From the IMG/VR virus record IMGVR_UViG_3300042890_001239, positions 1-64,000 of that record: a DNA stretch of 64,000 nt; one strand, written 5' to 3'. The notes below the pieces were generated by a model, which ran no database searches, was not told the origin of the DNA, and saw only the letters and a program-made list of their open reading frames with translations. Shown here piece after piece: positions 1 to 64,000 of the stretch; the first letter of the stretch is position 1, and the number at the start of each line of letters is the position of its first letter. The position numbers and the translations under genes are program-made. Source of the stretch: a virus.

Positions 1-1718
1 TGAATACCTTGAGGACCAGTACCACCAGTGTTACCAATTACTCCTTGAATACCTTGAGGACCAGTGCCACCAGTATTTCCTTGAGGACCAGGAACAACTG
101 AATCAGCACCAGTAGCACCAGTGTTTCCTTGAGGACCTGTTGGACCTGTGTTTCCCTGAGAACCAGTTGGACCTTGAACAGTAGAAGCAGCACCAGTTGC
201 CCCAGTGTTTCCTTGAGGACCTTGTGGTCCAGTTGGACCAGTTACACCTTGAGGACCTTGAGAACCATTAGTAGTTGGCTGAATCCACTGCGAACTATTG
301 CCATCATCAATATAAACATATTCAATACCAGTATCGGAAGCCATCCAACGGTATCCCATTGTAATACCAGGATCTGTTGGTTCTGACAATTGATAGTAGT
401 ATGTACTTCCCCCACCACCACCGCCTCCTCCAGAACCACCAACAATACTAATATCTACATTTTTTCTTCTTCTGGTGATTGTAATATTGTCACCAATAAA
501 ATTAATCGTATTGGGATTACGAATAATTTTATCACCATTCAAACTTATATCAACACCACCGCCACCAGCAGGTGTTGTCATTGCACCAATACGATCTATT
601 GCCTTTTGAATATCATCATTTTTAAATGTATTCAGAACATTTGTAACGTGTTCTGAATGAAATGACAATACTCCATTATCTAATACAAGAGGAAATTCTG
701 CTTCCAGTACTGGAGATTCTCCAGCAGGACCTTGAGGACCTACGAGTCCATCGTTGCCTCGTTCGCCCTTTGCACCATTAGAACCCGGAACGCCCACAGG
801 TCCTCTATCACCTTTTTCTCCTTTTTCACCACGCGGACCTTGCAGACCAATGGAGCCTTGAGGTCCAATCGGACCTTCAGGACCAACTCTACCTTGGTCA
901 CCTTGTGCGCCCGGAATACCTTGTGGACCAACCAATCCTTGATTGCCTTGATCGCCTTTATCACCCTTGTCTCCTTGAATTCCTTGCTTACCTTGTAGCC
1001 CTTGTGCTCCTCGTGCACCGATATCTCCGTTATCACCTTTTGAACCTTGTGGACCAACTTCTCCTTGAGGACCGATTTCACCTTGTGGACCAACCTCTCC
1101 TTGAATACCACGATCTCCACGAAGACCTTGAATTCCTTGCTTACCTTGAAGACCTTCATCACCCTTAAAACCTTGAACACCCATAACTGGTGTTGTTTCT
1201 TTAACTATAGTTCGTTCTATAATTTCAATCTTGGTCTTTGGTGCAACTGGCTTTACTGCTGGTAATTTTACAGGTATAACAACTTCTTCAAACAAATTTT
1301 TAATCTGATGAGAGTTACCATAAAATTTAATAACTTTGTTTGTATCTTTTTGAATGAAATAATGCTCACTGATACCGTGACCAAGTTGCATTTTTTCATC
1401 ATACGGACAAGAAGAAATTTCTTTCAGTACTTGATTCTGTAATAAAGAACCAATAGGTCTTTTAACTTTGAAAGAAGTTCCTTGAAGTCCTTCAAAGGTT
1501 TGTACTGGAATGAATAATTCTTTAATTTTAGAAGAATTACCTTCGATTAAATATTCTTCACCATCAGAATTTCTTAGATATAATTGTGATATACCAGACC
1601 CAACTCTTATAACTTTTGGATTTGTCAGATATTCGACAATGTGGTATTCACAGCCTTGCAGCAGTTCTGAGTGCTGTTTTGCCAGTTTTAAAGATGTTTT
1701 GTTCTTTCCGAAGAACAT
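1..1718 (-). CDS. Collagen-like tail fibre protein (3' end cut by window edge)
   Basis: An uninterrupted frame runs from an ATG at 1718 to the window edge, so the C terminus is missing. The first ~170 residues are non-repetitive and hold two similar segments of the type [16 protein letters not shown] and [16 protein letters not shown], which look like an internal duplication. Then come ~45 Gly-X-Y triplets ([16 protein letters not shown] style), a short globular linker, a Gly-rich run near nt 410-430, and a second collagen block rich in [10 protein letters not shown]. Collagen-like phage proteins form trimeric fibre shafts, and the position beside two other collagen-like genes fits a host-recognition fibre. 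A CCTAAATA late element lies just upstream of the ATG and there is no clear Shine-Dalgarno sequence. Exact role (long fibre, short fibre, whisker) is unknown. Confidence 0.8.
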
Positions 1719-1724
1719 TTATAT

Positions 1725-1732
1725 TATTTAGG
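1725..1732 (-). promoter_or_regulatory. Late promoter element (CCTAAATA)
   Basis: Minus-strand CCTAAATA, 6/8 match to the T4 late element TATAAATA and identical in its core to the CTAAATA elements elsewhere in the window. Six bases separate it from the fibre ATG at 1718. Confidence 0.55.
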
Positions 1733-1743
1733 GTCCGATTTCA

Positions 1744-4700
1744 TTAGACTGGAATACACTCAAAGTAAACACCATTATATGTAAATCCTCCACCAGTGCG
1801 TATACTACAAGTAATTGGATATAAATCTACACCTTCACCATCACATACACTACCATCTCCTAGAGGCATTTGATTTGGATCTGTACTGCATAATGTACTA
1901 CCAAATGGACCACCACGACCATCATAGGCATTATATGTAGTTCCACGTATTAACATTGCGAAACCAGCAACATCACGATCTACACCGCCTAAACTTATTG
2001 CACTATAAAATGCCGGTGAATTTAATATAGTCAAGCCACTATAGGATCCTTTAAACAGACCAGGATCTATAGAGGCTAGACTTCCATATAGAGAATAATT
2101 TAACCACCAAGTACCTACACCTAGAGTAGTACCTCCAACATCATCACCACTTAAACTTAATTGAATTAATTCCCCAACAACTGCAGTTGCACCTTGAATC
2201 TGTAATGTACCGTTTCCAGGTATAACAACACTTGAAGACGGGTATCCATTAGAGGATGTTTTTCTTGTCTGCCATATACTAGGTGTAGACAAGAATGTGC
2301 GTGGTGTTGGAATCCATCTATCAGATCCATTGTATGAAATTATATCACCAGCACACAATCCGTTTGCTGGAAGATTTGGATATAATCTAGAAATTATTGC
2401 AGAACCATCTGTAACACCACTACTTCCACTACTACTACCACTAATTGTAATACTGTTCGATGTAGCACAAGTACCGATGGTAATATTTGATCCGGCAAGT
2501 AAAGTAACATCCCCTGTCAGTCCACCAAAACCAGTTGTAAATAAACCATGAACACCTTGATTTGTAATAGTAACATTACCTGTTGCACCTGATACTGAAA
2601 TAGCGGTTCCAGCAACAGCCGTGCATACACCTTGAAGTGCTCCAGTTTTTCCATTAAAACTTCTTACAACAGTACCAAGATAAGTTCCACTTACATTAAG
2701 ATTATTACCACCAGTAACTGTGAGAGTTCCATATGCAATTGTACTAACACCTTGACTAGCACCACCAATACTTAAGACAGCATCTTTTAAATTAACATTT
2801 GAGGTAACAAAACTACCAACGTGTGATAAACCTATACTTTTAGTAGTATCTGTTGATGTAATGCTATTAATATCAGTAAGATTAGATGATAAACTTAATG
2901 TTAAATTTCCTGTTCCTCCAACTGGACTTACATTAATTTGTGATGATGTTCCAATTATTTGACGAACACCAGTATTAGTAATAGTTACATTGCCAGTAGA
3001 ACCTGTTAAGAAAATTCCAGCTCCTGAGTTAACTGATCCAACACCTACTACATTACCGGTAAGACCATTAAATCTGTTGACAAGATTTCCTTCAATATCA
3101 TTTACAGATCCATCAAAAGATATATTAGAAGCATACACATTGATAGAATTAGTTTGATTTGTTATCTCTATTCCGGGTACTGTTTTACTTACACCAGATC
3201 CAACTTTTGTAACGTTACTACCATAAAGAGTTAATGCATCATTAGTTGTATTGATAAAAATTCCACTTGCATTACACACACCCGTAATATAAACAGTATC
3301 ATCAAGAATAATTGGACCACATGAGCCACATGCTCCAGTAGATGAGAAGATTATAGAATTACCCGATAAAGTAATTCCCATATTATTTCCAGCAGCTAAA
3401 GTTACTGCACCTGTGAGACCATTAATAAAATTAATAATATTAGGTGCACTTATATTTCCGGAGAATGATGCACCAGATGCAGAAATACCTCTACTTGCAC
3501 TCACAAGACCTGTAAAAGATGCTGTAATACCTTTCAGTGTTCCTGATAAAGTAACACCACGACTTGCAGAAATACCTGCATTAAACGTATTAAGTCCTGT
3601 GAAGTTTGCAGTAACACCTGTAAGAGTTCCACTAAGATTTGCACTGGCACCATTGATTAACAGGCTATTAAAATTTACATCGCTTGTGGACACTTCAAGA
3701 TAAGATCCAGTTTGATCGCCTATTTGTACACTACTGGTGCTATCAAGTACTATAAGAGCACCAGTAGTAAGAGATATATTATTTGCAGAAGGGGTACTTA
3801 ATACAATTGCACCATCACTATTAATGTTTAAACCCTCAGTCACAATGTTTATCGGATTACCACCAATATAATTACTAATATTATCTGTGTAAATAGTACC
3901 AGTAGAATTGATAGTTAGTGCTGTTAAACTTCCTGTTGTTGTAACCATTGACCCTACACTAGGGGTATAAACCCATCTTGGTACAGAAGTATCAACATAA
4001 ATTCCTGTGTTACCAGTTCCAGTCGCAAGAGCCAAACAGAAACTTCCAGTTCCTGCTTCAGTAATTTGAATTCTAGACGTGCTTCCCGACGTTAATCCAC
4101 TTGCATTACCTGTGAGATTTGTTCCGAGACCAGAGAAGCCAACCGTAGAGGATACAAGTCCTGTGAATTCAGCACCACCTAATGTTACACCTGTTACTGC
4201 ACCTGTTAGTCCGTTGAAAGTAATAACATAAGGACCACTTATACCATCGGCACCAGTATTACCAGGGGCACCAGTAGCACCAGTATTTCCTGCTGATCCA
4301 GTAGGACCTTGTATACCAGGATCACCTTTATCACCCTTTTGTCCAACAGCACCATTAAGATTTACATTCCAGTCATTAAAATATCCTGTACCTGTAACAG
4401 AATTAACGGTAAGAGATAAGTTTATACCAGTATAACCATTAACTGTTGCAATAAAATATTGAGATAAACCGGCTGCAACTAAAACAGTTTGAACTTTAGT
4501 ATAGGCTAATCCAGTTGGTATGGTTAACGTGACACCAGAACCAGAACAAATACCTGATAGGGTTATACCTACTTTGCTTGTGGTACTATAAATATCCCCA
4601 GCCAGACCAGTAGCACCAGTATTTCCAGTAGCACCATTGGCACCAGTAGCACCCGTATTTCCTTGAGGACCAGTAGCACCCGTATTTCCTTGAGCACCCT

Positions 4701-4896
4701 GTGCTCCGGGATCACCTTGTTCACCGGGATTACCTTTTGCACCAATATTACCTTGAACTCCCTGAGGACCTGTAGGTCCTGGAGGTCCTGTAGGACCCAT
4801 TAAAGTACTACCAGGTCCAACGGGTCCTTGTGGTCCGGTGGTTCCAGGAACTCCATAAGGAGTTCCGTAAACTATTACATTAATGATGTCTTCCAT
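1744..4896 (-). CDS. Large collagen-like tail fibre/adhesin protein, 1050 aa
   Basis: The protein opens with ~100 residues dominated by collagen-type [10 protein letters not shown] triplets, followed by an 86-residue module (nt 4339-4596) that is also present in the next fibre gene. A second short collagen run follows, then a long Gly/Ser/Thr/Asn-rich beta-strand-like region with many copies of the pattern NGLTGxVxLxxGxNxxIxxxGNxIxI. Such repeats are common in phage and bacterial trimeric beta-structured fibres. The last ~150 residues are less repetitive and have aromatic and Cys residues, as expected for a receptor-binding tip. It has its own exact TATAAATA upstream. No enzymatic motif was seen. 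Role as a virion fibre is inferred from composition and neighbours. Confidence 0.8.
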   Translation of the reverse strand: MEDIINVIVYGTPYGVPGTTGPQGPVGPGSTLMGPTGPPGPTGPQGVQGNIGAKGNPGEQGDPGAQGAQGNTGATGPQGNTGATGANGATGNTGATGLAGDIYSTTSKVGITLSGICSGSGVTLTIPTGLAYTKVQTVLVAAGLSQYFIATVNGYTGINLSLTVNSVTGTGYFNDWNVNLNGAVGQKGDKGDPGIQGPTGSAGNTGATGAPGNTGADGISGPYVITFNGLTGAVTGVTLGGAEFTGLVSSTVGFSGLGTNLTGNASGLTSGSTSRIQITEAGTGSFCLALATGTGNTGIYVDTSVPRWVYTPSVGSMVTTTGSLTALTINSTGTIYTDNISNYIGGNPINIVTEGLNINSDGAIVLSTPSANNISLTTGALIVLDSTSSVQIGDQTGSYLEVSTSDVNFNSLLINGASANLSGTLTGVTANFTGLNTFNAGISASRGVTLSGTLKGITASFTGLVSASRGISASGASFSGNISAPNIINFINGLTGAVTLAAGNNMGITLSGNSIIFSSTGACGSCGPIILDDTVYITGVCNASGIFINTTNDALTLYGSNVTKVGSGVSKTVPGIEITNQTNSINVYASNISFDGSVNDIEGNLVNRFNGLTGNVVGVGSVNSGAGIFLTGSTGNVTITNTGVRQIIGTSSQINVSPVGGTGNLTLSLSSNLTDINSITSTDTTKSIGLSHVGSFVTSNVNLKDAVLSIGGASQGVSTIAYGTLTVTGGNNLNVSGTYLGTVVRSFNGKTGALQGVCTAVAGTAISVSGATGNVTITNQGVHGLFTTGFGGLTGDVTLLAGSNITIGTCATSNSITISGSSSGSSGVTDGSAIISRLYPNLPANGLCAGDIISYNGSDRWIPTPRTFLSTPSIWQTRKTSSNGYPSSSVVIPGNGTLQIQGATAVVGELIQLSLSGDDVGGTTLGVGTWWLNYSLYGSLASIDPGLFKGSYSGLTILNSPAFYSAISLGGVDRDVAGFAMLIRGTTYNAYDGRGGPFGSTLCSTDPNQMPLGDGSVCDGEGVDLYPITCSIRTGGGFTYNGVYFECIPV
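4339..4596 (-). repeat. Shared fibre module, copy A (86 aa)
   Basis: Encodes 86 residues beginning DIYSTTSKVGITLSG and ending NLNGAVGQ. It aligns without gaps with nt 7407-7664 of the neighbouring fibre gene, with about 49 of 86 residues identical. Collagen triplets flank both copies. Confidence 0.85.
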
Positions 4897-4905
4897 GTGG
4901 TAATA

Positions 4906-4913
4906 TATTTATA
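4906..4913 (-). promoter_or_regulatory. Late promoter TATAAATA
   Basis: Exact minus-strand match to the T4 late promoter element, nine bases before the ATG at 4896. A start five to six bases downstream would leave a leader of only a few bases. Confidence 0.7.
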
Positions 4914-4934
4914 TCAAGTGCATGTTATTTAATT

Positions 4935-7900
4935 TTATACTGAAGCATAATTTTGTCCACCGATAAAGCCTAGAAAAGAAACTCCATTATCTACCGTTAC
5001 AAAGGAGAATACATCAACTTTTTGTACTCCAGCAGATCCTGAAGTTAATGTTGGAGCCACTCCACCAGCCCATCGTACTTTGGATCCCCATGTAACTGTA
5101 GATGTTGGAGTATTCATCTGCAATATTAAAGTAAACCCAATAGTACGATTAGCCACTTCTGTTGGAACATTTGTTACTACAAAATTTGTAATACTAGAAG
5201 TTAATGCCACAGTAAAGACTTGAGCTTTGGAAAGATCTAAAGTAAGTGTACCACTATCAATCGATACTGCTGCATATGGTTCATTATACCACTGCAATGT
5301 TGGTTGGTAAATTGTATTTTTATTAAAATCTGCTGTCAAACCACCAAAACTAGCAGGACCGGTTGGTATAACCGTAAAGCTTTTGGTAAAATTCTGAACT
5401 TCAGTAAAATTCTGAACAACATTTAATTTAGCAACATTTGTAATTGCACCAGTATCAGTATTGATACTCAATACACCGCTATTTGTAAATGTGAGAGTAT
5501 TTCCTGTGCTAGTAATTGATAATCCAGCAGAACCAGTAAACCCAACATTACCTGTTATACCTGTAACAGTATTAACAATATTAATACCAGATATGCCACC
5601 AGATCCTACAGTTATTTTTGTTGCAGTAAGATTGGCAGTAGTTAAATTGGCAGCACATACTCCAATAGTACCAAATTGGTTTAATTCTCCAGTAATACCA
5701 TGAAAGCCATCATTAACTCTTCTATTGTTTACAGAAACTAAATCCAATTCATATCTTTGATAATCACTTTGTGATAATCTATTAATTAATGGAACATAAT
5801 AAGAAGATCCATGAGAATTATTACTAAGGAATAATTTATTATAAGCAGTACCAGAACCATATGCATGACTACTTAATAACGATCCACCAGTACATCCAGT
5901 ACTTCCACCCTCAGTCCCATTTGTTATACCTGTATAAGGTGATATCTTGGCAACATAATTATTTGTTATTGTTGTATAAACAGCAGTCTGTGATGGAGTA
6001 GAACTAACAGCACCATCGGTATTTGATGATCTTGTACCAATTTGTGCTAATCTTTGAGATTCACCTTTTCCTATAATTGAATTTCCGTCTGCAGTTATAA
6101 AGAGTGGTTGAGTTGCTGATGCACCTGCAAGTCCGGAAGATTGAGTGCCATCATTCTCGGCTACAGATATAACACCTCCTCTATATACTCCAATATTTGC
6201 AGGAACATTATTAATAATAATATTATCTCTAACTGTATAGTATTTTGGTCTACCCATACTAATATCAGTATAGAATGCTATTGCACTAGAGCTGTCATAA
6301 GGAACATTTCTTGTAGCTGCTATTGGCAAACCATCATCTGTAAATGGACTTTTTCCATCAGTAGTAACATCAAAGTGGAATGTATTATTGCTAACATTTC
6401 CAACAGCAATTTGAGGATTTATATGGGGTGAACCTCTAGCAATAGATCTAACATTGCAATAAATTTGATTGCCAGTTATTGTAGATTCATCTCCTTGAAT
6501 TTTTATTGAACGACCTTGGCAATTTGTAAATTTATTATTTGCTACAATACTACTTGCTGGAATAGTATTTGCACCATAAGTTCGTCCACCAAATAATACT
6601 ACTCCATCTGCATCAGAGTTTCTATCAACATTTCCACCAGAAGTTCCTGTTAAAATATTTTCAAATACATTATTTGTTACATTAACCCATTCTGCGTATG
6701 TGATTTCTAAACCTCGGTTTGTCACAACAAAGGCTTGACAACCACCACCAGTTATTCCAAGTGAAGATCTTAGTATATTTTTAAATAATGAATTTGTTAC
6801 TGTAACACTTTTAAATCCACCCTCAATATAACATCCAAGACTTGCAGTTAAGGTAGAATCAGGTGCAAAAGTATTAAGAAACTGACAATTATTAATAAAA
6901 ATTCGTGCGGTTGATTGAGAAGCAGAATAAGATTGAAAAATTCTAGAATTTGTATTATTTGCATCAAAAATTATATTTTCTAGATGAATATAATTGGTAT
7001 CTCCATTTAATGTCAACATCCCAGCACCAGTAGCACCACCATATTTTATAGTGGCATTATCTCCTAAAAGTTTAATATCTTTACTAACAGGTTCAAAACC
7101 AAGTGCTGCATTTATTTTATATGTTCCATATGGAAAATATATTGTTCCAGAAGAAATACCGGTAAATCCAAAGATAGCACCTAATGCTGTTTGAATAGCA
7201 GCTCTATCGTCTGTAACACCGTCACCAATTGCACCAAAGTCCTTAACAGAAAATACATCTTTCAATTTACTATCTATTGTACGAGCTACTGCGCCACTAC
7301 CAGATTGTGTAAAGCAAAGACCAGATAGAGTTACATTACCAGTGGCTCCTGTATTACCAGTGGTACCAGGAGAACCAGTAGAACCTTGCAATCCTTGAGG
7401 ACCAGCTTGCCCAATTGCTCCTGCAAGATTGATATCCCAATTACTAAAATTTCCTGCACCAGAAACACCAGTAACTGTTAAACTTAATGTAACACCAGAA
7501 TAGTTTACCATGGTGGCATTAAAATATTGAGTAACTGTAGCTGCTATTAATAAACTTTGAACTTTACTATAAGCTAAACCAGAAGGAACTGTTAACGTTA
7601 CTCCACTTCCAGCCGTTAAGGATCCTAATGTAATTGAGGTAATAGAAGTTGTTCTATATACATCTCCAGTATTTCCTGTAGGTCCTTGTAATCCAGTTGC
7701 ACCTGTATTTCCTTGTGGTCCTGTAGCACCGGTATTTCCTTGAGGACCAGGAGCCGTTGAACCTGCACCCGTAGCACCAGTATTTCCTTGTGGTCCAGTA
7801 GCACCGGTATTTCCTTGTGATCCAGTAGGACCAGGAGCAGTAGAACCTGCACCAGTAGCACCAGTATTACCTTGTTGTCCAGTAGCACCAGTATTACCTT

Positions 7901-9161
7901 GAGGACCAGCAGGACCTGTAGGACCAGTTGAACCAACTCCACCAATAGAAGATATTGTAATATTTTTACCAGATAAAGTTATACCAACATTGGAACCGGC
8001 AACTAAAGTAAGATCACCAGTAAGACCATTAAGTGATGATACCCCACTAGTAATACCACCCGTAGAAGTAATAATTACACTATTTCCACTAATACCTAGT
8101 GTGACATTTTCACCGCCAATAAAATCTATAGATCCAGTAATACCATTGATACTACGTACAACAGTTCCTTGATAACTTCCACTAATACCAATATTACCAT
8201 TAATATATACTAAACCACCACTTGGTGTTAGAATCATATTTCCAGCTGATGAAAGATCTAACGTAGCATTTGTAAGAGCACCATCAGTAACATCGTTGTA
8301 AATAAGCTTTAGAATTTTTCCATCACTTTTATTAACTTCTATCGCATGGGTTCTAGCTAAAACACTATTTCTATTAATCACAAGATTGGTATCAGGAGAA
8401 AGTGGATTTTGGTTTCGGATCTTAACCATATTAGAACTAGTTGATCCCAATACTTCTAAAACCGTTCCATAATTATTAGATTCTACATCACCCAATTGAA
8501 CAAGACTACGATCTTGAAAGAATATTCCATCTTGTGCTCTAAAGTAAAAGAAACTAGTTGCAGACAACTCCGCTCCGCTTAGTTCTACTTCAAAACTTCC
8601 ACTACCTACTAATACTGAATTAAGAGATAATTGTGATGGGTTAGGAGTATATCTAAGAGGAGAGAGTCCTCCATCAATTTTTAATGCTTGGTTACCACAT
8701 CCACCAGCAAATACAAGATATTGTACATCTTCAGTATTGGTTGTAGTGAGAGCCATCTGTGTAGCAATACCATCATCTGCAGGAATAGTATCGTAAATAA
8801 TTGTACCAACATTAGACGTATTACCATTAACAGCCGTACCGCTAACTTGAATAAATGTTATTTGATTACCAGAATATGCCGTAACTGTTCCGTAAATATA
8901 ATTTCCAATATCTGAAAAACTTACTTTTATTGTATGCCCAACAGATATTGCATTAGCATTTGCTGCTAGATTAACAGTTACTGTACTGCTAGTACCATAA
9001 TTTACGGTAATAGAACCTGTAAAATTTAATAAAAAGAAACCTTGACCTGTATTACCTTGTGGACCAGCAGGTCCAGTTGATCCGGGTACTCCAGGAGCAC
9101 CTTCAACAGCATACGGTGTTGGATATATAGTTACTTGAACTGTTTTGCTTGGATTTGCCAT
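4935..9161 (-). CDS. Tail fibre/tailspike with collagen stretches and pectate-lyase-type beta-helix, 1408 aa
   Basis: The N terminus has a short collagen run ([15 protein letters not shown]) and globular domains. Residues ~405-500 are collagen triplets, then comes the 86-residue module shared with the downstream fibre gene. From about residue 635 the sequence [19 protein letters not shown] is the classic opening of a pectate-lyase-3 type right-handed beta-helix, and it continues to ~1100 with Asn-rich turns (TNNVF, NNKFTNC, GNQIYC). This fold is typical of phage tailspikes that bind or cleave capsular or O-antigen polysaccharide. A ~200-residue C-terminal domain follows. Catalytic residues cannot be assigned by eye, so depolymerase activity is an inference. 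It starts two bases after the stop of the upstream gene. Confidence 0.82.
7407..7664 (-). repeat. Shared fibre module, copy B (86 aa)
   Basis: Partner of nt 4339-4596. It starts [15 protein letters not shown] and ends INLAGAIGQ, with no gap relative to copy A. The WD/WN and LTV-V-G-G positions are conserved. Confidence 0.85.
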
Positions 9162-9162
9162 A

Positions 9163-9561
9163 TTAGGAATTTGCAGTTACATCAGGAAGAGTTTCAATTT
9201 TTCCTCGTAATAGAGTTATTATACCACCATTATTTGGATATTGAAGTTGCATATCATAGAAGGAGGGAGTATATTCTGAAAAACTTTTAGTATATTGCGA
9301 TCCAATAGTAATATAAACCAATCCACCTGTAGCACTTGCTGCTAGCCCACCAGTTACCCCATCAACTGGAATAACTGAAGATCCAACAGGAACTCCAAGT
9401 ACATATGACACTAATAGACCACTTGGGTGATAACTTTTTCTAACTTGCATCGATAAGGTAGCTCCACCCAAATTAAAGGTGTTTCCTGCTGCATTCGCAA
9501 GATTCATTACCCAAGTTAAAGTATCACCTTTTACAACAACTGGATTAAAGTTATCTGACAT
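9163..9561 (-). CDS. Small fibre-associated virion protein, 132 aa
   Basis: Short protein with alternating hydrophobic beta-strand pattern ([26 protein letters not shown] split over residues ~14-39), no Cys and no enzymatic motif. Composition and position resemble the small beta-sandwich proteins that often precede fibre genes in phages and attach fibres to the baseplate. The function is inferred from context only. The ATG has GGAG eight to ten bases upstream. The leader carries a 9-bp hairpin and a CTAAATA element further up, so the gene and the 1408-aa fibre gene behind it are probably one late transcript. Confidence 0.65.
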
Positions 9562-9580
9562 TAATAGGATTCTCCAAAGA

Positions 9581-9606
9581 ATAATAGCCCTATTAAAGGC
9601 TATTAT
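9581..9606 (-). other. Hairpin in the 5' leader of the fibre transcript
   Basis: ATAATAGCC (9581-9589) pairs perfectly with GGCTATTAT (9598-9606) around an 8-base loop. It lies between the CTAAATA element and the Shine-Dalgarno GGAG. It lacks a good U-run, so a leader structure or weak terminator of the glycosyltransferase gene are both possible. Confidence 0.55.
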
Positions 9607-9617
9607 AGATTCTCCTA

Positions 9618-9624
9618 TATTTAG
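9618..9624 (-). promoter_or_regulatory. Late promoter element (CTAAATA)
   Basis: Minus-strand CTAAATA between the stop of the glycosyltransferase gene and the fibre-associated gene, giving a ~50-base leader. Confidence 0.55.
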
Positions 9625-9639
9625 AAGCTTTGAAGATTA

Positions 9640-10863
9640 TCAGAGTTTAACGGTAGCTGCTGTAGGATTCATTACAAGTGTGGTTTTATTAGTTGCTTTA
9701 GCAACTTTTTCTGCCCACTCTTTGCTTTGATTTGCAAGAGCTTCTTGCATTTTTTGCATACCTTGCCCATAAATTTTATAATTATTGGCAATTCTTTCTC
9801 TATGTTCCTGTGGTAGGTGTGGTTCCTTTAGCAATTTTTCACAAGTTGCAATACCAATTTCTGGTCTTCCAGTGTAATATGCAGTTGTGGCAATTTCATC
9901 AAAAATTCCCCATGCATAATTTGCCTTATCAACAAACAAAATATCATTTTCTGGAATAGGAATGCTGAGACCCAATGAAGCCACCAAGAATGCATTTCTT
10001 GGTCTATTATACTTGCGGTAGATACAAGAAAGGTGGTATAGTGGTTCTACTCTATTAGGAGCAGTCTCAAATGCCATCATAAAGGCATCTGCGATTTCAT
10101 GAACAGGCTTACCTTGAAATTCACGACACATACCTACTCGCATCCAAGAAAAGAATACTTCTTCGTGCCAAGATTCTAGTTTGATTCGTGCCATGTATTC
10201 AACTTCTGCAACATCATACATTCGTGCATCAAATGCTGATTGAGCAGCATAAAATTGTTTACGAGGTTGATTTGGATCTTTTTCAAGGTATGACTTAAGA
10301 ATATGATAATCTTTAGTATACTTTTCGATGTCATTGGCAACGGCTCGTGAACGACAACCTTCAGTACGAACTTCCCATCCGTAATTACCTTCAAGCTTTT
10401 TGACATTCATGGGCTGTTCGCACATTGCATATTCATGCAATGGTTCTTCGTACCACCACTTCTTTTTGGCAACATTGAAAACCTGTGCACGAAGCCACTG
10501 AAACTCGCCTCGTTTGATCTGCACAACATAACCATCCAATTCATCATCAAAAGATGCTACTGGTAATTCTCCAACAAGAAAATCATCAGCATCAATCATC
10601 ATAACCCACTTGGTTTTTCCCATGCACGCTTCTAATGCTTTTGATCGATTAGTTCCGAAATCAGACCATTCGTGATCTAAAATTTCACCAGGAATTCCCT
10701 TTTCATCAAAGAACTTTTTAATTATTTCTTTTGTGTTATCTGTTGAACCTGTATCACAAATAACATAATAATTAATAAATGGTGCGCATGAAGCCAAACA
10801 TCTTTCGATATTTGGTGCTTCGTCCTTAACAATCATAGATAGTGTCAAATTATACATAGTCAT
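9640..10863 (-). CDS. Family 2 glycosyltransferase with helical C-terminal repeats, 407 aa
   Basis: The N-terminal ~200 residues form a GT-A (family 2) domain: LSMIVKDEAPNIERCL at the start, the nucleotide-binding VICDTGSTDNT near residue 35, and the metal-binding D-x-D as MMIDADDF near residue 90. The C-terminal half is helical with TPR-like spacing (AEVEYMARIKLE, PLYHLSCIYRKYN). Such TPR-containing GT2 proteins are common in phages and bacteria. The donor and acceptor are unknown, and fibre, DNA or cell-envelope targets are all possible. It starts three bases after regA ends, with AAGG upstream, so it is probably cotranscribed with the replication genes. Confidence 0.85.
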   Translation of the reverse strand: MTMYNLTLSMIVKDEAPNIERCLASCAPFINYYVICDTGSTDNTKEIIKKFFDEKGIPGEILDHEWSDFGTNRSKALEACMGKTKWVMMIDADDFLVGELPVASFDDELDGYVVQIKRGEFQWLRAQVFNVAKKKWWYEEPLHEYAMCEQPMNVKKLEGNYGWEVRTEGCRSRAVANDIEKYTKDYHILKSYLEKDPNQPRKQFYAAQSAFDARMYDVAEVEYMARIKLESWHEEVFFSWMRVGMCREFQGKPVHEIADAFMMAFETAPNRVEPLYHLSCIYRKYNRPRNAFLVASLGLSIPIPENDILFVDKANYAWGIFDEIATTAYYTGRPEIGIATCEKLLKEPHLPQEHRERIANNYKIYGQGMQKMQEALANQSKEWAEKVAKATNKTTLVMNPTAATVKL

Positions 10864-10865
10864 CC

Positions 10866-11291
10866 TTATGAATTAAAAAATTTACGTAACGATCCGGTAT
10901 TAAATTTAGGAACTAATTCCCAATTTTGTTTTTCTGTATGTTTTATTACTTTTAAACCATTGATTGGCATACTGTCTTTCACTTTATCTTTATCAATAAT
11001 TTCTAGTAGTTCCCATTCTTCTAGTAATTTTACTATCGCATTTCTTCTTTTCAAATCTTCTTCAGATACATTTGAAGGAAGACCATCTAATGCAAACAAT
11101 TCTTTAAAGTGGGCAATTATATAAACTTCATCTTTATGAATTAAATGGCATGATTGATAAAGAACATTTTTTCCTTTTGGTGATACACCAATACGAGAAA
11201 GAGTTTCACGTATAACCATGAAATCTTCTTCATCTAAAAGATTAATATGAATGCCAATATTTTTAAATGTTTTATCAGATAGATCAGACAT
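10866..11291 (-). CDS. regA: RegA translational repressor
   Basis: T4 RegA represses translation of many early mRNAs by binding near their start codons. This 141-residue protein keeps RegA landmarks: DFMVIRETLSRIGVS, VLYQSCHLIHK, YIIAHFKELFALDG, the EEDLKRRNAI / LLEEWELLEII block and the C-terminal NWELVPKFNTGS. It is about 19 residues longer than T4 RegA (122), mostly at the N terminus. The location behind the clamp-loader genes is the same as in T4. AAGGA lies ten bases before the ATG. Confidence 0.93.
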   Translation of the reverse strand: MSDLSDKTFKNIGIHINLLDEEDFMVIRETLSRIGVSPKGKNVLYQSCHLIHKDEVYIIAHFKELFALDGLPSNVSEEDLKRRNAIVKLLEEWELLEIIDKDKVKDSMPINGLKVIKHTEKQNWELVPKFNTGSLRKFFNS

Positions 11292-11308
11292 AACAAATCC
11301 TTACTAAA

Positions 11309-11689
11309 TTACCTCACACCACCAGTATCAAGGGCTTTGCGTATTTCTTGCAAATCCTCAGTACTCAGTATATTTAGTACTTCCCTAGCCTTGGATTCTG
11401 TGTAACCATATGCCTGCTTTATTAGAGTTACATTCTCTTCGGTATCTTTACGCAACCAAGGAGAAAACCGCTTCTTTTTACGCACAGCAAGTCTATAAAA
11501 ATCAAATTGACTCTTGTTGTCTAACCAAGGAGAACAATTCATCTCGTTAGCATGAAATAAGGTATCTGCAAAATAAGACAAACACCGATTGACTACAAAC
11601 GGTGTATATGCCTTGACTGCACCCTCATCTGTATCAAGTAGAGGCTTCTTGTCATGGTTTATGCTAGATAGAAAGTCTTTTAGTTGCAT
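11309..11689 (-). CDS. 62: Clamp loader small subunit gp62
   Basis: T4 gp62 joins four gp44 subunits to form the ATPase complex that loads the gp45 clamp. The 126-residue product is short for the family (T4: 187) but sits exactly between gp44 and RegA homologues. It carries the expected helical pattern, with PFVVNRCLSYF and the aromatic/basic LDNKSQFDFYRLAVRKKKRF. No ATPase motif is present or expected. The ATG overlaps the last bases of gene 44, indicating translational coupling. The assignment rests on synteny plus these segments. Confidence 0.88.
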   Translation of the reverse strand: MQLKDFLSSINHDKKPLLDTDEGAVKAYTPFVVNRCLSYFADTLFHANEMNCSPWLDNKSQFDFYRLAVRKKKRFSPWLRKDTEENVTLIKQAYGYTESKAREVLNILSTEDLQEIRKALDTGGVR

Positions 11690-12633
11690 CAGTTAAACTC
11701 GCAGTCCATCATAAGTTGAACAATCAATGCCATTGTATTAATTTCTTGGTCTGCTGCAAATGCAGACTTATATTGATACTCAGCAATAATAAGAATAGCC
11801 TGTGGTATAGAAGGGTTTTTAAGAGATGTATATAGTTCCGTATATAGACGCTTATAAAAATCCGATGTATTCAGATCTAGATTCTGTACCACCCACTTAC
11901 GGCATGATACAAAATCCTTATTCTTCATAAATCCTAGAAGTTCCTTGTAGGACTCACTGCTACCCTGACCAAGAACTCCGATATCAATACTACCTGCCGA
12001 TGCATATCTCTGTAGTTCATTGATAATACGGCGAAGATCAGGAAAATGCTTCTTGACAAGATTGACAATTACTGTCTTTTCATATGGAATCTTCTCTTGT
12101 GCAAGAATATATTCCACACGCTTCATCATTGCAGATGCAACAGTAGCCTTCTCAGCAGTGGGAACTGTAAAATCAATACCGGTGCAACGAGAGTGCAATG
12201 GCTCAATGATACGATTCTTGTAGTTGCAAGTCATGATGAATCTGCAGTTTTTTGCAAATTCTTCAATGGCTCCACGAAGAGCAGGTTGAATTGATTGTGC
12301 ATTTGCATAATCAAACTCATCTAAAATTACAACCTTGAGATTTCCACTTAGGGAAACCGTTGAGGCATAATTACGAATCTTCGTGCGTAGTGTATCAATA
12401 CCGTTCTCTTCAGAACAGTTAATAATAATACTTTCGGCACCGATGTCATTGGCAAGAGCACGGGCTACGGTTGTCTTTCCCGTACCCGCCTTGCCGTAGA
12501 GCATCATATTAGGAATTGTACCTTCCTTGATCATACCATTAAAAATAGTGGTAAGATCAATAGGAAGAATACAATCAGATAATGACTTGGGTCGATATTT
12601 TTCAACCCAGAGCAAACTATTAATATCAGACAC
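11689..12633 (-). CDS. 44: Clamp loader ATPase subunit gp44
   Basis: AAA+ ATPase of the T4 clamp loader, which opens and loads gp45 on primed DNA. Visible motifs: VEKYRPKSL at the start, Walker A GKAGTGKTT at residues ~47-55, Walker B VVILDEFD near 103-110, sensor-1 MTCNY, and the arginine-finger SRC motif (LHSRCTG). Its 314 residues match the family (T4: 319). Three bases separate it from gene 45 upstream, and its end overlaps gene 62. Confidence 0.96.
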   Translation of the reverse strand: MSDINSLLWVEKYRPKSLSDCILPIDLTTIFNGMIKEGTIPNMMLYGKAGTGKTTVARALANDIGAESIIINCSEENGIDTLRTKIRNYASTVSLSGNLKVVILDEFDYANAQSIQPALRGAIEEFAKNCRFIMTCNYKNRIIEPLHSRCTGIDFTVPTAEKATVASAMMKRVEYILAQEKIPYEKTVIVNLVKKHFPDLRRIINELQRYASAGSIDIGVLGQGSSESYKELLGFMKNKDFVSCRKWVVQNLDLNTSDFYKRLYTELYTSLKNPSIPQAILIIAEYQYKSAFAADQEINTMALIVQLMMDCEFN

Positions 12634-12635
12634 AA

Positions 12636-13307
12636 TTAACCCCGCTTGATAGCGATGTAGTAAGCAAGTTCCAGACTCTTATGAGTAAACTTAGAGATAA
12701 TAGTATCACTTAATTCCACAGTGTATGAACCGGGAATAAACTTAATCTCAGATACATTCAAAGTACCTTCAAAATCTTTTCCAGTATAATTTTCATCAAG
12801 AATGATTTCAAAACTATTGGTTGTACTTTGGCTAGAATCGTCAACCATAATACGAAATGAACCATCTTTACCCATCATACGAAGATCACTTACCTGTAGA
12901 ATACTTGCTGCCTTCAAAATTTCATTTAGATCCTTTTCATCAAGATCAAACTTGATGGTGGTCTTTGGCATCTTCAGTTCTCTAGTAGGAACCGTTAGGA
13001 GGCTTGGTTCTGAGTAATAGTATGTAACACTTGACCTACCATTAGAAATCACTACATGGGTATCGTAGAACTCTAAATCGGGGTTTGAGAACATGCTTAC
13101 AATACCCAAAAACTTGTTCAAATCCCAAATAGGAACATCAACATCAAAGTCTTCTGATATAGTAGCCTCAACGTAAATATTCTTACCAGGAGAGATAGTC
13201 TTTAGGACGTTTCCTGGTGAAATAAGAATATTTGAATTGATTGATGCAAAATTCTTGAGAATGTTATAGGTGTCTTTTGATAGACGCATTTTTGTCACAG
13301 TTTCCAT
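12636..13307 (-). CDS. 45: Sliding clamp gp45
   Basis: Trimeric DNA sliding clamp, processivity factor for the phage polymerase, and in T4-like phages the mobile activator of late transcription via gp33 and gp55. Its 223 residues are close to T4 gp45 (228). MRLSKDTYNILKNFASINSN at the N terminus and the beta-rich VDVPIWDLNKFLGI and ISNGRSSVTYYYS segments fit the family, and the gene is followed directly by the clamp-loader genes. The leader contains AGAAAG. It is probably transcribed from the early promoter at 13486-13513 together with the small gene before it. Confidence 0.92.
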   Translation of the reverse strand: METVTKMRLSKDTYNILKNFASINSNILISPGNVLKTISPGKNIYVEATISEDFDVDVPIWDLNKFLGIVSMFSNPDLEFYDTHVVISNGRSSVTYYYSEPSLLTVPTRELKMPKTTIKFDLDEKDLNEILKAASILQVSDLRMMGKDGSFRIMVDDSSQSTTNSFEIILDENYTGKDFEGTLNVSEIKFIPGSYTVELSDTIISKFTHKSLELAYYIAIKRG

Positions 13308-13326
13308 ATATAAATCTTTCTAAAAA

Positions 13327-13479
13327 TTAATCACGTTCTTTACGATAAACGATATCGTTAAGTTGCTGCTTCTGTTCGTGGCGATCACCACGCTTACTTC
13401 TCTTCTGTTGCTTCTTGCCTAAACCTGATGGCTTATTCTTGCCTCGGTTACTAAACTTCTGAAAACTTTCCTCGTTCAT
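13327..13479 (-). CDS. Small highly basic protein, 50 aa
   Basis: ATG at 13479 to TAA at 13327. The product begins MNEESFQKFSNRGKNK and is about one third Lys, Arg and His, with few hydrophobic residues, so it is likely disordered and may bind nucleic acid or RNA polymerase. An almost perfect promoter (TTGACT-N16-TATACT) ends six bases before the ATG, which supports a real early gene. It lies between the gp46 and gp45 homologues, where T4 has rpbA and 45.1/45.2, but no sequence similarity to RpbA could be seen. Function unknown. Confidence 0.72.
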   Translation of the reverse strand: MNEESFQKFSNRGKNKPSGLGKKQQKRSKRGDRHEQKQQLNDIVYRKERD

Positions 13480-13485
13480 AGCCCT

Positions 13486-13513
13486 AGTATATCTCCTGTA
13501 TTGAAATAGTCAA
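13486..13513 (-). promoter_or_regulatory. Early sigma70-type promoter for the clamp operon
   Basis: Minus strand: TTGACT at 13508-13513, a 16-bp spacer, TATACT at 13486-13491. The predicted start falls at or next to the ATG at 13479. The -35 box overlaps the stop of the upstream gene. Confidence 0.8.
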
Positions 13514-13794
13514 ATCTGAATCCATTGAAATCCTGTAGGATCTTTATACCAAATATATAATATACCTGTATCAGCCATCCACAATTGATTTTCTGATGGT
13601 TTTATAGGAGGAACAGAACTTTTAAAAGTTTCTGTTATTCCAGTGAGAGACCAACTATTTGGTTCTTGTAGTGGACTTGATATTGTTGTTGTTTTGCAAA
13701 TGTATGCTCTTCCTTGATTTATAACAACATCACCTATATTGTAGGTCAGGGATGAGCCATTTGCAGATTTAAATTTAAACTCGCCTCTAAACAT
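13510..13794 (-). CDS. Small protein resembling a carbohydrate-binding module, 94 aa
   Basis: The segment GDVVINQGRAYICK followed by PNSWSLTG has the pattern of chitin-binding-type CBM5/12 modules (G-D-x-V, Y-x-C/A-K, P-x-x-W). The second half, with ENQLWMADTGILYIWY and the final GFQWIQI, recalls repeats found in phage fibre proteins. A virion-decoration or fibre-associated role is inferred. It is out of place among replication genes but has its own late element (CTAAATA at 13801-13807), which agrees with a structural protein. No Shine-Dalgarno sequence is seen and the start is predicted near-leaderless. Confidence 0.65.
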   Translation of the reverse strand: MFRGEFKFKSANGSSLTYNIGDVVINQGRAYICKTTTISSPLQEPNSWSLTGITETFKSSVPPIKPSENQLWMADTGILYIWYKDPTGFQWIQI

Positions 13795-13800
13795 TTAAAA

Positions 13801-13807
13801 TATTTAG
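13801..13807 (-). promoter_or_regulatory. Late promoter element (CTAAATA)
   Basis: Minus-strand CTAAATA, six bases before the ATG at 13794 and overlapping the stop region of gene 46. Confidence 0.6.
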
Positions 13808-15525
13808 ATATTTGTCTTTATCTTTGAAAAGTTATTTTTCTTTTCAAATTGCATACTTTGATCAAATTTATCTACCAATTGATCTGCCTTGTGACTAATG
13901 ATATAGATAGAGCATTTGTTGGTCATCTTATTTAAAATTTTCATAAAGGCTTCAGTACCAGCAGCATCAAGAGATGAGTCTAAAATCTCATCAAAGATTA
14001 ATAGGTTGCAGTTAAGACTATTTTTCATTCGTGCAACTTCACGCCAAGTCAATAGAATTGCCAAGTCAATACGTTGTTTCTCTCCCTCAGAGAAAGAGGA
14101 ATATGAGAATGCATCTCGGTATCGTGACTTAATTGTTTCCTTGAACTCTTCATCGATGGTGAAGTCAACATAGAGATTAAGCTTTCCGAGGAACTTGTTA
14201 ACGAGTCCATTGATGATGGGAACATAGTGTGCAATAATGCGACTTTTAAGACCGCCATCTTTGAGTATATCATAGACAATATCATGATGTATTTGTTTTG
14301 TAATCAGTGCGTCCAATTGACTAGTAGCATTTTTTTTCTCTAGTTCTGCATCTTTAATTTTTTGTAATAGTGTAGTCTCACTCTCATTAACCAATTTTTT
14401 ATTCTTTTCTTTTTTCATAAAACTAAGAGAAGATTGATTACTAATAATCTGATATGAGATATCATTATTATCGGACTGATGTTTTTGTTTGAGTGTCTTT
14501 AGTTCTTCTATTTCAGTTTGAAGTTCTAAAAGTTCTGCATTTTTCTTTTTGGCAATAATAATTGCTTTACGGCAATCTTCCAACTTAGATTCTTTATCTT
14601 GAATATGTTTTTCTTTTTGAAACTTAGGTAGATTCTGACCACAACACTTACATAAGGCAGTTTCCTTAAGAGACATAATCTCTTCAACCAAAGTTGTTTC
14701 TAATACCTCTGCCTTGGTTAACATAGCAGGAACATCTTTTAGAGCACTCAGGCTTGTCAACTTCTTGGTAAGTTTAGCAGATACATCTTTCAGATTCTTT
14801 TCATGTTTTTCCTGAAGTATAGTATCATCTGAAATCTTAGTTGTATAATCTTGAATAGATGCTTCAATAGACTTAATCTCTTCTACCGCTGTAGTTTGTA
14901 TTGTTTCTAATACTTCTTTTTGAGACTTAATCTTTTCATGTACAATCTTTAACATACTTTCTTGTTCACCAAGAGACATTTTAAGACTTGATAGTTGTCC
15001 CTTAACATACAGATTCATGTCAGCAAGAATATCAAGATTGAGAAGACCTTCAATGATCTTACGTCTTTCAGCAGGAGTTAATTGCATGAAAGGAACAAAG
15101 TTAGATTTACCAAGAATAACTACCTGCTTGAATGCTGCGTAATCAAAACCAAGAATATTTTCTTCAAACATTTCTTGGTAGTCTTTAGTCTTTGCATTTT
15201 GGTCAAGCATTTCTCCATCTTTATAAATCTCAAAAAGTTTGGGTGCAAGACCACGACGAACTAGAAAATGACAATTGGATTTCTTAAATTCAATTTCGAC
15301 AACACAATGTTTAGCATTAACTGTATTAACTAGTTGTGGAATATTAATTGGTCTAAATGGTTTGCCAAACAAACCAAAGCACAGAGAGTCTAATAAAGCA
15401 AAAGACTTTCCGTTTCCATTAGTACCTGTGACTAAAGTGGTTTTATAATTGTCGAGTTTGATCTCAGAAAAATTATTACCAAAGGAACCAAAGTTTTTAA
15501 AACGAACTGTTAGAAAATCTATCAA
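13804..15525 (-). CDS. 46: Recombination endonuclease subunit gp46 (SbcC/Rad50-like)
   Basis: ATPase subunit that, with gp47, resects DNA ends for recombination-dependent replication and degrades host DNA. Its 573 residues are close to T4 gp46 (560). Motifs: Walker A GTNGNGKS at ~34-41, a central coiled coil interrupted by a zinc-hook CKCCGQ near residue 291, the ABC signature SFSEGEKQR near 478, and Walker B LLIFDEIL near 511. The ATG overlaps the end of gene 47 by four bases (coupled translation). Confidence 0.96.
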   Translation of the reverse strand: MIDFLTVRFKNFGSFGNNFSEIKLDNYKTTLVTGTNGNGKSFALLDSLCFGLFGKPFRPINIPQLVNTVNAKHCVVEIEFKKSNCHFLVRRGLAPKLFEIYKDGEMLDQNAKTKDYQEMFEENILGFDYAAFKQVVILGKSNFVPFMQLTPAERRKIIEGLLNLDILADMNLYVKGQLSSLKMSLGEQESMLKIVHEKIKSQKEVLETIQTTAVEEIKSIEASIQDYTTKISDDTILQEKHEKNLKDVSAKLTKKLTSLSALKDVPAMLTKAEVLETTLVEEIMSLKETALCKCCGQNLPKFQKEKHIQDKESKLEDCRKAIIIAKKKNAELLELQTEIEELKTLKQKHQSDNNDISYQIISNQSSLSFMKKEKNKKLVNESETTLLQKIKDAELEKKNATSQLDALITKQIHHDIVYDILKDGGLKSRIIAHYVPIINGLVNKFLGKLNLYVDFTIDEEFKETIKSRYRDAFSYSSFSEGEKQRIDLAILLTWREVARMKNSLNCNLLIFDEILDSSLDAAGTEAFMKILNKMTNKCSIYIISHKADQLVDKFDQSMQFEKKNNFSKIKTNI

Positions 15526-16568
15526 TCTTCATCCTTTGACATTGCGGCATTATATGCTGAGTTTATAATATCAGCAAGCACATTTTTATTAATTGATTTT
15601 TCTGTAACCGTATCAATCTCTTCATGAAGTAACTGTAGCGTATCTTTATGAATGTCAACAGCCACTATATCAGGGTTTGCTGTTACATCTTCTGTAACGG
15701 CTAACTCTGCTACTCCTGCTTCATAGAACTTGTCCAAGTACTTTTCAAAGGCAGGACCTTTAGTTCGGTTCTTAATAAAAATCTTAACATAAGTATCTTT
15801 AAACTTTGAGTATTCTAATTTTTCTGGGTTGGTTTCATCGTAGTCAAACGTATAGAAAAGCTTTTTTGGATTCTCAATAAATTCAAGCGTTCTTGCTGCA
15901 AAATCAAATACATGAAACCCTTTGGCTTCCCAAACGTCCGAGAAAGCCATTTGGTACTGAGATCCCAGGTAATGTATATTATCCCGGCTAGATTTAATAT
16001 GATAATGCCCAGTAAGAACATATTCAAATTTGTCAAAATGTTTTGGGTCATAGCCATGCTCAATAAATATACCACGAATACTCTGAAAACCACACAACTC
16101 TAAATGTCCTAATAATAGAGAGCATGTTGTGTTAGTAATAAACTCCGCTGACTGAATCTCATTCTCTGGGTTGATCCAAGGCAATAACGCCACACAACCA
16201 GCAGATGTTTGAATCTCTGTTGGTTCTGAATGAATCTCCCAGTTTGAATATTGTTGTGCAATTTCTTGTAAAGAATTTACGGTGTTGTTATTCTTATAAT
16301 AGGTATCATGATTACCACATATGGCAATACACTTTACGCCAAGTTCTTGTAGTGGTTCAAAGAACCTTGTACGAACCTGTTGAAGAGTCTTAAAATTAAT
16401 ATATTTTCTACGATCAAAGACATCACCTAGGTGAAAGATGGTCTTGATGTCGTTGTCTCTAATATATGGAAATAACTGTCCCTCAAAGAAGGACATGAAG
16501 TATTCCAAGACTATTGGGGAATCTGCTTTATACCCAAAGTGGGTATCGTTAAGAATAACTGCTTTCAT
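15522..16568 (-). CDS. 47: Recombination endonuclease subunit gp47 (SbcD/Mre11-like)
   Basis: Metallophosphoesterase nuclease partner of gp46. Conserved metal-binding motifs are in order: NDTHFG (D8, H10), LGDVFDRR (~47-54), CGNHDTY (~84-90), GHLEL (~154) and TGHYH (~186). Length 348 aa versus 339 in T4. It overlaps gene 55 upstream and gene 46 downstream by four bases each, making a tight 55-47-46 operon as in T4. Confidence 0.96.
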   Translation of the reverse strand: MKAVILNDTHFGYKADSPIVLEYFMSFFEGQLFPYIRDNDIKTIFHLGDVFDRRKYINFKTLQQVRTRFFEPLQELGVKCIAICGNHDTYYKNNNTVNSLQEIAQQYSNWEIHSEPTEIQTSAGCVALLPWINPENEIQSAEFITNTTCSLLLGHLELCGFQSIRGIFIEHGYDPKHFDKFEYVLTGHYHIKSSRDNIHYLGSQYQMAFSDVWEAKGFHVFDFAARTLEFIENPKKLFYTFDYDETNPEKLEYSKFKDTYVKIFIKNRTKGPAFEKYLDKFYEAGVAELAVTEDVTANPDIVAVDIHKDTLQLLHEEIDTVTEKSINKNVLADIINSAYNAAMSKDED

Positions 16569-17137
16569 ATATCTAATACGTCTTTTTTACTTTTTCTTTT
16601 CTTTTTTACTTTAAGTTGTTTAGGCGGATTTAACATATCATCAAAACGTACCATGTCAAGATCTGTTAAACCAAAGAAATCTCTTCTACCAATATCAATA
16701 CCAGCATAAGTTTCATTAAACCAATTATGAAAGTCTTTGTCATTTTTCTGTTCAGCAAATTTATATTGAACATATTTTTCTTTCTTTTCTTTGTTTATTA
16801 TACGAACAAAAGAAAACCAGCAGATTTGGGTCAAATAACCAAAAGGGCTGCTGGACTTTGCTGGATCAAAATTTCCAATATATGTTATGCAATTTAATAC
16901 TGCATCTGATACCATTTCTTCTCTATATGGATAGTTTGCAAAATTTGGTCTATATGATAATCTTGATGCTATTTTAAGTACACATTCGCCTATGAAATCT
17001 GGAAGTTTGGGTTTCTTACGACCTGCATTTTCAGCATCATTTGACTTTTTACGATAATCAACTAAAGCATTATATAAATCAGAATTACTTACGTAATCTG
17101 CATCTGATGCTTTTTTTTTCTTGGATGGGTTTTTCAC
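16565..17137 (-). CDS. 55: Late transcription sigma factor gp55
   Basis: Sigma-family factor that directs host RNA polymerase to late promoters (TATAAATA type), activated by gp33 and the gp45 clamp. Its 190 residues match T4 gp55 (185). Diagnostic segments: YREEMVSDAVLNCITYIGNFD, PFGYLTQICWFSFVRIINKEKKEK (sigma region 2-like) and a basic C-terminal tail KVKKKRKSKKDVLDI. The likely start is the GTG at 17137, since an ATG two bases upstream runs directly into TGA. The encoded factor must recognise the many CTAAATA/TATAAATA elements in this window. Confidence 0.93.
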   Translation of the reverse strand: MKNPSKKKKASDADYVSNSDLYNALVDYRKKSNDAENAGRKKPKLPDFIGECVLKIASRLSYRPNFANYPYREEMVSDAVLNCITYIGNFDPAKSSSPFGYLTQICWFSFVRIINKEKKEKYVQYKFAEQKNDKDFHNWFNETYAGIDIGRRDFFGLTDLDMVRFDDMLNPPKQLKVKKKRKSKKDVLDI

Positions 17138-17167
17138 ATTAATACTTTACTACATTATAAAGACTAA

Positions 17168-18151
17168 TCAAGCTTTATTTTTTAATTTATCTAACCAATA
17201 ATCTACCATTTCATCCATCATATCATTAAAAGTAATTTTAGGACTCCATCCTAACTTTATTTTGGCTTTGGTAGAATCACCTCTAAGGTAATGCAATTCT
17301 TCTGGACGATGATATTTTTGTGCATTGTCTACGTATAGATTAACATCCAAATTAACACGATCAAAAACATAATTAACCATTTCTCTAACTGATCTGGTTT
17401 CTCCAGTTGCTAAAACATAATTGTCAGCAACATCTTCTTGTAACATCATCCACATTCCCTCAATATAATCTTTTGCGTGACCCCAATCACGTTTAGCATC
17501 AAGATTTCCTAAAAATAACTTTTTTGACAATCCTAGTTTAATTTTTGCTGCTTCTAATGCAACTTTATTAGTAACAAAGTTAATTCCTCTACGAGGAGAT
17601 TCGTGATTAAAAAGAATACCAGAACTAATAAAAAGTCCGTATGACTGTGAATAGTTACGACAAAGAGTATGTGCATATAATTTAGAACAACCATATGGAC
17701 TTACGGGTACGAGTGGTGTGGTCTCTCGTTGAAAGCCATCACTATCTACTGAATTGCCAAACATTTCTGATGTTGCTGCATGATAAACTTTAGAATGTGG
17801 TGAAAAACGTCTTACTGCTTCTAAAACAGCTAATGTACCACCGCCATTTACATCTAAAGTATATTGTGGTAGATCAAAAGAAATTTGAACATGTGATTGT
17901 GCTGCCAAATGATATATTTCATTTGGTTGTAGTTTATTAATAACAGTTTCAATACTAATTGGATCCGTTAAATCTGCATAATGTAGAGTAATTAAATCTT
18001 CATCATGCAAATGTTGAATACGCGTTGTTTGAGATTCTGGTACAGAATTTCTTCTGATTGTTCCGTGAACTGTGTAATTTTTTTTAATTAAAAACTCAGC
18101 AAGATAAGAAGCATCTTGACCATTTGCACCGATAATTAAAGCTGTTTTCAT
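17168..18151 (-). CDS. gmd: GDP-mannose 4,6-dehydratase
   Basis: Converts GDP-D-mannose to GDP-4-keto-6-deoxy-D-mannose, the precursor of GDP-fucose, perosamine, rhamnose and colitose. Extended SDR enzyme of 327 aa: NADP-binding GANGQDASYLAEFL at the start, THYADLTD-like LHYADLTD, LAAQSHV, the catalytic region ATSEMFG and YGCSKLYAH (Tyr-x-x-x-Lys), and NHESPRRG followed by FVTNKV typical of Gmd. It is the first gene of the sugar cassette behind gp55, two bases from the next gene. Phage gmd genes are known in several large myoviruses. Confidence 0.95.
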   Translation of the reverse strand: MKTALIIGANGQDASYLAEFLIKKNYTVHGTIRRNSVPESQTTRIQHLHDEDLITLHYADLTDPISIETVINKLQPNEIYHLAAQSHVQISFDLPQYTLDVNGGGTLAVLEAVRRFSPHSKVYHAATSEMFGNSVDSDGFQRETTPLVPVSPYGCSKLYAHTLCRNYSQSYGLFISSGILFNHESPRRGINFVTNKVALEAAKIKLGLSKKLFLGNLDAKRDWGHAKDYIEGMWMMLQEDVADNYVLATGETRSVREMVNYVFDRVNLDVNLYVDNAQKYHRPEELHYLRGDSTKAKIKLGWSPKITFNDMMDEMVDYWLDKLKNKA

Positions 18152-18152
18152 A

Positions 18153-19310
18153 TTAATTTATATTCCTGTTAACAATATTACAAATATAATCTATTTCTTC
18201 ATCAGTCATATCCGGATTATTAGGTAAATATAATCCATTATCATGAATAATATCAGAAAAAGGATATGTTTTTTTACCATACACTGTATAATAAAATGGC
18301 TGTCTTGACATAGATCCACAAACCAATGGACGACATTCTACATTATTTTTATTTAAATCTTTTACTATTAAATTTTTATTTAGATGTATTATAGGGTAAG
18401 CAAAATTGCTTATAAAATTTGAAAAATCAATTTTCCAATATGAGTTAGAAATATTTTTGTGATATCTTAAAAAATTAGAATATCGTTTTTGATTTTTTTC
18501 TTCTAATGTTTTTAACTGTGATAGACCTATATAAGCCTGAAGATCTGTTGATCTTAAATTAAAACCAGGATAATAAAAAGTATAAAGATTTGTAAAATCA
18601 TCTACATCAAATTTTTCTTTTAAGTTATTTTGTGTTTCTTTACACAAATCACGACTCCATCCATGAGATCGTATTGATTTTAAAATTTCATACGTTTCAA
18701 AATCATTTGTAGAAACTAAACCACCTTCTATGGTTGAAAAATGATGACCATAGTACGTTGAAAAAGAAGACATTAAACCAAATGTTCCAGTTTTTTTATC
18801 ACCATACATTGATCCAACACTTTCACACGAATCTTCTATTAAGATCACATCATATTTTTCACAAATTTCAACAATCTCTTTCATTTTATTTGGAAAACCT
18901 AAAACATGAACTAAAATAACACAAGAAGGATTTTCTTTTTTGCATATCTCTTCTAAATGATTTGGATCTAAACCTAAAGTTTCTTTATCGGTATCACAAA
19001 GAATTAATTCCATACCTAATTGCATTATAGGTGTAATCGTCGTTACCCAGGAAACACACGGAGCAACAATTTTATTATTTTTTAATTTGTTTGAGACTTT
19101 TAACGCCTGAAACATTGCTAAATTGGCTGAAGAACCAGAATTAACAAAAACAGAGTATTTGACACCTAGCCACTTAGACCAAGCCTCTTCAAATTCTTCT
19201 GTTAATTTTCCTTTTGTTAGTTGTGGGTAGGTTTTTAACCATAGACACAAATCATCTATTTCATTATTTCTAATAGTATCTTTAACTAATTTGATTGGAA
19301 GATTCATCAC
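18153..19310 (-). CDS. DegT/StrS-family PLP enzyme, ColD-type (His for Lys): probable GDP-4-keto-6-deoxyhexose 3-dehydratase
   Basis: Fold-type I PLP protein of the DegT/DnrJ/EryC1/StrS family (VNSGSSANLAMFQAL, LIEDSCESVGS). In aminotransferases of this family a lysine binds PLP shortly before the (G)EGG motif. Here the residues are GHHFSTIEGG, so His189 aligns with that lysine. The same replacement is the hallmark of ColD, which removes the 3-hydroxyl of GDP-4-keto-6-deoxymannose, the Gmd product, and of the related RfbH enzymes. Later RSHGWSRD also fits that subgroup. With Gmd and the SDR gene nearby, a 3,6-dideoxyhexose such as colitose is a reasonable product. The reaction is inferred, not proven. 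Confidence 0.82.
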   Translation of the reverse strand: MMNLPIKLVKDTIRNNEIDDLCLWLKTYPQLTKGKLTEEFEEAWSKWLGVKYSVFVNSGSSANLAMFQALKVSNKLKNNKIVAPCVSWVTTITPIMQLGMELILCDTDKETLGLDPNHLEEICKKENPSCVILVHVLGFPNKMKEIVEICEKYDVILIEDSCESVGSMYGDKKTGTFGLMSSFSTYYGHHFSTIEGGLVSTNDFETYEILKSIRSHGWSRDLCKETQNNLKEKFDVDDFTNLYTFYYPGFNLRSTDLQAYIGLSQLKTLEEKNQKRYSNFLRYHKNISNSYWKIDFSNFISNFAYPIIHLNKNLIVKDLNKNNVECRPLVCGSMSRQPFYYTVYGKKTYPFSDIIHDNGLYLPNNPDMTDEEIDYICNIVNRNIN

Positions 19311-19653
19311 TTATACCTTTATAAATTTTAACAGAATTTTCTAAAAGTGATTTTTCATTTAAAATGCACTGATCGATCATTGTATTTATTGCCTGTATAT
19401 ATGTCGGACGTTTTTGTTTAAAACAAATATCAATTTTTCTTTTAATATTTGCCAATTCTTCATCTGTTTTTGCTACACCAGCCATATCTTCTAAAAACCA
19501 CGTTCTTATATGTAAAATACAAAGTTTTTCTATAACTTCTCCCAAATTATCAGTAAATACATATTCATTTGGTAATTCAGGAAGAGACTGACTCAATAAT
19601 GTTTTTTGTACTGTTTCTTTTATGATGTTTTCGATTTCAATTGCAGTTCTCAT
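19282..19653 (-). CDS. DUF4254-like protein, 123 aa
   Basis: Helical protein whose centre reads CILHIRTWFLEDMAG, then IKRKIDICFKQKRPTYIQAI. This fits the DUF4254 pattern (aromatic-x-x-ED near a K-R-x-I-D-x-x-N/F-x-Q-R box), known from bacterial LPS and polysaccharide loci. Biochemical role unknown. It overlaps the preceding SDR gene by four bases and the PLP-enzyme gene by 29 bases, so it is clearly part of the sugar operon. Confidence 0.6.
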   Translation of the reverse strand: MRTAIEIENIIKETVQKTLLSQSLPELPNEYVFTDNLGEVIEKLCILHIRTWFLEDMAGVAKTDEELANIKRKIDICFKQKRPTYIQAINTMIDQCILNEKSLLENSVKIYKGISDESSNQIS

Positions 19654-20408
19654 AGTGTGTTATTCATTTCTTTGGTTAGTATATCTAATAGCTGACTTTC
19701 CGTCCAATCAATTTTTGTTTTATTGTAAAATACATTTTTTCTATAAATGGATTCTTTATCTATATTTTCAGTAACATAATCATTATAGTTCATTCCAAAA
19801 TTATTATATAATTTTTTAATAAAACTGTTTATAAAAATTGTATTACCTGTACCTATAATAGAATCTGTTTTTTGAGTTAGTGCTTGGTTTACAACAAAAC
19901 TAGGATGTAGTAATTCTCTATAAAAATGTGTATCTCCTATTTCTATTTTATTTTTAAATCTTATTGAGTCTATAATTTTTCCAAAAAGAAATGGAGGTAG
20001 TCTATATATTGAATTAAAATTAAAAGGATACATAATTCTTACATTACTGTAATGTGTTTTCAAGTATGCTGTGATATTTTCTTTAGAAAAAATGTAATCA
20101 GAATAATGATAATTAATTGGCGTATCTAGGCTTATTGCTCCATTACAATTATTCCAAAGTTCAGCTGTTGAAAAATATATTATATGATTGGCTTTTAGTT
20201 TTTTTATTATACTTTTGGTATAATCTACATTTATTTTATAAAAGGAATCATCATTATTTTTATAAGTTTTTTGTTCTGCAAAACACAAATATACAGAATC
20301 CCAAGTAGTATCAAATATATTGGATTCAATATTTCGAGAAGATATCTTTACCATATCGGTAGGAAAATAATGAGCTAATTGAGATGTATTTCCTATAACT
20401 AAATTCAT
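19650..20408 (-). CDS. SDR-family NAD(P)-dependent sugar epimerase/reductase, 252 aa
   Basis: Short, divergent extended-SDR protein. NLVIGNTSQLA matches the Gly-rich Rossmann start (GxxSxxA instead of GxxGxxG), IIYFSTAELW holds the catalytic Ser region, and YSDYIFSKEN contains Tyr-x-x-x-Lys. MYPFNF and LLHPSFVVNQAL correspond to C-terminal substrate-binding segments. In the colitose pathway a ColC-type SDR epimerises and reduces the ColD product. This gene is the obvious candidate in the cassette, but the degenerate glycine motif leaves activity uncertain. It overlaps both neighbours by four bases. Confidence 0.68.
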   Translation of the reverse strand: MNLVIGNTSQLAHYFPTDMVKISSRNIESNIFDTTWDSVYLCFAEQKTYKNNDDSFYKINVDYTKSIIKKLKANHIIYFSTAELWNNCNGAISLDTPINYHYSDYIFSKENITAYLKTHYSNVRIMYPFNFNSIYRLPPFLFGKIIDSIRFKNKIEIGDTHFYRELLHPSFVVNQALTQKTDSIIGTGNTIFINSFIKKLYNNFGMNYNDYVTENIDKESIYRKNVFYNKTKIDWTESQLLDILTKEMNNTL

Positions 20409-21298
20409 AAAAATTTTTTGATTTCTTGTTCTATTATATCATACATAGAATCAAAAGCAAAATTATTTGACCATATTTGTTCTGCACCAAGTAGATTATG
20501 TTCTTTCATATCTATCCAATGTGCATCTTCATAAAGTTTGGTAAATCCTATAAGTTTTTTATTTGCATTTAATAAATTTGTTTTTGTAAAACAACAACAA
20601 TATGGTCCACTACCTCTACCAACTATAATATCACAGTGGGTAGAAAGATATGAGATTTCATTTAAATCATTACCAGTGCTTTGAATGATATCAGAAGTAT
20701 ATTTAATATTTTCTAATATTATTTTATTAGAATTATCAGTTAATAAAAACATACAATTTGTGTATTTTTTTGCTAATCTATCAATTATTATATTCATATC
20801 AAAATTTATAGATTGACCAGAAAGAACATTTCCATTACAAACTAGTATTTTTTTTATATGTAAATTTTCTGCAATAAAAGTATCAATGGATTTAGTATTA
20901 TATAAATTAAAATTTATCTCAGGAACATAAAAAAATGGACTCTCTATTTTTATATTCAATAATTCATACATATTTGTATATTTTTGATAATTTCCATTTA
21001 AACAACATCCACCATTAAATAAATATTTTCTCTCTGATGAACCTATCCATGTATTAATTAATACATTGGTTTGATCAACCAATAATTCATGTTCCATACA
21101 ATGATACAAGTTGTAATCTGAAAATTCTATTTCATTAATATCTTGAAATATTTTTTTATTACAATTAGTTGAATATGTATATGGAGCAGTAGCATTAATT
21201 TTTATTATAATATCTTTTATAAATTCTCTTGAATAATGAATATCGCCATAATGACCCATATTATGGAATATAATTTTTTTATTATCTATGTTAGACAT
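20405..21298 (-). CDS. Probable GT-B-type glycosyltransferase-like protein, 297 aa
   Basis: No family could be named with certainty. The N terminus HNMGHYGDIHYSREFI and the late segment HCDIIVGRGSGPYCC (compare the D-x-x-V-G-x-G-S/T-G loop of heptosyltransferase-like and other GT-B folds) suggest a GT-B fold. KKILVCNGNVLSGQ may be the second Rossmann strand. Context strongly supports glycan transfer: it is flanked by an SDR enzyme and two GT10-like proteins, with four- and eight-base overlaps. Strong A/T bias is visible in codon use. Confidence 0.5.
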   Translation of the reverse strand: MSNIDNKKIIFHNMGHYGDIHYSREFIKDIIIKINATAPYTYSTNCNKKIFQDINEIEFSDYNLYHCMEHELLVDQTNVLINTWIGSSERKYLFNGGCCLNGNYQKYTNMYELLNIKIESPFFYVPEINFNLYNTKSIDTFIAENLHIKKILVCNGNVLSGQSINFDMNIIIDRLAKKYTNCMFLLTDNSNKIILENIKYTSDIIQSTGNDLNEISYLSTHCDIIVGRGSGPYCCCFTKTNLLNANKKLIGFTKLYEDAHWIDMKEHNLLGAEQIWSNNFAFDSMYDIIEQEIKKFL

Positions 21299-22244
21299 TT
21301 AAATTTTCCTTTATGATAGTTTCTAGTCTTTTTGAGTAGTTGATAGCGTATTTTTTTGCTTCATTAAAATTATGTTCTATAACTACTTGTTTATCCAAAT
21401 AATAGGATTTCAAATCAATAGAATTTATTTTATTCAAAAAGTCATTTTCATTCTCAAAGATAATAAAACCATCTAAATCAAAATAATCACCTATATTTGG
21501 ACATCCCCAGTATATAGGTACAGTTTTGGTAATTAAACAATCTATTAATTTTTCACTAAAATAATTTTTTTCTTGAGAATTTTCTATTATTATAGAAAAT
21601 TTTGATTTAAATAATTCCATTTTATCATCATTTGGTAAGATACCATCATGTTCATCATGTAACTTCCACTGTAAATGAGTATTACTATAGTAAAATAATG
21701 ATTTCATATTAATATTTTGTTTAAGGTTCCAGATTTTTTTTCTTAATCTGTAACCCTCAACCATTTCTAATGCACGTTGACTTTTATTTGTTATTAAAAA
21801 ACTAATAGTATTATCTTTTACGATAGAAAATCCATCAAAATTATCATCAATATAACCCAAATAAGTTGTATCACCAAGATGTTTATTTAACCATGTTGTC
21901 CCATATAAAAATAATTTAGAATTAGGTAATAATTTTAAAAGATCTTGATTAGATGTTAGTATCAAATCATAAAAAGAAGAAAATAGTATAATATCATTAT
22001 CTATTTCTTTCATATAACATACTTTGGGTTCGCTAGAATCAACATACACTTTAAAACTAGGTGAAGTATTGGGATACTCAGCATCTATAATAAATGTATT
22101 ATCAATACTATTAGAATAATTTTTTAATATATGTTGGGGGTTATTATTCTTTAAAAATCGTGTTACATGTATTTCAACGGATCGATCAAAATCCATTAAT
22201 TCTGGCTTCAATAAATGTTCAGCATTATAAATTTTAGGTATCAT
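21291..22244 (-). CDS. GT10-like (fucosyltransferase-type) glycosyltransferase, 317 aa
   Basis: The C-terminal half carries the family 10 signature: FSIIIENSQEKNYFSEKL followed by TVPIYWGCPNIGDYF and GFIIFE. In GT10 enzymes this region binds GDP-sugar (GDP-fucose or related). A GDP-linked donor fits the Gmd-based pathway encoded beside it. The N-terminal 170 residues are divergent. It overlaps the next gene upstream by 11 bases and is paralogous to it in the C-terminal domain. Confidence 0.78.
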   Translation of the reverse strand: MIPKIYNAEHLLKPELMDFDRSVEIHVTRFLKNNNPQHILKNYSNSIDNTFIIDAEYPNTSPSFKVYVDSSEPKVCYMKEIDNDIILFSSFYDLILTSNQDLLKLLPNSKLFLYGTTWLNKHLGDTTYLGYIDDNFDGFSIVKDNTISFLITNKSQRALEMVEGYRLRKKIWNLKQNINMKSLFYYSNTHLQWKLHDEHDGILPNDDKMELFKSKFSIIIENSQEKNYFSEKLIDCLITKTVPIYWGCPNIGDYFDLDGFIIFENENDFLNKINSIDLKSYYLDKQVVIEHNFNEAKKYAINYSKRLETIIKENLNV

Positions 22245-23064
22245 TGTATATTTCTTTTTCTATTTGTTCAAAAAGACAGTCATCAGCAATTTTATGATTT
22301 AAACACAGTTCATAGTTCTCTTTAATAGCATCCATTTTTGACCAATAGTATTCTGGAGATAGTTTATTAATATCAAAATTATCATCTAATATTATAATCC
22401 CATCTTTATTGAATATGGTATCTATATCAGGAGCACCATAATAAATTGGTATTGTACCTGTAGCAAAGCAATCCATAATTTTTTCTGTGTAATAGGTAGA
22501 ATATTTTCCATTTTCTATTACTATAGAATAGTAATAATCATTTAATACGTCTTCTTTTTTTATAAATGGATTAAACAATCTACCATAATAATCTATTAGG
22601 TAATTTTTTGATTTAAATTCTTCCATTTTTTTATTTCTAAAATTATGTCCCTCTGTTATGGTTTTACCAGAAGAAATCATAGAAATTAATTTATTTTTTT
22701 TATGTATTTGTTTATCTATAACCCAAGTCTGATTTGAGGCTGGAGGTATGTATTCAAAAATATCATCTAGTAACAAATAATCCCTATCATGAATAAAGAT
22801 TTTTTTATAAACACCTTTTAAATCTCTATAATTATTTTTAATAAATTCATACTGCTTATAAGATATACTTTTAGATTCACATAACCATAAAAATTTATTA
22901 ATAGAAGTACTAGATATTCCTCCAAGAATATCATAGTCTTGATACACCTCAATACCCGAATCAGTTTTATTATTGTGTACCCATACAAACTTAGTTGGAT
23001 TCAAATATCCACATGATGATGGTGCATGTGTAAATGGACTACCAAATGAAGAAATTTTTATCAT
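22234..23064 (-). CDS. GT10-like (fucosyltransferase-type) glycosyltransferase, 276 aa
   Basis: Second family 10-like enzyme: YYSIVIENGKYSTYYTEKI followed by TIPIYYGAPDIDTIF and GIIIL, the same signature as its neighbour. A further GT10 trait is the short block DYYGRLFNPF before it. Two adjacent copies with diverged N termini suggest duplication and specialisation for different acceptors. Substrate not predictable from sequence. Confidence 0.78.
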   Translation of the reverse strand: MIKISSFGSPFTHAPSSCGYLNPTKFVWVHNNKTDSGIEVYQDYDILGGISSTSINKFLWLCESKSISYKQYEFIKNNYRDLKGVYKKIFIHDRDYLLLDDIFEYIPPASNQTWVIDKQIHKKNKLISMISSGKTITEGHNFRNKKMEEFKSKNYLIDYYGRLFNPFIKKEDVLNDYYYSIVIENGKYSTYYTEKIMDCFATGTIPIYYGAPDIDTIFNKDGIIILDDNFDINKLSPEYYWSKMDAIKENYELCLNHKIADDCLFEQIEKEIYNDT

Positions 23065-23065
23065 T

Positions 23066-23677
23066 TTAATAAGCTTTTATATACAAGGCATCACCCCAAG
23101 TATATCCATCCCACGCAGTAACTTCTCTTTTAAACCCATAATTATTTAAAAAAGAATCTATTTCTTCTACCATAGGACAATTTTTATATAATTCTGCACG
23201 ATTTACTTCGCATAAAATATAATCTACTTTAAGTAGTATGTCTGTAGATCCTTTTAATACTTCTAATTCATATCCCTGTACATCCAATGTCAGTAAAGTA
23301 TAATTAAATGATTTATTAGTAAAATATTCATTTAATGTGATAACCTCTACCTGTTCTGTTCCAGTAAATTTTATTCCAGGATATTGCACACAGTGTAATT
23401 GTGGTTCAAGTAGTGAACTAGATTGACCATCGTTTACTTGTTCTGTATGCATAGTCATAATACCACTAGAAGACCCTAAGGCTTTATTCTCAATAGTAAG
23501 ATTTGGCATTGAACCAAGTTTATTAAAAAGTTTGTTATATACTTCTTTTTGTGGTTCAAACATTAAAATATTTTCAGATAATTTTTTTAATGTTTCGTAC
23601 TCATTTCCATGATGTGCACCAATCTGAATAATTCCAGATATAGGTTTTGTAATATATTTTGTAATATCAAATAGCAT
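23066..23677 (-). CDS. FkbM-family SAM-dependent methyltransferase, 203 aa
   Basis: Sugar O-methyltransferase-type protein: IIQIGAHHGNEYETL is the SAM-binding loop, followed by ILMFEPQKEVYNKL, IENKALGS, ITLNEYF and LLTLDVQGYELEVLKG, the ordered FkbM motifs. I chose the ATG at 23677, which shares its A with the TAA of the previous gene (TAATG coupling). An upstream ATG at 23749 would add 24 residues inside the preceding gene. It probably methylates a sugar added by the neighbouring transferases. Confidence 0.85.
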   Translation of the reverse strand: MLFDITKYITKPISGIIQIGAHHGNEYETLKKLSENILMFEPQKEVYNKLFNKLGSMPNLTIENKALGSSSGIMTMHTEQVNDGQSSSLLEPQLHCVQYPGIKFTGTEQVEVITLNEYFTNKSFNYTLLTLDVQGYELEVLKGSTDILLKVDYILCEVNRAELYKNCPMVEEIDSFLNNYGFKREVTAWDGYTWGDALYIKAY

Positions 23678-24465
23678 TATATTATAATCCAATCTTTGCA
23701 ATAAATATCTGACCAATTTTTTGGCATATTTGGTTCTGCACCGAACCATTTACTAGGAGCAATAACTTGTTTACTTTCACTCAACCATGCTCCCCACCAA
23801 CTAAATGAACTATTTGCAATTATATGATAATCACACATAGTCATTAAACACATATCAATATTTTCATTTTTTGTATCGGGAATACAAAAAGGTCTTTTTA
23901 AATCTTTAAAAAGTTCTGCTGCTTTTTCATTATCATCACTAATAATAAAAAGAAAAGCATTATCTGGAATTTTATTTAAAGCCTCCTGGTAATATTCCAT
24001 CGTACATACTGGATGATTATCTGGCAAATTTAAATAATCACCTAACCGTATATGCAATGAGACTGCTAATTTTTTACCAATTTGTCTTATTGTGTCTGCT
24101 TTATTTTTTATTTCTGCAGTAAATTCAAATTCTTTTAATAAATCTTGTCTATAATCAATAAAATATTTTTCACTTTGAAAATATCCAATTATATCTGTAT
24201 TATCTGCAATACCAAATATACCTGCATTATATGTAAAATTACGTTCTTGAGCTCTATGAATATTTTTAATTCCTGAGCTATCTTTTGCAGTCAAATTTAA
24301 AAAAGCACTATCTAAATACAAATTTAAATATGAATTATCAGATTTTGTCTTATAAGGAATACCAAATTCATATCCACGAGTTTTAGCAATAGAAAATAAT
24401 GTTGCATATTGAAACATTTGGTTTCCCATTCTACCATATTTTCCTAACATGTTAAATGTTATCAT
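23677..24465 (-). CDS. GT11-family (alpha-1,2-fucosyltransferase-type) glycosyltransferase, 262 aa
   Basis: Clear family 11 enzyme: N-terminal GRMGNQMFQYATLF, the GDP-sugar-binding HIRLGDYL near residue 146, FIISDD, and C-terminal DYHIIANSSFSWWGAWL. Family 11 enzymes transfer L-fucose (or a related GDP-sugar) in alpha-1,2 linkage. The GDP-4-keto-6-deoxymannose branch encoded downstream makes a GDP-deoxysugar donor plausible. It overlaps the neighbour by four bases. Confidence 0.92.
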   Translation of the reverse strand: MITFNMLGKYGRMGNQMFQYATLFSIAKTRGYEFGIPYKTKSDNSYLNLYLDSAFLNLTAKDSSGIKNIHRAQERNFTYNAGIFGIADNTDIIGYFQSEKYFIDYRQDLLKEFEFTAEIKNKADTIRQIGKKLAVSLHIRLGDYLNLPDNHPVCTMEYYQEALNKIPDNAFLFIISDDNEKAAELFKDLKRPFCIPDTKNENIDMCLMTMCDYHIIANSSFSWWGAWLSESKQVIAPSKWFGAEPNMPKNWSDIYCKDWIII

Positions 24466-25097
24466 TGAAAAATAAAATTCCTATTGTGTAAAGGTTTGTC
24501 AGTCAATGATTGCCATTTATTGGCACTATCACGATCATTAGATTGATATATAAGTGGAACATTTGGTGTATAAACTTTATACTGGTATTGTATTGCGGCT
24601 GTACCGATGTCCCATGGTTTATCTAATGTATATAAACAATGCCGACCAACCGCAGCCATCTGTTGCCGAAATAGTGGGGTAACATATAAAATAGCATGTG
24701 CAGCTAAAATCCCACCAATTCGTAAATAATTTTCATGAAGTTGATTAGTATTATAATGCATATTACCATGCGAAATTCCCAAATATACTCCATCAGAATC
24801 ATCTGGAATTTCAATAATAGGATTAAAATTTTCCATAAACTCAATATCATCTTCTAAAACTAGAAGTGGTGATGAATATCTTATATCTTCCAATATATCG
24901 ATATGAGATTGCCCACAACCCCTATAATGTGCAATAGATATGTCTGTGTTCGGTGGTGAAGGAATAACTAAACCAGATTTTCTATGAGTATTTTTAAACT
25001 CATATTTTTCAAATCTTTGTTTCATGATTTCTGCATTTTTTGTTGCAGAATCTAAATTAATCCATACGACTGGAATTTCACGTAAATCAATAATCAT
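24462..25097 (-). CDS. GT25-like (LPS-type) glycosyltransferase, 211 aa
   Basis: Family 25 pattern: VVWINLDSATKNAEIMKQRF at the start, CGQSHIDIL, then PLLVLEDDIEFMENF with the E-D-D of the metal/donor site, and DIGTAAIQYQYKVYTPNVPLIYQ towards the end. Family 25 enzymes often act in lipooligosaccharide synthesis. It is the promoter-proximal gene of the sugar cassette and has both an early promoter (25112-25139) and GAGG before the ATG. Confidence 0.78.
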   Translation of the reverse strand: MIIDLREIPVVWINLDSATKNAEIMKQRFEKYEFKNTHRKSGLVIPSPPNTDISIAHYRGCGQSHIDILEDIRYSSPLLVLEDDIEFMENFNPIIEIPDDSDGVYLGISHGNMHYNTNQLHENYLRIGGILAAHAILYVTPLFRQQMAAVGRHCLYTLDKPWDIGTAAIQYQYKVYTPNVPLIYQSNDRDSANKWQSLTDKPLHNRNFIFQ

Positions 25098-25111
25098 AAG
25101 ACCTCACAATA

Positions 25112-25139
25112 AATATAATACATCATATAAAGATGTCAA
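25112..25139 (-). promoter_or_regulatory. Early promoter for the sugar cassette
   Basis: Minus strand: TTGACA 25134-25139, 16-bp spacer, TATATT 25112-25117. A CTAAATA element (25142-25148, minus) lies immediately upstream, so the cassette may also be read late. Confidence 0.72.
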
Positions 25140-25148
25140 GTTATTTAG

Positions 25149-25176
25149 TTGACTTTTTTCTAAAGTACATTATACT
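25149..25176 (+). promoter_or_regulatory. Early promoter for uvsY
   Basis: Plus strand: TTGACT 25149-25154, 16-bp spacer, TATACT 25171-25176. The ATG at 25184 is seven bases after the -10 box, at the predicted start site. It is divergent from the sugar-cassette promoter. Confidence 0.75.
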
Positions 25177-25183
25177 TTATCAA

Positions 25184-25621
25184 ATGAATTTAGAAGACCT
25201 TAAGAATAATATTACTAAAGATTCCCAAATAGACTCTACAGAATTAGGTGTAGAGGCTCTTAAGATACCTCAAATACACGCCAAGTATCTTAATATGCTT
25301 ACAGACTTTAAATTGCTTTTGACCAAGCATCAGAATGATTATGCAATTCAAAGATTGCGTAAATGGAAAATTTTGACTGGTAAGGCTTCAAAAGAAGAAT
25401 TAGAAGCATGGGGAGAAGAACCATTTGATTTGGATCTACTTAAGACTGATGTAGAAAAGTTTATTGACGGTGATCCAAAGATGGTAGACTTAAAGTCTAG
25501 GGTGGCTGTTAATGAGATTAAGGTAAAAATGGTGGAAGAATTTTTAAAAGCCATTAATAATCGAAACTTCAACATCAAGTCTGCCATTGACTGGCAAAAA
25601 ATGATGAATGGCATAGTATAA
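25184..25621 (+). CDS. uvsY: Recombination mediator UvsY
   Basis: UvsY loads the UvsX recombinase on gp32-coated single-stranded DNA. The N terminus MNLEDLKNNITKDSQIDSTE matches the T4 UvsY start (M-x-LEDL with IDST), and the 145-residue length is close to T4 (137). An in-frame ATG at 25133 would add 17 residues, but the promoter overlaps that extension and the conserved start is MNLEDL, so 25184 is preferred. There is no Shine-Dalgarno sequence, and leaderless translation is likely. It is followed directly by uvsW as in T4. Confidence 0.92.
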   Translation: MNLEDLKNNITKDSQIDSTELGVEALKIPQIHAKYLNMLTDFKLLLTKHQNDYAIQRLRKWKILTGKASKEELEAWGEEPFDLDLLKTDVEKFIDGDPKMVDLKSRVAVNEIKVKMVEEFLKAINNRNFNIKSAIDWQKMMNGIV

Positions 25622-25624
25622 ATA
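25617..25624 (+). promoter_or_regulatory. Late promoter TATAAATA for uvsW
   Basis: Exact plus-strand T4 late element overlapping the uvsY stop codon, four bases before the GTG start of uvsW. In T4, uvsW is also a late gene. Confidence 0.7.
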
Positions 25625-25628
25625 TTAT

Positions 25629-27131
25629 GTGGATATTGAAGTCGAATCTGTAGATGAAGTTCGTTACTACGTCAAAACAGAAAAAGGAATCAAGCAAGAA
25701 TTACGAGATTATTTCTCGTTCATGGTACCTGGTGCCCAGTACATGCCTATGTTCAAACGGCGTATATGGGATGGAAAGATCCGGTTATATGATATCCTTA
25801 CATCTACTCTTCCTCGTGGTTTAAAAACTTATCTTGATAAGTTTTGTAAAGACCGCCAATACACTTTAAATATTAAAGAGAGCAGGAATCCCCTATGCAT
25901 AACGGAGGAGAAACTTCTGGACTTCTACGAGACACTAAAAGTTTCTGTAAAGAAACAGCGGGTCAAAATGCACCCCCACCAAAGCCAAGCAATTCTGCAC
26001 GCTATCAACGCTCACCGGTGTGTAATAGTATCTCCGACAGGTTCTGGAAAAAGTTTAATAATCTACGTCTTGCTCCGCTATCTACTCTCCGTAATAAAAT
26101 CAGACAGAAAGATTTTAGTTTTGGTTCCAACGGTGGGGCTGGTTACACAGATGGAAACAGACTTCTTTGATTATTCAAAGACAGATCCTTCTTGGCTATC
26201 AAGAAAATATATTCATAAAATTAGTGCTGGTTTAGATAAAGATACTAATAAGCAGATAGTAGTCTCTACATGGCAATCAATATATAAGTTGCCAAAAGAA
26301 TGGTTTGATCAATTTGATGCTATCTTTTTTGATGAGTGTCATCAAGCCAAATCAGAATCAATCAATATGATTGGACAGAAGCTTACCAAGGCATGGTTTC
26401 GTATCGGTACTACGGGTACACTAGATCAAACAGAAGCACATCGACTCAGTATAGAAGGTATCCTAGGTCCAGCCATTCAATTTATTCAGACAAAGAGCCT
26501 AATGAACAAAGGGTTGCTTGCTACTCTTGCTGTTGACTGTATTGTATTAAAATATACAGACCAAGAGAAACAGGATATGAAGAAGCAAAAATATCCTGAT
26601 GAAATCAAGACTATAATAAGTAATAGTAGGAGGAATGAATTTGTCAAAGAACTCGCAATTCATACCAAAGGCAACACCCTCATCCTCTTCAACTATGTCG
26701 AAGGACACGGGAAACCTCTCCACTCTCTCATTGAGGCAGCAGGAACGGATAAGAAAGTATATCTTATTCACGGAAAAACAGAAGGTGAAGCAAGAGAATC
26801 AATTCGCCGTATCGTGGATACACAAACTAATGCCATATTGGTTGCGAGTTACGGTACTACTAGTACTGGCATTAACATTGTCAACATTGATAATATTATC
26901 CTTGCCTCTCCTACGAAATCTGTAATTCGTTTACTACAAAGTATTGGCAGAGGTTTAAGGACATCTGCTAAAAAGAAAACTTTGAAAGTTTATGATATTG
27001 TTGATGATCTTTGTTACATGTCATACAAGAACCATGTTTATAGACATTTTGAAGAACGAATCAAAATTTATAAAAAAGAAAAATTTGATTACAGAATAAT
27101 GTCTATGCCACTACCTAGCGATGATAAATAA
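25629..27131 (+). CDS. uvsW: Recombination DNA/RNA-DNA helicase UvsW
   Basis: SF2 helicase that unwinds R-loops and branched DNA and switches T4 from origin- to recombination-dependent replication. Its 500 residues equal T4 UvsW (503). The N-terminal domain (ELRDYFSFMVPG, RRIWDGKIRLYD) is UvsW-specific. Motif I SPTGSGKS is near residue 135, motif II FDECH near 234, motif III TGTL, and motif VI QSIGRGLR near 436. The start is GTG, because an ATG two bases earlier is in another frame. The upstream TATAAATA agrees with late expression. Confidence 0.96.
   Translation: MDIEVESVDEVRYYVKTEKGIKQELRDYFSFMVPGAQYMPMFKRRIWDGKIRLYDILTSTLPRGLKTYLDKFCKDRQYTLNIKESRNPLCITEEKLLDFYETLKVSVKKQRVKMHPHQSQAILHAINAHRCVIVSPTGSGKSLIIYVLLRYLLSVIKSDRKILVLVPTVGLVTQMETDFFDYSKTDPSWLSRKYIHKISAGLDKDTNKQIVVSTWQSIYKLPKEWFDQFDAIFFDECHQAKSESINMIGQKLTKAWFRIGTTGTLDQTEAHRLSIEGILGPAIQFIQTKSLMNKGLLATLAVDCIVLKYTDQEKQDMKKQKYPDEIKTIISNSRRNEFVKELAIHTKGNTLILFNYVEGHGKPLHSLIEAAGTDKKVYLIHGKTEGEARESIRRIVDTQTNAILVASYGTTSTGINIVNIDNIILASPTKSVIRLLQSIGRGLRTSAKKKTLKVYDIVDDLCYMSYKNHVYRHFEERIKIYKKEKFDYRIMSMPLPSDDK
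27123..27130 (+). promoter_or_regulatory. Possible late promoter (GATAAATA)
   Basis: 7/8 match to TATAAATA at the end of uvsW, followed by a strong AGGAGG and the ATG at 27147. Confidence 0.45.
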
Positions 27132-27146
27132 ATTAGGAGGGTTACT

Positions 27147-27815
27147 ATGTCTGACGAAGCACAAGAAACTCCCTGTGATGGTAATGTACGAGTAGTAAAG
27201 CTTATTAATGGCGAAGAACTATTAGGAATAGTTCAAGATGTTTGTACAAACCATATTTCAATGATACTTCCAGCAAAAGTTGAAACAGCATATTCAAAAG
27301 ATGAAAATGGATTATTAATTGAATATGTTAAATTAACAAATTATGCAGCAAGTGTAATAAATAGTGAAATTGTTTTAAATAAAAATGCAATCATGTTTAT
27401 TGGTGATCCAATTCCAGATATGTTAATTATGTATCAAACATTTTCTGAAGCTATGAAAACAGATCCAGAATCAATTAGAACCAGTACACTGGGTGAAGGT
27501 GTATCTAACCCACAAGCTGGACTTATGATGCTAAATGAGCTTTTTAATAATGAAGATTTTGTAAATTTTGTAAATGACATGATTGATAGTTTTGAGGGGT
27601 CAGAGGTCATATTGGATGATGAATTAGAAGAAATAGAAGAATCTGAGCAGCAGGAACCCTCTGTAGAGGATCTGTTGGTTGAGGAGGCTCCGAAGCCACC
27701 TAAGCCTGTAAAACGCCGTACAATGAATCCTGAAACTAAAAAACTACCATTTAATCCAGATAGCAGCCCAAATTCGGCTGAAAGCTGGTCAGATAATCCA
27801 GAAGATTATATTTAA
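27147..27815 (+). CDS. Sm-like-fold conserved phage protein, 222 aa
   Basis: The first 90 residues show VRVVKLINGEELLGIVQD and a second strand-rich block ending IVLNKNAIMFIGDP, which resembles the Sm1/Sm2 layout of LSM/Hfq-type beta-barrels. The rest is acidic (EELEEIEESEQQE) and Pro/Lys-rich, probably disordered. Proteins of this sort occur in T4-like phages of marine bacteria next to uvsW, with no known function. A second short member of the type is at 60171-60482. It has the best Shine-Dalgarno sequence in the window (AGGAGG). Its end overlaps the convergent gp3-like gene by four bases. Confidence 0.6.
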   Translation: MSDEAQETPCDGNVRVVKLINGEELLGIVQDVCTNHISMILPAKVETAYSKDENGLLIEYVKLTNYAASVINSEIVLNKNAIMFIGDPIPDMLIMYQTFSEAMKTDPESIRTSTLGEGVSNPQAGLMMLNELFNNEDFVNFVNDMIDSFEGSEVILDDELEEIEESEQQEPSVEDLLVEEAPKPPKPVKRRTMNPETKKLPFNPDSSPNSAESWSDNPEDYI

Positions 27816-28336
27816 AGCATATTGTTTAAATTTTCTGGTACATCTGGGCAGAAATCATAATAAGCAAATTTAAACTGACATGTTGCTTTTTGTATGATTG
27901 CATCCGAACTATCGGATTGAAAAACCAACCCACTCAGTTTACTGGGAACAATATAATTAAATGTTACTTTTGTTACTGGGCAATTAGTAGAAGCACTGTA
28001 AATTATTAAATTTGCTTCATGATGCCAATCTTGGTAATCGGCATTATAGTCAGTATCATTTTCTATGTTTGCTAAATTTCGCATCCAAGAATAAATACTT
28101 TGCCAATTTTCCAAATTTGAATCAACTATAAATTCTACATTTAAAGTTTCGTAGTTGAACTGCATTGTTGGAATAGGAATTGTTGTACCTAAAGTAGTTG
28201 GTTGATTTACTTCTGGAATTGTACAACCTGGTAAATTTGCTTTTTGGCAATTTAATTCAAATTGTTTAGTTCCTCTTCCAAAAAATAAATTAAAGTAACT
28301 ATTGTATAGTGGATTTAAATTTGTTGTGCAGCTCAT
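27812..28336 (-). CDS. Tail completion/sheath stabiliser gp3-like protein, 174 aa
   Basis: The segments ANLPGCTIPEVNQPTT, NYETLNVEFIVDSNLENW and IYSWMRNL followed by ANLIIYSAS and VTFNYIVPSKLSGL fit the tail-tube-fold proteins annotated as gp3 in marine T4-like phages. There the gene also lies directly after gp23, and length agrees with T4 gp3 (176). gp3 terminates the tail tube. A tail-tube paralogue is the alternative. The ATG lies five bases after a late element (AATAAATA), without Shine-Dalgarno. Confidence 0.62.
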   Translation of the reverse strand: MSCTTNLNPLYNSYFNLFFGRGTKQFELNCQKANLPGCTIPEVNQPTTLGTTIPIPTMQFNYETLNVEFIVDSNLENWQSIYSWMRNLANIENDTDYNADYQDWHHEANLIIYSASTNCPVTKVTFNYIVPSKLSGLVFQSDSSDAIIQKATCQFKFAYYDFCPDVPENLNNML

Positions 28337-28341
28337 AATAT

Positions 28342-28349
28342 TATTTATT
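28342..28349 (-). promoter_or_regulatory. Late promoter element (AATAAATA)
   Basis: 7/8 match to TATAAATA on the minus strand, exactly five bases before the ATG at 28336. Confidence 0.6.
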
Positions 28350-28357
28350 TAAAAACA

Positions 28358-28385
28358 AAGACCTCCCCATTTCTGGGGAGGTCTT
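28358..28385 (-). terminator. Rho-independent terminator after gp23
   Basis: AAGACCTCCCC / GGGGAGGTCTT, an 11-bp stem with loop ATTTCT, followed on the minus strand by TTTTTAAATAA. It closes the major capsid transcript. The next late promoter follows at once. Confidence 0.9.
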
Positions 28386-28414
28386 GAAGTTTTAATTACT
28401 TACTTTCCGTTTGA

Positions 28415-29842
28415 TCAGATGGTGTTACCATGTAGATGGGTAACGTTGGTCAAGCGGTAGTATTGGTTCAAACCAGCAGTCAATGTCTCGCCGTCAGGAA
28501 TCTTGTTACTATTGATAACAAATGGGTTGGCTACAACACCATAACGAGTCTTGAACGCAATACGTGGTTGGAAAGTGTTAGGATCGACTGCACGTACCAT
28601 TTGTAGCGGAACGTATGGGCAGTAGAACAGACCAGCATCGTATGGAGATTCACCCTTATAGCCAGCAACGAAGAAGTTGACACCTAGTGGTGAATATGGA
28701 TCGATATAGACGCGGATCTTACCACTCAGAACACCAGCAAAGGTGCTTTGAGTATCATCAGCACTCATTTGTGGAGCAATACCAGGGCTGAGGCTCATGA
28801 AGCCAGACATGGCTAGAGCAGCAGCAGTATCGCTGTCACAGATGATGAAGTTACCCTTACCACGGCGGGTTTCCTTAGCGATTGCATTGCATTCACGTTC
28901 GATTTGGAAACTGAGACCACGGAAACGTTCAGCAGACCAACGACCATCAGAGTCGTTATCTAGATCGTATACACCCTTTGTTACAAGGTCATTTTGTTGT
29001 GAACCAGCTCTAGCAACATAGTAAATGGTCCTGACGATTTCACGATTGATTTCGGCAAGAATTTCTGTGCTGAGAAGATTGGCCAACTCTGCTTCGGCAT
29101 CAAGACCGTGAACGGCCTTAAGGTCTTGTGCAAGTTCGACAGTGTAATTACTGCTTAGTGCACGAGTCTTGGCTTGTACTGCAACACGGTCAATGCTGAA
29201 GTTCATTTGGTTCCAAGATGCATATTGTGCACCACCTGCACCACCAGCACTACCAATACCTTCACCATAATTGGTGAGGATACCACGTAAAGAAGCAAGT
29301 TGAGCAGCGGTTGAAGTTACACCTGCAGCAGCATTCCAACCTGAAGAAAGACCCGATCCAGCGGTGATACCACCGAAGGCACCGAGAGTCCAACCCGAAC
29401 CACCGAATTGTGCTTGTGGCTCTTGGAACATAGCTTCAGTATAAGCATTGCTACCATATGAACCACCTGCACCAGATCCGCCATAATTAGAGCGCATGGC
29501 AAAAATTAGGCCTGTTGGAGCGGTCATTGGTTGAACGCCACAGATATCGTATGCCATTAGATTCGGCATAGCACGACGAATCAATGAAATGAGTACTGGG
29601 TCGTAACCGGAAACTTGACCAGTGTTGTAACCAGATGAGGTGGATGGACCACCAAGGTTATTGTTGCCACCCATATCTTCATAGAGGTGCTGTTGACGAA
29701 TGGACTGCTCTTGGTTCTCTAAAAGAACAGCAGTAACCTTTTTACGATAATCATCCTTAATTGCAGGAAGAGCCTCGTGATTGAGGACTGGATTCCATTT
29801 TTCTGTTAAAATATCATACGGTGTGTTTTCTTGAAATTGCAT
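28415..29842 (-). CDS. 23: Major capsid protein gp23
   Basis: T4-type major capsid protein of 475 aa (T4: 521). NPVLNHEALPAI, DDYRKKVTAVLLENQE, YDPVLISLIRRAMPNLMAYD, ICGVQPMTAPTGLIFAMRS and YYVARAG / GLSFQIERECNAIAKETRRGK are the typical blocks. HLYED in the N-terminal ~55 residues contains an L-x-E that could be the gp21 cleavage site (inference). GC content is visibly higher than in neighbours, as expected for a very highly expressed gene. Leader has AGGAG and a CTAAATA late element. A strong terminator follows. Confidence 0.97.
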   Translation of the reverse strand: MQFQENTPYDILTEKWNPVLNHEALPAIKDDYRKKVTAVLLENQEQSIRQQHLYEDMGGNNNLGGPSTSSGYNTGQVSGYDPVLISLIRRAMPNLMAYDICGVQPMTAPTGLIFAMRSNYGGSGAGGSYGSNAYTEAMFQEPQAQFGGSGWTLGAFGGITAGSGLSSGWNAAAGVTSTAAQLASLRGILTNYGEGIGSAGGAGGAQYASWNQMNFSIDRVAVQAKTRALSSNYTVELAQDLKAVHGLDAEAELANLLSTEILAEINREIVRTIYYVARAGSQQNDLVTKGVYDLDNDSDGRWSAERFRGLSFQIERECNAIAKETRRGKGNFIICDSDTAAALAMSGFMSLSPGIAPQMSADDTQSTFAGVLSGKIRVYIDPYSPLGVNFFVAGYKGESPYDAGLFYCPYVPLQMVRAVDPNTFQPRIAFKTRYGVVANPFVINSNKIPDGETLTAGLNQYYRLTNVTHLHGNTI

Positions 29843-29870
29843 AGTAGTTAATTCTCCTAATGAGTTAAAT

Positions 29871-29878
29871 TATTTAGT
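29871..29878 (-). promoter_or_regulatory. Late promoter element for gp23 (ACTAAATA)
   Basis: Minus-strand ACTAAATA; a ~25-base leader with AGGAG follows, so this late mRNA is not leaderless. Confidence 0.7.
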
Positions 29879-29889
29879 AAAGTGAAATA

Positions 29890-30915
29890 TTAGACTCTTT
29901 TGTTAAGTCTACCTAGTGCTCCAATGTAGCTTTCGACTAGTGTTGTTGGAGCTTGTTTTACGGATGAGAACGTTTGCTCAGGATCAGCTTGACGAACTGG
30001 AGCTGGGCGACGATTCATGTAATTCTCACGAATAGCAACGAGCTTTTCGCGATATTCTTCTGGTGTAGTGAAGTTTACGTTTTCCATTAAATTTTGAAGC
30101 TTAGAAATTTGAGTATCTGCCAAATCGCGGGTCTCGGCAACAAAGATGCCAGCGCATTCGGTTAGCGATACTTCCTTGCGAAGATCCATGGTGTACTTAA
30201 CGGATTCATTGAGTTTGTTTTCTAAGTCTCTATTTTGAGCATAAAGTTCATCTAGAACGTTGTACTTCTCTGAAGGGACATCAATGTAATGATTCTCAAA
30301 AAGATTCTTCAGACCACCGATAAAGTTTTCGGCAATTTGAGTCTTGATGCCTTGTTCAACGGCGACAGCATTGTCTGTCATCCATTCTTCGACAACATAG
30401 TCTAGATAATCGTCAACCTTCTCAACAAGAGATTCGGTTACGGTATCAAGATAGTTCTTAACGTTTTCATCAACTTCTTCAACGATAGATGCTACTTTTC
30501 TTTCTACGCGGTCTGAAACTGCGGCTTCAAAGATTGCATCTAGTTGATTGACCAAAGAAGCAGGAACATCTTCGCCTAAAAGAGAAATCAAAGCATCATG
30601 GAATTGTGCTCTAGTTTCTTCAGTGGTTTCGACTGGTTCGTCTTCGCCACCTTCTTCCATTTCTTCTTCATCTGAATCTTCATCAGAAGATTGTGTTGGG
30701 GCTGCACGCATACCAGCGGAGGCTGACATTGTAGCTGGAACTCCTGGCTTACCCATACCACCAAAGGTAGCAGGCATTGCATTGATGACTGGTTGGGCAA
30801 TCATATCAGAGCCACCAAGTGCATCATTTACACCACCTCCGGCACTTTGTGAATAGCCACTTGCCATACCGGTAGAGTTTGCTTCAGAAATCATATTATT
30901 TTTCTTGTTTTTCAT
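29890..30915 (-). CDS. 22: Prohead core scaffold protein gp22
   Basis: Internal scaffold of the T4-type prohead, degraded by gp21 during maturation. The protein has a disordered Gly/Met/Ala-rich N terminus and a strongly acidic run (DEDSDEEEMEEGGEDEP). A long helical part follows (VERKVASIVEEVDENVKNYL, LVEKVDDYLDYVVEEWM) that is characteristic of gp22 homologues. Length 341 versus 269 in T4; the N-terminal 100 residues are extra. Placement between gp23 and gp21 is as in T4. It has an exact TATAAATA and AAGGA in the leader. Confidence 0.9.
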   Translation of the reverse strand: MKNKKNNMISEANSTGMASGYSQSAGGGVNDALGGSDMIAQPVINAMPATFGGMGKPGVPATMSASAGMRAAPTQSSDEDSDEEEMEEGGEDEPVETTEETRAQFHDALISLLGEDVPASLVNQLDAIFEAAVSDRVERKVASIVEEVDENVKNYLDTVTESLVEKVDDYLDYVVEEWMTDNAVAVEQGIKTQIAENFIGGLKNLFENHYIDVPSEKYNVLDELYAQNRDLENKLNESVKYTMDLRKEVSLTECAGIFVAETRDLADTQISKLQNLMENVNFTTPEEYREKLVAIRENYMNRRPAPVRQADPEQTFSSVKQAPTTLVESYIGALGRLNKRV

Positions 30916-30936
30916 GTGAAAGGAATCCTTGTAAAT

Positions 30937-30944
30937 TATTTATA
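30937..30944 (-). promoter_or_regulatory. Late promoter TATAAATA for gp22
   Basis: Exact minus-strand late element 21 bases before the gp22 ATG; a second overlapping-type motif (AATAAATA) lies just upstream. Confidence 0.75.
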
Positions 30945-30956
30945 TATTTATTAACT

Positions 30957-31643
30957 TTACGGGTAACCAGGTAATTTATATCCTAGAGCCGATAACCGTT
31001 TTGCTTCTTCTGCTTCTTTAGCTGCTTTGATTGCTTTAGCTATTGGAGATTCTTCATCTGCAGAAGCACTTTGTGGAATTTCAAGTGGAACCCAAGGTTT
31101 TCCAGCTCCCTGTGCGGCGAGTGCAACTTGATTGATACCCATTTTTTTAACATTTGCATCAAAGTAATTTGCACCACTTAAATCAGCAAGATTATTCAAC
31201 ATACCTGCTGCTAAATCTCCAGGCAATCCAGCTGCAAATTTGGCTGCAGTTCCAATTATTGGTAAATCAGTTACAGCTCTTGGAAGCATTTTACCAAGTA
31301 ATCCACCTGTTGCTCTAGCCGCGCCAGCAAGATCACCCAATACTTTGCCTGCTCCATACATACCCATTGCACCAGTCATGTTAATACCTGAATCACCAAA
31401 CAAAGTAGACTTTGATCCTATACCAGTTTTTCTAACTTTAACTCCGGGAACTGGAAGAGCAGCAGATCCAGTAGATCCACTTGTTATTGGAGTAATTCCA
31501 GTACCACCACCAGATCCAGTGGGAGGTACAGCCTCAGTTAAAATAAATGCTTCTAGAAATTCACGATCCAAATTACAAGTAATTCTTTTGTTTAAAGATT
31601 CTATCAAGTAATTTTGAGTTTTAACTGAGAGTGTTGATTTCAT
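30957..31643 (-). CDS. Unrecognised Gly/Ala-rich head-region protein, 228 aa
   Basis: No family recognised. The N-terminal 40 residues are soluble (SVKTQNYLIESLNKRI). A Gly/Ser/Thr/Pro-rich linker follows, then a long Gly/Ala/Leu region (GAGKVLGDLAGAARATGG, TAAKFAAGLPGDLAAGMLNN) with amphipathic or membrane-active character. A charged helix (AKAIKAAKEAEEAKRL) is near the end. It is translationally coupled to gp21 upstream (four-base overlap) and precedes gp22, so an internal head or core protein is the likeliest role (inference). Confidence 0.6.
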   Translation of the reverse strand: MKSTLSVKTQNYLIESLNKRITCNLDREFLEAFILTEAVPPTGSGGGTGITPITSGSTGSAALPVPGVKVRKTGIGSKSTLFGDSGINMTGAMGMYGAGKVLGDLAGAARATGGLLGKMLPRAVTDLPIIGTAAKFAAGLPGDLAAGMLNNLADLSGANYFDANVKKMGINQVALAAQGAGKPWVPLEIPQSASADEESPIAKAIKAAKEAEEAKRLSALGYKLPGYP

Positions 31644-32287
31644 GATAATTTGCGAAAGTAATCGTTAAATACTTTAACGATATTTTTGTTTAAATTTCTC
31701 TTTGAAGATTCATGAATTAATTTTTTAGCAGCAGAGTGTTCTCTTTCTTGCCAACTACCATGCACAAACATCCATTCGCGACCTTCCATGATTCCATTTA
31801 CAAATGCATTTGGAGCAGATGGATCAGCAACGATGTCAATAGCGGCTAACATAAAGTCTTCTTGAACTTCTTGGTAACCATTCTTGGATTTTAAAGAACC
31901 CATACCACGAGTGGATACGCCAAGTTGTGCACCTTCATCAATGAGATTCTTTACAATCTTGCCCATTGGAGTATCAAGAACTTTAGCTTTGCCATAGACG
32001 TTTTTGCCGTCTTCGTACAGTTCTTTTACAATGTGTGAAACTCTATCCAAATTTACAGTAGGACCAGTTGGGTGGTTAAGTTCACCCATTGCTCTTCCCT
32101 TTGCAACATATTCAGTGATATACCGTTTGCACTCTTTGAGCAAAGTGTTTTGTGGGTATATACGACCATTTCGGTTTTTAGTATCAGATTGCATGAAAAC
32201 ACCTTCAATAAAGTAGGTCTTCTCGCCGTTTCCGAGATTTTCCTTAACGTACTTGATGTCTTCAGTTATTTCCGTAATTAATTTCAT
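31640..32287 (-). CDS. 21: Prohead maturation protease gp21
   Basis: Serine protease that cleaves scaffold and capsid proteins at L/I-x-E sites. 215 aa, T4: 212. The herpes-protease-like fold is visible as YFIEGVFMQSDTKNRNGRIYP, with catalytic His72 in MGELNHP and Ser125 in LGVSTRGMG; IDIVADPSAPNAFVNGI is a family block. The start overlaps the stop of the small gene upstream (AATGA). Confidence 0.95.
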   Translation of the reverse strand: MKLITEITEDIKYVKENLGNGEKTYFIEGVFMQSDTKNRNGRIYPQNTLLKECKRYITEYVAKGRAMGELNHPTGPTVNLDRVSHIVKELYEDGKNVYGKAKVLDTPMGKIVKNLIDEGAQLGVSTRGMGSLKSKNGYQEVQEDFMLAAIDIVADPSAPNAFVNGIMEGREWMFVHGSWQEREHSAAKKLIHESSKRNLNKNIVKVFNDYFRKLS

Positions 32288-32448
32288 TGTTTAGTCTTTG
32301 GCTTTAAAATAGCTTTTGCTACGTTCTTGTATTGTTCTTCTAAACGTTGTGCAGCTTTTCCAAACAAAACTTTACCAGTTTGTTCTTTAAAAGCAACAGC
32401 ATTTTCTTCTACGATATTTTTTAGCATTTGCCGAACGTTGTTTTTCAT
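32284..32448 (-). CDS. Small prohead-core-like protein, 54 aa (gp67 position)
   Basis: ATG at 32448 overlaps the TGA of the upstream gene (ATGA), and its own TGA overlaps the gp21 ATG, so it is enclosed by coupled genes. The product begins MKNNVRQMLKNIVEEN and is a single Lys/Glu/Gln-rich helix without hydrophobic core. T4 has gp67 (prohead core, 80 aa) and gp68 between gp20 and gp21. This gene and the next occupy those places. Homology to gp67 is positional only. Confidence 0.72.
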   Translation of the reverse strand: MKNNVRQMLKNIVEENAVAFKEQTGKVLFGKAAQRLEEQYKNVAKAILKPKTKQ

Positions 32449-32858
32449 AATAGTTTCGTTACCTTCTGTGAAAAATTGATGTGCTCTTTGAATTTAATTC
32501 CGTCTTCAAATATTTCTGAAATCATTTTTTGTCTATTTTGTGGATTCAAAGATTCAAACAATTGTTTCAAACTATGGATTTCAGATTCAGTAATATTTAT
32601 ACTTGAACCATTTTTAAAGTTATAAACCCCACCCTTAAAATCATTAATAAAGTCTATAAATTCTTTTAGTTCTCTGGTATTTTCAGTGTTAGTAACTCTA
32701 GAAAATAACTTACGTTCTACTAAACTTTTGGACTCTTTTACGGTTTTATCTAATTTTATAGCCAGAGTTTGAATAATATTTTGTTTAAAAAAATTATTGT
32801 TTTCGGCTAATAGACTTCTAACTCCGTGTTTTAGTAATAATTTTGTGGTAGGTATCAT
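32445..32858 (-). CDS. Prohead-core-like protein (gp68 position), 137 aa
   Basis: Helical protein, 137 aa, close in size to T4 gp68 (141), and lying between the portal and protease genes. LLLKHGVRSLLAENNNFF at the start and GGVYNFKNGSSINITESE followed by IHSLKQLFESLN near the end are the main features. The latter recalls DNA-matrix or head proteins in marine T4-like phages. Family membership is inferred from synteny. Start and stop overlap both neighbours (ATGA). Confidence 0.62.
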   Translation of the reverse strand: MIPTTKLLLKHGVRSLLAENNNFFKQNIIQTLAIKLDKTVKESKSLVERKLFSRVTNTENTRELKEFIDFINDFKGGVYNFKNGSSINITESEIHSLKQLFESLNPQNRQKMISEIFEDGIKFKEHINFSQKVTKLL

Positions 32859-34435
32859 TGTTGTTGTCCTGCGTCCTCGGCTGACATTCCTTGTGCTGCT
32901 TGTTGTGCAGCCATAGCAGCCTGTTCCTGTGCAATACGTTGACGATCAATTGCCATTTCTTTCTCAAGACCTTTGAGTTCTTCAGGAGTGTATCGCAATA
33001 TATTTCGTTTAATGTATTCTGTTGAGAAATATTTACCAACATAGGGTTCAACATACGACAACATTTTAACACGTTCTGCAAGTATTTCTGCTTCTTTTAA
33101 ATCCCAGAAATAATTATCAGTAGTAAAAATAACATTGATGTCATTCTTTAAATGTCGCCAGTCTTCATCCGTCATTACACCTTTAAGCAACAACTGAACT
33201 CTTAATGTATCAAGGAATAACCTTGAGAATTGAAAACGAAGACGATCAATAAACTTATAGAATTTAATTTCTTCACGAGATATTTCTGTAGATCTACCCA
33301 TGTTGAAACCATTTGTTTCTGGTTGCAAACGACTCATTGGAACGTTTAAGCAACCATATAGTTTCTTTTTGAAGTATTCTGCATCTTCAATTTGTGAAAG
33401 AGATTGGGCTCCAGGAAGCGTAGTAATTTCTGTACCACGTGAACCTTCACGGCGAGGTAACCAGTAATCTTCCAGTACAGACATGTGCTTACGCTCATCT
33501 CTTACTTCACCGGTATCTTGATTATAAGTAAGGCGTGTGCGGAAACGGCTCATCATGTCGCGCATGTACTGTTCAGCTTTTTGTTTTGGTAACTGACCAA
33601 CGTCTACGTAAAAAATACGACGTTCTGGTGCACGAGCAATTCTATAAACCAACAAGGCATCTTCCATTTGACGCAACATGTTTAGTGGACGAATTGCTTT
33701 ATGTAAATAACCTAAAACACGTTTGCTATTTAAATCAACCAATCCAGATGGAACATATACAACACTGTCTAACGATAAATGAAGACCTTGTGGACCAGTA
33801 AGTACATAAGATTCTTTATCAGTATTTGTATAAATGTAATATTCTTCGATATCTTTAATGATAGATACCATTTGATTTTTTGAAGATTTGTCAACTTCTT
33901 TATGAACCTTACGAACTTTTTTAATCTTTAAAGGATCAATTGGTATAATATCTTTGATACCTTCATTTGGTAGGTCTTTATCAATAACCAAATTATAATA
34001 AATTTTAGAATCAATATACCATCGTCTAAAAATTTCATATGATTTATGATTAAAATCTAATAGATGTAAGATTGTATCAAATTCTTTATATATTTTTGTT
34101 TTGATTTGATCGGAAACTGGACAATGTGTTAAATCTAATTTAACTGGTTTATGATCAGTTCCTTGAACTATCGACGCATTTACAATTTCATCAATCGCAT
34201 TATCTAATTCAGGATATACAGACATATTTCTGTACATGATAATTGACTGTGTTTCATCACGTGTTGATGCTGCATAATCTAAAGCTGTACCAAAAAAACC
34301 ACCAGCCTCAATTGTAACCGTACCGTCATAAACTTCTGGTGCAGTTATAGCCTGTACAGGACTAGCCTGTTCTAGGCTTTTCTTGTTCTCATCTTTTTTC
34401 TTACCAAAATAAAATCCTAAAAGCGGTAGTTCCAT
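32855..34435 (-). CDS. 20: Portal vertex protein gp20
   Basis: Dodecameric portal through which DNA is packaged and which nucleates the prohead. 526 aa, T4: 524. Family blocks: LDYAASTRDETQSIIMYRNM, MSVYPELDNAIDEIVNASIV, APERRIFYVDVGQLPKQKAE, YMRDMMSRFRTRLTYNQDTG and DYWLPRREGSRGTEITTLPG, all characteristic of gp20. AAGGTG lies upstream of the ATG. Confidence 0.97.
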   Translation of the reverse strand: MELPLLGFYFGKKKDENKKSLEQASPVQAITAPEVYDGTVTIEAGGFFGTALDYAASTRDETQSIIMYRNMSVYPELDNAIDEIVNASIVQGTDHKPVKLDLTHCPVSDQIKTKIYKEFDTILHLLDFNHKSYEIFRRWYIDSKIYYNLVIDKDLPNEGIKDIIPIDPLKIKKVRKVHKEVDKSSKNQMVSIIKDIEEYYIYTNTDKESYVLTGPQGLHLSLDSVVYVPSGLVDLNSKRVLGYLHKAIRPLNMLRQMEDALLVYRIARAPERRIFYVDVGQLPKQKAEQYMRDMMSRFRTRLTYNQDTGEVRDERKHMSVLEDYWLPRREGSRGTEITTLPGAQSLSQIEDAEYFKKKLYGCLNVPMSRLQPETNGFNMGRSTEISREEIKFYKFIDRLRFQFSRLFLDTLRVQLLLKGVMTDEDWRHLKNDINVIFTTDNYFWDLKEAEILAERVKMLSYVEPYVGKYFSTEYIKRNILRYTPEELKGLEKEMAIDRQRIAQEQAAMAAQQAAQGMSAEDAGQQQ

Positions 34436-34446
34436 GTTTCACCTTG

Positions 34447-34968
34447 TTAATCTTTTGTAATATCACTAATTTCAATATAATCAAACGCAATAATAACGTT
34501 AAAACTATTTAACGTATTTGGATTACCCATATTAAGTGGAATCGGTTGAATTCCGGTAGGCCAACAACCATTCAAAATCCATTCTTTTTGTGGATTCTGG
34601 TTACCATTTATATCTAAATGTTGAATTTTCCAGTTATATGCTTTATAATCATCTGGATCTATCGTGCTAACATTTGTATCATGATTATTAATAAAATCTT
34701 GCCATTTTTGGATTCTACCCCAAATGTTGTTGCTACCAGTATCATCCCAAACATTGAAAGACCATGTACCGTAATCTCTTTCTCCAGGATAGTGATAAAA
34801 TCTTCCAAAATGTTGATAACTAATTGTTTTTACTGCTGAATTTGGAATTGTTGTAGCGCGAACATGATAATCTGTAAAACCACCACCAGTTGGAAAACTG
34901 CCCGTAATACGAAAACGGTTTTTTCTATTTCCACCAAAGAAGTTATTTTTAAAATCATTAATTAGCAT
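34447..34968 (-). CDS. 19: Tail tube protein gp19, copy 2
   Basis: Tail-tube protein forming the inner tube of the contractile tail. 173 aa, T4: 163. FRITGSFPTGGGF, RATTIPNSAVKTISYQHFGR, YPGERDYGTWSFNVWDD and the C-terminal FNVIIAFDYIEI are gp19 features. It lies two bases from a paralogue with the same architecture, so the phage carries a tandem tube-gene pair. Confidence 0.85.
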   Translation of the reverse strand: MLINDFKNNFFGGNRKNRFRITGSFPTGGGFTDYHVRATTIPNSAVKTISYQHFGRFYHYPGERDYGTWSFNVWDDTGSNNIWGRIQKWQDFINNHDTNVSTIDPDDYKAYNWKIQHLDINGNQNPQKEWILNGCWPTGIQPIPLNMGNPNTLNSFNVIIAFDYIEISDITKD

Positions 34969-34969
34969 T

Positions 34970-35512
34970 TTAAGTATTATAGTTGTCTTGTATTTTTAAG
35001 TAATCAAAAGTTAAAGTAGTACTAAAAGAACTAAATCCTGCATCTCCCATGTTTAATTCCACTTCACCCACAACCGATGGCCAACATTTGTAAAGTGTTA
35101 TTGTTTTTAATAAACCACCATTTGCATCTAATTGTTTTACTATCCATGTTTTTTGTAAAGAATCATAATTAAAATCATCAGAATCTACTAAATGTGTGTA
35201 ATGTCCATCCATCAATTCTGACCATGTATGCATAGATTTCCACAAATTCTGAGTATTATTATCATCGTATATACCAACTGCCCACGTACTATATTGTCTA
35301 TCTCCGGGTAACAATAACATTCTACCGCGATAAGGAACCGGAATTGTATTTATTTGAGTTCCCGGTAAAGATGCAGATACCATTTTAAATGTAGCATCGG
35401 ATTGAGTAAATGGAACTTTTGTAGGCCATGAAGGAACAACAACAAAGCGGTTTGCACGGGTTCCTCCATTAAACCCGTTTTTAAAATTGATTATGGAGTT
35501 TCTATTTGCCAT
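34970..35512 (-). CDS. 19: Tail tube protein gp19, copy 1
   Basis: 180-residue tube-type protein: NFKNGFNGGTRANRFVVVPS, SASLPGTQINTIPVPYRGR, LPGDRQYSTWAVGIYDD and FSTTLTFDYLKI align position by position with the next gene. SLPG plus YRGR/PGDR-W is the usual gp19 layout. The ATG overlaps the end of the sheath gene. Which of the two copies forms the main tube cannot be told from sequence. Confidence 0.85.
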   Translation of the reverse strand: MANRNSIINFKNGFNGGTRANRFVVVPSWPTKVPFTQSDATFKMVSASLPGTQINTIPVPYRGRMLLLPGDRQYSTWAVGIYDDNNTQNLWKSMHTWSELMDGHYTHLVDSDDFNYDSLQKTWIVKQLDANGGLLKTITLYKCWPSVVGEVELNMGDAGFSSFSTTLTFDYLKIQDNYNT

Positions 35513-36807
35513 TATTGTGTTACAACAGTTAGTGATACTTCAAAACTATCCAAGCTCAAAATTGGTTGAACGACAACTGTCATATTAAGTGACGTGCTAA
35601 AATCATCATTGTTCGTACTATCACATGTAATTTGTGTAGCTGCTGTAAACAAAAATTGACTATACTTACTGAGAGCCGTTCTTATTTCAGATGTTACATA
35701 CGTTCTTGTTTGTGTATCGTTGGGTTGGAACAAATATTTCATACCAATATTTGTTAAATCTTGGTATATTGCAGATTTAAGTTTCGACACACCAATTCGA
35801 TCTTCAGCTATAATTGTTGCATTTGCTGTTACACCAACCAAATCCGCTCCCAAGAAATTAGGAGCACTTTGATTGTTTACAAAGAAATTTAAACGATTTG
35901 TTTTTAATGATTCTTTTAAACTGCTATTCCATTCAATAGCATTACTTATATTTCCATTTAATACTTTTGCAAGATTTATACCAGCAACAGTTAAATATAG
36001 TTGATTTCTGTTTTTAGATCTAGCAAAGAACCCACCAACATCACCTACTGCTGGGATATTGTAAGTAATTTTACTACCATTAACTAAAGATGCAGTATCT
36101 AAGTCTGCAACTGTTTTAATACCATACACATTAAACATTCTATCTGCTATTTCTCCGGTGCAGTTACCAGATAAAGATACATAATCACCCATAGTTAAAC
36201 CATTTCCGGTAACTCCTGATGAATCAGCTATGGATGGGAAAATACCAGTAGAATAGTCTTGAGAAATTAACCATTGGACTAAATTACTTGTTGCAGCTTG
36301 ACCAATAATAACATCTAATTTTTTATTTGTATCTGTTTGATATTTGGTAAATCCAGTCGGTCCGCCTGCAACAACTAATGTTCCACCATATGCCAAATAA
36401 TTAATTGCATGTAAAAAATCATTACCAACGGTTCTTGGAGTTATACGAGTAACATTTTGTACAACACCTGTTTTTTCAAACATTCCAAAAGTGCCACCTG
36501 AATTTTGTGCACTTATCATAAAACCAGTAATTCCAGAAAGTTTATTTAAATCTCCTGCCAAATCTTGAGGATTTGTGTATACAATATAAGTATCGCCTGT
36601 AGTTCCTTTTGGTGGGGTATATCGATATCGTCTGGAATACACTAGCCATCCAAATAAACCACCTGGATCATTGCCTGCTGCACCCGAAACACCGTTAAAT
36701 GTGACACCAGCATATCCTGTTCCGAGCTGCATGCCTGCTAAAAGAACTACAGATGTACTTTCTTTAGTATATTGATTAGTGCTGAGAAATGAGCTTAATG
36801 ATGGCAT
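35512..36807 (-). CDS. 18: Tail sheath protein gp18 (short form)
   Basis: Contractile sheath. Only 431 residues against 659 in T4. The C-terminal domain is clear: EDRIGVSKLKSAIYQDL, IGMKYLFQPNDTQTRTYVTS and QITCDSTNNDD, typical of sheath interlocking arms. The middle has a flavodoxin-like part (YLAYGGTLVVAGGPTGFTKY). The large variable protruding domains of T4 gp18 must be reduced or absent. It has a CTAAATA late element 23 bases before the ATG and AAGGA in the leader. Confidence 0.9.
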   Translation of the reverse strand: MPSLSSFLSTNQYTKESTSVVLLAGMQLGTGYAGVTFNGVSGAAGNDPGGLFGWLVYSRRYRYTPPKGTTGDTYIVYTNPQDLAGDLNKLSGITGFMISAQNSGGTFGMFEKTGVVQNVTRITPRTVGNDFLHAINYLAYGGTLVVAGGPTGFTKYQTDTNKKLDVIIGQAATSNLVQWLISQDYSTGIFPSIADSSGVTGNGLTMGDYVSLSGNCTGEIADRMFNVYGIKTVADLDTASLVNGSKITYNIPAVGDVGGFFARSKNRNQLYLTVAGINLAKVLNGNISNAIEWNSSLKESLKTNRLNFFVNNQSAPNFLGADLVGVTANATIIAEDRIGVSKLKSAIYQDLTNIGMKYLFQPNDTQTRTYVTSEIRTALSKYSQFLFTAATQITCDSTNNDDFSTSLNMTVVVQPILSLDSFEVSLTVVTQ

Positions 36808-36830
36808 TTAGATTCCTTATTCTGTCAAAA

Positions 36831-36837
36831 TATTTAG
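36831..36837 (-). promoter_or_regulatory. Late promoter element (CTAAATA) for gp18
   Basis: Minus-strand CTAAATA just after the terminase stop, with a 23-base leader containing AAGGA. Confidence 0.65.
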
Positions 36838-36841
36838 CATT

Positions 36842-38500
36842 TTATGCTGGGTACCAAATTAAACCACCTTGCACAAACTCTTCACCATCATCTTCATTTT
36901 TTTGTTGTGGTGATATTAATATGTTATCATCTTCTGGATTTGATCCTTCTTCATAATTAAATTTACCTTGTTCGATCAAATCTGCAAAATAATCTTGTCT
37001 CGTTAACCATGCAAAAAACACTAAAGACATGACTAAATCGTCATGGTGACCATCTTCGGCTTTAAAAGTATTAGATTTTGATACAAATGCCGTAAGTTCT
37101 GCAATTATTCTTTCATCATTTAATAAAATTTTGTCGTCTTCAATAAGTCGCTTTAAAATAGCACATCCAATTTTTTTAGTTTGTGCTGTAGTACGTATTC
37201 CCATTTCATTTTTACCAACTCCACCAAAACCCTGTGATAGAATTTGTCCTTTTCTTCCAAGAACTTTTGTCATTAAAACATTTTCATATTCTAAATCGGT
37301 ATGCAATATACCGGAAACTTGCCCCCCCAGATCATTTGTTTCTATTAAAACAAATGCATTATTATATAATTTTGCTGCAGAATTTAATACAGTTGGATAA
37401 TGAAATGGACTTATTGTATTATTTCTGTATGTGGACACAACTTGATAAGGAGTAGTTGTAGCATCTATAATGGTATAGGCAGAGTAATCAGCACCTTGCC
37501 CACGTGACACGTCTGCCTGCAAGAAATACGTATGATCTTTTTCAGGATATGCAAATGTTCGCAAACCTTCATTTGTTTCATATAAAGGTTCTTCACCAGC
37601 CAAAACATTTAATTTACTAGTATTAATTAATGTATTACTAGAACCTAAAAAACTACATCCATACTCTTGTTCAAACTGTTCAGGGCTTGTATTAGCAATC
37701 TGCTCTTCTGCCCATACATCGTCTCTTTTTGGTCCACCCGGAGATATAGGAACGTCTCTCCAACTTACTTCTACTGGAATAAATTTATTTTTTTGTTTAT
37801 GACCATCAACTCTATTTGCATCAATCCATAATTTATGAAAATGATTGAGTCCATTAGGTGTAGATACAATTACAAGTTTTGTAGTGGTACCAGCTGAAAT
37901 TGTTGGATATGTTGATGCATAGAATTCTTCTGCAATATGTGAGGGCAAGAAGGCGTATTCGTCTAAAAGAAGAAAGTTAAATGAACCACCACGGATTGCA
38001 GCAGATGATGTTGCATCACACATTACTCTAGATCCGTTTTCTAGCTTCATTGATGTCTTATTCCATTCTACGACACCTTGTTGTAAAAACTGTGGTAAGT
38101 TTTCATATGCTAATTGCAGTTTAGAATATAGTTCATCTTTTGCTGTTTTTAATCTGTTAGCTAAAATTGCTACACTAACGCTTTGATTAAATGTTATGTA
38201 ATGACAAATATATCCAATAACCGAAGTAGACTTTCCAGACTGACGAGGCCATTTAGAAATAACAAATCGATTTTTGTGAATTTGATTAACAAATTTTTGT
38301 TGATAATCATATAACTGTAAAGGCATAATACCTTTATCAAGAGTTTTTACTTTTACGTATTTACTACAAAAATAGACAGGATCATTAGCACACTTGATAT
38401 ATTCTTCAAGCTGCTCTTTTGAATATTGTATATCTACACCAGGTGGTTTTAATTTTGAGTTATTTCTATACCCAATATTATTGCTGTTTTGCGCCTTCAT
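36842..38500 (-). CDS. 17: Terminase large subunit gp17
   Basis: Packaging motor ATPase and headful nuclease, 552 aa (T4: 610). N-terminal ATPase: adenine/Q region, Walker A SKWPRQSGKST near residue 85, Walker B FLLLDEYAF near 178, and coupling motif VSTPNG. C-terminal RNase H-fold nuclease: acidic QADVSRGQGADYSAYTII near 330, VLIETNDLG, and HHDDLVMSL near the end. The start overlaps gene 16 by 23 bases, as in many T4-like phages. Confidence 0.97.
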   Translation of the reverse strand: MKAQNSNNIGYRNNSKLKPPGVDIQYSKEQLEEYIKCANDPVYFCSKYVKVKTLDKGIMPLQLYDYQQKFVNQIHKNRFVISKWPRQSGKSTSVIGYICHYITFNQSVSVAILANRLKTAKDELYSKLQLAYENLPQFLQQGVVEWNKTSMKLENGSRVMCDATSSAAIRGGSFNFLLLDEYAFLPSHIAEEFYASTYPTISAGTTTKLVIVSTPNGLNHFHKLWIDANRVDGHKQKNKFIPVEVSWRDVPISPGGPKRDDVWAEEQIANTSPEQFEQEYGCSFLGSSNTLINTSKLNVLAGEEPLYETNEGLRTFAYPEKDHTYFLQADVSRGQGADYSAYTIIDATTTPYQVVSTYRNNTISPFHYPTVLNSAAKLYNNAFVLIETNDLGGQVSGILHTDLEYENVLMTKVLGRKGQILSQGFGGVGKNEMGIRTTAQTKKIGCAILKRLIEDDKILLNDERIIAELTAFVSKSNTFKAEDGHHDDLVMSLVFFAWLTRQDYFADLIEQGKFNYEEGSNPEDDNILISPQQKNEDDGEEFVQGGLIWYPA

Positions 38501-38924
38501 TTATAACCTCCACATCAATTACTTTTTCAGTACTTCTCTCTTTATTTAACAGATTTTGTAGATCTTTTGTTGATCCAACAAATACTGAATTATTAGTTTG
38601 AGTCAATTTAGTGGCAGTGGCAGAGGTAATATCTTTGGCACTTTTATGTACAGAAAGCACATTGTTATTTAAATCTGCCATAGTTTTTAACATTATGGCA
38701 ACTACTTCAAATGCACGCGGACTATCTGATTCGGTTGCTACTTTTAATACACTTTCTAAAGCAAGGTTACCATTTTGAATTAAATCTTTGAGATTATTTT
38801 GAACCATCTCATAGTCTTTACCAAAATTATTAGAATTAAAAGTTCCACCAACTAAATTCTTAGAAGACTCTGGTTTAGATGGTTCAACATCAAATAGTTT
38901 TGCTAAATTTTTATTTAAAGTCAT
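38478..38924 (-). CDS. 16: Terminase small subunit gp16
   Basis: DNA-recognition subunit that regulates gp17. 148 aa (T4: 164). Central coiled-coil helices (YEMVQNNLKDLIQNGNLALE, ESDSPRAFEVVAIMLKTMAD, LNNNVLSVHKSAKDI) are the conserved part, and the C terminus TKDLQNLLN fits cyanophage-type gp16. Identity is secured by overlap with gp17 and the following neck genes. Confidence 0.9.
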   Translation of the reverse strand: MTLNKNLAKLFDVEPSKPESSKNLVGGTFNSNNFGKDYEMVQNNLKDLIQNGNLALESVLKVATESDSPRAFEVVAIMLKTMADLNNNVLSVHKSAKDITSATATKLTQTNNSVFVGSTKDLQNLLNKERSTEKVIDVEVINEGAKQQ

Positions 38925-38928
38925 TATC

Positions 38929-39585
38929 TTAATCTATTTCTATAATTGGATTGATAGTAGTAATTGTAGTAAAACTTTGTACTTCACCAAATATCCATGA
39001 TTTAGCTACAAATTGAAATGAAGCAATATTTAAACGACGAGAAGAAAAATCACCTTCATATTTTTCTGTTATACTATTACTTTGCATAATAATAGGAATA
39101 TCAAGATTTGTTTGTACATCATTCATATCAAGCCTAATAGTATGATCTGGCACAAAATATGGCATTATTTGTTCAACAATTTGAAGTAAATCATCAGTAT
39201 GTCGGGTATACGCATATAAATTAAATACAACATTTACAGGAATCTGACTTTTAATTTTATTTCCATTAGCCTGACATACATCATTAACACTTTGATTTGT
39301 ATTAAGCGCATACCTACCCAATCTTCTTGATGGATCCGGTGAAATATTAGACATCATAAAACTTATAATAGGTACTTGGACTTCAATACGAGTACCGTCT
39401 GTTATTGATGACGGTTGCAATAACCGTTGAATAAATTTTTCTTGAGCAGCATAATGCACTGGAACGCGAATTAAAAATGGATTGCCAGTATCTGGATCTT
39501 TATGTTGTATTTCAATATTACTAAACAAAGAACCAAATCCAACAACCAATTTTCTTAAATTTTCATTATAAAAGTTTCCAAACAT
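38929..39585 (-). CDS. 15: Tail sheath stabiliser/terminator gp15
   Basis: Caps the tail end for head joining. 218 aa (T4: 272). MFGNFYNENLRKLVVGFGSL, LFSNIEIQH, LIRVPVHYAAQEKF and LQIVEQIMPYFVPDH closely follow T4 gp15 (MFGYFYN, LFSNIQI, IRVPITYASKEHF, QIVEQILPYFQP). AAGGAG precedes the ATG. Confidence 0.95.
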   Translation of the reverse strand: MFGNFYNENLRKLVVGFGSLFSNIEIQHKDPDTGNPFLIRVPVHYAAQEKFIQRLLQPSSITDGTRIEVQVPIISFMMSNISPDPSRRLGRYALNTNQSVNDVCQANGNKIKSQIPVNVVFNLYAYTRHTDDLLQIVEQIMPYFVPDHTIRLDMNDVQTNLDIPIIMQSNSITEKYEGDFSSRRLNIASFQFVAKSWIFGEVQSFTTITTINPIIEID

Positions 39586-39595
39586 TTAAGCTCCT

Positions 39596-40273
39596 TTATG
39601 AACAACTAATATCCGAGTTACATTCATCAAACGGATTATTGGGATCAAATCCGTAACTTATTCCCTCTTGTTTAAGGATGTCGTTAACTCCCATAGTTGT
39701 GCCCAGTATATTATTTAAAGGAATTACAGTAGAGCCAGAAAGACCTCTTGTTGTTGTATATGGTGAATTGATTGCAGTATTTGGTGTGTCAATCTTTTCG
39801 TAGCTATAAGTAAACAACTCTGCAGTTATTTGATATGAATATAATTTACCTAATGGATATAAAGGGTTTTCATGTTCTACAAAGTTAATTTCAAATAACG
39901 ATTTTGATAATGGAAAATATATAAGATCACCTTCTCTGGGTCTTATAATTGTAGCATCATATGTTGTTACTTCTTCTTTAAATCTTTTACGCGCAAGTAA
40001 TAAAGATATTTTATCACGAATTTCTAATCCGAATTGACTTATTACATCGGTGCCGTCAAATCCTTTATAAGATTGAATATACATTTCTATAGTATAAATC
40101 TGTTCAAAAGAAGACGCTGGATCTTCACCAAAAATTTTATCTATACTAAAATATTTTCTAGGTACATAATAACAATCCTGACCCATAGCTTGTATCAATT
40201 CAACGGTAAAACTTTCAACTAATGATTGTTCTGGGCCAAAACTTGTAAGATTAAGATATCTATTTGTTGCCAT
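39596..40273 (-). CDS. 14: Neck protein gp14
   Basis: Head-completion/neck protein, 225 aa (T4: 256). YYVPRKYFSIDKIFGEDP, SFEQIYTIEMYIQSYKGFDG, FGLEIRDKISLLLARKRF, RPREGDLIYFPLSKSLFEI and FVEHENPLYPLGKLYSYQI are the conserved gp14 blocks. One base separates it from gp13. Confidence 0.95.
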   Translation of the reverse strand: MATNRYLNLTSFGPEQSLVESFTVELIQAMGQDCYYVPRKYFSIDKIFGEDPASSFEQIYTIEMYIQSYKGFDGTDVISQFGLEIRDKISLLLARKRFKEEVTTYDATIIRPREGDLIYFPLSKSLFEINFVEHENPLYPLGKLYSYQITAELFTYSYEKIDTPNTAINSPYTTTRGLSGSTVIPLNNILGTTMGVNDILKQEGISYGFDPNNPFDECNSDISCS

Positions 40274-40274
40274 T

Positions 40275-41105
40275 TTAACCTATCATGGGATCTACTGGTA
40301 ATTCATGGGTTTTGAGTAATGTCGCCTCAATTACATCTAATTCTTTTTGAGCATCTTGCATTATTGCTGCGGAGTTTATAGAAGCTCCACCTGGAAGTGG
40401 TATACCAGCATATTTCATTAAATTTTGAGCCCACTGTTTCTTTAATAGTGCTCCATAATGTCTCTGAAAAATACGATCACTCCAAACTGTTGGATGATAC
40501 TCAGGATTTACTTTTACATATGCTTCAACCATCAAATATGACCCAGCTGGAATTAAACTTTGTTGAGTTTCTAAAAATAATCTTTGAGTAGTATTTGTAT
40601 ACGTAAATGAATATGGGTAATTAAATACATCATTTATTAGTTCAAGATAACTCATAGCTTCCATATAAGTTGCCATTGGACCTTGAGCCAAACCACCTTG
40701 ATTAAAGTACAAACCAAAAAAATCAAATAAAGTCATCTGATACCGCAAATCAAACATATAATCACCAACAAGATTGCCGGGAGCATATACTTTGCTTATA
40801 GTGCGTATATCACTAGCCATTGGCCAAAATCCTGTAGCTCCAGTCTCGGATGATGTAACTGACTGTGCACCCAATCCATAACCAAATTGTGATACGTCAA
40901 AATACTTTTTTGCAACATTTTCTACAGTTACTGGAACAACAAACTGTGCTCGTTCATTAAAATTATAATGACGTTCATACAAATACTCCAAAGATTCGTC
41001 TAAACGATCATGTGCCTGTTCTGCATCAACATTTATTTGAATTACAGGAGCACCGAGTTTTCTATATGTAAAATCAATAAATTCTTGACGGGTAGTTATG
41101 GCCAT
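40275..41105 (-). CDS. 13: Neck protein gp13
   Basis: Neck protein that seals the filled head with gp14. 276 aa (T4: 309). YRKLGAPVIQINVDAEQAHD, RLDESLEYLYERHYNFNE and GLYFNQGGL fit gp13, as do VEAYVKVNPEYHPTVWSDR and LLKKQWAQNLMKYAGIPLPG near the C terminus. A CATAAATA element ends five bases before the ATG, and no Shine-Dalgarno is seen. Confidence 0.95.
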   Translation of the reverse strand: MAITTRQEFIDFTYRKLGAPVIQINVDAEQAHDRLDESLEYLYERHYNFNERAQFVVPVTVENVAKKYFDVSQFGYGLGAQSVTSSETGATGFWPMASDIRTISKVYAPGNLVGDYMFDLRYQMTLFDFFGLYFNQGGLAQGPMATYMEAMSYLELINDVFNYPYSFTYTNTTQRLFLETQQSLIPAGSYLMVEAYVKVNPEYHPTVWSDRIFQRHYGALLKKQWAQNLMKYAGIPLPGGASINSAAIMQDAQKELDVIEATLLKTHELPVDPMIG

Positions 41106-41110
41106 AGAAA

Positions 41111-41118
41111 TATTTATG
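41111..41118 (-). promoter_or_regulatory. Late promoter element (CATAAATA) for gp13
   Basis: 7/8 match to TATAAATA, exactly five bases before the gp13 ATG, overlapping the end of the upstream gene. Confidence 0.65.
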
Positions 41119-41566
41119 AATTCTCAATAATTTTATTAACTTGAGAAATCAATTTTTCTTTTTCTTCACTATGACCAATAGTTACTTGAATAAGTTCCAA
41201 TTCGTTAGGATCAAATGCTTCAATCATCTCTTTTCGCAATTTAACTTCTATTGGTTTAAAATTTGGGTCATAATTGCTAAATCCAGGCATTTGCATTGGA
41301 CAATTTAATACTGGATAATCTAATTTTGAATAATCTGTACTTTCTGCCATTAGCCATGTGTGTGGTTTGTCACCGCAACCACACCCTCCACAATAGTGTT
41401 TTGTAGAATCTACATCACTTTGTTTTAAAAATGGACAGGTGGTAGTTAAAGTACCTCCACCAAAACAAGAAAGAATTCTTAATTGTTTAGTTGGAATATC
41501 TGTTTTAGTATTTGATAAGCCACGTGAAGCTAAAGACGCAGCAAACATAATCATTTTAGTAAACAT
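41114..41566 (-). CDS. Cys-rich putative zinc-binding protein, 150 aa
   Basis: Hypothetical. The N terminus is hydrophobic (MFTKMIMFAASLASRG) but lacks a clear signal peptide. Core: CPFLKQSDVDSTKHYCGGC, GCGDKPHTWL and a second VLNCPMQMPGF. The pattern CxxCGC-x-x-K followed ~25 residues later by CP also occurs in the protein at 55884-56489 and in small zinc-ribbon-like proteins of other phages. The C terminus is charged and helical. Placement between baseplate and neck genes suggests a virion or assembly role, but nothing in the sequence proves it. Confidence 0.62.
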   Translation of the reverse strand: MFTKMIMFAASLASRGLSNTKTDIPTKQLRILSCFGGGTLTTTCPFLKQSDVDSTKHYCGGCGCGDKPHTWLMAESTDYSKLDYPVLNCPMQMPGFSNYDPNFKPIEVKLRKEMIEAFDPNELELIQVTIGHSEEKEKLISQVNKIIENS

Positions 41567-41570
41567 AAAT

Positions 41571-42206
41571 TTAAAAAGTCGAATAATTGACTGACATACC
41601 GGCAGGAACTATATATTTTTCAATAAATGATTTATATGAAGTTAAGTTTGACTGTTCTGCAGTGCTTATTTTAATTTCTATAGTGGTATATGCACCAGTA
41701 TCTATGAACACGCTATTCCAAGGTATTCCTAATAAAGAACATATTGCATATTTTATTGCTGCAGGAGTACCCTTACAATTAAAATAATTTGTATCAGATT
41801 TAATTAAAAAAGTTCTTAAATTTTGAATAATTCTTTGAAACTCTGTTGTACTAAAATCAGCACCAGGAAAATAAAAATCTGCCAATGCTTCTAAAAATAT
41901 ATCATTTGTAAAAAGTGGAACTCGTATTGTTTCCCAATTTAATTGTGCGCCATATCCATACTCTTGACTCAATAACCATCTTAAATAATTTTTTATCAAA
42001 GGAACAATAGTTACATTATTTGGATTGTCAGAGTATTCTTTTAGTATCCATTGTGGAAATAATGATTCTACTGTTAGCTTATCACCCAACCAAGGTTTAT
42101 CTAAATTTATATAATAATCACTACCTGCTGCAGTAGAAGCAGTTTCTGACAATAAATTCATTTTAGTGTCAAGAGATAAAGCTAAATTATTTAATAGTAA
42201 TATCAT
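41571..42206 (-). CDS. Baseplate wedge protein, gpI/gp7-like, 211 aa
   Basis: ADFYFPGADFSTTEFQRIIQ and especially YFNCKGTPAAIKYAICSLLG resemble the P2 gpI-type tail proteins, which lie next to J (gp6) and W (gp25) homologues and correspond to part of T4 gp7. That is precisely its context here. The usual T4 gp7 is over 1000 residues, so a much shorter functional counterpart is inferred. It overlaps the gp6 gene by four bases. An alternative is a phage-specific wedge subunit. Confidence 0.6.
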   Translation of the reverse strand: MILLLNNLALSLDTKMNLLSETASTAAGSDYYINLDKPWLGDKLTVESLFPQWILKEYSDNPNNVTIVPLIKNYLRWLLSQEYGYGAQLNWETIRVPLFTNDIFLEALADFYFPGADFSTTEFQRIIQNLRTFLIKSDTNYFNCKGTPAAIKYAICSLLGIPWNSVFIDTGAYTTIEIKISTAEQSNLTSYKSFIEKYIVPAGMSVNYSTF

Positions 42207-43282
42207 TGTGTATATACTAAACGTATTCCAGCAAGTTTTCTAGCATTTAAATAAGTCATTAATGCTGTTTGATTTGATGCAGATAAGTTTGTAACATATA
42301 CATTTACTGTACCAGGTACACAACAATCATTAACAACAGTAATATAATCTTCGCTTTCAGTGCCACTTATACCAGATCCTAAAATTGCATTAATATAATC
42401 TGATATGGTTACACAACGATCTTGACCAGTGGCTTGAAAAAGTAAACTATATCTTGCACGATCAACACCAATTAAATTATATCCACCTGTTGGCAAATCA
42501 GTTGTATTAAATTGTGCATCAGATCTAGATGTAATGCTTGCATTATTTGAATCAGTTCCATTTGTTAAAACAGCTTTAATTAAAACAGTACTTGATGACG
42601 TTAATGTTTTAGCACTTGGAAAATTATTTGTAACAATATATCCTTGTGGTCCGTTTATTACTGTAAACGTATTTTGATTTCCTGTTGCTGCTGTTGAAGA
42701 TTTATCAACCCTAGTCCATTTATTCACTACACCAGAATTGGTTGTGCTTTCATAAAATGTAATTGTCCGGGGATCCACTGTATACGGAAGTTGACATGAT
42801 TGTGTATCATAGTCATAATTTGTATAACTAACAACCTGTGTTCCAGAATAAAGAGTAGTTGTTTTTGCATTTCCAGCAGGAACAGAATTTATATTGAAAA
42901 AATATGCAATAGCTCCAGAACTTGTTGTAGCTTGGAATGTTGTATAATCTTGTAACGTTGCTCCAACAGCTGTAATAGTTCTCGTAGTACTTGCTCCTTG
43001 GACTGGAGCTATGAGAACCGAATTATTAGCTGCAATACCCAGTAAACTATTTAATAAGGTAGTTGTGGTAGCAAAAGAATTAACATAACCAAACTGTGCA
43101 TATACACCATTATATGCTGTTACAGTGGATAGCAAATTAATTAATAAATTTGCTGTGCTTGCATTGTTTGCAAAATCTATATCAGCCAATTCAGGTTGTT
43201 TGGATAAAAAAGAAATTAATGATGTTTTAATATCATCAAAATCTAAAGAAGCGACTGATAAATTTTTAAGTTGGTAGGTCAT
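42203..43282 (-). CDS. 6: Baseplate wedge gp6 (baseplate J-like), short form
   Basis: Wedge subunit that forms the inner baseplate ring. DDIKTSLISFLSKQPELADI, NASTANLLINLLSTVTAYNG and YAQFGYVNSFATTTTL, then the C-terminal RYSLLFQATGQDRCVTISDY and LNARKLAGIRL match the J/gp6 layout. 359 aa against 660 in T4, i.e. close to the minimal J form. It abuts gp25. Confidence 0.85.
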   Translation of the reverse strand: MTYQLKNLSVASLDFDDIKTSLISFLSKQPELADIDFANNASTANLLINLLSTVTAYNGVYAQFGYVNSFATTTTLLNSLLGIAANNSVLIAPVQGASTTRTITAVGATLQDYTTFQATTSSGAIAYFFNINSVPAGNAKTTTLYSGTQVVSYTNYDYDTQSCQLPYTVDPRTITFYESTTNSGVVNKWTRVDKSSTAATGNQNTFTVINGPQGYIVTNNFPSAKTLTSSSTVLIKAVLTNGTDSNNASITSRSDAQFNTTDLPTGGYNLIGVDRARYSLLFQATGQDRCVTISDYINAILGSGISGTESEDYITVVNDCCVPGTVNVYVTNLSASNQTALMTYLNARKLAGIRLVYTQ

Positions 43283-43662
43283 TATAGATTAACCTCTACA
43301 AAGGTAGTAGCATCTGTTTGAGTTGATATTCCATCTGTTATTGAATAAGTTACTGTAAATTGAAAGCTATCTTGAGAAGCGTATGTTGTATAAACAGATA
43401 TATTATACAATTTTGGAATAGCAGCTTGAATAGATCCAGCTAAAGATGCTTGTAGGGCTGGAAGGTTAGCTTGACCATTAAAAATATAATCAAAATAATT
43501 AGACCCAAGATTCATACTTGATAGTAGTTCACCTTTTTGTGTTTTTAATACAACTTCTATGTACTGTGCATAGGCATTAAAACCACTTACTGTACCAATA
43601 TCTTTTTTTGGTCCAGATACATTGATTTTTTCTAATAATATTGAAAAATCTTTTTTAGCCAT
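43282..43662 (-). CDS. 25: Baseplate wedge gp25 (gpW-like)
   Basis: Small wedge protein linking baseplate and sheath; 126 aa (T4: 132). YAQYIEVVLKTQKGEL and MNLGSNYFDYIF are the GPW/gp25 family landmarks (L-x-T-x-x-G-E, fG-x-x-l-x-x-y-l-F). The start is placed at the ATG at 43662 because a CTAAATA element lies five bases before it and the upstream gene ends at 43676; a longer frame from 43710 would begin inside that gene. Confidence 0.88.
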   Translation of the reverse strand: MAKKDFSILLEKINVSGPKKDIGTVSGFNAYAQYIEVVLKTQKGELLSSMNLGSNYFDYIFNGQANLPALQASLAGSIQAAIPKLYNISVYTTYASQDSFQFTVTYSITDGISTQTDATTFVEVNL

Positions 43663-43667
43663 CAGAA

Positions 43668-43674
43668 TATTTAG
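43668..43674 (-). promoter_or_regulatory. Late promoter element (CTAAATA) for gp25
   Basis: Minus-strand CTAAATA between the stop of the upstream gene and the gp25 ATG, spacer five bases. Confidence 0.7.
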
Positions 43675-43675
43675 A

Positions 43676-44485
43676 TCATGGATAATATGGACCACCATCA
43701 TCAGAACCACTATAGTCTGGAGCTATATTAGATAATGATAATGCAGTTTCATGCGTTCCAGAATTTGTAAACACATGTTTGATTCCCATAACGTAATATA
43801 AACCATTTAATACAGAATTTTCTTTTGAATAGGGATATCCACTTATTCCGTTTAAACGAACAAGCATAACTTGACCAACTTTTAAATTAAAATCTCCAGC
43901 TACAGTAACATTTACTTTTCTTCCGTATTGTAAAGCATCAACAAATTCTGCACGTTTAACTGGAGTTTCTACTGGAGTATTCCAAAAAGAAGCAACATTT
44001 AATCTGTGTTTAATATATGCTTCATATCTTGGTGCTAATTCCGGACAGGTACAACTGTATGGAGCATCTGGAGTTCCCCAAAGACATCCAAGCCAATCTA
44101 GTCCCAAAGAAGAACTAGCAGCTACTTGATTACATTCTTCTGGTGGATCATTTAATAAAAGATCTACAGGCGTAAAAGTATTTAATAGATTAATAGTCGG
44201 AACCCCGGCTCCTGTCCATAAAGTATAACTACTAGCAGTACCTCCAGAACTACCACTGCTACCGCTGCTACCTGAACTCGTTGAAGTTCCAGTATAAAAT
44301 CCTATAGCAGTAGCAATTTCTTGAACTCCAGGAAATCGTGTAAAACAATCATCTAAACTAGATGGTGCATTGGTAACTCCTCTGGTAATGGAAGAATTGG
44401 CACACTGATAAGAATCTTTACTCGTTACAGAATATAATGCAGTTTGTGGATGATTTGATCCATATGTTAATATTTGTCCTGACAT
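43676..44485 (-). CDS. Baseplate hub-associated protein, 269 aa
   Basis: N-terminal third with a low-complexity Ser/Gly linker (SSGSSGSSGSSGG). The C-terminal part has NVASFWNTPVETPVKRAEFV, KVNVTVAGDFNLKVGQVMLV and LNGLYYVMGIKHVFT, resembling the OB-like domain of hub proteins of the gpD/gp27 type. Cys-rich middle (LGCLWGTPDAPYSCTCPEL). It stands between a putative 679-aa hub protein and gp25. Function as hub subunit is inferred. Confidence 0.55.
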   Translation of the reverse strand: MSGQILTYGSNHPQTALYSVTSKDSYQCANSSITRGVTNAPSSLDDCFTRFPGVQEIATAIGFYTGTSTSSGSSGSSGSSGGTASSYTLWTGAGVPTINLLNTFTPVDLLLNDPPEECNQVAASSSLGLDWLGCLWGTPDAPYSCTCPELAPRYEAYIKHRLNVASFWNTPVETPVKRAEFVDALQYGRKVNVTVAGDFNLKVGQVMLVRLNGISGYPYSKENSVLNGLYYVMGIKHVFTNSGTHETALSLSNIAPDYSGSDDGGPYYP

Positions 44486-44500
44486 AAATTAATCCTATTT

Positions 44501-46540
44501 TTATTGATTATTACCATTAACTGTAGTTGATGTAGTTTGACAGCTACCATCTACAACATTTTCTGCCCAGAAATAACTTAAAAATTTATTTTGATATTCT
44601 GGATAAACTTGATTGCCACTTTCTGATAATAATGTAGTTAATGGAATCTGATACATTTTTACAATATGAAATATGTCAGCAGAATCTGGTGGAGTAGCAC
44701 TTCCATTAGTTCCTATTGCTCTATATTGAAATCCAGATGGAATATTAGAAGGACTCCAACCAGGTGGAAGATAGGATGATGTTAAACCGCGTTCATTTAC
44801 ATTTATTGCCCATGTATCATCTTGTGTTGCACTAGATGCAACTGAATCTAAACTCCAATTTTCTAATTGATGAAAATAATATGACGCTGCACCTGATGAT
44901 CCACCTGATCCTCCAGAAGAACCAGACATTCCAGCTGGACCACATGCTCCATATATGGCATTAAATTTAAGTTTATTCCATTTATATCTGTATTTTTTTG
45001 CATTTCCTGGTACAGATCCACTTATTCCAGAAACGCTATCTGGTTCATAACGTTGTAATAAAGCAAAAAAATCTTGTTCTGGTTGTTTGCCCATACAACA
45101 TAAAGAATACATTACAAAATTTTGAGCTTCTATTTCTCTTAATTTTTTTAATCTGTCTTCAGATGCTCCTGTTAGGGTAGATTGAAATACATCATAACGA
45201 ATGTCAATAACTTTTTGTAAATACGTATCTATTCCATTTATTCCAAGAGAAGTGCTTGTAGCAGGAAGATCTTTATCATCTGGATAGTGGGGATGTATCG
45301 GAGTCATATCAAACATGTTTTTCCACATATCTGGACTATCCAGATATGGCATGTAGCCACTCTCACCCATCAATACCATATTATAATAGCTCTTCTCAGT
45401 ACCATATTGATTTCCTAACAAATTTGATATTGATTTATCATTTGTAGGTAATTGACCATCAAAATATCCCCAAGGATGATCAATAAAGATATTATCTCCA
45501 CCTTTAGGGGCAGTTGTTCCACGTCCATATATACTTACTACATCAATATTATATTTTTGTCCATCATCTTGAAAATGAAAAGTTAAATTTTTTGTAGTAT
45601 TACGTTCTGATTCAATAATAGCATCTGATAAAGCATCTCCAGTAAGACCTAAATTTACTTCTACTGTATTTGTATCCAAATACTTTGGAGTTTTTCTTAT
45701 GTAATAATAATTTTTAGAAATCCATTGATATGCTGGATTAGTAGCAGCAAAGTATGCTTTTCTATAATATCTACCATCAATATTTCTTGTAACTTGATCA
45801 CCATCAAAAACTGCCACACTTCTCACTTCATCTATTACAGTTGCAGCAGAAATATCATCAGCTAAGTTACGTTCAAAAGATTTAAAATTCATTGCCCCAT
45901 CAAAAGAAGTCCAAAATGCAAAATTTGCATCTCCCTTATTATTTACTGCACCATTGCACAAATACTGCATAAATTCAATAACATTATCTGGTATTGCTTC
46001 TTCACCACTATTATATGGAATTAAAGGACGATATAAGAAAAAATTTGATGCAAAATCATTATATCCATAAGTTGGAGCATTACACACAGTTCTTAATTTA
46101 ACTATTAATTCATTTATACCAAAAACAGTTGGTTTTTTAATTCCTAATAAATTATTTACAGAATTTTTAGATAAAAAGGTATAATGCTGATTAGTAAAAT
46201 TAATTGCAACTAAAGTTATTTCGCTATCTGACGCCGCATTATTAATATAAGAAACACTTGTTATAGGAAAAGTATAACTATTTCCATTAAAAAATTGAAG
46301 AATAATATTTTGTATATCATTTTTTTGTATAAATGATACAATATCATTTAAGTCCGTTACAACAAGAGTACCTGCTGGTAAGGTATCTGTTACATTTTCT
46401 ACCATTTCAACTTTTTCAAAACGACATTCTGTGTTTTGTTTTACTATATCAATAGCAAAATTAGTTGATGTTGCGGGTGATTGTAAAAATAAAGATTTTA
46501 CACTAGAATATGCCGGATTAAAATTCTTAGTATTTGCCAT
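44501..46540 (-). CDS. Large putative baseplate hub protein (gp27-like), 679 aa
   Basis: N-terminal ~220 residues (FAIDIVKQNTECRFEKVEMV, GTLVVTDLNDIVSFIQKND, FLYRPLIPYNSGEEAIPDNV) show the repeated beta-barrel pattern of T4 gp27 and related hub proteins. The C-terminal half has a Gly/Ser linker (SGSSGGSGGSSG) and aromatic-rich sequence that is not recognised. It is longer than T4 gp27 (391) and may fuse additional hub functions such as a spike carrier. No lysozyme domain was seen. Synteny (between gp53 and gp25) supports a baseplate role. Confidence 0.58.
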   Translation of the reverse strand: MANTKNFNPAYSSVKSLFLQSPATSTNFAIDIVKQNTECRFEKVEMVENVTDTLPAGTLVVTDLNDIVSFIQKNDIQNIILQFFNGNSYTFPITSVSYINNAASDSEITLVAINFTNQHYTFLSKNSVNNLLGIKKPTVFGINELIVKLRTVCNAPTYGYNDFASNFFLYRPLIPYNSGEEAIPDNVIEFMQYLCNGAVNNKGDANFAFWTSFDGAMNFKSFERNLADDISAATVIDEVRSVAVFDGDQVTRNIDGRYYRKAYFAATNPAYQWISKNYYYIRKTPKYLDTNTVEVNLGLTGDALSDAIIESERNTTKNLTFHFQDDGQKYNIDVVSIYGRGTTAPKGGDNIFIDHPWGYFDGQLPTNDKSISNLLGNQYGTEKSYYNMVLMGESGYMPYLDSPDMWKNMFDMTPIHPHYPDDKDLPATSTSLGINGIDTYLQKVIDIRYDVFQSTLTGASEDRLKKLREIEAQNFVMYSLCCMGKQPEQDFFALLQRYEPDSVSGISGSVPGNAKKYRYKWNKLKFNAIYGACGPAGMSGSSGGSGGSSGAASYYFHQLENWSLDSVASSATQDDTWAINVNERGLTSSYLPPGWSPSNIPSGFQYRAIGTNGSATPPDSADIFHIVKMYQIPLTTLLSESGNQVYPEYQNKFLSYFWAENVVDGSCQTTSTTVNGNNQ

Positions 46541-46541
46541 A

Positions 46542-47387
46542 TCAACTATACTTAGCCGTCACAAATGAAGACTGAAGCACTCCCAACTGAGAAGGAATAA
46601 AAACTTGAATTTGTTTAGAGTTATTTTTTACAGTTTGCAAGGCTGTGTATAATACAGGAGAAGTAATACCTAATAATGGTGTAGATGCTGGCAAATATGT
46701 ATCTAATGTGGGATTGGATGCCGTGCTTTCTTTATCTATTATTTTTGCATCATATTCTAATACCTGTGAAAGTACTTTATTTGAATATAATTTTTTGTTT
46801 CCAGTATAATAAGTTCCTGCCCATGTAAATGTTTCATCATCATTTTTTTTCAATACTGTTACATTTTCGGCAGTACCAGTAACATTTATAAATGGTCCTG
46901 TTCCACCATATTGTGTTCCAATAATCATATTTCCATCATAATATGATGTGCTTTCAATTAACGCAAACTGCCCCTGAATATTAAAATTTCCAGTATAACC
47001 AAATGTATATGATCCACCAGTATTACCAGTTACAGGAACAATTATACTTCCAATTGGAAATGCTGTTCCTCCAGTTACTGCTCCAGGTGAGGGTAATAAT
47101 ATTAAATTAATTTTATCAGCATTGTTTTTAGAAAACAAAAATGGATTTAGTGTTAATAAATCAAAAGGATTTATTGTTTTATTAGCACTTAAAAAAGTCC
47201 AAAAATTATTAGTATCAATATATGTCTGATAAGACGCTTCAATTAACGTAGTTTTATCATCTACTGAAATAGTATTTGTATCTAATTGTTTTTTGGTAAT
47301 ATCAAGATAAGTAAAAAAATCAGAAATTACAAAATCACCGATTGAAGTGGTAAATGTTGTTTTTGGTAAGTTATTAAAAAATTTCAT
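46542..47387 (-). CDS. 53: Baseplate wedge gp53-like protein
   Basis: The N-terminal ~80 residues, SDFFTYLDITKKQLDTN, then YQTYIDTNNFWTFLSANKTI and NPFDLL, match the gp53 core, in which a LysM-like segment reads F-W-x-x-L-x-x-N-x-x-x-N-P. The remaining ~200 residues are beta-rich and not recognised. Longer than T4 gp53 (196 aa). It abuts gp48, agreeing with the usual order. Confidence 0.72.
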   Translation of the reverse strand: MKFFNNLPKTTFTTSIGDFVISDFFTYLDITKKQLDTNTISVDDKTTLIEASYQTYIDTNNFWTFLSANKTINPFDLLTLNPFLFSKNNADKINLILLPSPGAVTGGTAFPIGSIIVPVTGNTGGSYTFGYTGNFNIQGQFALIESTSYYDGNMIIGTQYGGTGPFINVTGTAENVTVLKKNDDETFTWAGTYYTGNKKLYSNKVLSQVLEYDAKIIDKESTASNPTLDTYLPASTPLLGITSPVLYTALQTVKNNSKQIQVFIPSQLGVLQSSFVTAKYS

Positions 47388-48265
47388 TATCTACTCCTTG
47401 GGTCTGGACCGGGAGATGAAAGGAAGAAATCATTTCCACCCTGTGAATATACCGTAGATACTTCTGATTTAGACAATACAGTATTCATAGTCGGATCATA
47501 TGTTCCGGTTTCAAACTCTGTGAATAGTAATCCAAGCAATGTAATACTAGATCCACCATTTGGTAAGTATCTTACAATTGGATCAGATGCATCATTTTTT
47601 TCAACTTTAATAGTTTCAAGAACACAGACTAAAGGCTCACCCATCCAATTTGCTGATAAAGGACCATTTGAATTACCACCTACATTTAAAGGTATTTGAT
47701 TTCCGGGAGATACTTGTAAAACCCATAAATTTTGAGGATATGATCTTTCAGGCAAACCTTCTACTACCGTAGGATATGAACACTTTCTAAAGGTTCCTAC
47801 AATATTTTCAATTTCTATACTTTCTTTTTCATTTTTTGGAACCAGTACATATTGAAAAAAGTATTTTTTTCTACCTTCAGATACCATAGTATATTCAGCA
47901 ATATTACTAAATCTTCTAAAAGTAGAGGTGGCAAACATTCTTTCCCAGTAAAATGTAGCTGGCTGCAACATGCGCTTCAACACATTGATTGTGCCTTTGA
48001 CACCACCGCCTGCGTTAGCAATGCCTGCTGCCGTCAGGACGGGTCCCACTGGATTATTGTTACTTTCACCGTATTCATGTGCAACTTGGAAGCCTGGTTC
48101 CTTTGGCATCGGAAGCATTATATGCTGTTGATTACGTTGAATAACACCACCTCTGGTTCGTTCATAGTTTACCAAAGAATATGGTGCACTATAAAAATTT
48201 AACCAAAGAGGTTGTTCAGCTGCTGAATTTGACCCACTGCTAGAAGGATATTGATAGAAACCCAT
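47387..48265 (-). CDS. 48: Baseplate tail tube cap gp48
   Basis: Forms the cap of the baseplate on which the tube starts. SLVNYERTRGGVIQR, FQVAHEYGES, FATSTFRRFSNIAEYTMVS, KYFFQYVLVPKNEKESIEIE and IVGTFRKCSYPTV are typical (the F-x-W/Y-x-L-x-P-R/K-N-x-x-E block precedes the tube-like fold). 292 aa, T4: 364. The ATG lies six bases after a CTAAATA element. Confidence 0.85.
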   Translation of the reverse strand: MGFYQYPSSSGSNSAAEQPLWLNFYSAPYSLVNYERTRGGVIQRNQQHIMLPMPKEPGFQVAHEYGESNNNPVGPVLTAAGIANAGGGVKGTINVLKRMLQPATFYWERMFATSTFRRFSNIAEYTMVSEGRKKYFFQYVLVPKNEKESIEIENIVGTFRKCSYPTVVEGLPERSYPQNLWVLQVSPGNQIPLNVGGNSNGPLSANWMGEPLVCVLETIKVEKNDASDPIVRYLPNGGSSITLLGLLFTEFETGTYDPTMNTVLSKSEVSTVYSQGGNDFFLSSPGPDPRSR

Positions 48266-48271
48266 ATAAAA

Positions 48272-48278
48272 TATTTAG
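48272..48278 (-). promoter_or_regulatory. Late promoter element (CTAAATA), leftward
   Basis: Drives gp48 and the baseplate genes. It is divergent from the identical element at 48288-48294. Spacer to ATG six bases. Confidence 0.75.
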
Positions 48279-48287
48279 ATATATTCT

Positions 48288-48294
48288 CTAAATA
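48288..48294 (+). promoter_or_regulatory. Late promoter element (CTAAATA), rightward
   Basis: Drives gp4. Spacer to ATG is five bases (TTAGG), so the predicted start is the A of the ATG. Confidence 0.75.
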
Positions 48295-48299
48295 TTAGG

Positions 48300-48728
48300 A
48301 TGGCGTACAAAACAATCTTTAATCCAAAGAATCCTAAAAAGTATGCAGGAGACGCATCAAAGATCGTTTGTAGATCTCTTTGGGAGCGAAATGTATGTAA
48401 TTTTTGTGACGAACACCCAAATATTTTAAAATGGGCTTCTGAAGAAATTGCCATTCCATATTTTAGCCCGGTAGATAAAAAAATTCACAATTATTTTCCT
48501 GATTTTTTAATTCAATTTAAAAATACAAACGGGATACAAACATGGATGGTGGAAGTTAAACCAAAAAAACAAACCTATTTAAAAGAAAATGCATCTAAAA
48601 AAGAACAAATTATTTGGAGTATAAACAGCGCAAAATGGGAAGCTGCAAAAAAGTATTGCGAGACAAACAAAATACAGTTTAAAATTTTTACAGAAAAAGA
48701 ACTATTCAGTAATGGCAAACACAAATAA
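48300..48728 (+). CDS. 4: Head completion protein gp4
   Basis: T4 gp4 (with gp50) completes DNA-filled heads and has a TnsA/endonuclease-like fold. YKTIFNPKNPKKYAGDASKI, CRSLWERNVCNFCDEHPNIL, KWASEEIAIPYFSPVDKKIH and NYFPDFLIQF follow T4 gp4 (PSNPQKYKGDSSNI, RSLLERQFM, SEELFIPYLSPIDNKIHRYF) nearly position by position. D-x-E-x-K-type residues are present (PDF, EVKPKKQ). 142 aa, T4: 150. Leaderless late start is likely. Confidence 0.95.
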   Translation: MAYKTIFNPKNPKKYAGDASKIVCRSLWERNVCNFCDEHPNILKWASEEIAIPYFSPVDKKIHNYFPDFLIQFKNTNGIQTWMVEVKPKKQTYLKENASKKEQIIWSINSAKWEAAKKYCETNKIQFKIFTEKELFSNGKHK

Positions 48729-49308
48729 TTCAAATAATTCAATTATAGGTATTAAAGATTTCTTTTCAAGACATAGGGGTTTACAAAGAAATAATAGATT
48801 TTCTATGTCTTTTTTAAATCTACCAGAAAAAATACCTCAAATTCAAAACTTTGATTTCAATCCTTTATCTGTAGCAATATCTGGAAGAGCTATCGATGGT
48901 GTTGCTGACAATCTTGCTGGATATGGTCTTGGACGTACTGTGCCAAGATCACAAAAATTTCCAGAAGGCGTTATGCTAAATTTTCCAATAACAAATGATC
49001 ACCAAATAACATATTTTTTTAATGAATGGTTTAATGCAATTTATGCTGGTGGTAGACAAAAAGGTGATTATACTAAACCATTTCAATTATCATATTATGA
49101 TGATATCATTTATAATACTCAAATGAATATAAATTTTTTAGATCCAAACGGAAATATAAATGCTACCTATGAATTTTATGAAGTATATCCCGTAGAATGT
49201 CTTCCTATGGAATTAAGTATGTTAAAAAACGATCTTTATTCTGTGTACAGTGTTTTAATGATGTTTAGAGATTTTAATTTTGTGTTACCAGTTATCCCAA
49301 CAATTTAA
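48712..49308 (+). CDS. 54: Baseplate tail tube initiator gp54-like
   Basis: Tube-fold protein of 198 aa: IKDFFSRHRGLQRNNRFSMS at the start and NFPITNDHQITYFFNEWFN, TYEFYEVYPVECLPMELSM later match the gp19/gp54 tube fold. T4 gp54 (320 aa) initiates tube polymerisation on the baseplate. Position between gp4 and gp26 agrees with gp54 in marine T4-like phages. It overlaps the end of gene 4 by 17 bases and no Shine-Dalgarno is seen. Confidence 0.75.
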   Translation: MANTNNSNNSIIGIKDFFSRHRGLQRNNRFSMSFLNLPEKIPQIQNFDFNPLSVAISGRAIDGVADNLAGYGLGRTVPRSQKFPEGVMLNFPITNDHQITYFFNEWFNAIYAGGRQKGDYTKPFQLSYYDDIIYNTQMNINFLDPNGNINATYEFYEVYPVECLPMELSMLKNDLYSVYSVLMMFRDFNFVLPVIPTI

Positions 49309-49321
49309 ATAAGTATTAATT

Positions 49322-49990
49322 ATGGATCCAAATATTTTACAATCAATAGAACAATTAATGCCTCGTTATGAGGCTGAACTTCCTTTTAGTAAAGAAAAGG
49401 TTACATTTACACCGTTTAGAGTTAAAGATGCAAAAAATATATCAATAATTCTTCAAGAAGAAAATAAAAAATTATCTTTAATAGCATTAGTTGAAATTTT
49501 AAAAACAAATACACATGGTGTGAATGTATTAGATTTATGTCTTGCAGATGCTGAATATCTATTTTTACAAATAAGATCAAAAAGTGTTGATGAACGATTA
49601 AACCTAATACGAAACGAAGAAAAACTTCAACTGTATATTTTTGATATTAAACATAAAAATGAGATAGTAACAGAAACTATAAACATTTCACCTGAAATAA
49701 ATTTAGTATTAGAAACACCAACAATCAATAATTTAATTAAACTAAACTCTTTAGAAAAAGAAGACTTAATAAAAAGTTGTATTAAAAAGATTGTTGTAAA
49801 AAACGAAATATATTATCCAAACAAATTTCTTCCAAAAGATTTAAAAGATATATTAGATAATCTTCCAATGTCTATGCTTGGTAAATTTGAAAACTTTTTA
49901 TCAAATCAACCAGAACTTTATGCTATATTGGAAACAAAAGAAGGTCCAAAGGAGGTCAGCGGGTTTTTAAATTTTTTTATCTTTCGGTAA
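49322..49990 (+). CDS. 26: Baseplate hub assembly protein gp26
   Basis: PRYEAELPFSKEKVTFTPFR followed by VKDAKNISIILQEEN is the start of the T4 gp26 (T4 baseplate) family; DLCLADAEYLFLQIRSKSV continues it. 222 aa, T4: 208. The last codons contain an A-AAT-TTT heptamer preceded by AAGGAGG, and the zero frame then stops at 49988-49990. Slippage by -1 would fuse the protein to a further 66 residues. This organisation resembles the tail assembly chaperone pairs of other long-tailed phages. There is no good Shine-Dalgarno before the ATG. Confidence 0.88.
   Translation: MDPNILQSIEQLMPRYEAELPFSKEKVTFTPFRVKDAKNISIILQEENKKLSLIALVEILKTNTHGVNVLDLCLADAEYLFLQIRSKSVDERLNLIRNEEKLQLYIFDIKHKNEIVTETINISPEINLVLETPTINNLIKLNSLEKEDLIKSCIKKIVVKNEIYYPNKFLPKDLKDILDNLPMSMLGKFENFLSNQPELYAILETKEGPKEVSGFLNFFIFR
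49949..49978 (+). promoter_or_regulatory. Programmed -1 frameshift signal
   Basis: AAGGAGG (49949-49955) lies 13 bases before the heptamer A-AAT-TTT at 49969-49975, which is split correctly in the gp26 frame (AAT 49970-49972, TTT 49973-49975) for X-XXY-YYZ slippage. A second T-TTT-TTT register follows at 49972-49978. An internal Shine-Dalgarno at 10-14 bases is the known stimulator in dnaX. Confidence 0.75.
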
Positions 49991-50172
49991 AGTTTTTTGA
50001 TTTAAAAGATTATTTTACAACAAACTTTACCTTAATAAATAATTTTAATTGGAACCTGTATGATTTAGATAATATGCTTTGGTGGGAACGTGAAATATAT
50101 GTATCGCTGCTAATAGATTACCAAGAACAAAAAAAATACAAAGAAACAAATAATAAAATTCAAGGTTTTTAA
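49972..50172 (+). CDS. 51: gp51-like extension read by -1 frameshift from gp26
   Basis: After the slip, the -1 frame reads FFYLSVKFFDLKDYFTT and continues through LYDLDNMLWWEREIYVSLL and DYQEQKKYK to TAA at 50170-50172. The frame is open from 49891 but has no ATG, GTG or TTG until an internal Met close to its middle, so independent initiation is unlikely. The W-W-E-R-E-I-Y-V-x-x-L motif resembles the short gp51/tail-assembly-chaperone proteins of marine T4-like phages (from memory, to be checked). Product: either a gp26-gp51 fusion or a separate gp51 if an unusual start is used. Confidence 0.72.
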   Translation, partial: FFYLSVKFFDLKDYFTTNFTLINNFNWNLYDLDNMLWWEREIYVSLLIDYQEQKKYKETNNKIQGF

Positions 50173-50175
50173 TAT

Positions 50176-50604
50176 ATGATAGACAATCCAAATGATTTTG
50201 TATTAGATATATCTGCTGAACAACAAGCATTTAGCAATTCTATTATGTCTTCTTCTGAGCAGATGCAAGAGATACAAAGTAATCCAGATGCTATTCGACT
50301 TCCTGATTCAATGTCATATACTCCAGCCAATGTGGATGTTAGTAATGCCACGACCGCAGAAGCATCAAAAGTTGCTATGGATTTAACTATTAAATTTGAT
50401 CCAGAAGAACAATATAAAGCGTTAAAGGAAACAGTTGATGGTATGCAAAAAGGAATACAGGAACTTGGCAATGAGCAACAGTCTAAATGGATTCCTTTTC
50501 CAAAAGCAGTAAACAACTTTGAAGAAAAACCAATATTAGAACAAACTAATTTAATTTTTGAAGAAAGACGTTCTAAATTTTCTGAATATCCTCGTTGGGC
50601 ATAA
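50176..50604 (+). CDS. Unrecognised protein after gp26/51, 142 aa
   Basis: Acidic, mostly helical and Gln/Ser-rich, without Cys. MIDNPNDFVLDISAEQQAFS at the start and LGNEQQSKWIPFPKAVNNF near the end. Pattern and position suggest an assembly factor or minor hub protein, but no family is recognised. It begins three bases after the gp51-like stop without Shine-Dalgarno, so it is probably translated by reinitiation. It ends directly before a bidirectional terminator. Confidence 0.6.
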   Translation: MIDNPNDFVLDISAEQQAFSNSIMSSSEQMQEIQSNPDAIRLPDSMSYTPANVDVSNATTAEASKVAMDLTIKFDPEEQYKALKETVDGMQKGIQELGNEQQSKWIPFPKAVNNFEEKPILEQTNLIFEERRSKFSEYPRWA

Positions 50605-50629
50605 AAAAAGCCCCTTGCGGGGCTTTTTT
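50604..50629. terminator. Bidirectional terminator between the gp26 region and gp32
   Basis: AAAAAAGCCCC / GGGGCTTTTTT with loop TTGC. It serves the plus-strand late genes and the minus-strand gp32 transcript, whose ends face each other here. Confidence 0.92.
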
Positions 50630-51486
50630 CAGTCATTCTCCATTTCGGAGAAGTACTTCAGCGGGTCTTTTTCTTCAACATCATGTTCAGCAAGTGTATC
50701 CTTAACATCATCTTCGATGCTATTGGACTCGGTAAACTGAGCACGAATATCATCTCCAGTAGCCTTCTTTAGACGAGCCTGAAGTTCTTCATAACTCTTA
50801 AACTGACTCTTGTCAGTAAACTCCTTAAGAGAATACTGCTTCTTCCAAAGCTCTTCTAGCTTCTTGTCATCACCACCAAGAAGTGGTACTGGAGCAGCAA
50901 ACTCTGAACGATCATAGTTTACGTAACCACCAACATTACGAATCTTGATCTTAAAGTCTGCACCAGTCCAGAAGTTAAATGGATCAACTGCAACTTCATC
51001 CTTATACTCTGGGTGAGCAAGACTCTGAATCTTTTGAAAGATCTTTGTACCATATTGATAAAGGAAGTTCTTTCCCTTGTTTTCTGGATTTGCTGGATCT
51101 TCAATAACAAGAATATTAGAGATATAAGTCAACTTGCGCTTACGAGTGCGTGCAATATTCTTATCATCTTCAATACCACTATTCCACAGTTCTGTGTTTG
51201 CCTGACAGATTGGGCACTTCTCCCCTAGAGTTGTAAGGCAGTTTTCAAACAGCCACCCACCCTTACCTTTAAATGCGTGACTATAAACTGCTACAAATGG
51301 TGTGTCATCTCCCTCAACTTCTGGGAGAAACCGAATTACTGCATAGCCGTTGCCAGCCTTGTCAATACCCGGCTTCCACAGCCGATCATCCTTGTAGCTG
51401 TCCTTTGAAGACATCTTATCAAGACGTTCCGTTAGAGATGCGACTGAGTTCTTACTCTTCTTCTTAAAATCTGAAAAACCTGCCAT
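50629..51486 (-). CDS. 32: Single-stranded DNA-binding protein gp32
   Basis: Coats ssDNA in replication and recombination. 285 aa (T4: 301). Basic N terminus (SDFKKKSKNS) for cooperative binding; FLPEVEGDDTPFVAVYSHAF; zinc ligands H70, C83, C91, C94 (C-P-I-C); aromatic DNA-binding region; acidic C-terminal tail ending DPLKYFSEMEND that contacts partner proteins. The leader carries an early promoter and a small hairpin just before GGAAAG, a possible autoregulatory site as in T4 gene 32 (inference). Confidence 0.95.
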   Translation of the reverse strand: MAGFSDFKKKSKNSVASLTERLDKMSSKDSYKDDRLWKPGIDKAGNGYAVIRFLPEVEGDDTPFVAVYSHAFKGKGGWLFENCLTTLGEKCPICQANTELWNSGIEDDKNIARTRKRKLTYISNILVIEDPANPENKGKNFLYQYGTKIFQKIQSLAHPEYKDEVAVDPFNFWTGADFKIKIRNVGGYVNYDRSEFAAPVPLLGGDDKKLEELWKKQYSLKEFTDKSQFKSYEELQARLKKATGDDIRAQFTESNSIEDDVKDTLAEHDVEEKDPLKYFSEMEND

Positions 51487-51499
51487 AATAAATCTTTCC

Positions 51500-51516
51500 C
51501 CAAGGAACTACCTTGG
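51500..51516 (-). promoter_or_regulatory. Leader hairpin before the gp32 ribosome binding site
   Basis: CCAAGG-TAGTT-CCTTGG on the minus strand, a 6-bp stem and 5-base loop, followed immediately by GGAAAG (51494-51499) and the ATG at 51486. Possible operator for gp32 autoregulation. Confidence 0.55.
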
Positions 51517-51532
51517 CCTAATAGTTGTTATT

Positions 51533-51560
51533 AGTATATAACCTATTTCTTGTTAGTCAA
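51533..51560 (-). promoter_or_regulatory. Early promoter for gp32
   Basis: TTGACT 51555-51560, 16-bp spacer, TATACT 51533-51538 (minus). The -35 box overlaps the last codons of the gp33 gene. Confidence 0.8.
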
Positions 51561-51786
51561 CCGGAAGTTGTTTGTTTTTTCCTTTTTTCAACAAGTGAAG
51601 ATTTTGTGCTTCTTGTTGAATTTTTTCAATTATGGGTTTTGTTAAAAGTTTACCGGTAGCCGATGGGTCTAAACCCATTTCGTCACCTGCAGACAAAACA
51701 CAATCCATAAAAGACAATTTTGTTTTTTTAACTAAGTAGAGAACTTTATTTGAAAATTTTTCTTTAGCTGTATCATCTATGTACAT
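51553..51786 (-). CDS. 33: Late transcription co-activator gp33
   Basis: T4 gp33 bridges RNA polymerase and the gp45 clamp for activated late transcription. This 77-residue protein retains the diagnostic C-terminal region PIIEKIQQEAQNLHLL, compared with GIIEKIQSEAIDENLL in T4, and the helical FMDCVLSAGDEMGLDPS before it. T4 gp33 has 112 residues; the N terminus is shorter here. It lies directly upstream of gp32, as the 33/59/32 region does in T4. Start probably leaderless: TATACT is seven bases before the ATG. Confidence 0.85.
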   Translation of the reverse strand: MYIDDTAKEKFSNKVLYLVKKTKLSFMDCVLSAGDEMGLDPSATGKLLTKPIIEKIQQEAQNLHLLKKGKNKQLPVD

Positions 51787-51793
51787 AATATAC

Positions 51794-51822
51794 AGTATAT
51801 ACCGAATTTACAGGAAATCCAA
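51794..51822 (-). promoter_or_regulatory. Possible early/middle promoter for gp33
   Basis: TATACT 51794-51799 with a weak TTGGAT (51817-51822), 17-bp spacer. The predicted start coincides with the ATG at 51786. Confidence 0.45.
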
Positions 51823-51834
51823 TAAATTAAAGAG

Positions 51835-51842
51835 TATAAATA
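51835..51842 (+). promoter_or_regulatory. Late promoter TATAAATA
   Basis: Exact plus-strand late element; the ~25-base leader contains AAAGGA before the ATG at 51874. Confidence 0.75.
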
Positions 51843-51873
51843 TTGATGATAAACAATCTTTAAAGGATAACAG

Positions 51874-52869
51874 ATGAGCCTATCACCTTATTTCGGAAGC
51901 AATTACTTAGGATTAAACACTGGAGCCACCGCATTTATTGGTGCAGATCCAATTTATGATGTAGGTGGTAGTTATACGTATTATGTACAATATTATAAGG
52001 CTGTATTTGGTGCGTCTGGTGCATTTGATGCTGTAAGTGCATCTAATCCTTTTCCTGTAACAGTTACCAATGGACTAACTGCAACGATAGCTGGAATTAC
52101 AGGTACAGTTACAATTCAAGGTACTCCTAGCGGAACTGCAGTCCCTGTTTCCGGTAGTGTAGTTGTAACTGGTCTTACTGCTTCTCCTGTACCAGTTTAT
52201 ACACCACCAGGATGTCGTGTAGAAGTTACCGGTGGACGATATTTAAATAAATTGACAGATACTGTTTCTGTATTTGGTCCAAGTGGAAATACTTGGATTT
52301 ATTCTAATATGGTTAATGCCAGTGGCGTTGCTATTGGAACTACTGCAAATCCAATGCAAGTAAGTTTTAGTGGAATTACAATTACTGCAAACATTGCTGC
52401 AACTGTAGGTGTAACTAATGATTCTGCTGGTAATGGATTAAGAATCCAAGGCATGTCAGGTGGAACGAATGTTCCAGTACAAATACAAAATACAGTAACA
52501 ATAGATGATGCTGATATTTTATCTGGTATGACTGCTATTTACACACAAGTAGTATCTTTAAATAGCAATTTAAGTGCAATCGGTGCAGCAAGACCTTCAT
52601 CATTCAAGACTGGTAGAGCCTCTTCAACATTCTCTAGTGTTACTCAGGTTGATAGTGGTGGGTTTACATGTCAAAATGGTATAAACATCAAAGCACTATC
52701 TACTAATACAGATTTTATCTATATTGGAAATACTGGAGCATTTACAGGTTCTTCTACTGGCTACGCCTTAGATCCAGGTGATGAAACTTTCCTGTCTTTA
52801 GTAAATACAAATAAATTATGGGTTGTTGCTGCCAGTGGAACTCAAACTATAACTTATATGGCATCATAA
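51874..52869 (+). CDS. Putative virion protein, beta-rich, 331 aa
   Basis: Not recognised by family. Gly/Thr/Val-rich with repeated strand-like units (VTVTNGLTATIAGITGTVTI, GSVVVTGLTASPVPV, ITANIAATVGVT), low charge and one or two Cys, as in decoration or fibre proteins. The C-terminal ~100 residues (SSVTQVDSGGF, GINIKALSTNTDFIYIGNTG, TGYALDPGDETFLSL) look like a globular beta-sandwich seen in many phage minor structural proteins. Late promoter and Shine-Dalgarno support late, high expression. It is two bases from the next gene. Confidence 0.65.
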   Translation: MSLSPYFGSNYLGLNTGATAFIGADPIYDVGGSYTYYVQYYKAVFGASGAFDAVSASNPFPVTVTNGLTATIAGITGTVTIQGTPSGTAVPVSGSVVVTGLTASPVPVYTPPGCRVEVTGGRYLNKLTDTVSVFGPSGNTWIYSNMVNASGVAIGTTANPMQVSFSGITITANIAATVGVTNDSAGNGLRIQGMSGGTNVPVQIQNTVTIDDADILSGMTAIYTQVVSLNSNLSAIGAARPSSFKTGRASSTFSSVTQVDSGGFTCQNGINIKALSTNTDFIYIGNTGAFTGSSTGYALDPGDETFLSLVNTNKLWVVAASGTQTITYMAS

Positions 52870-52870
52870 T

Positions 52871-54181
52871 ATGCCCGTATATCCATCATCACCATTTACA
52901 TTAAATACAGTAAGATCATATAAAAATTATGGTCTTATAATACAAGGTAATACCTATGACCCAATTTGGTCTAAAGGGTGGTTGTTATCTTCACCAAATA
53001 TTTCAATACAAGGAACAACTTGTTATATTGATTATTCTCAATCATTTGATACTTCAGATAGAATATATTTAAAAAGAACATTTGGTGGATTGTCTGCAGG
53101 AGGAACATTTTATGTTTCACCAACAGAATATTATGATGCGTTAACAGATACTAGAACTACTTTAGGTGGTACTTGTAACTTTAACAGTACATTAAATGAA
53201 GGTAAAATAATTGTAGCAAATGTTGCTTCTGGTTTAACTTATACATCTGGATATAATTTTTATAATAAAGAAAATTTTATTAAACCTATACAGTATACTT
53301 TTACTACTAGTGGTTCAACATCTAATAATTTTATTATTAATACTATACCAGCAACATCATCTTTAACATTTAAAAAAATGGGATTTCTTGGAAATGCTTT
53401 AGGTTTTCAAGAATATATTGATATATCTGGTGCAACTAGTACTAATACTGGTCGCATACAAATTGACAGTGTGGCTACATTAAAAGATAATCAAGAAGTA
53501 TTATACTTTACAACTGGAGTTACAAATCAATCTTTAGTATCTTCATCTACTGAAGTAAAGATGTATATTCGTGGAAGATCCTTTGTAGAACAAATACAAG
53601 AACCAGAAAATATTAACGGAATCTACCGAATACACAATTCAAACAATCAAATAATTGATTGTTATGAAAATCAAAATTTTTATCAAACTTATTTAAGAAA
53701 ACAAACATTAGGTGCAACATATACTGGATACTGGGTACAATGCGAAACATGCCCAAACAGTATCTACAGTCAGTCACTTTCAGCAGATAGTGCTCAATCA
53801 AATCTAGTATTTGATAATAATTTATTTTTGTTTATTAGTCAGATAATAACAAACGTAGCATCTACGGTATTACCAACATACACATATGGTGTGTTTACAC
53901 AAAGAACTTTATCTGGAAGTGCACAAAGTGCTGCTAGACTTACATTTTCTGTTAATGTTGGTTTAAAAATAGATTTAAGTCATGCATCTTTGCAAGGATG
54001 GGCGTTTGAAGTATTTGCAGATTCACAATTTACTTTACCTTTGTCAAATAACATTTATTTTTCTGGTCAACCAGGATACGGTCAAGCATATGTTTTGGTT
54101 GTAAGCGCAACTGATGTTCCTCGGACACTGTATTGTAGATTAGTTGGTCCACAAACGTTGACCATGGTTATCAATATATAA
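52871..54181 (+). CDS. Putative virion protein, 436 aa
   Basis: Beta-rich, Tyr/Asn/Ser/Thr-rich protein without enzymatic motifs. YPSSPFTLNTVRSYKNYGLI starts it; RIYLKRTFGGLSAGGTFYVS resembles the repeated module found in T4-like virion proteins that present short beta-domains (Y-x-L/K-x-x-F-G-G-L). C-terminal WAFEVFADSQFTLPLSNNIY. Probably cotranscribed with the 331-aa protein and followed by a terminator. The virion role is inferred. Confidence 0.62.
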   Translation: MPVYPSSPFTLNTVRSYKNYGLIIQGNTYDPIWSKGWLLSSPNISIQGTTCYIDYSQSFDTSDRIYLKRTFGGLSAGGTFYVSPTEYYDALTDTRTTLGGTCNFNSTLNEGKIIVANVASGLTYTSGYNFYNKENFIKPIQYTFTTSGSTSNNFIINTIPATSSLTFKKMGFLGNALGFQEYIDISGATSTNTGRIQIDSVATLKDNQEVLYFTTGVTNQSLVSSSTEVKMYIRGRSFVEQIQEPENINGIYRIHNSNNQIIDCYENQNFYQTYLRKQTLGATYTGYWVQCETCPNSIYSQSLSADSAQSNLVFDNNLFLFISQIITNVASTVLPTYTYGVFTQRTLSGSAQSAARLTFSVNVGLKIDLSHASLQGWAFEVFADSQFTLPLSNNIYFSGQPGYGQAYVLVVSATDVPRTLYCRLVGPQTLTMVINI

Positions 54182-54186
54182 AAAAA

Positions 54187-54212
54187 TAAACCTCCCATTT
54201 CTGGGAGGTTTA
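54187..54212. terminator. Bidirectional terminator
   Basis: TAAACCTCCC / GGGAGGTTTA with loop ATTTCT, the same loop as the gp23 terminator. A-run on the left and T-rich on the right. Confidence 0.88.
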
Positions 54213-54235
54213 TATGTCGTTAATTACAATTTGTA

Positions 54236-54472
54236 TTAACGAGATCGATTACGGGTTACCCGGTAATACGAACGACCATTCTTTGTTTCGCGAACTACAG
54301 TATAGTTCAAATCAAAACGATCAAAGGCCTCACGAAGATCACTCATAGTTGCACGCATGTTTGTAACACGGAAACGCTTACGAGCCTCTCCAGCAGTCAG
54401 TGGGGAACCACTGCGCATATAATCAAACACCTTTTGAATCATAGTCGGACGATCAACATTAGTAATTTCCAT
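54236..54472 (-). CDS. Winged-helix/HTH-type small protein, 78 aa
   Basis: PTMIQKVFDYMRSGSPLTAG followed by EARKRFRVTNMRATMSDLRE reads as a helix-turn-helix (Ala-Gly turn between residues ~25 and 35), and the C-terminal NYTVVRETKNGRSYYRVTR as a beta-wing. Basic. Small HTH proteins of this kind occur in many phages and may regulate transcription or modify host polymerase. It has one of the strongest early promoters in the window (TTGACA-N16-TATTAT) and GGAAAG in the leader, so it is probably made immediately after infection. Confidence 0.72.
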   Translation of the reverse strand: MEITNVDRPTMIQKVFDYMRSGSPLTAGEARKRFRVTNMRATMSDLREAFDRFDLNYTVVRETKNGRSYYRVTRNRSR

Positions 54473-54503
54473 AACACTTTCCTTTCTTATAAGAAGTTAC
54501 TAC

Positions 54504-54531
54504 ATAATACACCATATATCTGATCTGTCAA
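54504..54531 (-). promoter_or_regulatory. Strong early promoter
   Basis: Perfect TTGACA 54526-54531, 16-bp spacer, TATTAT 54504-54509 (minus). Confidence 0.82.
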
Positions 54532-54538
54532 GTAATTC

Positions 54539-54546
54539 CCTAAATA
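54539..54546 (+). promoter_or_regulatory. Late promoter element (CCTAAATA)
   Basis: Plus strand, followed by GAAGGAGG and the ATG at 54568. It is divergent from the early promoter next to it. Confidence 0.6.
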
Positions 54547-54567
54547 ATTCTGACTGAAGGAGGCTTT

Positions 54568-55167
54568 ATGGAACAGAAGAGTCATCAGTTTATAAAATTT
54601 GTACGCAAACATCTTGCCCAATATGGTATGAAACTTATACTTGGACGTGGTAAATCTGTAAATGTAGACGGTTTTCGCTGTTCTGGATGCTTTGACGAGT
54701 CTGGAAAGGCAATTCGGGTAGCCAGACACTGTAATGAATTTTTACATGTTCTAGTTCATGAATATTGTCATTTTTTACAGTATATTAATAGCAGTAAAGT
54801 ATATGAAAAGTCATATAAAGCCTCAAATATTGTAGATGGATGGTTAAAAGGTAAAAATTATGCTCCAAAAGATGTCAAAAGAGCATTTTTTATTGTTCGA
54901 TCAATGGAAAGAGACTGTGAAAAGCGTGCTGTACGTATTATTAATGAATTTAAATTAAAAATTGATACCAAAATGTATTCCAAACGGGCTCACGTATACA
55001 TCTATAGCCATTTCATGATGGAAAAATCACGAAAGTTCTATTCTTTCAAACAAAATCCATATTATAGCAAATGCGTTCTACGCATCATGCCTTCTAACAT
55101 GGCTGTTCTGAGTCATGTATCTATTCCATCAAAGATTTATTCTGTTTTAGAATCTTTGATGAAATGA
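54568..55167 (+). CDS. Putative zinc metallopeptidase (HEXXH), 199 aa
   Basis: LVHEYCHFLQ (H64, E65, H68) is a zincin active-site helix. The surrounding helical layout, with a third zinc ligand possibly in SMERDCEKRAVRII, resembles small ImmA/IrrE- or SprT-like peptidases. Basic and Tyr-rich C terminus. It could act on a host or phage protein late in infection; its substrate is not predictable. Excellent Shine-Dalgarno and a late element. Its 3' end overlaps the convergent gene by 31 bases. Confidence 0.72.
   Translation: MEQKSHQFIKFVRKHLAQYGMKLILGRGKSVNVDGFRCSGCFDESGKAIRVARHCNEFLHVLVHEYCHFLQYINSSKVYEKSYKASNIVDGWLKGKNYAPKDVKRAFFIVRSMERDCEKRAVRIINEFKLKIDTKMYSKRAHVYIYSHFMMEKSRKFYSFKQNPYYSKCVLRIMPSNMAVLSHVSIPSKIYSVLESLMK
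55127..55161. terminator. Hairpin at overlapping convergent gene ends
   Basis: CATCAAAGATT (55127-55137) pairs perfectly with AATCTTTGATG (55151-55161), 13-base loop, located inside the coding overlap of the two convergent genes. It may act as a weak terminator or stabilise both mRNA ends. Confidence 0.55.
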
Positions 55168-55502
55168 CTCTGAGCATATTTTGCAACAAACTTGGTAAAT
55201 GGTTGTTCACCATAGGGCCAACGATCAATTGGATCCATAAACCCATGTTGAATTAGATCATCAATGTGTTCATCCATCATTGATAGAGTTACATCATCTA
55301 CATTCCATTTAAGTTCATCATCATGATCAACAGACGGTTCGTCTGCAGCATTGTGTTCTGCAACTGCAAGATCGGATATCTTTGCAAGATTTCCAAGAAT
55401 TTCTAATGATTTAGCACATTGATAAAAAAGATCCTTGTTGATAGGATCTTCTTCTTTGCGTGCTAGTTTTCGGACTTCGTATACTAGTTCTGAAATTTTC
55501 AT
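55137..55502 (-). CDS. Hypothetical acidic protein, 121 aa
   Basis: No family recognised. Helical N terminus (KISELVYEVRKLARKEE, LFYQCAKSLEIL), acidic centre (EHNAADEPSVDHDDEL), and WPYGEQPFTKFVAKYA near the end. TAGGAG precedes the ATG. It is eight bases behind the 120-aa gene, so cotranscribed with it. Confidence 0.65.
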   Translation of the reverse strand: MKISELVYEVRKLARKEEDPINKDLFYQCAKSLEILGNLAKISDLAVAEHNAADEPSVDHDDELKWNVDDVTLSMMDEHIDDLIQHGFMDPIDRWPYGEQPFTKFVAKYAQSHFIKDSKTE

Positions 55503-55510
55503 ATTAACTC

Positions 55511-55873
55511 CTAGGACAAGGTTAGTAAGTACTTGGTTTGTTGTACCAAACCGAGCATCTCATCCCGTATATTTAACAAGGCAGTTTGATCTCCACCAAT
55601 TTCTTTTGGTAATTCTTGAGTTAAATATTCTTCAAATGAACTTAATACTTGCATAGCAGTTGTTTTATGTGGTCCATTTAAAGTTAACTCATTAACATCT
55701 TTCAATTCATCTTTACCAAAAGTTCCCATATATGTTTCTGCAAAGGTATCAAGAAGAGCATCAATACCTGTATAGGCAGCTCCTAGTGCTATATGTGCGG
55801 CATATGATTTAGTTCCCCAGTGGTGGAGGCGTAATTCATTTTGAAAATTTAAGATTATTTTAATGCATGACAT
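55511..55873 (-). CDS. Small helical, ferritin-like phage protein, 120 aa
   Basis: FQNELRLHHWGTKSYAAHIA, LGAAYTGIDALLDTFAETYM and two further helices resemble a widespread phage protein in which an N-x-L/R-x-x-H-W-x-T-x-S-Y-x-x-H opening is followed by a four-helix pattern; Dps/ferritin-like by appearance. Ion binding cannot be judged from sequence. Function unknown. A TATACT and AATAAATA lie before the ATG but no convincing promoter can be assigned. Confidence 0.65.
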   Translation of the reverse strand: MSCIKIILNFQNELRLHHWGTKSYAAHIALGAAYTGIDALLDTFAETYMGTFGKDELKDVNELTLNGPHKTTAMQVLSSFEEYLTQELPKEIGGDQTALLNIRDEMLGLVQQTKYLLTLS

Positions 55874-55883
55874 AGTATACTAT

Positions 55884-56489
55884 TTATTCTTTCTGGTCTG
55901 TATTGATTTCTTCATCTGATTCTTTTTTCTTAAAAAGATCCCCAACAGATTGAATAATTCCTTTTACAGAATCTATTGCATCTGCTGTATTAAAGCCTTC
56001 ACCAGCCTCTTTAGGAAATTTATTTAAAGGACATACAAGATCTGGCATCCATAATTTGTGAGAAAGGGCTGCTCTTGGATTCTTTGCACTACAACCACAA
56101 CTAGAACACCAACCAATAGATTCAGAATCTGGTTTAAAATTATTTCTTCGTGGGCATCCCATACATAATGCTTTTCTTTTTTCAAAAACTTCTTCAGATA
56201 CTTTACCAGTTAATAACTGAGATCCCTCTATTTTTGTATATGAGATTGCATTTTTTAAGAATGGTTTATTCTCTTGAACGGGTGTTTGTTCAATAGTAAG
56301 TTCAGTTACATTTAATTGTTTTCTTTCTTTACAAACAAAACAATTTACTGATTGTGGATTTATGTTTTTTAAAGAACAAAATGTTTTACATTCTTCTACA
56401 TTTACACTCCAATATTCACAATTTATTTTTTCATATGAAATATTTGGAGGACACTTATATCTATCTTTTAAAAATAAATTATCTGACAT
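55884..56489 (-). CDS. Cys-rich zinc-ribbon-like protein, 201 aa
   Basis: Three Cys clusters: CEYWSVNVEECKTFC, SVNCFVCKERK and CMGCPRR, then GWCSSCGCSAKNPRAALSHK followed by MPDLVCPLNK. The last matches the CxxCGC...CP pattern seen at 41114-41566 and in small proteins of other phages. An acidic/Lys-rich tail follows. Probably binds zinc, with unknown role. AAGGG precedes the ATG; the gene follows the adhesin gene by ten bases and may share its late transcript. Confidence 0.66.
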   Translation of the reverse strand: MSDNLFLKDRYKCPPNISYEKINCEYWSVNVEECKTFCSLKNINPQSVNCFVCKERKQLNVTELTIEQTPVQENKPFLKNAISYTKIEGSQLLTGKVSEEVFEKRKALCMGCPRRNNFKPDSESIGWCSSCGCSAKNPRAALSHKLWMPDLVCPLNKFPKEAGEGFNTADAIDSVKGIIQSVGDLFKKKESDEEINTDQKE

Positions 56490-56498
56490 ATATCACCC

Positions 56499-59400
56499 TT
56501 AAATTAACGTTACATTACAAATTTGTGGATTATCAAAATCATCCCATATTTCTGGACACGAAAATCCATCAACACCACTCCAACATTTTGGATTAATCAT
56601 TTGTGTTTGTGGATCGGCTTCCCATTGTTGTAATGTTTTAAAAGTTGAAACTACATAACTATTATCAAAATCAGGACAATTAGTTGGATTCGGAATACAA
56701 GCTGCATATTGTGGTGTTTTTCTTCCACATAAACTGTGACCCCATGTCATTCTAATATCACTATCACAACAATTTGTAAGTCTTTTAGATTCAACATATA
56801 CATATATTGAATATACTGGAGAATTGACGTATACAGTATATTCTATTCTTCGTATTAATTTATCTCCACTTGGTATATCTGTTACAATGGCATCACCTAT
56901 ATCAACTCGATCTCCGGGAATACCTTGTATGATATCTCGTGGACCACCAATCCAGTATGTGTCTGGGGCTCCCAAATCTATTACTGTATATTTACCTTCT
57001 GATGCTGCTTGTAATGCAGCAATGTATGTACTTAATCTACACCCATTGGCTTTAACTAATGGACCAAGATCAAGCGGTCCTGGAGGAATTCCATCACATG
57101 TACCTTCAGCATAAATGTTAAATGGATAAGGTGAACCTGTGCCTGCAGTACATTCTGGATCAACTATAACACACTCAGTTATTATTTTATATGCTGCATC
57201 TCTAAGAACATTTGGTTGATTTAAATCACTTTCAAGATCTGGCAAACCTACATCATTTTTTATACCACATTCTGTTTGTCTACCATAACATTGTTGTCCC
57301 AGTCCAGATCCCCATATAGCACTACCTACATTAGGCAGATTATATGGTCCAGTTTGTGGTTCACCATTATTAAAAAATATTGAAAAGGGTGACAATGTAT
57401 AAACACATAGTCTAGGTTTAGATGAATTTGGAACATCTGATCCTGGAAGAGGTGGGCACTGTGGAGTGCGACAATTTCCTCCAACAGTTTGTTCTTCAGA
57501 GTAATAATAACTATTGGATAAACTTAATTTTGCTGTAAAACTACTACTATCAATAAATGGTGTTTCTCTAAAGTCATAAGAACAACTACAGTCGTTTGTA
57601 ATAAGAGTACAATCTGACAAAAATGTTCCTTGACCAGTATAATTTATACTAAAATTAACATTAGCATTAAATGGTGACTTTCCATTCCATGGTTCTGAAA
57701 CTTCTGTGCAACAGTTTTTTGGTTCAGTATCACCAGAATTATTTGATCCTAGTCCACCACTATTTCCAGTATTATTGCAATCTTGATTTGGTGCAGAACA
57801 CTCTGTGCAAGGATTTTCTAAAATAACATCATTAATAGTTCCACGTTCTTGAATACTGTCACCAAATGGTTCCCACAAACTTGTTTTAAACGCCAGATAA
57901 TACCATCCATTTTTCCTAGTATAAAATATTTCTGGATAAGAATCTACATCATCACAAGAATAAAATGAATTGGGGCAAGTTGTTTTATTGCAAGGACAAT
58001 ATTCAAAACCCCAGCATGATTGTGGTGTGTTATTATTTGGAATTTCACATATTGGAAAGGCGTATATACCTTCACAACAGTTAGCCCAAGGTTTACATGC
58101 AACTTCAGTTATTTCTGCATCTTCTGGTAACATATAATCGGGATCACATGGAGCACCGCATTGAAATAACAAATAATATAATTCACCATTGTACTTAAAA
58201 GTTTTATATAAAACTTCTGATAATTCACCTGTACGAGATAACTCTTGGAATCCAGTTGCACCTGAACCACCTGATAAACCAAAAGTGCTATCTGGACATG
58301 TAAATGCTCCTAATCCACCTCCACCATATCCACCACCTAAACCTATATCTCGTATGGATGCAGTTCCTCCAGTTGTTCCGGCAGTAGATCCTCTACGTTC
58401 TATAACTGTATTAAAGTTAGCTAAACTGTTACAAGGATTATATCCTGTACTTCCAGTTGAACCAGTTCCACCAGATGCACCTGTTGCGCCTGTTATACCT
58501 TGTGTATTACCAGTACAACAATCTTGTGTTAAACTACAAATATAATCTGCTTGTGCATTTGTTAAACAATAATACGTTTGTTCAGGAATACTGCTTAATG
58601 ATTGATTGCATGGACAACGCAATGAAGCAAAATTTAAATTAATTTTACCACTTAAACCAGTTCCATCTGAATTTATATTTGTTGGAATCCATCCACCACT
58701 ACCGGCAACATTTTGATAACCTGCTAGTCCAGCAACATCAACTACCCAATAATCTGGATCACACATGTGTGCTGTTCCAGAAGTATTTGCAGGACGAGAT
58801 TTATCTGTTACGGTACTACTTCCTCCTCCACCACCAGATCCACTAAATCCACCTCCACCACCACCTCTTAATCCACCACCGCCGCCACCTCCACCACCAA
58901 TAATATTTAAAATATCAAATGCTCCGCGACCACCTTTTGATCCTTGACCATCTTGTGCACCAGTTCCACCTTTACCTCCGGAAGTCTGTGTTCCTCCCGA
59001 ACCACCTGCATCACCACCGCCCATACCACCAAGAGTAACTCCGGCTTGTCCACCATTAGCAGAATATCTTCCTGCACCACCACCACCGCCTGCTATAAGA
59101 AATGCAGATTCTGGGTCTTCTATACTTGTAGCAAGATAAGCTGCGCCACCACCCCATGCCCCATAGCCTTGTCCACCTCCTGCAGGTACTGTATCTACAG
59201 CAGCCGTCCATCCGGTAAAAGATCTACCAGGATCACTACCTATACCACCATACCCAACAACAGCAATATAATCTTTGTTGTAAGTTCCTGTTTTTTGTGC
59301 ATATGCACCATTACCACCGGGAGTAACATTATTTACTCCTCCACCACCCGCACCCCATGCTTTATAAACAATTTGACGTTGTGTATCTAATTCTAGTTCA

Positions 59401-59774
59401 AAACACTTTTGTTTATCATTTTCGCATTCAGAACCCGATCCATATCCACCATTATATCCACCAAATATTCCTCCAGTTGGTTGATTATCACATGTAATAC
59501 CTTTAAGTTTCATTGGAGGATTTCCATATCCAACAAATACAAAACTTGAATATGGTAATTGATAATATGGATGGCCATCTTTATAATAACCAGATGCGCC
59601 ATATACAGGATGACCTGATAAACCGGAAACAAAATTGTTTAATTGTGCTGATGTGTCGGATCCAGTAAATCCTGTGGCTCCAGTATAATGGTATCCAACA
59701 AATCCCATACCACCATAATATCTACATGGAACTGCAATCCAGTTGCCACCACAACAACAAGCTTTTTTAGGCAT
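56499..59774 (-). CDS. Glycine-rich, Cys-rich adhesin-like virion protein, 1091 aa
   Basis: Begins MPKKACCCGGNWIAVPC. Residues ~100-340 are extremely Gly-rich with [18 protein letters not shown]-type runs, comparable to glycine-rich adhesin domains. A brief collagen run follows (TGATGASGGTGSTGSTG). The last ~650 residues are rich in Cys pairs (for example CCEGIYAFPIC, CSAPNQDC, CNQSLSS), unusual for a cytoplasmic phage protein and suggestive of a disulphide-stabilised or metal-binding tip. The start is set at the ATG at 59774, behind CTAAATA and GAGGAT; a TTG six bases upstream is possible. Host-recognition role inferred. Confidence 0.72.
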   Translation of the reverse strand: MPKKACCCGGNWIAVPCRYYGGMGFVGYHYTGATGFTGSDTSAQLNNFVSGLSGHPVYGASGYYKDGHPYYQLPYSSFVFVGYGNPPMKLKGITCDNQPTGGIFGGYNGGYGSGSECENDKQKCFELELDTQRQIVYKAWGAGGGGVNNVTPGGNGAYAQKTGTYNKDYIAVVGYGGIGSDPGRSFTGWTAAVDTVPAGGGQGYGAWGGGAAYLATSIEDPESAFLIAGGGGGAGRYSANGGQAGVTLGGMGGGDAGGSGGTQTSGGKGGTGAQDGQGSKGGRGAFDILNIIGGGGGGGGGLRGGGGGGFSGSGGGGGSSTVTDKSRPANTSGTAHMCDPDYWVVDVAGLAGYQNVAGSGGWIPTNINSDGTGLSGKINLNFASLRCPCNQSLSSIPEQTYYCLTNAQADYICSLTQDCCTGNTQGITGATGASGGTGSTGSTGYNPCNSLANFNTVIERRGSTAGTTGGTASIRDIGLGGGYGGGGLGAFTCPDSTFGLSGGSGATGFQELSRTGELSEVLYKTFKYNGELYYLLFQCGAPCDPDYMLPEDAEITEVACKPWANCCEGIYAFPICEIPNNNTPQSCWGFEYCPCNKTTCPNSFYSCDDVDSYPEIFYTRKNGWYYLAFKTSLWEPFGDSIQERGTINDVILENPCTECSAPNQDCNNTGNSGGLGSNNSGDTEPKNCCTEVSEPWNGKSPFNANVNFSINYTGQGTFLSDCTLITNDCSCSYDFRETPFIDSSSFTAKLSLSNSYYYSEEQTVGGNCRTPQCPPLPGSDVPNSSKPRLCVYTLSPFSIFFNNGEPQTGPYNLPNVGSAIWGSGLGQQCYGRQTECGIKNDVGLPDLESDLNQPNVLRDAAYKIITECVIVDPECTAGTGSPYPFNIYAEGTCDGIPPGPLDLGPLVKANGCRLSTYIAALQAASEGKYTVIDLGAPDTYWIGGPRDIIQGIPGDRVDIGDAIVTDIPSGDKLIRRIEYTVYVNSPVYSIYVYVESKRLTNCCDSDIRMTWGHSLCGRKTPQYAACIPNPTNCPDFDNSYVVSTFKTLQQWEADPQTQMINPKCWSGVDGFSCPEIWDDFDNPQICNVTLI

Positions 59775-59789
59775 TATCAATCCTCATGG

Positions 59790-59796
59790 TATTTAG
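59790..59796 (-). promoter_or_regulatory. Late promoter element (CTAAATA) for the Gly-rich adhesin
   Basis: Minus strand. The TAA inside the element is the stop codon of the upstream deaminase-like gene. Confidence 0.65.
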
Positions 59797-60167
59797 AGGC
59801 TATGTACACCATCATCATTGGTGTAATAAATTTTATGAAAAGCTTCGTTGCACCACTTGGCACACACTGAACATGGCTTAGAGTTTCGATAGTGACCAAA
59901 TCTATTAAAACGAAAATTAAGAAGAATTAGTTTTTCTCCTCTTAATGATTTTGGAATTTTTCGGTAGGCATCTAGTTCTGAGTGCATATCAGAACCACGA
60001 TATCCCAAACGAAAAGTATCGGGGTGGGTCTTAAATACATTCTGACCCACCGCGATAATTTTCCGCTTATAGATTACTAATGAGATATGCTTCTTTTGTC
60101 TCTCCATTGCCATTGAAAGGGGTTTGGCAATAGGAACAAAATTTTCAATCACATGATCTATATTCAT
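59793..60167 (-). CDS. Cytidine/dCMP deaminase-like zinc protein, 124 aa
   Basis: Zinc-deaminase motifs are present: H62-S-E64 (HSELDAY) and P98-C-S-V-C102 (KPCSVC). The core DMHSELDAYRKIP and IILLNFRF-like strand fit. Phage dCMP deaminases supply dUMP for dTMP synthesis. Here the protein is shorter than T4 Cd (193 aa) and the active site is otherwise sparse, so substrate (dCMP, cytidine, tRNA or other) is open. It follows the Sm-like gene by three bases. Confidence 0.8.
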   Translation of the reverse strand: MNIDHVIENFVPIAKPLSMAMERQKKHISLVIYKRKIIAVGQNVFKTHPDTFRLGYRGSDMHSELDAYRKIPKSLRGEKLILLNFRFNRFGHYRNSKPCSVCAKWCNEAFHKIYYTNDDGVHSL

Positions 60168-60170
60168 AAT

Positions 60171-60482
60171 TTACACAGATAACTTCAGCTTACTCAGTGG
60201 ATCAACACCACGAGAAGGAGTTACAATGCCCTTATTCAAACTAGAATCGTATTGTGCCTTAAACTCATCAAGTGGTTCAACAGTAAAGGCTATAAATGAC
60301 TTTGGAATATTTACACCTTTAGCAGCCTTTGTATACTGCATCCATGGCATTAAACCAATCTGCCCTTGTTGCATAGGAATCAAGATTGCTGGATCTTTAA
60401 GAGTCCAAAAATCTGTTTCTTCTTCAAATCTTGCGATAATTTCTTCACCCGAATTTAATCTAAATAGTTTTACATTACTCAT
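60171..60482 (-). CDS. Short Sm-like conserved phage protein, 103 aa
   Basis: VKLFRLNSGEEIIARFEEE followed by AILIPMQQGQIGLMPWMQYT and KSFIAFTVEPLDEFKAQYDS shows the same G-E-E-I/L-I/L layout as the first domain of the protein at 27147-27815, again suggesting an Sm/LSM-type barrel. Function unknown. AAGGA precedes the ATG, and TTGCTT-N16-TATAGT lies upstream, so it is probably an early gene cotranscribed with the deaminase-like gene. Confidence 0.68.
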   Translation of the reverse strand: MSNVKLFRLNSGEEIIARFEEETDFWTLKDPAILIPMQQGQIGLMPWMQYTKAAKGVNIPKSFIAFTVEPLDEFKAQYDSSLNKGIVTPSRGVDPLSKLKLSV

Positions 60483-60504
60483 TTTGGTATCCTTTGTTAG
60501 TTAC

Positions 60505-60532
60505 ACTATAACATAAAAAATAACAAAAGCAA
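60505..60532 (-). promoter_or_regulatory. Probable early promoter
   Basis: TTGCTT 60527-60532, 16-bp spacer, TATAGT 60505-60510 (minus). Confidence 0.6.
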
Positions 60533-60536
60533 ATAA

Positions 60537-61424
60537 ATGTTACGATTTAAACAATACCTTATAGAAAATAATAATTCAGATGATACAGGTATAAAAGTTG
60601 GTGAATATTCAATTTCTCCAATGGATGCTTTATCTAACAGATTAGGATCACCGCAAAAGGCACTTGATTACTTAGAACTAATAAAACAAAGGCGAGCACA
60701 ACATTCATCTGAAATTGATCCACAGTGGGTTCTTCCATCAGTAGAATCAGAGGATTATTCTGAAAAATTAAAAGTAGGAGTAAGACCAGGAAGACCTTCA
60801 GGTGAGATGGGACTTTCACCTGCTACTTTGATGGTAAATAAAGAAAAAAATACTGTTATAGATTATAAGAGACCAGATAGTCAAGATGTAGATTTGACAA
60901 TAAACACAAATGCTCGTTCTCCATATCCTGCTGGCCAGGAAGCAATTAAAAAAGATTTAACTAAAGCATCAAATGAATTGCAAGCTAATGGGCAATATAA
61001 AAAAGATACTGGTGCTTTATCAGATACTCTTTGGCACGAATTACAACATGTATTACAATTTAAAGGTCTTAAAAAGCATAATAGACCATCATCTGATATG
61101 TCAGCTCAAGGTTATGATTATAGTTCAAAAGATCCTAAAATAACTCCTCAGATGTCTACGTATGTAACATCTCCTATGGAATTACCAGCAAATATGAGTG
61201 AAAATAAAATGAGATTTTATGAAGCATCAGGAATTTTATTAGATCCTAAGTTTACAGATGAGCATTTTGAAAAATATAAAGGTTGGCTAAAAACCGACCA
61301 AAATAAACAATCAAAAATTCTTTTACAATTATTTGATGATCCTGAAAAAGGAAAACAAGCAAAAGAATTATTAAGACAAATTGCACAAACAAATAAACGT
61401 AATAATGGTGAAATGATGGCTTAA
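60537..61424 (+). CDS. Putative zincin-like virion or injected protein, 295 aa
   Basis: MLRFKQYLIENN is a start common to phage virion and injected proteins. Near residue 166 is LWHELQHVLQF (HELQH), a zincin-type HEXXH. Charged helical C terminus. It may be a late-expressed peptidase or a structural protein with a metalloprotease fold. A CTAAATA element lies upstream on the plus strand (60460-60466) inside the 5' end of the divergent gene. No Shine-Dalgarno is seen before the ATG. Confidence 0.62.
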   Translation: MLRFKQYLIENNNSDDTGIKVGEYSISPMDALSNRLGSPQKALDYLELIKQRRAQHSSEIDPQWVLPSVESEDYSEKLKVGVRPGRPSGEMGLSPATLMVNKEKNTVIDYKRPDSQDVDLTINTNARSPYPAGQEAIKKDLTKASNELQANGQYKKDTGALSDTLWHELQHVLQFKGLKKHNRPSSDMSAQGYDYSSKDPKITPQMSTYVTSPMELPANMSENKMRFYEASGILLDPKFTDEHFEKYKGWLKTDQNKQSKILLQLFDDPEKGKQAKELLRQIAQTNKRNNGEMMA

Positions 61425-61937
61425 TTAAAAAGCCACAAGTTCTTTATGAAAAGAATCTTTTAGTATAAACCATTCTGGAACATTTCCTAATTTCCATTTA
61501 GCAAACTTAGTTTTTTCGCCAAGATAATATGCACGGTATGCAGTTACTGCATCTGCGTTCTTATATTGTTCTGGCATTGCCTGTGCAAAGTCAGTACAAA
61601 TAGTATTAGGAAGATTGCTTGGTGCATTTTTAGTAAACCATTGTGACATACTAGTAGACTTATGGATTTTACCATAACGGCTAGTATATTCATTAGTCAA
61701 TTCATATGTATGATTGGCTAACCAATAATAATTGGACTTAGATGCTCTTGCCCAAATAGTACATGGATGATTGTGAAAGCATGGTTTATATAATTCTGGT
61801 TTGTTGCCTTGCACTATATCTAAAGAATGAACTGTTGAAAGCATCTGACATCCTTCAAGAATCATTTTGACAACATGCTTATCACACATCATCTGTGCAG
61901 CAACATACGGATCTTTATCTAAAACAAAAATGTTCAT
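61425..61937 (-). CDS. Conserved phage protein of unknown function, 170 aa
   Basis: NIFVLDKDPYVAAQMMCDKH, VVKMILEGCQMLSTVHSL, FHNHPCTIWARASKSNYYWL and EYTSRYGKIHKS are conserved in a family common among marine and other large phages, some of which are annotated as pyrimidine-dimer glycosylase-like (recollection, unverified). Conserved His, Cys, Trp and Arg suggest an enzyme. It overlaps GMP reductase by four bases and probably shares its promoter. Function unknown. Confidence 0.75.
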   Translation of the reverse strand: MNIFVLDKDPYVAAQMMCDKHVVKMILEGCQMLSTVHSLDIVQGNKPELYKPCFHNHPCTIWARASKSNYYWLANHTYELTNEYTSRYGKIHKSTSMSQWFTKNAPSNLPNTICTDFAQAMPEQYKNADAVTAYRAYYLGEKTKFAKWKLGNVPEWFILKDSFHKELVAF

Positions 61938-62968
61938 ATTTCATGTTCCTCAAAAATGTTATTGATTGTACGATTAACCTTTACCAAGGTACCATTGGAG
62001 TATAGAGAAGGCAAATCAAAAGCACCAACATAAGAACAAGCCGAGCGCAAACCACCAAGAATTTCTTGTATCGTATTGTATACAGGTCCACGGTAAGGAA
62101 CCTCCACTGTGCGTCCCTCTGACGCACGATATGTGGATAGACCACCATTGTATTTGTCATTTGCAGTTTTGCTGCTCATTCCATAATGCAACATTGTGAG
62201 CTGTCCATGCTCTTTATGACGAATTTCACCACCACACTCATCGTGCCCTGCAAACATTCCACCAACCATAACAAATGCTGCACCGGCAACGAATGCTTTT
62301 GCAATATCCCCAGAGTGCACTACTCCACCATCAGCAACGATCCCAATATCTAATGCTGCTGCGGTTTCTGCACACTCTACTACTGCGGATAACTGGGGGT
62401 ATCCCACTCCCGCTATTCTCCGTGTCAGGCACATTGACCCGGCTCCGATTCCTATTTTCACTAAGTCTGCACCAGCAAGCGACAAGGCTTCCACTCCTTC
62501 TGGTGTCACTACATTCCCTGCTACAATTATCGACGTTGGACATTTCTCTCTTACCTTTCTAACAAAAGAATGAAACTCTTTCATATAACCATTTGCTACA
62601 TCTAAGCAAATAAACGTTGGATCTTTTATAGATGGGGTATCAACCCATAATTTACTTTGTGCATCTAAACCTAGACTAAGTGCAACATTATGTTCTTTAT
62701 CGGGATATTGTGTAATAAAAGAATCATAATAATCAAAACCTTTTTTGAGACAAGTTACCATATTATGTTTGGAAAGAGCAAGTGCCATATCATGTGTACC
62801 AATGGTAGACATATTCGTAGCCATGACGGGCATACCTTTCCAAACTCTACCACATTTAAAAGTTGTTGAAACTTCTAAACTTACATCGTTTCTAGACTTT
62901 ACATCAGAAAGTCTTGGAACAATCAGAACATCAGAGTAATCAAGTTTTGGTTCGTAATTAATAGTCAT
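61934..62968 (-). CDS. guaC: GMP reductase
   Basis: NADPH-dependent conversion of GMP to IMP. TIM-barrel protein of the IMPDH/GMPR family, 344 aa. The segment KIGIGAGSMCLTRRIAGVGY carries the catalytic Cys180, and the residues around it (TRR-x-x-GVGYPQ) together with GGMFAGHDECGGE, ASEGRTVEVPYRG and LGGLRSACSYVGA are closer to GMP reductase than to IMP dehydrogenase. No CBS domains are present, as in GMPR. The phage would shift the purine pool from G towards IMP/A, sensible for an AT-rich genome (inference). Near-perfect early promoter, leaderless-type start. Confidence 0.92.
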   Translation of the reverse strand: MTINYEPKLDYSDVLIVPRLSDVKSRNDVSLEVSTTFKCGRVWKGMPVMATNMSTIGTHDMALALSKHNMVTCLKKGFDYYDSFITQYPDKEHNVALSLGLDAQSKLWVDTPSIKDPTFICLDVANGYMKEFHSFVRKVREKCPTSIIVAGNVVTPEGVEALSLAGADLVKIGIGAGSMCLTRRIAGVGYPQLSAVVECAETAAALDIGIVADGGVVHSGDIAKAFVAGAAFVMVGGMFAGHDECGGEIRHKEHGQLTMLHYGMSSKTANDKYNGGLSTYRASEGRTVEVPYRGPVYNTIQEILGGLRSACSYVGAFDLPSLYSNGTLVKVNRTINNIFEEHEI

Positions 62969-62975
62969 CGACGCT

Positions 62976-63003
62976 AGTATAGCACCAACATAGTATATGT
63001 CAA
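62976..63003 (-). promoter_or_regulatory. Early promoter for GMP reductase
   Basis: TTGACA 62998-63003, 16-bp spacer, TATACT 62976-62981 (minus). Seven bases separate the -10 box from the ATG at 62968. Confidence 0.85.
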
Positions 63004-63007
63004 TTAT

Positions 63008-63181
63008 TTATTTTGAGTCTTCTATTCTTTTAATTGCATCACGAAGATTTAACATTAGTCTTGCTAATTCTTTAGATGTAATTTTATCCCGAAGATAGTC
63101 TTCATATTTTGAAAGAATGATCTTCGCTTCTCTGAAAAGTATTGCATGTATATGATCAGAGCTTTTGGAATCATTTGACAT
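63008..63181 (-). CDS. Small helical protein, 57 aa
   Basis: ATG at 63181 to TAA at 63008. Begins MSNDSKSSDHIHAILF and is a mixture of charged and aliphatic residues fit for two or three helices (YEDYLRDKITSKELARLM). No family recognised. A late-type AATAAATA lies six bases before the ATG, and the start of the GMP-reductase promoter is just downstream. The frame is well separated from neighbours and is supported by promoter placement. Confidence 0.65.
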   Translation of the reverse strand: MSNDSKSSDHIHAILFREAKIILSKYEDYLRDKITSKELARLMLNLRDAIKRIEDSK

Positions 63182-63187
63182 CAATAT

Positions 63188-63195
63188 TATTTATT
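63188..63195 (-). promoter_or_regulatory. Late promoter element (AATAAATA)
   Basis: Minus strand, 7/8 match, six bases before the ATG at 63181; a second overlapping match lies four bases further up. Confidence 0.5.
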
Positions 63196-63791
63196 TATTC
63201 TAAAGATTCGCTATCGTCTCTTACAAATCTGAATACGTTTCCCATATAAAACGATTTCCATTTTTGTTCGTTTAGATCCCATACACCTACTCTAGCATTA
63301 GGCATAGGACTAAAAAATTTATTACGAGTATCAAATTCTCCGGATGGAATACTTAACGAAGATAAAGTGCAATTTAATCTTCGGGTATTTCCATTTTTTT
63401 TCAAAAACCATATTGAACATACTCCGCTCAAATTTTCCATTATAACTTCTGCTGCAGAAATATGATCTGTTTTAAATACGTTATCTTTTTTAACTACAGA
63501 TACATCAATAATAAAATCGACTGATGGATCAAATACGTTTACGTCTCTTTTAATTTTACTTTTTCTCAAATATGTTTCATAATCTCCATATATTTTTTTA
63601 ATATATGTCATGAATTCATCATCTTGACCTTCAACTGCTTTATAACGGTCATTACGAACACCATCAGAACGATAATCTAAAACAGTTTTAGATGTTACAA
63701 AGTTAAAAGGATCCAGAATTTGCTTGGTAATTCTATCATTAAATTCTTTTGAAAAACTTTCATTAGGATTTGAAGTTGGATTTTCTGCCAT
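63195..63791 (-). CDS. Conserved hypothetical protein, 198 aa
   Basis: No named family. The C terminus GVWDLNEQKWKSFYMGNVFR resembles a small SH3/Sm-like strand pair common in phage proteins of unknown role (V-x-D-L-x-x-x-x-W-x-S-F-x-x-x-x-V). The N terminus is Asn/Pro-rich. One-base overlap with the gene upstream indicates an operon. Confidence 0.62.
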   Translation of the reverse strand: MAENPTSNPNESFSKEFNDRITKQILDPFNFVTSKTVLDYRSDGVRNDRYKAVEGQDDEFMTYIKKIYGDYETYLRKSKIKRDVNVFDPSVDFIIDVSVVKKDNVFKTDHISAAEVIMENLSGVCSIWFLKKNGNTRRLNCTLSSLSIPSGEFDTRNKFFSPMPNARVGVWDLNEQKWKSFYMGNVFRFVRDDSESLE

Positions 63792-64000
63792 TAGAATTCC
63801 AATCTTAACATGTTTTTATCTGTTATGATACTTTTTATATCAATCTCATGTTTTTTTAAAAAATTTATCATATCAGGAAAAAGTATGAGATGTATAAAGA
63901 TATACAATTTTCCATAAGGTTGTTTTTTATTTTGTTGAATGCTATCTAAAATTTTATTAAAGATTTTTTTATCAAATTTTAATGTCTCTGGCAACACCAA
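63791..64000 (-). CDS. Hypothetical protein, 5' end cut by window edge
   Basis: At least 69 residues are encoded in the window: LKFDKKIFNKILDSIQQNKK, YIFIHLILFPDMINFLKKHE and a C-terminal DKNMLRLEF. The start is outside or at the edge (TTG codons are present there). Helical, Lys- and Ile-rich; function unknown. Confidence 0.55.
   Translation of the reverse strand: MVLPETLKFDKKIFNKILDSIQQNKKQPYGKLYIFIHLILFPDMINFLKKHEIDIKSIITDKNMLRLEF

Follow-up and report, generated by a model that had tools for sequence, protein, structure and literature searches.

Here we describe, in a T4-like virus of bacteria, a gp26-like gene and an overlapping gp51-like frame which very probably form one tail assembly chaperone gene that is read with a -1 frameshift. 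The window, i.e. the whole stretch of DNA that was analysed, comprises 64,000 nt of a 66,212-base virus record and carries T4-type genes for terminase, major head protein, portal and single-strand DNA-binding protein, together with a weak match to the sheath. The gene pair, the elements of its signal and the tail-tube-like gene described below lie on its plus strand.

The gene pair and its relatives

The gp26-like gene (49322..49990) encodes 222 aa and is proposed to be the short tail assembly chaperone (TAC-N). It matches PF12322 (T4_baseplate) with 80.4 bits at a cut-off of 24.5 and phrog_150 with an E-value of 2.3e-22. Its 3' end reads, codon by codon, GGG TTT TTA AAT TTT TTT ATC TTT CGG TAA, the zero-frame stop codon TAA occupying 49988..49990. 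Directly upstream lies a tail-tube-like gene (48712..49308; phrog_45 tail tube, E 2.1e-11).

The gp51-like -1 frame (49978..50172), proposed as the C-terminal domain of a long chaperone (TAC-NC), matches phrog_634, 'baseplate hub assembly catalyst', with an E-value of 6.9e-16, starting at position 59 of the 121 positions of the profile. The pair thus contains both the PF12322 domain and the C-terminal family of gp51 that characterize T4 gp26/gp51. The -1 frame opens before the T-TTT-TTT heptamer described below, stays open from 49972 to 50169 (66 codons), ends with a stop codon at 50170-50172 and encodes the motif WWEREIY. No open reading frame in a list of those with at least 40 aa and an ATG, GTG or TTG start ends at 50172, so the window holds none of these codons upstream of the conserved domain, and no start of its own was found for the frame. 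An earlier sequence-only reading of this DNA had described the 66 open codons, the motif and the missing start in the same way.

A 142-aa gene at 50176-50604 follows directly after the gp51 frame and could not be assigned convincingly to a family (its best PHROG has an E-value of 0.046); behind it, at about 50602-50630, a terminator-like GC hairpin with a T run is found. No tape measure gene adjoining the gp26/gp51 pair was recognised within the window. Two genes, at 44504-46540 (679 aa) and 56499-59780 (1093 aa), are without PHROG match up to E 0.01, and one or the other might be an unrecognised tape measure gene. In Cr30 an annotated tape measure gene is separated from gp51 by one small hypothetical gene.

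A nucleotide search of the region against a phage collection delivered no match, and relatives were therefore gathered by protein searches, with gp26 cut before the junction, or whole gp26 with patterns ending before the junction, as query. The resulting 273 sequences comprise at least 262 loci from four scans of viral contigs, 8 phage records, T4, the locus of the virus record itself and the window; some contigs are repeated, and the three scans with gp26 cut before the junction contributed the best 80 loci each, so that further loci exist beyond this set. All but one of the 273 have gp26, the exception being the T4 locus with gp26 on the other strand, and among the loci listed it is complete in 270 of these 272. 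The -1 frame carries the gp51 domain in 269 of the 270 complete loci, no locus has it in another frame, and one is without a match. Removal of identical junctions left 222 distinct ones; dropped from this number was L243, in which the gp51 domain was not found and whose gp26 ends with AGT TTT TTC. The 222 junctions are not independent and fall into 157, 71, 35 and 13 clusters at 80, 60, 50 and 40% gp26 identity, respectively. Further sets were A6 with 52 manually chosen sequences of these loci, A7 with 50 sequences (every third of the 157 representatives remaining without L001-L010) and A9 with 53 of 54 sequences (L053, whose locus ends early, was omitted). As far as comparison of sequences can tell, these 269 of 270 loci and 222 of 222 junctions strongly support what the sequence-only reading had proposed, a -1 frameshift joining gp26 to gp51 in the layout of lambda G/GT.

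Gp51 in T4 and other named phages

T4 gp26 and T4 gp51 both match PF12322, and phrog_634 is matched at its C-terminus by T4 gp51 but not by T4 gp26. Judged from these matches, T4 gp51 consists of a gp26-like domain and the C-terminal domain that is found in the -1 frame of the window, i.e. the T4 proteins belong to the same families as those of the window, and T4 gp51 has the domain order predicted for the frameshift product. The alignment with T4 gp51 is continuous through the gp26/gp51 junction, from the heptamer onward. Since T4 gp51 holds both domains in one protein, gp26 resembles a short chaperone and gp26-51 a long one. T4 and Aeromonas phage 31 differ from the window in that the short and the long form are separate genes: both phages have a gp26 gene with no heptamer at its end and a separate full-length gp51 gene with its own ATG after AAGGAG. 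Gp51 of Aeromonas phage 31 and of RB43 matches 97% and 99% of the length of T4 gp51, respectively; in RB43 the full-length gp51-like gene is adjoined by a second gene with a weak match to the gp26 profile (E 0.00066). The full length of gp51 in T4, Aeromonas phage 31 and RB43 fits the reading of gp26-gp51 as a fusion. Gp51 genes with an ATG and a Shine-Dalgarno sequence and with no heptamer, named by the sequence-only reading as evidence against a frameshift, thus occur in T4 and Aeromonas phage 31, but T4 gp51 has its own gp26-like N-terminal part.

An in-phase T-TTT-TT[C/T] is present in 10 of 12 named phage records (KVP40, phiN3, Cr30, OLIVR5, Ci1, BUCT608, S-PM2, DLP_6, AS-szw and D525). 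The two others, Klebsiella phage May and Vibrio phage D503, have an open -1 frame after a gp26-like gene and no canonical heptamer, and neither gave a match to the gp51 profile at E 0.01 or better. In Klebsiella phage May (Ackermannviridae; L277, about 3240-3480) and in Vibrio phage D503 (L280, about 2610-2850) the -1 frame is unannotated and contains a gp51-like MPW motif, the junctions offering only G-ATT-TTC or A-CTT-TTC. KVP40, Ci1 and AS-szw are recorded as Straboviridae, like T4, and the record of D525 is without a family. With KVP40, Ci1 and AS-szw in the family of T4, the frameshift layout and the separate-gene layout both occur within one family.

In AS-szw, which we take to be a relative of Aeh1, T-TTT-TTC is followed by a gp51 that lies unannotated in the -1 frame (L282:2181-2366). 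According to PMC3037559, gp51 of cyanophages and marine vibriophages is shorter by ~200 residues at its N-terminus, and Aeh1 alone is without gp51. The unannotated frame of AS-szw suggests an explanation for the gp51 reported missing in Aeh1, and the short gp51 of cyanophages and vibriophages would be a result of the frameshift.

GenBank records annotate a free gp51 that begins at or after the gp26 stop, and such a gene would be a small gp51 with a start of its own at a rare codon or with a re-start after the gp26 stop, comparable to the T4 group, in which gp51 is a separate gene. An ATG, GTG or TTG does occur in the -1 frame within 6 codons after the heptamer at 82 of the 222 junctions, and there an additional free gp51 product is possible. 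At or before the heptamer, however, such a codon is found at only 6 of the 222 junctions, and the window has none upstream of the conserved domain; the similarity to T4 gp51 spans the junction, and an independent start would leave the conserved phase of the heptamer and the codon bias without purpose. We regard a separately started gp51 as very unlikely.

The proposed frameshift signal

The signal of E. coli dnaX consists of a Shine-Dalgarno-like stimulator, an A-AAA-AAG heptamer and a downstream stem. The window shares the stimulator-like site upstream, the slippery heptamer and the stem downstream, with T-TTT-TTT in place of A-AAA-AAG. The junction contains an in-phase heptamer of the type XXXYYYZ, as dnaX-type signals do. 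By the codons of the gp26 phase (AAT 49970-49972, TTT 49973-49975, TTT 49976-49978) two overlapping heptamers, A-AAT-TTT at 49969..49975 and T-TTT-TTT at 49972..49978, are in -1 slip phase in the window. Both had been located by the sequence-only reading, which took the former as the slip site; this choice was not borne out. All 222 distinct junctions and all 157 representatives among the loci listed have a TTTTTT[C/T/A] in phase (as last heptamer TTTTTTC in 119, TTTTTTT in 99 and TTTTTTA in 4 of the 222), and at each of the 222 it lies downstream of the point where the open -1 frame starts and upstream of the gp26 stop. In-phase AAATTTT amounts to 32 counts among the 222 junctions, and relatives swap AAT for CGT, AGT or ACT while T-TTT-TTT is kept. 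This conservation, 222 of 222 compared to 32 counts, points to T-TTT-TTT as the working site of a tandem -1 slip. The gp26 stop follows soon after, as had been stated, with TAA 12 nt, not 13, after 49975.

In all 157 representatives the codon preceding the Phe-Phe pair has T as its last base and TTT is the codon that follows, compared to T-TTT-TTN in 11 of 151 Phe-Phe pairs elsewhere in gp26. All 35 clusters formed at 50% gp26 identity keep T-TTT-TTN, for which the log10 probability given the amino acids is -13.3 on the assumption that the clusters are independent. Elsewhere in the gp26 genes in-phase XXXYYYZ heptamers (Y = A or T) occupy 441 of 47,393 codon positions and in-phase TTTTTTN 45 of 47,393, and the presence at 222 of 222 junctions argues that the heptamer at the junction is more than chance.

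An internal Shine-Dalgarno-like site, AAGGAGGT (49949..49956), is a putative stimulator marked by silent-site conservation and located 15 nt before the T heptamer. The AAGGAGG placed by the sequence-only reading 13 bases upstream of its slip site is part of it (49949-49955, 13 nt before 49969). Among the 31 window-clade representatives the Lys codon in the site is AAG in 29 (AGA in 2) and the Glu codon GAG in 30 (GAA in 1), compared to 14.9% AAG and 12.9% GAG at other places in gp26. The alignment of relatives suggested earlier as a check finds the T heptamer conserved and, in the window clade, also these silent codon sites. Pairing with the 16S rRNA tail at most 24 nt upstream is predicted with -8 kcal/mol or better for 43% of the 157 representatives, in contrast to 1.4% of same-phase control positions with anti-Shine-Dalgarno pairing of that strength. 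A stimulator of the dnaX type is typically located about 10-14 nt upstream of the heptamer. Compared with E. coli dnaX the spacer differs between groups: the motif is present in 142 representatives and absent in 15 of 157, and its distance from the heptamer is 8-10 nt in 102 of the 142, of which 66 have 10 nt, the commonest value, and 15 nt in 28. The 15 nt of the window clade are wider than the spacing of most representatives with the motif.

Downstream, a 10-bp RNA stem is predicted, which was absent from the sequence-only reading, the coordinates of which were otherwise correct within one base. The 5' arm GGTAAAGTTT (49986..49995) includes the gp26 stop codon and pairs with the 3' arm AAACTTTACC (50022..50031), and in the window clade the stem begins 7 nt past the T heptamer. 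For a dnaX-type signal a stem is expected about 5-9 nt past the heptamer, and the 7 nt lie within this range. In the window alone the folding z is -4.11 and 0 of 200 shuffles fold equally well. In 56 window-clade sequences, 50 of them distinct (set A8), 96.2% of the stem cells are paired, and pairing drops to 67.6% or less in slid controls. The covariation score of this stem beats 500 of 500 shuffles, and 3 pairs show changes on both sides, a number reached by 6 of 500 shuffles; further pair types are not beyond the shuffles (63 of 500), so that two of five covariation measures are not, or only nearly, beyond them. Two of these three pairs, one going from A-U to G-C and the other from G-C to A-U, differ jointly in L170, L173 and L178, perhaps as the result of a single event, and neither change alters the protein of the -1 frame. 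Pairing is poor (6 of 10) in L031, which is the window-clade sequence most distant from the others.

Among wider relatives, the 70-nt stretches downstream of the heptamer have a mean z of -1.92 compared to -0.62 and -0.20 in two control regions, in an RNA energy scan of 78-79 of the 157 representatives with 25 shuffles each. The P-SSM2-like group shows a different stem at 5 nt, of which at least 9 of 11 pairs are kept in only 23 of 53 sequences; one of its pairs exchanges between U-A, A-U and G-C. Two-sided changes in this stem surpass all 500 shuffles when counted by cell, and do not stand out when counted by pair (228 of 500). Of the 222 junctions, 125 have a predicted stem that begins 3-10 nt past the heptamer, as do 455 of 1110 controls, a modest enrichment which does not support a stem just past the heptamer in every relative. 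The putative stem is claimed here for the window clade and, less firmly, for a part of the P-SSM2-like group.

A change of frame could also arise in transcription, when RNA polymerase slips on a T run and produces mixed messages, and the window does offer seven consecutive T. Six T are short for transcriptional slippage. With TTTTTTC as last heptamer, 119 of the 222 junctions have just six, and the phase of the heptamer, the preferred spacings of the Shine-Dalgarno-like site and the covarying stem are features of ribosomal slippage, which makes slippage by the polymerase still less probable than a separately started gp51.

The -1 frame itself is protein-coding. Over its codons 7-52 the 31 window-clade sequences have a mean of 0 stops, whereas the remaining two frames average 5.8 and 4.5 stops for each sequence. 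Their differences at codon positions 1, 2 and 3 amount to 0.245, 0.149 and 0.424, and codons with a single difference between sequence pairs are synonymous in 4303 and not synonymous in 2738 cases. At the 217 junctions measured the frame runs 158-203 nt past the gp26 stop. Two frames also resemble a gene split by an indel, but with a broken gene or sequencing error and gp51 as a remnant the -1 frame should decay in relatives, and no decay is seen in the 222 junctions and 31 window-clade sequences. An arrangement shared by cultured phages and 222 distinct junctions, with a mean of 0 stops and mostly third-position differences in the window clade, leaves this explanation practically negligible.

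Probable chaperone identity and proposed mechanism

The sequence-only reading had understood the pair as a frameshift in a T4-type hub assembly gene. The frameshift in a T4-type gene is supported; gp26/gp51, however, are probably the tail assembly chaperone pair itself rather than a hub gene with an odd frameshift. Chaperones of this kind are required to build the tail, bind the tape measure protein and do not remain in the virion, and their genes are located between those of the tail tube and the tape measure. In chaperones of the lambda G/GT type, including those of P2 and HK97, one gene yields two forms by -1 slippage, and the window likewise is predicted to have a short and a long form with slippage near the 3' end of the gene. 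The AlphaFold model of gp26 has a mean pLDDT of 88.4; the -1 frame, folded separately, gives a helical model with a pLDDT of 78. The best structural alignment of the gp26 model is with 3fgx, an uncharacterised protein (Z 7.5, 88 of 96 residues). The HK97 tail assembly chaperone 2ob9 aligns with the modelled N-terminal part of gp26 at Z 6.8 over 87 of 107 residues, which is moderate support, as a Z below 8 can reflect a common arrangement; the next structure has Z 3.1. Foldseek with the gp26 model gave no match at E <= 0.001, and the gp26 profile, searched against solved structures, matched just 2 of them up to E 10, with no chaperone among these, i.e. the solved chaperones are without a match to gp26 of the window at the sequence level. 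T4-type gp26 is longer than the lambda G/GT type, with parts beyond the aligned portion. Against this role, a review cites genetic work that locates T4 gp26 in the completed hub (PMC3004832), which does not fit a chaperone absent from the virion.

Vladimirov, Gautam and Davidson reportedly identified tail assembly chaperone genes of T4-like phages in 2022. Two later papers cite Vladimirov et al. 2022, one for poly-T slip signals in the TAC-N genes of T4-like phages (PMC12846349) and one for some T4-like phages having a short gene together with a long, fused one (PMC10885494). Most probably these are the same gene pair, and the statement of the sequence-only reading that it knew of no description for gp26/gp51 probably fails. 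A literature search, with subscription journals mostly outside its coverage, found no paper evidently describing the site of the window. Other phages are known to make a chaperone by frameshifting, and recent papers report the same for relatives of T4.

From the conservation of the two frames, the heptamer, the Shine-Dalgarno-like site and the stem we infer the slipping and its frequency as well as the existence and roles of two products. Most ribosomes would stop at the gp26 stop and yield the short chaperone of 222 aa. A fraction would be held back by pairing of AAGGAGGT with 16S rRNA behind and by the 10-bp stem 7 nt ahead, would slip back one base on T-TTT-TTT into the -1 frame and would produce a long gp26-gp51 protein, 283 aa by coordinates. 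By analogy with lambda G/GT, the N-terminal domain of the window's chaperone would coat the tape measure protein and the predicted helical C-terminal domain would bring in the tail tube subunits.

For the T4 superfamily as a whole we lean towards the view that the frameshifted single gene is ancestral, with a three-part signal (Shine-Dalgarno-like site, T heptamer and a stem that includes the stop codon) whose spacing varies between clades, that the T4 group replaced it by gene duplication, and that the gp51 of cyanophages and vibriophages is mis-annotated and was never truncated. The frameshift state of KVP40, D525, Ci1 and AS-szw and the separate-gene state of T4 and Aeromonas phage 31 provide two natural states for testing how the ratio of short to long chaperone is set.
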